21,381 bases of DNA. Origin: a virus. The position numbers and the translations under genes are program-made. Position 1 is the stretch's first letter; the number at the start of each line of letters is the position of its first letter. The DNA is taken from IMG/VR virus record IMGVR_UViG_3300017708_003386, positions 1-21,381 of that record; one strand, 5' to 3'. The notes under the pieces are model-generated. The model did no database searches. It was not told where the DNA came from and was given only the letters and a program-made list of their open reading frames with translations. Below, piece after piece: positions 1 through 21,381 of the stretch.

Positions 1-4
1 ATAT

Positions 5-16
5 GTATATTTAGTT
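5..16 (+). promoter_or_regulatory. Shared element GTATATTTAGTT (copy 1), possible promoter
   Basis: This 12-mer is repeated exactly at 14052-14063, upstream of the single-strand binding protein gene. Here it lies 25 bases before the start of the first gene. TATATTTA is one base from the Bacteroidota -7 element TAnnTTTG. The -33 region would lie outside the window. Its role is inferred from position and repetition only. Confidence 0.25.
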
Positions 17-30
17 TTAACCAATTTTTT

Positions 31-39
31 AATATTTAT
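31..39 (+). promoter_or_regulatory. AATATTTAT intergenic motif (copy 1), candidate late-gene element
   Basis: First of six exact AATATTTAT copies that sit in the gaps before tail-module genes. This one ends one base before the ATG at 41, so if it were a promoter for this gene the transcript would have to start inside or beside the start codon. It may instead act as a leader or translation element here. Confidence 0.35.
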
Positions 40-40
40 T

Positions 41-292
41 ATGGAACAAGTTTTTTTAACTGATCAAGAATTTGAAACAATTTCAAATCACAAAAATCAA
101 GAAACCACTTTATTAGGAACCTTAGGTCAAGTAGAGTACCAGTTACAATTTTTAACAACCCAAAAATCAGAAGTTTTATCTCAACTTAAAGAGTTAGAAG
201 GTAGAAATGAAGAAATAGGTAAGGAATTACAAGAAAAATATGGAAACGGTACTATAAATATGGAGACCAAAGAATTTATTAAAACAGAATAA
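41..292 (+). CDS. Small coiled-coil protein of unknown function
   Basis: An 83-residue protein that I do not recognise as a named family. It is highly charged. Roughly residues 25-65 have a heptad-like pattern of Leu/Ile/Val with Glu, Lys and Gln between them, so a short coiled coil or helical hairpin is likely. There is no cysteine, signal peptide or membrane segment. It starts at an ATG directly behind an AATATTTAT motif and ends 48 bases before the tail sheath gene, with another copy of the motif in that gap, so it probably belongs to the late structural set, as a small virion component or assembly factor. That role is inferred from position alone. No Shine-Dalgarno sequence is visible. 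Confidence 0.75.
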   Translation: MEQVFLTDQEFETISNHKNQETTLLGTLGQVEYQLQFLTTQKSEVLSQLKELEGRNEEIGKELQEKYGNGTINMETKEFIKTE

Positions 293-310
293 ATTTTTAA
301 TCTCCTTACT

Positions 311-319
311 AATATTTAT
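311..319 (+). promoter_or_regulatory. AATATTTAT intergenic motif (copy 2), before the tail sheath gene
   Basis: Exact AATATTTAT, ending 21 bases before the sheath ATG at 341. It is the only motif copy in this 48-base gap. The same spacing of 21-22 bases is seen before the tail tube gene, which fits a promoter -10-like element for a highly expressed late gene. No start-site data are available. Confidence 0.45.
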
Positions 320-340
320 GGTAAATAATACTTTTTAGCA

Positions 341-2071
341 ATGGCAGAAATATTAGTATCACCTGGTGTATTAGCAAGAGAAAATGACCAGTCTTTTATC
401 ACAGAGCAGCCCGTACAAGCCGGAGCTGCTATAGTAGGTCCTACAGTTAGAGGTCCAATTGAGGTCCCCACAATAGTAACCTCATACTCAGATTACCAAA
501 ATAGGTTTGGTACTACTTTTGAAAGTGGAAGCAATGAATATTCATTCTTTACTTCAATTGCAGCCCAAAACTACTTTAGTAATGGAGGTAACACCTTATT
601 AGTAACTCGTGTAGTAAGCGGATCAGCTGCTACGGATTGGGATTATGCCGAAGCAAATATTCCGGGGTATACGGCAGCAACAGCATTTAAATTAGAATCT
701 CTTTATAAAGGAGCTGAATTTACAAACTCAGGTTCGGCTAATACAATGAGTAATGGAGCCCTATATACAGGCTCTAAAGATAATTTTAGATGGGAAGTTA
801 CAACAGCTAACTCTTCATCAGGTACTTTCTCATTGATTATTAGAAGAGGTGATGATAATACTAATACAAAATCCGTATTAGAAACATTTACTAACTTATC
901 ATTAGATCCAAAACAAAGCAATTATATTGCTCGTGTAATTGGTGATCAAACCTTAAATTACAACTCTACAGAAAATTACATCGAATATTCAGGATCTTAT
1001 CCTAATGCTTCAAGATATGTAAGAGTAAAAGAAGTAAATAATACTCCTGATTATTTAGATAATAGTGGTACTGCTAAAATAGCATTTACAGGATCTATCC
1101 CAACAGTAGGATCAGGTTCATACGGTGGTGCATTTAGTGGAAGTAAAGGTACAAATATACCTACAGATAGAGCAATGAATATGTATAATGCTATTAGCTC
1201 TGCAGATTCACAAGGGGTATTAGGTAGTGACTACAATAATATGTTAAGTCTTTTATCTAACCAAGATGAGTATCGCTACAACTTACTATTACTCCCAGGA
1301 CTAACTGATGCTGATCACTCTTCACAAATTACCACAGCAATTTCAAATGCCGAAAGTAGAGGAGATAATTTAGTAATAGTAGATCCTGTAAAGTATGGAA
1401 GCACATTAATAAATGCAACCTCAGAAGCAGGGGGTAGAGATACTTCATACGCTGCAATGTATTGGCCTTGGATTACAACTCTAGATCCTGATACAGGAGA
1501 TCAAGTTAAAGTACCTGCTTCAACATTGATGGGTGGAGTATTTGCTTTCAACGATAATGCTGGAGAACCTTGGTTCGCACCTGCTGGTATTAACAGAGGT
1601 GGAATGGGTACTGTTATTAGAGCTGAAAGAAAATTATCTCAAGCAAACAGAGATTCATTATATGAAGCTAATGTAAACCCAATTGCAACATTCCCTGGAA
1701 CCGGAGTTGTAGTATATGGGCAAAAAACATTGCAGAAACAAGCTAGTGCATTAGATAGAGTAAATGTAAGAAGATTATTAATCGAACTTAAATCTTATAT
1801 TAGTCAAGTCTCTCAAACACTAGTATTTGAACAAAATACAGCTGCTACAAGAAATAACTTCTTATCACAAGTAAATCCATACTTAGAAAGTGTACAACAA
1901 CGTCAAGGTTTATTTGCCTTTAGAGTAGTAATGGATGATACTAATAACACAGCAGATGTAATTGACAGAAACCAGTTAGTAGGTCAGATATTTATCCAAC
2001 CAACTAGAACAGCTGAATTCATTTACTTAGACTTTAATGTATTACCAACGGGTGCAACATTCCCATCGTAA
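341..2071 (+). CDS. Contractile tail sheath protein (T4 gp18-like)
   Basis: A 576-residue tail sheath subunit, which assembles as a helical sleeve around the tail tube and contracts to drive the tube through the host envelope. The N terminus has the sheath signature SPGV (residues 7-10), followed by the VGPTVRGPIEVPTIVTS block (from about residue 32) and a 'YQNRFG' block. The last 150 residues, with 'NPIATFPGTGVVVYGQKTL' and ending near 'AEFIYLDFNVLP', match the conserved C-terminal sheath domain that forms the subunit-subunit mesh. It is shorter than T4 gp18 (659 residues), and the variable surface domain in the middle (about 95-290, rich in Ser, Gly, Asn and Thr) accounts for such differences. 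The tail tube gene follows after 45 bases. The start is the first ATG, right before the signature; it has no Shine-Dalgarno sequence. Confidence 0.96.
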   Translation: MAEILVSPGVLARENDQSFITEQPVQAGAAIVGPTVRGPIEVPTIVTSYSDYQNRFGTTFESGSNEYSFFTSIAAQNYFSNGGNTLLVTRVVSGSAATDWDYAEANIPGYTAATAFKLESLYKGAEFTNSGSANTMSNGALYTGSKDNFRWEVTTANSSSGTFSLIIRRGDDNTNTKSVLETFTNLSLDPKQSNYIARVIGDQTLNYNSTENYIEYSGSYPNASRYVRVKEVNNTPDYLDNSGTAKIAFTGSIPTVGSGSYGGAFSGSKGTNIPTDRAMNMYNAISSADSQGVLGSDYNNMLSLLSNQDEYRYNLLLLPGLTDADHSSQITTAISNAESRGDNLVIVDPVKYGSTLINATSEAGGRDTSYAAMYWPWITTLDPDTGDQVKVPASTLMGGVFAFNDNAGEPWFAPAGINRGGMGTVIRAERKLSQANRDSLYEANVNPIATFPGTGVVVYGQKTLQKQASALDRVNVRRLLIELKSYISQVSQTLVFEQNTAATRNNFLSQVNPYLESVQQRQGLFAFRVVMDDTNNTADVIDRNQLVGQIFIQPTRTAEFIYLDFNVLPTGATFPS

Positions 2072-2085
2072 AGGTTAAAAAAGTA

Positions 2086-2094
2086 AATATTTAT
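2086..2094 (+). promoter_or_regulatory. AATATTTAT intergenic motif (copy 3), before the tail tube gene
   Basis: Exact AATATTTAT continuing as ATAATAG, ending 22 bases before the tail tube ATG at 2117. The gap of 45 bases holds nothing else. Spacing matches copy 2, upstream of the sheath gene. Confidence 0.45.
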
Positions 2095-2116
2095 AATAGA
2101 ATAAAATAAATAGAAA

Positions 2117-2602
2117 ATGGCAGTATTAGATCCAAACGAAATATTTTTCACAGCCTTTGAGCCAAAACAAACTAATAGGTTTGTTATGTACATGGATGGT
2201 TTCCCAACTTTCATGGTTAAAGGAGTAGGTGGTGTGAATGTGTCCCAAAACGCAATTGAACTTAATCATATTAATGTTCAACGCTTTGTAAAAGGTAAAA
2301 CTACTTGGGGTACAATTGATTTTACCCTATTTGATCCTATTACACCATCAGGCGCACAAGCTGTAATGGAATGGGTTCGTCTACACCACGAATCAGTAAC
2401 TGGTAGAGATGGTTATTCTGATTTCTACAAGAAAGATTTAACATTTAATGTAATTGGACCTGTAGGTGATGTTGTTTCGGAATGGATTGTTAAAGGTGCT
2501 TTAATTACTTCTGCTAACTTTGGTGATTTTAATTGGGATAACGACGGTGCTGTTGAAATTTCAATGACAGTACAACCTGATTACTGTATCTTGAACTTCT
2601 AA
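2117..2602 (+). CDS. Tail tube protein (T4 gp19-like)
   Basis: A 161-residue major tail tube protein, nearly the length of T4 gp19 (163 residues). Its hexameric rings stack into the rigid inner tube through which DNA passes. The N-terminal 'NRFVMYMDGFPTFMVKG', the central 'WGTIDFTLFDP' with 'AQAVMEWVRLHHE', and the C-terminal 'VEISMTVQPDYCILNF' are typical of the gp19 family and of the wider tube fold also found in type VI secretion Hcp-like proteins. It follows the sheath gene, the usual T4-type order. A strong intrinsic terminator lies 24 bases behind the stop codon, as expected for an abundant structural product that is made in excess over the baseplate genes downstream. Confidence 0.95.
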   Translation: MAVLDPNEIFFTAFEPKQTNRFVMYMDGFPTFMVKGVGGVNVSQNAIELNHINVQRFVKGKTTWGTIDFTLFDPITPSGAQAVMEWVRLHHESVTGRDGYSDFYKKDLTFNVIGPVGDVVSEWIVKGALITSANFGDFNWDNDGAVEISMTVQPDYCILNF

Positions 2603-2622
2603 AAGGAAAATAAATATTTTTT

Positions 2623-2660
2623 AAAGAGAGCTTGGCTTCGGTTAAGCTCTTTTTTATTTT
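2623..2660 (+). terminator. Intrinsic terminator with a UUCG tetraloop
   Basis: A 10-base-pair stem (2627-2636 with 2641-2650, including two G-T pairs) closes the loop TTCG in a C(TTCG)G context, an exceptionally stable RNA tetraloop, and is followed by TTTTTTATTTT. Flanking A and T bases can extend the stem. UUCG-capped terminators are well known in T4. It would end or thin out transcripts from the sheath and tube genes before the baseplate genes. Confidence 0.92.
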
Positions 2661-2669
2661 AATATTTAT
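2661..2669 (+). promoter_or_regulatory. AATATTTAT intergenic motif (copy 4), directly behind the terminator
   Basis: Exact AATATTTAT starting one base after the terminator T-tract and ending 31 bases before the ATG at 2701. Its position between a terminator and the next gene is the strongest positional argument that the motif marks a new transcription start. Confidence 0.5.
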
Positions 2670-2678
2670 ACTCGTAAC

Positions 2679-2691
2679 AAAGTTATTATAA
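2679..2691 (+). promoter_or_regulatory. AAAGTTATTATAA element (copy 1)
   Basis: A 13-mer repeated exactly at 12317-12329, in both places just before a start codon (9 bases here, none there). It overlaps a TATAAATA at 2687-2694, the T4 late promoter consensus. The latter is only 6 bases from the ATG, so it would give an almost leaderless transcript. Function is unproven. Confidence 0.3.
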
Positions 2692-2700
2692 ATAAAAGAT

Positions 2701-3438
2701 ATGGAATTCAAATTACCAACTGAAACTATCGAGTTACCTTCTAAAGGTTTACTCTATTCTGAAGATAATCCTCTATCCTCTGGAACTATTGAAATGAAGT
2801 ATATGACTGCTAAGGAAGAAGATATTCTTACTAACCAATCATATATCCAAAATGGAACAGTATTCGATAAACTATTTAAATCTTTAATAGTCTCAGATAT
2901 CAATTACAATGATCTTTTACTAGGAGATAAAAACGCAATTTTAGTTGCTGCTCGTATTTTAGGATATGGAGCCGAATATAAATTTATCCATAATGGAGAT
3001 GAACACACAGTAGATTTATCTCAAATTGATAATAAACCTATTGATGAGTCTTTATTTACTAAAGGTCATAATCGTTTTGATTTTATTTTACCATCAACCC
3101 AAATTAAAATTGAATTTAAAATTTTAACTCACCAAGATGAAATCAATATTCGTCAAGAATTAAAAGGAATACAACGTATTAACAAAGATTCTAACCCAGA
3201 ATTAACAACAAGATTAAAACATACTATAATTTCAGTTAATGGGAGCGAAGATAAAAAAGATATTCGAGAATTTATAGATAACTATTTATTAGCTCGAGAT
3301 GCTAAAGCTTTTAGAGATTATATTAAACAAATTCAACCCGACGTAGATTTGTCTTTTTTCCCCCCCGAAGGTAAAAATAGAATCAATATCCCAATTGGGC
3401 TTAACTTTTTTTGGCCTGAAGCTGGAAACGATATCTGA
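2701..3438 (+). CDS. Baseplate/tail-assembly protein (T4 gp26-like)
   Basis: A 245-residue protein that looks like the T4 base plate protein family typified by gp26. The N-terminal 'ELPSKGLLYSEDNPLS' followed by 'EMKYMTAKEEDILTN' is the family's hallmark, and the C-terminal 'INIPIGLNFFWP' also looks conserved. Most of the remainder is helical and charged; residues about 55-75 hold the 'KSLIVSDINYNDLLLGDKN' region. It lies between the tail tube and tape-measure genes, where most long-tailed phages encode the tape-measure chaperones. The final 44 bases overlap an ORF in another frame that has no ATG, with a run of seven T at 3406-3412, so a second, longer product made by frameshifting is likely. 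Family assignment is from recall of the motif, not from a search. Confidence 0.7.
   Translation: MEFKLPTETIELPSKGLLYSEDNPLSSGTIEMKYMTAKEEDILTNQSYIQNGTVFDKLFKSLIVSDINYNDLLLGDKNAILVAARILGYGAEYKFIHNGDEHTVDLSQIDNKPIDESLFTKGHNRFDFILPSTQIKIEFKILTHQDEINIRQELKGIQRINKDSNPELTTRLKHTIISVNGSEDKKDIREFIDNYLLARDAKAFRDYIKQIQPDVDLSFFPPEGKNRINIPIGLNFFWPEAGNDI
3354..3366 (+). other. Homopolymer TTTTTTCCCCCCC, alternative slippage site
   Basis: Six T followed by seven C within the region where the gp26-like frame and the downstream ORF frame are both open (3347-3438). A -2 slip on the C run (CCC re-pairing two bases back) would enter the downstream frame. I consider it a weaker candidate than the T run at 3406-3412, because slipping here replaces the conserved-looking C-terminal segment. 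Confidence 0.25.
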
Positions 3439-3688
3439 AGTTAGAAAAAATTTATTTACAGAAATACATGAGATAGTATTTCATGGTAACGGAGGTTATG
3501 ATTGGGGTACTATCTATTCTTTATCTATTCCTTTACGTAGATTTATTTATACTAAAATAGTAGATCATTACCAAACTGAAAATAAAGCTTCTAAACCAAA
3601 AGATTCTAAAACTACTACTTTAGTTAATCCTGATGGTACTATTAATAAGTCAAAAGTTGCACAATTAAAGGTTCCAAAATATAAGTAA
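3395..3688 (+). CDS. ATG-less downstream ORF, probably expressed by frameshift from the gp26-like gene
   Basis: This frame is open from 3347 to 3688 and contains no ATG; the only initiation candidate is a TTG at 3395 inside the gp26-like gene. The encoded segment is clearly protein-like: 'FTEIHEIVFHGNGGYDW' then 'IYSLSIPLRRFIYTKIVDHY', a helical block with a Pro-Leu-Arg turn as seen in small ORFs next to phage tape-measure genes, then a polar tail ending 'KSKVAQLKVPKYK'. It is in the +1 frame relative to the upstream gene. A +1 (or -2) shift on TTT TTT T at 3406-3412 would make a fusion of 237 + 91 residues. The layout copies the lambda gpG/gpGT tape-measure chaperone pair. Alternatives are initiation at TTG or a homopolymer error in the assembly. 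Confidence 0.7.
   Translation: MGLTFFGLKLETISEVRKNLFTEIHEIVFHGNGGYDWGTIYSLSIPLRRFIYTKIVDHYQTENKASKPKDSKTTTLVNPDGTINKSKVAQLKVPKYK
3406..3412 (+). other. T7 run, candidate +1/-2 ribosomal frameshift site
   Basis: In the gp26-like frame this reads AAC TTT TTT TGG. Skipping one T after the second TTT (or slipping back two) gives GGC CTG AAG in the downstream ORF, while the zero frame ends eight codons later at TGA 3436-3438. The tRNA-Phe can re-pair perfectly with TTT in either shifted register. I see no strong stimulatory hairpin just downstream. Confidence 0.5.
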
Positions 3689-3697
3689 AAGTTATAA
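3688..3697 (+). promoter_or_regulatory. AAAGTTATAA element (copy 2)
   Basis: A shorter form of the AAAGTTAT..AA element, starting at the last base of the stop codon of the preceding ORF and lying 5 bases upstream of an AATATTTAT copy. The same 10-mer occurs at 14076-14085 before the single-strand binding protein gene. Function unknown. Confidence 0.25.
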
Positions 3698-3702
3698 AGT
3701 TT

Positions 3703-3711
3703 AATATTTAT
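3703..3711 (+). promoter_or_regulatory. AATATTTAT intergenic motif (copy 5), before the tape-measure gene
   Basis: Exact AATATTTAT within TTAATATTTATAACA, ending 16 bases before the ATG at 3728. The 15-base string TTAATATTTATAACA recurs exactly before the gene at 5699. Confidence 0.42.
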
Positions 3712-3727
3712 AACATATACTTAATAT

Positions 3728-5677
3728 ATGGCAAGTCAACAAGATATAAACAGGCAAAAAGAACTAAATAAATTCACTCAAGAGTATTTAGAACTCTTAA
3801 GAGAAGAAGGAAATGCGTTTGCAAGTATAGGAGGTATTATATCTGATAATCTTTCGGAATTAACTAAATCTAATAATACTCGAAAAGATGCTTTATCCGC
3901 TGCCCGTAAATTAAGTTCTATTAGTGATAAATTAGCAGCTGATGAGGAAACTAGTGCTAAACTAAGTGCAAAAGAACTTGGAAAACTAGCTGAAAACGCA
4001 GATAAACAGCTTAAAATCTTAAAACTTAAACAAAAACAAGCTGCAGAAAGTGAAGAAGATGTACTTGCATTAGCCGATGCTGTAAAACAAAGTGAAGCTT
4101 TAGTAAAATTAGCTAAAGAAAGAGCTAAAGAAGAATCAGAAATTGAACAGGCAGGGGGTTTAGCTTTAAATTCTTTAAAAGGGATTGATAAACTTTTAAG
4201 TAAAGCCGGATTCAGTAATTTATCTGAAAAATTAGATTTTAAAGGAGCTGTTAGAGGTGCTACTGATTTTAGTGATAAAACAGGAAAAGCATCTGTTAAT
4301 TTAGGAGAGTTAGGAAAAAATTTAGGTAAAAATCTTAAAGGTGCTATTTCTCCTTTTGATGTTCTTTTAGTTATAGGTAAAAAACTAGGTGAGGCCCTTG
4401 CAAAAGCTGATAAAAATGTAGCTAATCTTCGTAGAAGTTTTCAAGTTTCTACATCTGAGGCCATAAAATTAAATAATAGTTTTGCAGCGACTGCTCTTAG
4501 AACTAGTGATGTAACAGCTAATGTTGAAAGTTTAACCCAAGCCAACCAAGCAGTTAATGACGAGTTAGGAATTCAAGTTAGATTTCAAGATGATATTTTA
4601 GTAGGGGTAAATGCCTTAATTAAAAGAAATAAACTTAGTGCTGAAGCTGCTTCTGCTGTAGCTAAACAAACATTAGCAACAGGTGAAAATTTTGATGATG
4701 TATTAACTGCAGCATTTAATGTATCTGCTGAACTTCAAAACCAATCTGGAATTACCTTAAATTCAAATAGACTATTAGAAGAAAGCACTAAAATATCAGG
4801 CCAATTAAGAGCTAACTTATCCCGTACCCCTGAAGGTTTAGTTAAAGCAGTAGCTCAAGCTAAATTATTAGGTTTAGAAATGGATAACCTTAATAGCCTT
4901 GCAGGATCTCTTCTTGATTTTGAATCTTCTATTTCTGCAGAATTAGAAGCTGAAGTGTTAACAGGTAAAGAACTTAACTTTGAACAAGCCAGATTACTAG
5001 CATTACAAGGAAAAAATGATGAAGCCGCAGCCGCTGTAGTTAAACAAATGGGTTCTTTAGCTGAATTCCAACAAATGAATGTTATTCAACAAAATTCTAT
5101 TGCTAAGGCTGCAGGTTTAACTGTTGATCAATTAGCTACTTCTTTAGAAAAACAAGCTGCTATTAATTCTCAAAAACAAGAAGGTTTAGATATTGATGGA
5201 GAAACAGAAAAAGCAAATGCTTCTGCTCTATCAGTTCAAGAAAAATTAGCTTCAGCAGTAGAAAAATTAAATAGTGTTCTACAAGCTTCTTTAGCTGTTG
5301 TAGGTACAATATTAGGTATAGTGGCTTTTGCTTTGGCTCCATTTACAGGAGGGTTAAGTTTAGCAGCTTTTGCAGCCGGAGGTGCCGCTTTAGGATTAGG
5401 AGCCACAGCTTTAGTAAATGATGGAATAGCCCCAGCATCAAAAGGTCCATTTACCATTACAGATAGCTATGGTGCTACAGCAATAACCGCAGAAGGTGAT
5501 GGTATAGCAGTTTCACCTAACATATCTCAAGGTAGTGGGGGTGGTATTACTAAAGCACAAGCAAACGAAATGATTACTTTATTACGCCAAGTAGCTAATA
5601 AGGATTTCTCTGTTACAATGGATGGTAGAAAATTGAATACAGCTATGCAAACTTCTGGAGTAGCTTCTATTGCTTAA
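3728..5677 (+). CDS. Tape-measure protein (T4 gp29 position)
   Basis: A 649-residue protein that probably fixes tail length and fills the tube lumen until DNA ejection. The first 450 residues are almost entirely helical, Lys/Glu/Ala/Leu-rich and coiled-coil-like. Residues about 521-561 form one long hydrophobic Gly/Ala-rich stretch ('VVGTILGIVAFALAPF' then 'LAAFAAGGAALGLGA'), the kind of membrane-active segment many tape measures carry. The C terminus has a Gly-rich linker and 'FSVTMDGRKLNTAMQ', similar to the short C-terminal signature of many tape measures. At about 1.5 angstroms per residue the length predicts a tail near 95-100 nm, close to T4 (gp29, 590 residues). Position behind the gp26-like/frameshift pair supports the call; sequence similarity to gp29 itself is not obvious by eye. 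Confidence 0.82.
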   Translation: MASQQDINRQKELNKFTQEYLELLREEGNAFASIGGIISDNLSELTKSNNTRKDALSAARKLSSISDKLAADEETSAKLSAKELGKLAENADKQLKILKLKQKQAAESEEDVLALADAVKQSEALVKLAKERAKEESEIEQAGGLALNSLKGIDKLLSKAGFSNLSEKLDFKGAVRGATDFSDKTGKASVNLGELGKNLGKNLKGAISPFDVLLVIGKKLGEALAKADKNVANLRRSFQVSTSEAIKLNNSFAATALRTSDVTANVESLTQANQAVNDELGIQVRFQDDILVGVNALIKRNKLSAEAASAVAKQTLATGENFDDVLTAAFNVSAELQNQSGITLNSNRLLEESTKISGQLRANLSRTPEGLVKAVAQAKLLGLEMDNLNSLAGSLLDFESSISAELEAEVLTGKELNFEQARLLALQGKNDEAAAAVVKQMGSLAEFQQMNVIQQNSIAKAAGLTVDQLATSLEKQAAINSQKQEGLDIDGETEKANASALSVQEKLASAVEKLNSVLQASLAVVGTILGIVAFALAPFTGGLSLAAFAAGGAALGLGATALVNDGIAPASKGPFTITDSYGATAITAEGDGIAVSPNISQGSGGGITKAQANEMITLLRQVANKDFSVTMDGRKLNTAMQTSGVASIA

Positions 5678-5684
5678 TATTTAT
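5676..5684 (+). promoter_or_regulatory. AATATTTAT intergenic motif (copy 6), overlapping the tape-measure stop codon
   Basis: Exact AATATTTAT; its first two bases are the last two of the tape-measure stop codon, and it ends 14 bases before the ATG at 5699. Squeezing the motif into a 21-base gap suggests it is selected for. No further copies were seen before the coupled genes that follow. Confidence 0.42.
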
Positions 5685-5698
5685 AACAAAATAATATT

Positions 5699-5965
5699 AT
5701 GGGACTAAAAGACAAATTAGCAAATAACGGCTCAACTTTATCTGAATTTGATGGATCCACACCTCCACAAATGGATGGATCTAAAGACCAATCAAAATTA
5801 CACAACCAATATTCTATTAATGGGGTTCCTAACATTGTAGACAAACCTTCACCTTCTGGTTTAGATTTAAATGGTTTAACTCCTAAAAAATATATTAATC
5901 CTGAAAGTAGTCTTCAAGCAACATCAACTGCAACATCACCTACACTTCAAAATAGAACAGCTTAG
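5699..5965 (+). CDS. Small polar protein of unknown function
   Basis: An 88-residue protein that I do not recognise. It is rich in Ser, Asn, Pro, Thr and Gly, without cysteine, signal peptide or membrane segment, and looks largely disordered; 'DGS' occurs twice (about residues 18 and 26) and 'PNIVDKPSPSGLDLNG' is the most structured-looking part. It lies between the tape-measure and the tube-cap/initiator genes, with its own AATATTTAT copy upstream and only 6 bases before the next gene. A role as a small baseplate or tail-assembly component is a guess from position. The ATG at 5699 is the first in the frame after the tape-measure stop. Confidence 0.7.
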   Translation: MGLKDKLANNGSTLSEFDGSTPPQMDGSKDQSKLHNQYSINGVPNIVDKPSPSGLDLNGLTPKKYINPESSLQATSTATSPTLQNRTA

Positions 5966-5971
5966 TAACAG

Positions 5972-7939
5972 ATGCCATTAGTTGATTTAAAAACTGATTT
6001 AACTTCTCTTAGGTTTGGAAAACCCTCAAAAGAAGGCAATATTGGAGACCGCCCTGGTGGTGGCTTCAGCCGCGAACCTTTTGTAAAAAGCAAACCCTTA
6101 ATTGATAGAATAGCTCAAGATGGTACTGAAACCCTAGCTAATACTGGTGGTACTGATATGTTCATCCGTGGAGAAGGTAAAGTTGCTTCTTCTATAGAGA
6201 AAGATTTAGAAAGATTAGGTAAGTATTTTACAACAACTGAAGGAGGGTTATTTGCAGTTCAACAAAATTTACTATCTTCTACTGGAGTTAGAATTTATGG
6301 AGGATATCCTATAAGTGTAACTACTCCAAATAAACTTAGATTAAATGATGGGACTTATTTACCTTTAGGTTTATCAACTTTAGCTGCAGCTGCAGGAGTA
6401 GCTTTTGGGGATCATCCTAATAAACAAGGTATAGATTTTACAGGTAATAGTACTACTTTATCTCGACCTCAATATATAAACCTAGTAAAAGGTAATTTTG
6501 AAGGAATAGAAATTAAAGCATCTTCAATTAAACAAACTTATAATAATAGATTAGTTTCTTTATATAGAAAAAAAATCATAAATAAAGGAGGTTCAACTGA
6601 TACTGAACTTTATAGTTATTTAGGGGGTCCACAAGCTGGTAAAAATGGTAATTTAAAAACTACTATCAAAACAGCCTCAGATAGAACATTTAGCCAACAT
6701 GAAGATTTCTCTATTGGTGATTTTAGAACAAATAAATACCTTTCAGTTGATGACCTTACTTTTAATATTCCTGGGGGGATAGATATTCCAACAAAACTAT
6801 TTGAACAACAAAAAAATAGTAATATTGTTTCTTTATACGATAATAAATTAGGGACTAATTATGTTCAAAGACTTAAGTCTGTAAATCCTATTATATCTAT
6901 AAATCAGAATAAAAATGGAATTAGTTATTCAACTTATGCTCAACCAGGATTAGAATTATACTCAGAAGATTATAGATTAGGAAAAAATACTTCTATAAGT
7001 AATGGTGGGTTAAAAGATTTTAGAGAACTTTTAGCAAACCCTGATAAATCTAATGGGCCTACTAAAATTGAAGGTAATGCTTATGCTACCCAAAATATTG
7101 AACAGAGAGTTAATTTAGGAAACCCAGGAGCACGTGGTCAGAATAGAAGTGATTTTACTAGAGGAAATCCTAATAATGATGGTGGGTTAGATAAAATTAA
7201 TTCACTTTATTTATATAAAAGTGAAGCTGTTACTAGCAATGATCGTAAAAATGATCTAGTTAAATTCAGAATTGCAGTAATTGATAACGATAATCCATCT
7301 CTAAAAACCTTTATTCATTTTAGAGCATTTATAAATAGCTTTAGTGATAGCATGAATGCTAGTTGGAATAGCTTTAAATATACCGGCAGGGGAGAAGATT
7401 TTTATACTTATCAAGGATTTAATAATAGTATAAGTATGGGATTTACTGTAGCAGTTCAATCTATTCAAGAATTATCTGTAGTTTATCAAAAATTAAATTA
7501 CTTAAAATCTAGTTTAGCCCCTGACTACTCAGATGAAGGTTATATGAGAGGTAATATCCATCAATTAACGTTTGGAGGATATTTCTATGAAGTACCTGGT
7601 ATTATAGAGTCTTTAACTTATACAATTCCTGATGGAACACCTTATGAAATAGGCATTCCTTCTAATTTTGAAAATGCCGAAACAGCCCCAGATGGCTCTA
7701 GTGTTAAAACTAACCCTGCAGTTAAAGAATTACCTTTAGTAATTAATGTAGAAATGAACTTTAAACCAATCTATAATTTTTTACCAGAAACTATAGGAGA
7801 TATAAATGGAACTAGTAATATTAAACAAAGATTTATATCTTTATCAAATCAATTTGGAGCTGGTTTATACGATAATAAAATAGGTCCTGAATTTAAAGTA
7901 AAAGGAACATTTCCATCCCAACAAAAATCTGAAGCTTAA
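5972..7939 (+). CDS. Baseplate tube-cap/tail-tube initiator-like protein (T4 gp48/gp54 type)
   Basis: A 655-residue baseplate protein. The C-terminal part (about 425-560) has the pattern of T4-like tube-initiator/cap proteins: 'LVKFRIAVIDND', then 'FIHFRAFINSFSDSMNASW', 'YTGRGEDFYTYQGF', 'ISMGFTVAVQSIQEL', then a 'GGYFYEVPGIIESLTYTI' segment. These proteins form the interface between baseplate hub and the first tube rings, and have a tube-like fold. The N-terminal 400 residues are Gly/Asn/Ser-rich, with no family I can name; a short hydrophobic run, 'GLSTLAAAAGVAF', is near residue 133. The gene shares one base with the gp53-like gene behind it (TAATG), so the two are translationally coupled. 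One gene of this type is seen here; T4 has two (48 and 54). The exact orthologue is uncertain. Confidence 0.75.
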   Translation: MPLVDLKTDLTSLRFGKPSKEGNIGDRPGGGFSREPFVKSKPLIDRIAQDGTETLANTGGTDMFIRGEGKVASSIEKDLERLGKYFTTTEGGLFAVQQNLLSSTGVRIYGGYPISVTTPNKLRLNDGTYLPLGLSTLAAAAGVAFGDHPNKQGIDFTGNSTTLSRPQYINLVKGNFEGIEIKASSIKQTYNNRLVSLYRKKIINKGGSTDTELYSYLGGPQAGKNGNLKTTIKTASDRTFSQHEDFSIGDFRTNKYLSVDDLTFNIPGGIDIPTKLFEQQKNSNIVSLYDNKLGTNYVQRLKSVNPIISINQNKNGISYSTYAQPGLELYSEDYRLGKNTSISNGGLKDFRELLANPDKSNGPTKIEGNAYATQNIEQRVNLGNPGARGQNRSDFTRGNPNNDGGLDKINSLYLYKSEAVTSNDRKNDLVKFRIAVIDNDNPSLKTFIHFRAFINSFSDSMNASWNSFKYTGRGEDFYTYQGFNNSISMGFTVAVQSIQELSVVYQKLNYLKSSLAPDYSDEGYMRGNIHQLTFGGYFYEVPGIIESLTYTIPDGTPYEIGIPSNFENAETAPDGSSVKTNPAVKELPLVINVEMNFKPIYNFLPETIGDINGTSNIKQRFISLSNQFGAGLYDNKIGPEFKVKGTFPSQQKSEA

Positions 7940-8238
7940 TGAGCCGATATACTAACATACCAAAAACTAGAACTGATGAGGGTACACGTTTGTATAGAAC
8001 GGTTAAATACCCGGATATCCCCCGTGGTAATAACGACATATATGTTATTACTACTGAGGGAGATAGGTATGATGTTTTAGCTTTCCAATACTTTAAAGAT
8101 AAATCTTTATGGTGGGTTATCTCATCAGCTAATGCTGAATATGCTCAAGGTTCTTTGTATCCCCCTGTTGGAGTACAATTACGTATTCCCGGAAATTTAG
8201 ATATTATTTTAGAAGCATTCAATGAATTAAATGAATAA
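7939..8238 (+). CDS. Baseplate wedge protein (T4 gp53-like)
   Basis: A 99-residue protein with the short LysM-like core of gp53: 'YDVLAFQYFKDKSLWWVIS' followed by 'ANAEYAQGSLYPPVGVQLRIP'. In T4, gp53 (196 residues) clamps neighbouring wedges together during baseplate assembly, with its LysM-like fold acting in protein contacts and not in peptidoglycan binding. This version is about half that length and keeps essentially only the core domain. The ATG shares its A with the stop codon of the gene upstream (TAATG), so it is likely translated by re-initiation, which would keep the two products in step. A LysM-like tail protein X from other contractile tails is the alternative reading. Confidence 0.8.
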   Translation: MSRYTNIPKTRTDEGTRLYRTVKYPDIPRGNNDIYVITTEGDRYDVLAFQYFKDKSLWWVISSANAEYAQGSLYPPVGVQLRIPGNLDIILEAFNELNE

Positions 8239-8245
8239 TTAGGTT

Positions 8246-11200
8246 ATGAGTAATATAGTAGGAGCCCCTCACTTAGAATATGTCCAAGAACAAATAAAAA
8301 CTAGACAAGAAATTTTAGGAAAAAAAGATCGTTCTAGCCAGGACCTTACTTGGATGAACAATAATAATTCTTGGATTAGATTAGTATCATCTGTTAATAT
8401 TGGATCTCAAGACGTTTATCAATTTGTTTCTGGTTCTGATGAGCTTCAATTATTATCTAATAATGGAGAAGAATTTAGAGAAAATTTATTAGGACTTGAT
8501 AACTATGGGGGAAATAAATTATCTAGTGAATTAATATTGCAAGGGGGAGCTCAAAAGGGTAATAGCAAAAGATTTGGGGTAGCCGAAACCAATTCTACCC
8601 TTCCATCAGAAAATTTTAATTATGGGTATGGAGGTTTAGATTTTGGTTTAAAACCTATTCCTGGAATTCAATCTTTTAATTCTAAAACTTATAATAACGG
8701 ATCTTTAAGAGAGGCTCAAATTACTATTTTAGCTCATAATAAAAATCAATTTGAATATATAGAATCTACTTATTTAAGATTAGGATATACAATGCTCTTA
8801 GAATGGGGAAACTCAGCATATCCTAAAAATTCTTCAGAATATTCAAACACCCAAGATTTATCTCAATTATCTTTAAAAAATAAATTTCTAGATGATCAGG
8901 GTAGTGGGCCTAATTACTTTTATACAGAAATTGAAAAACTTAGAAAAATATCTAAAGGTAACTATGATGGATTTTTGGGAACAGTAAAAAACTTTTCATG
9001 GGAATTTAATAAAGAACAACAATATGTAATTAATTTAACTTTAATAACTATTGGAAGTGTAATTGAAAGTTTAAAAATAAATCTCCCATCTTCAACAATT
9101 AAATACCCACCTAAGGAATTAGAAGAAGGACAAGATAACGCCCAACAAGGATTTCAAAACGCTCTTATTAACTTAATTCAAATAGTTGCAACCCCTGACC
9201 CTTTTAATACTGAAGATGAGGAAATAAAAAAAATTCCATATATTAAAGGTATACCTTTTTTTGGGAGCAACTCCTATATTGATAATAGATATAAACCTAT
9301 TAAATATGCTGATGATGGGTTAACAGCAGTAGCTTGTTTTGCTAATTATGGTAATAATAAATTTATTAGATATATTAAATTTGAAACTTTATTAGAATTA
9401 ATTAATGATAATCTTCTTATTTATAATAATGAAGGTGATCCAACTTTAATTAGGATTGATACTAGTGATGAACTTTACTGCTATAGTAATGGATTTAGCA
9501 TCTCAGCAGACCCTTCAAAAATGTTGATTGGTTTTAAAAAAGATACTAATGAATTAAAAGCTAATATTTTTAATTTAACTCTTCCATTTTTCCATGATAC
9601 TGTAAACGAAGTTCAAGTTGGTAAAATAAAAAATTTATTTTTTACTTCTGAATATCTTATCCAAGAAATAAAAGATAATACAGATAAAGATGAAAACCTA
9701 AATTTATTTGATTTTCTAAATGGCCTACTATCTACCGCAAATAATCTTTTAGGAGGAGTTAATAAATTAAAAATTAAAATTACTGATAAAGAATTTAAAT
9801 TAGTAACAAATACAGACAACGATCCTGATCAAGTTGCAGAATCAAAAATTGAACAAGTAATCGAAATTTATGATGAAGTTCAGCCATATAAAAGAAATAA
9901 ACTTTTTCCTAATTCTGAAAAACCCTCAATATTTAAAATATTAGGAGTAGAACCTGATAAAAAGGGAGGATTTGTTACAGATTTTAGTTTAAAAACTGAA
10001 CTAACTAAAGATTTACAAACTATGATCGCTATTGGGGCACAAGCAAATGGCTCTGCAGTAGGAGAAGATGCTACTATTTTTAGTAAATGGAATGTAGGTT
10101 TAATAGATAGAATAATTCCTAATAAAAAAGACTCTGATCAACTAGCACAGTCTTTAGAAAATGCACAAAAACCCCTAGAAGAATTAAGTGATATAACTAC
10201 AAAATATTTTAGTTACGTAAATTTATTCCAAAACTCAGTAGATAATCTAGAGAGTTCAGGAATTACTCCTGAAGACCAACAAAGACGTACTAATGCTGAA
10301 AATGAACTTAAAAATTTAGAAGGTACAGATAAAAAAACTCAATCTCGAAAAAGAGAATTAGAAGATTTAATTGATGGTATTCAAAAAGAATTTTTTACAG
10401 GATATGGGTTTCCTGATGTGAATTTAGGTACAGTAGAAGGAGAAACTAATTTTACTAATTTTGTTAGTATCCAAAAAGAATTTTTTAGAAGAGCTTTATC
10501 TTTTGATGCTATAAGTAAACAAACAGTAACTCCTACTATAGGATTTCTTCCAATTAATTTTTCTTTAACATTTGAGGGTCTATCAGGAATTAGAATATTC
10601 GATAAATTATCAATTGAATCTAAATTTTTACCTAATAATTATGGAGATACTTTAGAATTTATTATTACTGAGTTAGATCATTTTATAGAGAATAATAAAT
10701 GGTATACTAGAATAGGAACTCTTTCTATCCCTAACACTATAAATAAACCTGAAGCTGTAATTCAAATAAAACAATTATCCGAAGTTGCAGCTCAATTCTT
10801 AGTACTTGATGATTTTGTAGGAGCTTATGCCTATGAAAATAGTGCTGTAGCTACTTTAATACTTGAAACCTACGATAGTAGAGAAGATGCAGACGCTGGC
10901 CCCACAAACTTAAGAAAAGCTGGAAATTTATTACTTCCTGATATTTCCCCTGATATTCCTGCAACTCCAACAGCTACAACTGGAACCCAAAACCAAAGTG
11001 TTTTAGTTTCAATAGGTAAATTAGGAGGGTCTCTTGACCTACCGAATCGTTCTCCTATCACAAATGTTAAATTATCAATTCAAGATAAAGATGATCGTCA
11101 ATTTTATAAAAAACAATATGGGGGTCATTACTTTTTAGAACAAAATGCTGCATATGCTTTAGATAGTTTAGCAAGAAAAGCTCAACGAGATGGTATTAGT

Positions 11201-11743
11201 TTTACAATTACTAGTGCTTATAGAGATTTAAACCACCAAGCAAGGATTCTAAAAAAAGATAAAGAAAACGCAGCTACAAATAGTCCTCATAGTTATGGTG
11301 GAGCTATAGATATACAAGAAATTTCATCAGTCTGTAGAAATGATAATGGTGATCTTACCTCTAATCCTGGAATTAATTCTTCTGTTAGGACAAATAATAA
11401 AATATTTAAATGGTTAGATGAAAATGGCCCTAAATACGGATGGTACAACCCAGCACGTTTAAGAGATGGTATAGGCCAAGATGAAGCCTGGCATTGGGAA
11501 TTCTGGGGGGTTCCAGGTCAACGTGTATCTTATTCTAACACTTACGGAAATGATGGAGATAGAAAAGGAATCTTTGGGAACCACTACGAAAATGTCCCAG
11601 AATTAGAAGATCCAAAAGAAGATAAAAATGGAAAATTAATCTCAAAAGGAAATAATACTTTAGCATTAAATGTTGGAAGTCCCTATTTAAAGAAAAAAGG
11701 TAACATAGTACTTACTGAAAGTACAGAAGATCTTGCAGATTAA
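8246..11743 (+). CDS. Large baseplate hub protein with C-terminal M15 zinc peptidase
   Basis: At 1165 residues this is the longest gene here. The N-terminal part ('SLREAQITILAHNKNQFEYIE' region near 155, 'YLRLGYTMLLEWGNSAYP' after it) resembles hub proteins of T4-like phages, but I cannot place gp27 with certainty. A charged coiled-coil stretch lies at about 645-720. Residues about 960-1100 form an M15 (VanY/D,D-carboxypeptidase type) peptidase: 'SAYR' (Arg993), 'SPHSYGGAID' supplying zinc ligands His1015 and Asp1022, and 'EAWHWEF' supplying the catalytic Glu1080 and zinc ligand His1083. All key residues are present. It probably cuts peptide cross-links of the cell wall at the puncture site, the task T4 gives to the gp5 lysozyme. 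The last 50 residues are a polar tail. It starts 7 bases after the gp53-like gene and shares TAATG with the gene behind. Confidence 0.88.
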   Translation: MSNIVGAPHLEYVQEQIKTRQEILGKKDRSSQDLTWMNNNNSWIRLVSSVNIGSQDVYQFVSGSDELQLLSNNGEEFRENLLGLDNYGGNKLSSELILQGGAQKGNSKRFGVAETNSTLPSENFNYGYGGLDFGLKPIPGIQSFNSKTYNNGSLREAQITILAHNKNQFEYIESTYLRLGYTMLLEWGNSAYPKNSSEYSNTQDLSQLSLKNKFLDDQGSGPNYFYTEIEKLRKISKGNYDGFLGTVKNFSWEFNKEQQYVINLTLITIGSVIESLKINLPSSTIKYPPKELEEGQDNAQQGFQNALINLIQIVATPDPFNTEDEEIKKIPYIKGIPFFGSNSYIDNRYKPIKYADDGLTAVACFANYGNNKFIRYIKFETLLELINDNLLIYNNEGDPTLIRIDTSDELYCYSNGFSISADPSKMLIGFKKDTNELKANIFNLTLPFFHDTVNEVQVGKIKNLFFTSEYLIQEIKDNTDKDENLNLFDFLNGLLSTANNLLGGVNKLKIKITDKEFKLVTNTDNDPDQVAESKIEQVIEIYDEVQPYKRNKLFPNSEKPSIFKILGVEPDKKGGFVTDFSLKTELTKDLQTMIAIGAQANGSAVGEDATIFSKWNVGLIDRIIPNKKDSDQLAQSLENAQKPLEELSDITTKYFSYVNLFQNSVDNLESSGITPEDQQRRTNAENELKNLEGTDKKTQSRKRELEDLIDGIQKEFFTGYGFPDVNLGTVEGETNFTNFVSIQKEFFRRALSFDAISKQTVTPTIGFLPINFSLTFEGLSGIRIFDKLSIESKFLPNNYGDTLEFIITELDHFIENNKWYTRIGTLSIPNTINKPEAVIQIKQLSEVAAQFLVLDDFVGAYAYENSAVATLILETYDSREDADAGPTNLRKAGNLLLPDISPDIPATPTATTGTQNQSVLVSIGKLGGSLDLPNRSPITNVKLSIQDKDDRQFYKKQYGGHYFLEQNAAYALDSLARKAQRDGISFTITSAYRDLNHQARILKKDKENAATNSPHSYGGAIDIQEISSVCRNDNGDLTSNPGINSSVRTNNKIFKWLDENGPKYGWYNPARLRDGIGQDEAWHWEFWGVPGQRVSYSNTYGNDGDRKGIFGNHYENVPELEDPKEDKNGKLISKGNNTLALNVGSPYLKKKGNIVLTESTEDLAD

Positions 11744-12318
11744 TGTATTATCCTAAATCACATATAACCCCTAATTTATATTCTAATGGAGAATTATCTA
11801 TTAAAAATAATAATACTCCTTATACTGGGTATTATTTTAAAACTTTAGATGGAAAACAATTTACAGGTAAATTTCCTGGGGATGGTAAAAATCAAGAATT
11901 AAATCCATATACTAATACGGGTTTTACAACAACTGAAGAGTTTGAAGCTAACACCCCAGAAGATACTAGATTTTACCCAGTAAATATTGATTATACATTA
12001 CTTAAAGATATTAAACTTAATCAAGGACTTACTTCCTCCCCAACCCCCTTCTATCCCCAACCCAACGAGCAAGATTACCAACTAGGAGAATTTACTAGAT
12101 ATTTTTCTAAAAAAACAAATGAAAACAAATACACTGAAACTAGTGCCTTATTTAAAAATAGTTTGCATATTGGTATCCAACTACCTTGGCTGATAACAGG
12201 AGATAGAGATGAGGTAATTAGAGTAAATCAAAATATAGTAAAATTAAGAGAGCAACAACTTAACGTAAGTGGGCTTGGAGAATACCTAAAATTTAATTAT
12301 ATTAAGTTTTATAGATAA
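11743..12318 (+). CDS. Tail-module protein of unknown function, 191 residues
   Basis: I cannot assign a family name. The N-terminal 'PYTGYYFKTLDGKQFTGKFPGDG' region (cut into 'YTGYYFKTLDGKQFTGK' and 'FPGDG') looks like a short beta-rich repeat unit, and the whole is aromatic-rich (many Tyr and Phe). The final third contains 'HIGIQLPWLITGDRDEVIRV' and ends '...LKFNYIKFYR'. No cysteine, signal peptide or membrane segment is visible. Its ATG overlaps the stop codon of the hub gene (TAATG), so it is translationally coupled to it and likely binds or accompanies the hub or baseplate. It ends the tail module; the polymerase-like gene begins 11 bases on. Confidence 0.75.
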   Translation: MYYPKSHITPNLYSNGELSIKNNNTPYTGYYFKTLDGKQFTGKFPGDGKNQELNPYTNTGFTTTEEFEANTPEDTRFYPVNIDYTLLKDIKLNQGLTSSPTPFYPQPNEQDYQLGEFTRYFSKKTNENKYTETSALFKNSLHIGIQLPWLITGDRDEVIRVNQNIVKLREQQLNVSGLGEYLKFNYIKFYR

Positions 12319-12329
12319 AGTTATTATAA
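12317..12329 (+). promoter_or_regulatory. AAAGTTATTATAA element (copy 3), abutting a GTG start
   Basis: Exact repeat of the 13-mer at 2679-2691; it fills the 11-base gap at the border of the tail and replication modules and touches the GTG start of the polymerase-like gene. It could be a promoter remnant, or an A-rich translation leader. Confidence 0.3.
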
Positions 12330-13589
12330 GTGTTTTGGTTAATTGAGAATAAAGAACAATTTTCATGGTTACAAAATAGTGGTTTTAAAGAAGTATTTGT
12401 AGAGATTATCCCAAATAATCCTTACCAACACCCTTCCCAAAACTCAATTTGTGCCTTTTATATAAGACCCATTGTAGGTCACAAGGGATATATTCTACCT
12501 ATCTCTCACCCCGAATGTGAAATTTTATTTGAAGATGAGGTTTATCTATGGTTAAAAGGGTTAGATAAGTTATATGTAAGGGATAAAAAAGAATTCCTAC
12601 ATTATACAATATTTAAACAGCTTATAGACATAACACTCCACTCTCCTCCGTATATACTTCCACAAACAACAGCACACACTACCCTTTATAGAAGATTCCC
12701 CGATCTTTTAACAGTAAATCAACTTGTACCGATTACTAAACACTATGAGGTTTGCGAGCAAATATATGATGATTTGGAGCACCGCATTAACCCCCGCGTA
12801 AACCCGTTTTATAATGACAAAGCTACATTAGTGTTCAATGCAATTGAGCGTAATGGCATAAAAATAAATAAAAATGAATTTGAAAAACACTTCCACCCAG
12901 TTGATAACGAATTTGTTCATACCGTTTATAATTTCAAGACGCTTACTACACGTCCTTCAAACAAGTTTAGAGGAGTCAATTATGCGGCACTTTCCCACAA
13001 GAACGGTTCTAGAAAAAGTTTTATACCACATAACGATAAATTTGTTGAGTTTGATATTAGTGCCTACCATCCTACTTTATGTGGTATGCTTGTTGATTTT
13101 AAATTTGATAATGGTGATATTCATGAGTCTTTTGCAAGCATGTATGGTGTTGATTACGCTAAGGCAAAAGAATTAACGTTTAAACAACTATACGGAGGAG
13201 TATTTGATAATTACAAGGATTTACCATTCTTTAAATCAACATCTGAGTATATACGTAGAAACTGGGAAGAATTTAATACCACGGGTTCGATAACGTGTCC
13301 TATCTCTAATTATGTTTTTAAAAAAGATGAGTTAGAGGATATGAATCCTCAAAAATTATTCAATTATGTTTTACAAAATATGGAAACAAGCTTGAATATT
13401 GAAATATTATTTCGTATATTTAGGCTATTGAAGGGGAAAAATACTAAGTTAGTATTATATACTTATGATTCGTTTCTCTTTGATGTAGATAAGGAAGAAT
13501 TGCCCGTATTGGAGCAAGTAAAACAAGTTTTTAATGAATTAAAGTTACAAATTAAGGAAAAAAATGGAAGCAGCTACGACTTTGAATAA
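12330..13589 (+). CDS. Divergent, compact family A (Pol I-type) DNA polymerase-like protein
   Basis: A 419-residue protein starting at GTG. 'IERNGIKI' (172-179) equals the IERNGVKID of Pol I, 'TRPSN' (207-211) matches the TGRLSS strand and 'RKSFIP' the RKAFIP segment. Motif A is 'FDISAYHP' (Asp242), motif B 'KELTFKQLYGG' (Lys280, Phe284, Tyr288, matching Lys758, Phe762, Tyr766 of E. coli), motif C 'YTYDSF' (Asp380). Both catalytic Asp are kept, but the Glu710 position is His247, the Arg754 position is not Arg, and His881/Glu883 are Tyr/Ser. Only about 30 residues separate IERNG from TRPS, against roughly 120 in Pol I, so most of the thumb is missing. The first 100 residues align in outline with the Pol I 3'-5' exonuclease fold but lack Asp-x-Glu. 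T4 uses the family B gp43 instead. Whether it replicates the genome is unknown. It overlaps the next gene by 26 bases. Confidence 0.8.
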   Translation: MFWLIENKEQFSWLQNSGFKEVFVEIIPNNPYQHPSQNSICAFYIRPIVGHKGYILPISHPECEILFEDEVYLWLKGLDKLYVRDKKEFLHYTIFKQLIDITLHSPPYILPQTTAHTTLYRRFPDLLTVNQLVPITKHYEVCEQIYDDLEHRINPRVNPFYNDKATLVFNAIERNGIKINKNEFEKHFHPVDNEFVHTVYNFKTLTTRPSNKFRGVNYAALSHKNGSRKSFIPHNDKFVEFDISAYHPTLCGMLVDFKFDNGDIHESFASMYGVDYAKAKELTFKQLYGGVFDNYKDLPFFKSTSEYIRRNWEEFNTTGSITCPISNYVFKKDELEDMNPQKLFNYVLQNMETSLNIEILFRIFRLLKGKNTKLVLYTYDSFLFDVDKEELPVLEQVKQVFNELKLQIKEKNGSSYDFE

Positions 13590-14028
13590 TTACGATTATA
13601 TTTATGGGGAAGATATACACTCACCCCAAAGTAATATAGATTTGAATAATAAACTATTTTGTACGTTTACTACGTTAGAAGATCTTGATTCTTTGGTGAG
13701 TGACCTACAATCCCAATACAGCATAATGTATAATAAAATGTTCGTGTTGCACGTAAAGAGCAATAACGAATACGTCGTTACATATAATGTAGACCAGGCT
13801 AATGTAGCCTCGATCCCAGAGAATACAATCTTAGTACATAGAAAAAAAGATAGTAATACCTTGTATACTATAAATGCTTTAAATGAATTAATTAAGCGTT
13901 TAAACAATGGTGTAGTAGATACACGTTTTAGAGTAAATTGGCAACACTATCGTAATACAATTCTTTTAACTCAACAAAATGAGCTTAAAGAACTAAAAAC
14001 TAAAATTCATAAGATTATTGAGCTTTAA
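13564..14028 (+). CDS. Unknown protein overlapping the polymerase-like gene, 154 residues
   Basis: No named family recognised. The sequence reads as a compact alpha/beta domain: 'LFCTFTTLEDLDSLVSDL', 'MFVLHVKSNNEYVVTYNVD', 'PENTILVHRKKDSNTLYTI', then a helix 'ALNELIKRLN' and the segment 'RVNWQHYRNTILL', closing with a charged helix. The Arg/Lys-rich 'HRKKDSNTLYTINALNELIK' part could bind nucleic acid, but this is only a guess. It starts inside the end of the polymerase-like gene, 26 bases before its stop, and has the only clear Shine-Dalgarno-like string of the window (AAGGA, 7 bases before the ATG). The overlap suggests a function linked to the polymerase-like protein. A 59-base gap with a promoter candidate follows. 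Confidence 0.75.
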   Translation: MEAATTLNNYDYIYGEDIHSPQSNIDLNNKLFCTFTTLEDLDSLVSDLQSQYSIMYNKMFVLHVKSNNEYVVTYNVDQANVASIPENTILVHRKKDSNTLYTINALNELIKRLNNGVVDTRFRVNWQHYRNTILLTQQNELKELKTKIHKIIEL

Positions 14029-14051
14029 TTTGGCTCCCCGAAATTAGTTTC

Positions 14052-14063
14052 GTATATTTAGTT
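14052..14063 (+). promoter_or_regulatory. Shared element GTATATTTAGTT (copy 2), possible promoter for the replication genes
   Basis: Exact repeat of 5-16. TATATTTA at 14053-14060 is one base from the Bacteroidota -7 element TAnnTTTG, and TTG at 14030-14032 lies 20 bases upstream, inside the usual spacing of the -33 element. The gap between genes here (59 bases) is one of the longest in the window, and a block of replication genes starts behind it, so a promoter is expected. Inference only. Confidence 0.4.
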
Positions 14064-14075
14064 AGTTATTAATAA

Positions 14076-14085
14076 AAAGTTATAA
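14076..14085 (+). promoter_or_regulatory. AAAGTTATAA element (copy 4), directly before the single-strand binding protein gene
   Basis: Exact 10-mer as at 3688-3697, two bases from the ATG at 14088. The A-rich string is also what Bacteroidota-type translation initiation regions look like, so it may act at the RNA level. Confidence 0.3.
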
Positions 14086-14087
14086 AC

Positions 14088-14903
14088 ATGGATTTAGACG
14101 TAATCAAGAAGCGACTAGAGGCGCTTGAAAAATCACCCTCTAACAATAACAATGGTAAGTCATTGTTCTGGAAACCATCAGTAGGTAAACAAGTAATTCG
14201 TGTTGTGCCTTCTAAGTTTAACAAATCAACCCCATTTAGTGAATTGTATTTCCATTATGGTATTGGAAAGCCTGTAATGATCTCTCCAATTAACTTTGAT
14301 GAAAAAGATCCACTAGTAGAATTTGCTAAACAACTTCGTAAAACTGACAACCCTGAAAACTGGAAATTGGCTAAAAAACTCGAACCAAAAGTTCGTTACT
14401 TTGCCCCTGTCATTGTTCGTGGTATGGAAGATGAAGGTGTTAAGATTTGGCAGTTTGGTAAAGAATTATATTCTTCATTCCTCCAATTAGCTATGGATGA
14501 TGAGGTAGGTGACTTTACTGATATAGTAGGAGGACGTGATATTAAGTTAACTACTGTGGGACCTGAAATTACAGGTACTAAGTACAATAAAACTACAGCT
14601 TCACCTTCAATGAAAGTTACCCCACTAGATGGAGATTCTTCAAAAGTAGAAAATTGGCTTACCAATCAGGTAGAACCAAAGGGAGTATTTAAGCAAGTTC
14701 CTTACGATGAGATGAAATCTAACCTTGAGTCTTGGTTGACTCCTGAAGATGCACCTCAAGAAGGCGATATCATTGATGATGAAAAACCAACAGAGGAAAC
14801 TAATTACTCACTTAACACATCAACTGAAAACGTTAAACAAACCAAATTAGATAAATTTGATAGTTTGTTTGATGATGATAAAGAAGATGATCTACCATTT
14901 TAA
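14088..14903 (+). CDS. Single-stranded DNA-binding protein (T4 gp32-like)
   Basis: A 271-residue protein that coats single-stranded DNA in replication and recombination and recruits helicase and recombinase. 'KSLFWKPSVGKQVIRVVP' opens the OB-fold core, and 'VRYFAPVIVRGMEDEGVKIWQFGK' (shown in part: 'YFAPVIVRGMEDEG', 'IWQFGKELYSSFLQL') is the typical gp32-family block. The C terminus is a strongly acidic tail (about 225-271) ending 'DSLFDDDKEDDLPF', the protein-recruiting tip of such proteins. No cysteine is present, so the zinc site of T4 gp32 is absent. T4 gp32 controls its own translation through its leader; the A/T-rich 60-base leader here would allow this but proves nothing. It is followed after 2 bases by the recombinase gene. 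Confidence 0.9.
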   Translation: MDLDVIKKRLEALEKSPSNNNNGKSLFWKPSVGKQVIRVVPSKFNKSTPFSELYFHYGIGKPVMISPINFDEKDPLVEFAKQLRKTDNPENWKLAKKLEPKVRYFAPVIVRGMEDEGVKIWQFGKELYSSFLQLAMDDEVGDFTDIVGGRDIKLTTVGPEITGTKYNKTTASPSMKVTPLDGDSSKVENWLTNQVEPKGVFKQVPYDEMKSNLESWLTPEDAPQEGDIIDDEKPTEETNYSLNTSTENVKQTKLDKFDSLFDDDKEDDLPF

Positions 14904-14905
14904 TT

Positions 14906-15985
14906 ATGCCTAGAAAAGCAAGTAAATCTTTAACAGCAGCTGTATCTGCTGAGATTAAATCTAAATTTGACCTTAACAGTTTTAAGGATAAAAAAGGATT
15001 AGGTGGTAATGTTAAATTTAAACCACAACAATGGATTCCACTTTCTAAAGCATTTCAAGAAGTAACCTCTGTACCTGGTATTCCAATGGGGCACGTATGT
15101 CTCCTTAGAGGTCATTCTGATACGGGAAAAACCACAGCCTTAATTGAGGCTGCGGTTTCTGCCCAAAAATCTAAAGTGTTACCTGTATTCATTATTACAG
15201 AGATGAAATGGAATTGGGAACATGCCATGCAAATGGGATTAGAAGTAAATGAAATATGGGACCCTGAAACAGGTGAACTAGTAGACTACCAGGGTGATTT
15301 TATTTATGCTGATAGAGAATCACTTCATACAATTGAAGATGTAGCAGCCTTTATTTTAGATTTATTAGACGAGCAGAAAAAAGGTAATTTACCATTTGAT
15401 TTAATGTTCTTATGGGATTCAATTGGATCAGTTCCATGTCAAATGTCTGTTGAGAAGAAAAAAAATAACAACGAATGGAATGCTGGTGCTATGTCTACAC
15501 AATTTGGTAATGTAGTTAATCAAAAAGTTGTAATGTCTCGTAAGGAAAGTAGCCCATATACTAATACATTAGTTGCTATTAATAAAGTATGGACTGCTAA
15601 ACCTGAAACACCCATGTCAATGCCTAAATTGATGAATAAAGGTGGTTTTACAATGTGGTATGATGCTACTTTTGTTGCTACATTTGGTAATATTTCAAAT
15701 GCTGGTACCTCTAAGATTAAAGCAATCAAAGATGGTAAACAAGTAGAATTTGCTAAGCGTACTAATCTTCAAATTGATAAAAACCACATTAATGGTATTA
15801 CTACTAGAGGTCGTATTATTATGACTCCACATGGTTTTATTGAAGATAATGATAAATCACTTAAATCTTATAAAAGTGACCATGCTAAGGAATGGGCTGC
15901 AATTTTAGGGGGGAGTAATTTTGATATAGTTGAGGAAACTGATACTATTACCCCTGAGGTAACTTACGAACAAGAACCAAATTAA
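14906..15985 (+). CDS. UvsX/RecA-like recombinase
   Basis: A 359-residue strand-exchange ATPase. Walker A is 'GHSDTGKT' (residues 69-76), Walker B 'LMFLWDS' (Asp171), and the intervening 'PVFIITEMKWNWEHA' carries the glutamate typical of RecA-type ATPases. The region around 185-225 ('NAGAMSTQFGNVVNQKVV') corresponds to the DNA-binding loops, and 'TLVAINKVW' to the next core strand. Length is close to T4 UvsX (391 residues). In T4-like phages UvsX drives recombination-dependent replication together with gp32 and UvsY, and its gene sits between those for gp32, gp41 and the 5' nuclease here, consistent with that pathway; no UvsY is visible in the window. Start and stop are separated from neighbours by 2 and 3 bases. 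Confidence 0.93.
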   Translation: MPRKASKSLTAAVSAEIKSKFDLNSFKDKKGLGGNVKFKPQQWIPLSKAFQEVTSVPGIPMGHVCLLRGHSDTGKTTALIEAAVSAQKSKVLPVFIITEMKWNWEHAMQMGLEVNEIWDPETGELVDYQGDFIYADRESLHTIEDVAAFILDLLDEQKKGNLPFDLMFLWDSIGSVPCQMSVEKKKNNNEWNAGAMSTQFGNVVNQKVVMSRKESSPYTNTLVAINKVWTAKPETPMSMPKLMNKGGFTMWYDATFVATFGNISNAGTSKIKAIKDGKQVEFAKRTNLQIDKNHINGITTRGRIIMTPHGFIEDNDKSLKSYKSDHAKEWAAILGGSNFDIVEETDTITPEVTYEQEPN

Positions 15986-15988
15986 ATT

Positions 15989-17038
15989 ATGGCAAATAAA
16001 GATTTATTAGAGCTCCTTAATAACATGGATAAGGAGCCGGAGATACCCTCCTCACCACATGAAAGAGTTTTATTTATTGATGGTCTAAATCTATTTTTTA
16101 GAAACTTTGCGATGTTGAATATTGTTAATCAGCAAGGTGTCCACGTAGGTGGGTTAGGTGGTTTTATTCGTTCATTAGGGACTCTAATAAATGCTATTCA
16201 ACCAACTTCAATGTATGTTATATTTGATGGAGAAAATTCATCAATGAATAGAAAAAATGTTCTCTCAGAATATAAAGCAGGTCGCCATCAATCTCGTATT
16301 ACTAATTGGGAAATTTTTGAGAATGTAGGAGATGAACACGATGCTAAACTAGATCAAATAGTTAGATTAATTGATTATTTAAAGTGTCTCCCTGTTAAAA
16401 CATTAGCGCTCGATAAGGTAGAGGCCGACGATATTATCGCGCATTTAGCAACAAAAATCACCACAGATAATGATAACTCAAGAGCATTTATTGTATCAAG
16501 TGATAAAGATTTTATCCAATTAACTAGCAATAAAATTTGTGTATACCGTCCTATTGAAAAGGACTATTATACACCTGAGACAGTAGTAAATAAATTTAAA
16601 GTGTTACCTGAGAATTTTATTCTTTATAAAGTCTTAATGGGTGATGCCTCTGATAAAGTTCCTGGGATTAAAGGTTTAGGTGAGAAAAAATTACATAAAT
16701 TATTCCCAGAACTAAATCAAAGAAAGCTTACACTAGATGATATAATTGAGATTGCTGGAGAAAAACATAAAGAGCATGTTATATATTCTCGTGTAGTATT
16801 TGAAGAAGGTAATCTTCGCAAAAATTATAAGATTATGGATTTACATAATCCTATGGTAGATGAATTAGAAAAAAACTATTTAAATGAGCAAATAGATATT
16901 AATCCACCCGTGCTAAACCAAAAAGCTTTTCTTAGATTCTACCAAGAAGATGGGTTACGCCATCTAATTAAAAACCCCGAGTTTTGGGTTAATAACCAGT
17001 TCCAATCATTAAATAGTTTTGTAAATGACTCTGAGTAG
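15989..17038 (+). CDS. 5'-3' nuclease of the FEN/T4 RNase H family
   Basis: A 349-residue structure-specific 5' nuclease that would remove RNA primers and flaps during lagging-strand synthesis. Metal-binding motifs are all in place: 'FIDGLNLFFRNF', 'VIFDGENSSMNRKNVLSEYK' (Asp and the helical-arch Arg/Lys), 'KVEADDIIAHLA', 'IVSSDKDFIQL', and 'MGDASDKVPGIKGLGEKK', the last being the helix-hairpin-helix DNA-binding part. Length fits T4 RNase H (305 residues) with a longer C terminus. In Pol I this activity is fused to the polymerase; here it is a separate gene, about 2 kb from the Pol I-like gene. It overlaps the helicase gene by 14 bases, so the two are likely translated together. Confidence 0.92.
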   Translation: MANKDLLELLNNMDKEPEIPSSPHERVLFIDGLNLFFRNFAMLNIVNQQGVHVGGLGGFIRSLGTLINAIQPTSMYVIFDGENSSMNRKNVLSEYKAGRHQSRITNWEIFENVGDEHDAKLDQIVRLIDYLKCLPVKTLALDKVEADDIIAHLATKITTDNDNSRAFIVSSDKDFIQLTSNKICVYRPIEKDYYTPETVVNKFKVLPENFILYKVLMGDASDKVPGIKGLGEKKLHKLFPELNQRKLTLDDIIEIAGEKHKEHVIYSRVVFEEGNLRKNYKIMDLHNPMVDELEKNYLNEQIDINPPVLNQKAFLRFYQEDGLRHLIKNPEFWVNNQFQSLNSFVNDSE

Positions 17039-18395
17039 TTTAAATAAGTATGGTCCAGCGTTTCAAATTAAGGTTATACATTCTTTATTAGAACGTAAAG
17101 AATTTTTAATTAATATTCATGATATCTTAGATTCATCTTACTTTGATAATCAAGCCCATAAGTGGATTATTGATAACATTTTAAAGTATTATAATGATTA
17201 TCATACAACCCCTACCCCTGAGGTATTAAAGTCCGAATATGAAAAAGTTACTAATGATGTTTTAAAAGTATCTATTAGAGAACAACTTAGAGATGTTTAT
17301 AAAATCGTTGCTACAGATTCTGAGTATATTCAAACTGAATTCTCAGCATTTTGTAAAAATCAACAATTAAAAAAAGCACTATTAGGTAGTGTTGATTTAC
17401 TCCAAGCTGAGGATTATGATTCAATTCGAGGATTAATTGATAATGCCCTAAAAGCAGGAATGGATAAAAATATTGGACATGAATATATGAAAGATATTGA
17501 AACACGTTATAGAGAAGAACAACGTGTTACCATTCCAACACCTTGGGCTCAATTTAATGAAATATTGCAAGGTGGTTTAGGTAATGGTGATTTTGGTTTA
17601 ATATTTGGTGGCCCCGGTGCTGGTAAATCTTGGTCATTAGTAGCATTAGCTGGTAATGCTGTAAAAATGGGGTTTAATGTTGTTTATTATACATTAGAGT
17701 TAGGTGAGGATTATGTAGGTAGAAGATTTGATGCCCATTTTACAGGTATTCCTGCTAACGAGATTATAATGCATAAAGATAAAGTTGAAGACGTAATGGC
17801 TAAGTTACCTGGCAATCTTATTATTAAAGAATTCCCACCCAATAAAGCATCTATATCAACTATTGAGTCACATATCCAGAAATGTGAAGATTTAGGTACC
17901 AAACTTGATTTAGTAGTTATTGATTATGTTGATCTTCTTCGATCAAAGAAAGTAAGCAAGGAACGGAAGGAAGAAATTGATGATATTTATATAAGCACGA
18001 AAGGATTAGCCCGCGAGCTTAATATCCCAATTTGGTCTGCTTCTCAAGTTAATAGACAAGGAGCACAAGATGAAATTATTGAAGGACATAAAGCAGCGGG
18101 CTCTTATGACAAAATGATGATAACAGATTTTGCGGCTTCAATTAGTCGTCGTGCAAAAGATAAACAAACTGGAGTTGGTAAACTCCATATAATGAAGAAT
18201 AGATACGGAATGGATGGACTTACTTATAATGCTGCTATCAATATCGCCATTGGTGAATATAAGATTATAAGTGATTTAGAGTTTGAAGAACTAGCCGGTT
18301 CACCCGAATCTAACCCCAATGAAGGTTCTTTAATTACAGATAATTTTAATTTATCTGAAAAAAACCAGTTACGTAACCTTTTATTTAACTCATAA
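17025..18395 (+). CDS. Replicative DNA helicase (T4 gp41/DnaB-like)
   Basis: A 456-residue hexameric 5'-3' helicase that unwinds the fork and, in T4, works with primase gp61. The N-terminal 170 residues are a helical domain; the RecA-like motor domain follows with Walker A 'GGPGAGKS' (195-202), Walker B 'LVVIDYVDLL' (Asp300), and later motifs 'IPIWSASQVNRQ' (Gln sensor) and 'GVGKLHIMKNRYG' with the arginine-finger region. Length is close to T4 gp41 (475 residues). The ATG lies 14 bases inside the nuclease gene. No primase, clamp or clamp-loader gene is present in this window. The reading of all motifs is straightforward. Confidence 0.93.
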   Translation: MTLSSLNKYGPAFQIKVIHSLLERKEFLINIHDILDSSYFDNQAHKWIIDNILKYYNDYHTTPTPEVLKSEYEKVTNDVLKVSIREQLRDVYKIVATDSEYIQTEFSAFCKNQQLKKALLGSVDLLQAEDYDSIRGLIDNALKAGMDKNIGHEYMKDIETRYREEQRVTIPTPWAQFNEILQGGLGNGDFGLIFGGPGAGKSWSLVALAGNAVKMGFNVVYYTLELGEDYVGRRFDAHFTGIPANEIIMHKDKVEDVMAKLPGNLIIKEFPPNKASISTIESHIQKCEDLGTKLDLVVIDYVDLLRSKKVSKERKEEIDDIYISTKGLARELNIPIWSASQVNRQGAQDEIIEGHKAAGSYDKMMITDFAASISRRAKDKQTGVGKLHIMKNRYGMDGLTYNAAINIAIGEYKIISDLEFEELAGSPESNPNEGSLITDNFNLSEKNQLRNLLFNS

Positions 18396-18416
18396 CTTTT
18401 TAATTAACAAACTACA

Positions 18417-19400
18417 ATGGCAAAAAAAGACCTTTTGAAGGAACGCATCGTTTACAAACCATTTGAATATCAAGAAGCCGCTGATTATTGGTTAAAACAA
18501 CAACAAGCACATTGGCTTCATACAGAAGTCCCTATGATGAGCGATATTACAGATTGGAGCTCAAATTTAAATGAAACAGAAAAAAATATTATTGGGTCTA
18601 TCCTTAAAGGATTTGCCCAAACAGAAACAGTTGTAAACGATTATTGGTCAGGGTTAGTAACAAAATGGTTCCGTAAACCAGAAGTTATTATGATGGCTAC
18701 AACATTTGGTGCGTTTGAAACAATACATGCTGAAGCATATTCACTATTAAATGAAACACTTGGACTTGAGAATTTCGATGAGTTTATGGAAGATGAGGCT
18801 ACGATGGCTAAAATTGAAAATCTTACTGCTGTTAGGGATAGTTTTAATGGTGAAAAAGATCTCCATGAAATTGCTAAATCACTCGCTATATTCTCAGCAT
18901 TTACCGAGGGAGTTAATTTATTCTCTTCCTTCGCCATTCTCCTATCTTTTAAGATGCGAAACAAGCTTAAAGGAGTGGGTCAAATTGTTGAATGGTCTAT
19001 TAGAGATGAATCCCTCCATTCAGAAGCCGGATGTTGGTTATTTAGAACACTTGTCGATGAAAATCCTCAAATCAAAACACCAGAACTTGAAGCAGCGATA
19101 AATGAAGCAGCTTTACTTTCTTTAAAACTTGAATTAGATTTTATTAGAAAATGTTATGAATTAGGTGATTTAGAAGGGTGCTCTCAATATGATTTAGAAA
19201 ACTTTATTAAAAATAGAGTTAATGTAAAATTAGGTGATTTAGGTTATAAAGCAATCATTGAAGGGGTAGATATGACATCTGTAGAAAGAATGAGCTGGTT
19301 TGGTGCCCTCTCAGGTGGAAAACAACATACAGATTTCTTTGCAAATAGAGTAACAAATTATTCAAAAGGCCACATGGAGTGGGATGAAAGTATATTTTAA
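18417..19400 (+). CDS. nrdB: Class I ribonucleotide reductase, small (radical-bearing) subunit
   Basis: A 327-residue beta subunit that houses the dimetal site and generates the radical for reduction of ribonucleotides to deoxyribonucleotides. Metal ligands can be read in order: Glu70 (position of Asp84 in E. coli), Glu101 and His104 ('FETIHAEAY'), Glu164 ('FTEGVNLF'), Glu198 and His201 ('RDESLH'). Tyr108 takes the place of radical Tyr122, so a tyrosyl-radical enzyme is expected, not a Tyr-less class Ic type. The C-terminal tail ending 'MEWDESIF' would dock on the large subunit. The large-subunit gene follows after 2 bases. Phages carry such genes to keep up dNTP supply during replication. 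Confidence 0.95.
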   Translation: MAKKDLLKERIVYKPFEYQEAADYWLKQQQAHWLHTEVPMMSDITDWSSNLNETEKNIIGSILKGFAQTETVVNDYWSGLVTKWFRKPEVIMMATTFGAFETIHAEAYSLLNETLGLENFDEFMEDEATMAKIENLTAVRDSFNGEKDLHEIAKSLAIFSAFTEGVNLFSSFAILLSFKMRNKLKGVGQIVEWSIRDESLHSEAGCWLFRTLVDENPQIKTPELEAAINEAALLSLKLELDFIRKCYELGDLEGCSQYDLENFIKNRVNVKLGDLGYKAIIEGVDMTSVERMSWFGALSGGKQHTDFFANRVTNYSKGHMEWDESIF

Positions 19401-19402
19401 TT

Positions 19403-21115
19403 ATGGATAACAATATTATAGCAGATTCCTCCCAATGGGAAAGAGGTAAAGATTATCCTGAATTTTTTGATGAAGTAGCATTGTCTACAATTTCAAAAGG
19501 ATATTTAATGCCTGGGGAAACTCCCCGTAAAGCGTATAGACGCGTTGCTAATGCTGTAGCTGACAGGTTAAACAGACCAGACTTAGCAAATAAATTCTTT
19601 AAATATATTTGGAATGGATGGATTGGGCTTGCAAGCCCTGTTCTTTCTAATACTGGTACAAACCGGGGTCTTCCTATTAGTTGTTTCGGGGTTGATACTC
19701 CTGATTCGGTTAGAGGTATTGGTCTCACGAATGCTGAGCTTATGCGCCTTACCTCTTATGGAGGAGGCGTTGGTATCTCATTGTCAAGGATTAGAGGAAG
19801 AGGAGAAAGCATAACTGGAAATGGTAAAAGTGAAGGTATTGTACCTTGGGCTAAAATTTACGATTCTACTATTATTGCTACCAATCAGGGTAGTGTAAGA
19901 CGTGGAGCAGCGTCAGTTAACTTAGATATTAACCATATCGATGTTAAGGAATTTATGCAAATTCGTAGACCTAAAGGTGATCCTAACAGACAATGTCTAA
20001 ACTTACACCAAGCTGTAGTTGTAGATGATGCGTTTATGAAGCGCTTACAAGATAGAGACAGCGAGGCTATGGCCTTATGGCTTGAAATACTTAAATCACG
20101 CGTAGAAACCGGAGAACCCTACATAATGTTTAAGGATAACGTTAATAAAGACAATCCTTTAGCTTATCGTATGAATAACCTAGATGTCTCTATGACTAAT
20201 ATTTGTACCGAAATTACTTTACATACTGATGAGGAACATAGTTTTATCTGTTGTTTATCCTCTTTAAACTTAGCTAAGTATGATGAATGGAAAAACACAG
20301 ATGTTGTTGAAATCGCTACTTATTTTTTAGATGGTGTAATGGAAGAATTCATTCAAAAAACAAATGGTAAAGATTCAATGGTTCGAACTCATCGCTCCGC
20401 TAAAAAAGGTAGAGCATTAGGTCTAGGTGTGATGGGTTGGCATACTTTTTTACAACAGAAAAATCTCCCATTTAACTCAATTGCTGCTACCGCTTGGACA
20501 CATACTATTTTTAGTGATATTAAAATCAAAGCAGAAGCAGCTTCACGTCAAATGGCAATCGAGTATGGAGAACCCATTTGGTGTAAAGGTACAGGTATGA
20601 GAAATACCCACCTATTAGCAATCGCCCCTACTGTATCCAATTCACGTATCAATAGTTGTTCAGCAGGTATTGAACCTCAACCAGCAAACATTTATGTGTT
20701 TAATGGTGCTAAAGGAACTTTTATTGTAAAAAATCCTGAATTAGAAAAACTATTAATCAAAAAAGGACACAATACAACTCGTGTTTGGGATCAAATTATG
20801 GGTGATAATGGTTCTGTAATGGGTCTACCTCATGATGTTTTATCTGAAGACGAGAAAGAGATATTCATGACATTCCCAGAAGTTAACCAATTAGCTTTAG
20901 TTCAACAAGCAGCTACACGTCAAAAATACATTGATCAAACCCAATCGTTGAACTTAGCATTTGATCCAACAGACTCACCAAAATGGATTAATCAAGTTCA
21001 TATGGAAGCTTGGAAACTAGGAGTTAAAACATTATATTATTTAAGAACAGATTCAGTAATTAAAGGTGATTTAGGTTCTCGTACTACTGAAGATTGTTTA
21101 GCTTGTGATGGGTAA
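19403..21115 (+). CDS. nrdA: Class I ribonucleotide reductase, large (catalytic) subunit, without ATP-cone
   Basis: A 570-residue alpha subunit. Active-site residues: Cys94 ('PISCFG', Cys225 in E. coli) and Cys283 (Cys462) as the redox pair, Cys268 and Glu270 in 'NICTE' (Cys439, Glu441), Tyr545-Tyr546 (Tyr730-Tyr731) of the radical path, and the C-terminal shuttle pair Cys565/Cys568 in 'CLACDG'. The protein is about 190 residues shorter than E. coli NrdA (761). The N terminus begins just before the catalytic domain, so the ATP-cone that senses dATP is missing, and feedback inhibition through that domain is not expected. It sits 2 bases behind nrdB and 2 bases before the next gene. Confidence 0.95.
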   Translation: MDNNIIADSSQWERGKDYPEFFDEVALSTISKGYLMPGETPRKAYRRVANAVADRLNRPDLANKFFKYIWNGWIGLASPVLSNTGTNRGLPISCFGVDTPDSVRGIGLTNAELMRLTSYGGGVGISLSRIRGRGESITGNGKSEGIVPWAKIYDSTIIATNQGSVRRGAASVNLDINHIDVKEFMQIRRPKGDPNRQCLNLHQAVVVDDAFMKRLQDRDSEAMALWLEILKSRVETGEPYIMFKDNVNKDNPLAYRMNNLDVSMTNICTEITLHTDEEHSFICCLSSLNLAKYDEWKNTDVVEIATYFLDGVMEEFIQKTNGKDSMVRTHRSAKKGRALGLGVMGWHTFLQQKNLPFNSIAATAWTHTIFSDIKIKAEAASRQMAIEYGEPIWCKGTGMRNTHLLAIAPTVSNSRINSCSAGIEPQPANIYVFNGAKGTFIVKNPELEKLLIKKGHNTTRVWDQIMGDNGSVMGLPHDVLSEDEKEIFMTFPEVNQLALVQQAATRQKYIDQTQSLNLAFDPTDSPKWINQVHMEAWKLGVKTLYYLRTDSVIKGDLGSRTTEDCLACDG

Positions 21116-21117
21116 TT

Positions 21118-21381
21118 ATGGAGGAAGAATTAGGATGGAACGATAACGACGAGATATGGGATAATACCCCATTCAACTGGGATGATCGTATCTTAGTTGA
21201 GCAAATTGTTGCTGGAAGTGGTACGCTTCCTGAAAGATATGACAAATTAACAGATGAAGAAAAAGAACGCTTCATTAAGTTAATAGTTAAGGTAAAAGGC
21301 AATCAGGAGTATTCTACTTCACATATTTATACCGAGACAAAACCGGTGAAAATCGATGAAGTCCAAGTAACAGCTGAAGAT
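21118..21381 (+). CDS. Unknown protein, cut by the window end
   Basis: An ATG two bases after the nrdA stop (the TAATTATG junction also seen before the recombinase and nrdA genes) opens a frame that stays open for 88 codons to the end of the window. The start is very acidic and Trp-rich ('MEEELGWNDNDEIWDNTPFN' region), followed by 'LPERYDKLTDEEKERF', a charged helix, and 'IKLIVKVKGNQEYS'. No family is recognised. Its place suggests co-expression with the ribonucleotide reductase genes, but nothing links it to their function. Confidence 0.7.
   Translation, partial: MEEELGWNDNDEIWDNTPFNWDDRILVEQIVAGSGTLPERYDKLTDEEKERFIKLIVKVKGNQEYSTSHIYTETKPVKIDEVQVTAED

Follow-up and report, generated by a model that had tools for sequence, protein, structure and literature searches.

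A Short, Thumbless Family A Polymerase-Like Protein Encoded beside the Replication Genes of T4-Related Phages

A short family A protein, polS (a working name for the product of the open reading frame at positions 12330-13589), is encoded in the 21,381-nucleotide stretch of phage DNA analysed here (the window). We conclude, with little room for doubt, that polS, whether a working polymerase or only polymerase-like, is an additional family A protein with an accessory role, and not the replicase. It is carried by T4-related phages from marine and fresh waters.

The polS Gene and Its Relatives

12330..13589, plus strand: polS, short family A DNA polymerase, 419 amino acids (translation of the open reading frame, GTG start)

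The Pol I landmarks named in the original prediction were each located where it had placed them in the 419-residue translation: IERNGIKI at residues 172-179, TRPSN at 207-211, RKSFIP, D242, K280/F284/Y288, and D380. A Pfam search with the window polS returned no family at E ≤ 1, PF00476 included, while 21 of 52 polS relatives matched PF00476 (best E-value, 2e-12) and the phrog_17 profile ("DNA polymerase") matched the window protein at 1.7e-4. A polS sequence profile matched nothing in the PDB at E ≤ 1, and polS is linked to solved structures through fold comparison only. No match to the family B profile PF00136 was found in the window. Assignment of polS to family B was also considered and rejected: motifs A and C superficially resemble SLYPS and DTDS, but the spacing of motif B, the retained equivalents of Asn845 and Gln849, and the fold are those of family A.

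The only annotated phages found to carry polS are Flavobacterium phage immuto (four records), Microcystis phage Mel-JY01, and the 484-kb phage LR756508. When IMG/VR was scanned, 334 stretches matched the window protein, 312 matched the immuto protein, and 109 matched the Mel-JY01 protein; these three sets may overlap, and 80 of each were taken on. A scan with the jumbo-phage (LR756508) copy revealed no further IMG/VR relatives. Some polS relatives are present in contigs binned with Flavobacteriaceae, which hints at Flavobacteriaceae as the host. Comparison with nine relatives gave dN/dS values of 0.08-0.16, indicating purifying selection on polS.

Predicted Structure of polS

An AlphaFold2 model of polS, built from a 52-sequence alignment, was obtained with a pLDDT of 91.8 and a pTM of 0.89. 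In a comparison with the PDB, all of the matches listed were family A polymerases, among them the apicoplast polymerase (2.5e-18) and the Klenow fragment (5.8e-18). The model superimposed on the Bst Pol I large fragment with a Z-score of 26.1 over 393 residues at 4.2 Å, and the superposition on Bst residues 300-876 covers the entire polS model. The structure prediction and comparison with Klenow that the original prediction had called for thus gave a confident Klenow-like fold with a Pol I palm. As modelled, the N-terminal part of polS is an exonuclease-like domain, and the remainder is palm and fingers.

12330..12785, plus strand: exonuclease-like N-terminal domain, residues 1-152 (superposition on Bst Pol I 300-876)
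12849..12950, plus strand: thumb remnant, residues 174-207, 34 residues (spacer measurement and model)

The thumb had been described as nearly missing, and this was borne out. The spacer between E173 and R208 is 34 residues long in the window polS, compared to 126 in E. coli Pol I; the window clade has 34-35 residues here, the immuto clade 40, and the Mel-JY01 clade 22, and the equivalent spacer in the other polymerase of immuto, a 777-residue PolA, is 216 residues long. Between a helix that ends at residue 175 and a strand at residue 210, where Pol I has its long thumb helices, the model contains a single seven-residue helix. By both predicted structure and spacer length, then, the thumb subdomain is missing from polS. 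The fingers are also trimmed throughout the family, the spacer between the Y766 and N845 equivalents being 54-60 residues, versus 78 in Pol I.

Ligands of the Klenow-type 3'-5' exonuclease are not conserved in the polS family at the aligned positions, the mapping being approximate. At the positions that correspond, as mapped by eye, to D355, E357, D424, and D501, the 226 polS-family sequences contain, respectively, E or I, I, variable residues, and E or R. The exonuclease-like domain of polS is therefore probably inactive.

Residues of the Active Site

Active-site residues were surveyed in the same 226 sequences, which belong to four lineages and range down to about 25% identity. Equivalences were established by aligning the motifs with those of E. 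coli PolA; a global hhalign alignment misaligned the N-terminal half, and only its palm part was used.

13053..13070, plus strand: motif A, D242-I-S-A-Y-H247 (Pol I D705-Y-S-Q-I-E710); D and H in 226/226
13155..13193, plus strand: motif B, Y276...K280...F284...Y288 (Pol I R754, K758, F762, Y766); all four in 226/226
13464..13472, plus strand: motif C, Y379-D380-S381 (Pol I H881-D882-E883); Y in 225/226, D in 226/226, S or A in 226/226

The equivalents of R668, N675, D705, K758, F762, Y766, Q849, and D882 are invariant, that of N845 is kept in all sequences but one (225/226), and the K-x3-F-x3-YG form of motif B that is characteristic of family A is present. Neither D242 nor D380 is lost in any of the relatives. 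Four other positions, which the original prediction had listed as changed, do differ from Pol I. The equivalent of Glu710 is His (H247 in the window) and that of Arg754 is Tyr (Y276) in 226 of 226 sequences; the equivalent of His881 is Tyr (Y379) in 225 and Phe in one; and the equivalent of Glu883 is Ala in 156 and Ser in 70 (S381 in the window). The question of whether relatives share these substitutions is thereby answered: they are fixed in the family, with Ser or Ala at position 381 and a single Phe at position 379. Since Glu710, Arg754, and the HDE form of motif C, the set typical of family A, are absent, we regard polS as a divergent family A variant rather than a typical member. The possibility that polS is a decaying sequence was ruled out by the 226/226 conservation and the low dN/dS; for the same reasons, the altered residues are a fixed trait of the family.

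In Pol I, Glu710 is the steric gate, while Arg754 and His881 contact the incoming nucleotide or the primer end. Judged by the whole set of surveyed residues, catalysis by polS looks preserved, while the nucleotide pocket appears to be changed in a single coherent way, and nucleotide choice may possibly be altered. With neither the Arg754 nor the His881 equivalent, and with no thumb, polS could also have very weak activity.

Another reading is that polS is a catalytically inert, polymerase-like scaffold for the 5' nuclease, gp32, or the replicase. The four family-wide changes at the nucleotide site, the absent thumb, and the shortened fingers would be accounted for in this way. However, the metal-binding Asp pair and the equivalents of Lys758, Phe762, Tyr766, Arg668, and Gln849 remain invariant in all 226 sequences, even at an identity of about 25%, whereas the exonuclease-site ligands have drifted in the same protein. 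We accordingly consider an inert scaffold improbable.

A published family A enzyme places the polS pocket in context. In the polymerase of Thermus phage Tt72, two Asp residues are essential, Ser occurs naturally at the E883 position, and the E710 equivalent is accessory only (PMC9324360). Because of these Tt72 features, the polS pocket is less extreme than it appears.

A Separate Replicase in Related Phages

Since the window is a 21-kb fragment, a second polymerase could be sought only in its relatives, and the search was confined to them. A family B polymerase, for which the original prediction had proposed a search, was found: five window-clade records (58-96 kb) encode a gp43-type PolB, as do Mel-JY01 (855 amino acids), eight Mel-clade records, and LR756508. 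Flavobacterium phage immuto encodes a full 777-amino acid PolA at 37.9-40.2 kb, in which the exonuclease motifs (DTET) are intact and the E710, R754, and H881 positions hold the canonical residues, and a full PolA is present in ten immuto kin. PolB and a second PolA occurred together in no record, and neither was found in some shorter fragments, which says nothing either way.

In three window-clade records read in detail, PolB is encoded by two genes, with the break falling between motif B and motif C. The parts, of approximately 558-596 and 309 amino acids, lie at 502-3104 of record L099, 315-3198 of L100, and 1259-3294 of L101; in L100, an 82-amino acid open reading frame is located between them, and in L101, a similar one follows the larger part. 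In LR756508, PolB occupies 260.6-266.9 kb (loci L265-L267) as two large open reading frames of 1022 and 625 amino acids with separated motif blocks, and perhaps contains an insertion or an intein.

Two annotated copies of polS can be read against this background. The immuto gp001 protein (YP_010114413, "DNA polymerase family A") is homologous to polS over its length at 38% identity, resides in the same operon as in the window, and is the same kind of protein, the canonical enzyme of that phage being the separate PolA. The Mel-JY01 protein WWT39333 ("hypothetical protein") is homologous at 27% identity and shares the residue signature and gene order of the window; it carries no functional annotation, and its companion replicase is PolB.

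In the long related records, polS is thus not the sole or main polymerase, a canonical second polymerase being present there (the window itself is a fragment). The label of the immuto copy and its location in the replication module would agree with polS being the main replicase of the phage, but the canonical PolB, or 777-residue PolA with intact exonuclease and polymerase motifs, of the long records reduces the probability of this to almost nothing. Of the roles originally suggested, a new type of replicase is contradicted by these separate enzymes, and a priming role is unlikely, since immuto, Mel-JY01, LR756508, four other immuto-clade records (at least 150 kb long), and one Mel-clade record have a gene for a DnaG-type primase. 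The idea of a specialised enzyme within a T4-type replication module is supported both by the separate PolB or full PolA of long relatives and by the retained catalytic Asp pair. A search for a gp45-type clamp (PF02916) gave no matches, but the controls were silent too, and the result has no bearing on the clamp.

The polS Operon

13564..14028, plus strand: s154, 154-amino acid protein, possible polS partner (its start overlaps the polS end)
14088..14903, plus strand: gp32-like single-strand DNA-binding protein (PF08804, E 4.6e-14)
14906..15985, plus strand: UvsX/RecA-like recombinase (phrog_97, E 2.7e-12)
15989..17038, plus strand: Pol I-type 5'-3' exonuclease (FEN), a separate gene (PF02739, E 2e-31)
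17025..18395, plus strand: DnaB-like replicative helicase (phrog_19, E 6.7e-76)

The order baseplate-region genes, polS, s154, gp32, UvsX, FEN, DnaB recurs in three clades, with NrdB-NrdA next after DnaB in those window-clade and immuto-clade contigs that extend further; LR756508 has the same order with insertions. In the baseplate region of the window, a 1165-amino acid protein (8246-11743) has a C-terminal VanY-type D-Ala-D-Ala carboxypeptidase domain (PF02557, E 5.5e-13), likely a cell-wall-cutting tail part. Elsewhere in the immuto genome (NC_055915; L081, 18607-37015), the record annotation lists queuosine/7-deazaguanine genes and a DpdA-like DNA transglycosylase, and immuto DNA may be modified.

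FEN is 29% identical to the N-terminal domain of E. coli Pol I. Its best matches among solved structures were Pol I 5'-nuclease domains (M. smegmatis Pol I, 3e-21; Taq, 7e-20), and T4 RNase H matched at only 5e-5. By sequence, its closest resemblance is to the 5'-nuclease domain of bacterial Pol I and not to T4 RNase H.

The nearest neighbour of polS is s154, found at most 3 kb downstream in all of the 193 loci that were long enough to show it (193/193); in the window clade, the start of s154 mostly lies within polS, with an overlap of about 25 nucleotides. Both genes occur in the same 6 of 50,697 phage records. The s154 family is conserved, 129-157 amino acids long, and contains the motif VHRKKETNTLYTINALNELI (window 13564-14028; alignment A3). 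Its members gave scattered weak Pfam matches only and no PDB sequence match, and the AlphaFold2 model of s154 gave noise-level fold matches, among which T-antigen origin-binding domains ranked first (Z 6.8).

The constant adjacency of s154, with its overlapping start in most window-clade loci, and the 226/226 replacement of the steric-gate Glu710 by His and of Arg754 by Tyr would both fit a polymerase with changed substrate choice (ribonucleotides or modified nucleotides, for example), possibly a two-subunit one in which s154 replaces the thumb. Single-subunit RNA polymerases have Tyr at the Phe762 position, but polS keeps Phe; DnaG primase is encoded in relatives; and the fold match of s154 is at noise level. 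An ordinary phage PolA, moreover, has an accessory Glu710 equivalent and natural Ser at Glu883 (PMC9324360). We give changed substrate choice a low probability. The specific proposal that polS and s154 form a two-subunit family A polymerase, with s154 as the thumb and a His/Tyr/Tyr/(Ser or Ala) pocket serving a non-ordinary substrate or reaction, is likewise distinctly unlikely.

In every clade, polS lies a short way upstream of gp32 and UvsX. Taken with its non-conserved proofreading site and fixed pocket changes, this location raises another alternative: a recombination-linked or lesion-bypass polymerase that extends UvsX D-loops or bypasses damage on gp32-coated DNA. Yet FEN and the helicase share the operon, a protein with no thumb is ill-suited to longer D-loop extension, and polS shows no bypass-specific insert. 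This role is, in our view, rather unlikely.

Proposed Role of polS

We propose that polS would act as a template-directed accessory polymerase alongside the phage's own replicase. The retained two-metal core and the residues that read the primer-template minor groove should make it capable of template-directed synthesis, which would be non-proofreading, as the proofreading site is not conserved. Lacking a duplex-gripping thumb, polS should be distributive, with low processivity, and suited to very short synthesis. Since the operon contains a Pol I-type FEN, a Pol I-like part in primer replacement and gap repair is proposed: polS, with FEN, gp32, and perhaps s154, would replace primers and fill gaps, and the two activities of Pol I would be split over two genes, polS (polymerase) and FEN (5' nuclease). 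The predicted fold, the conserved motifs, the absent thumb, the constant operon, and the separate replicase of relatives are observations, whereas the activity, low processivity, gap-filling role, and s154 partnership of polS are inferences, and we see even chances that polS serves to fill gaps together with FEN. The presence of FEN in the operon is suggestive of teamwork but is not proof of it. In T4, gaps of this kind are filled by gp43, and a further polymerase is therefore not strictly required.

Comparison with Known Systems

The family A label of the immuto copy is already in GenBank. In the open-access literature, we found no published account of T4-type phages with a shortened or additional family A polymerase, no study of immuto gp001, and no paper describing the missing thumb, the family-wide substitutions, or the coexistence with a separate replicase. 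The thumb, the steric gate, and the Arg754 and His881 contacts are textbook parts of family A polymerases. With these parts uniformly replaced and the Asp pair invariant, the polS family offers a natural test of which Pol I elements are truly necessary. The family is present in hundreds of environmental phage contigs, beside either kind of replicase, and suggests that T4-type phages infecting Flavobacteria and other aquatic bacteria share the work of Pol I between a dedicated short polymerase and a Pol I-type 5' nuclease, and do not leave it to gp43 alone.

The Klenow fragment and the Bacillus Pol I large fragment share with polS the domain order, the palm, the frame of motifs A, B, and C, and the two catalytic Asp residues. 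They differ in the thumb spacer (126 residues versus 34 in polS), in the fingers, which are trimmed in polS, and in Glu710, Arg754, His881, and Glu883, which are replaced; unlike these enzymes, polS coexists with another replicase. The Tt72 PolA, an active family A phage enzyme, also has Ser at Glu883, but is full-length, has thumb and proofreading, and keeps the Glu710 equivalent (PMC9324360). Certain T4-type jumbo phages encode a minimal split Pol III alpha beside gp43, for which a one-strand or repair role was proposed (PMC7824862). Like polS, it is a reduced second polymerase that accompanies a PolB replicase in T4-type phages; unlike polS, it belongs to family C, has a pol-beta fold, and is encoded by two genes (PMC7824862).
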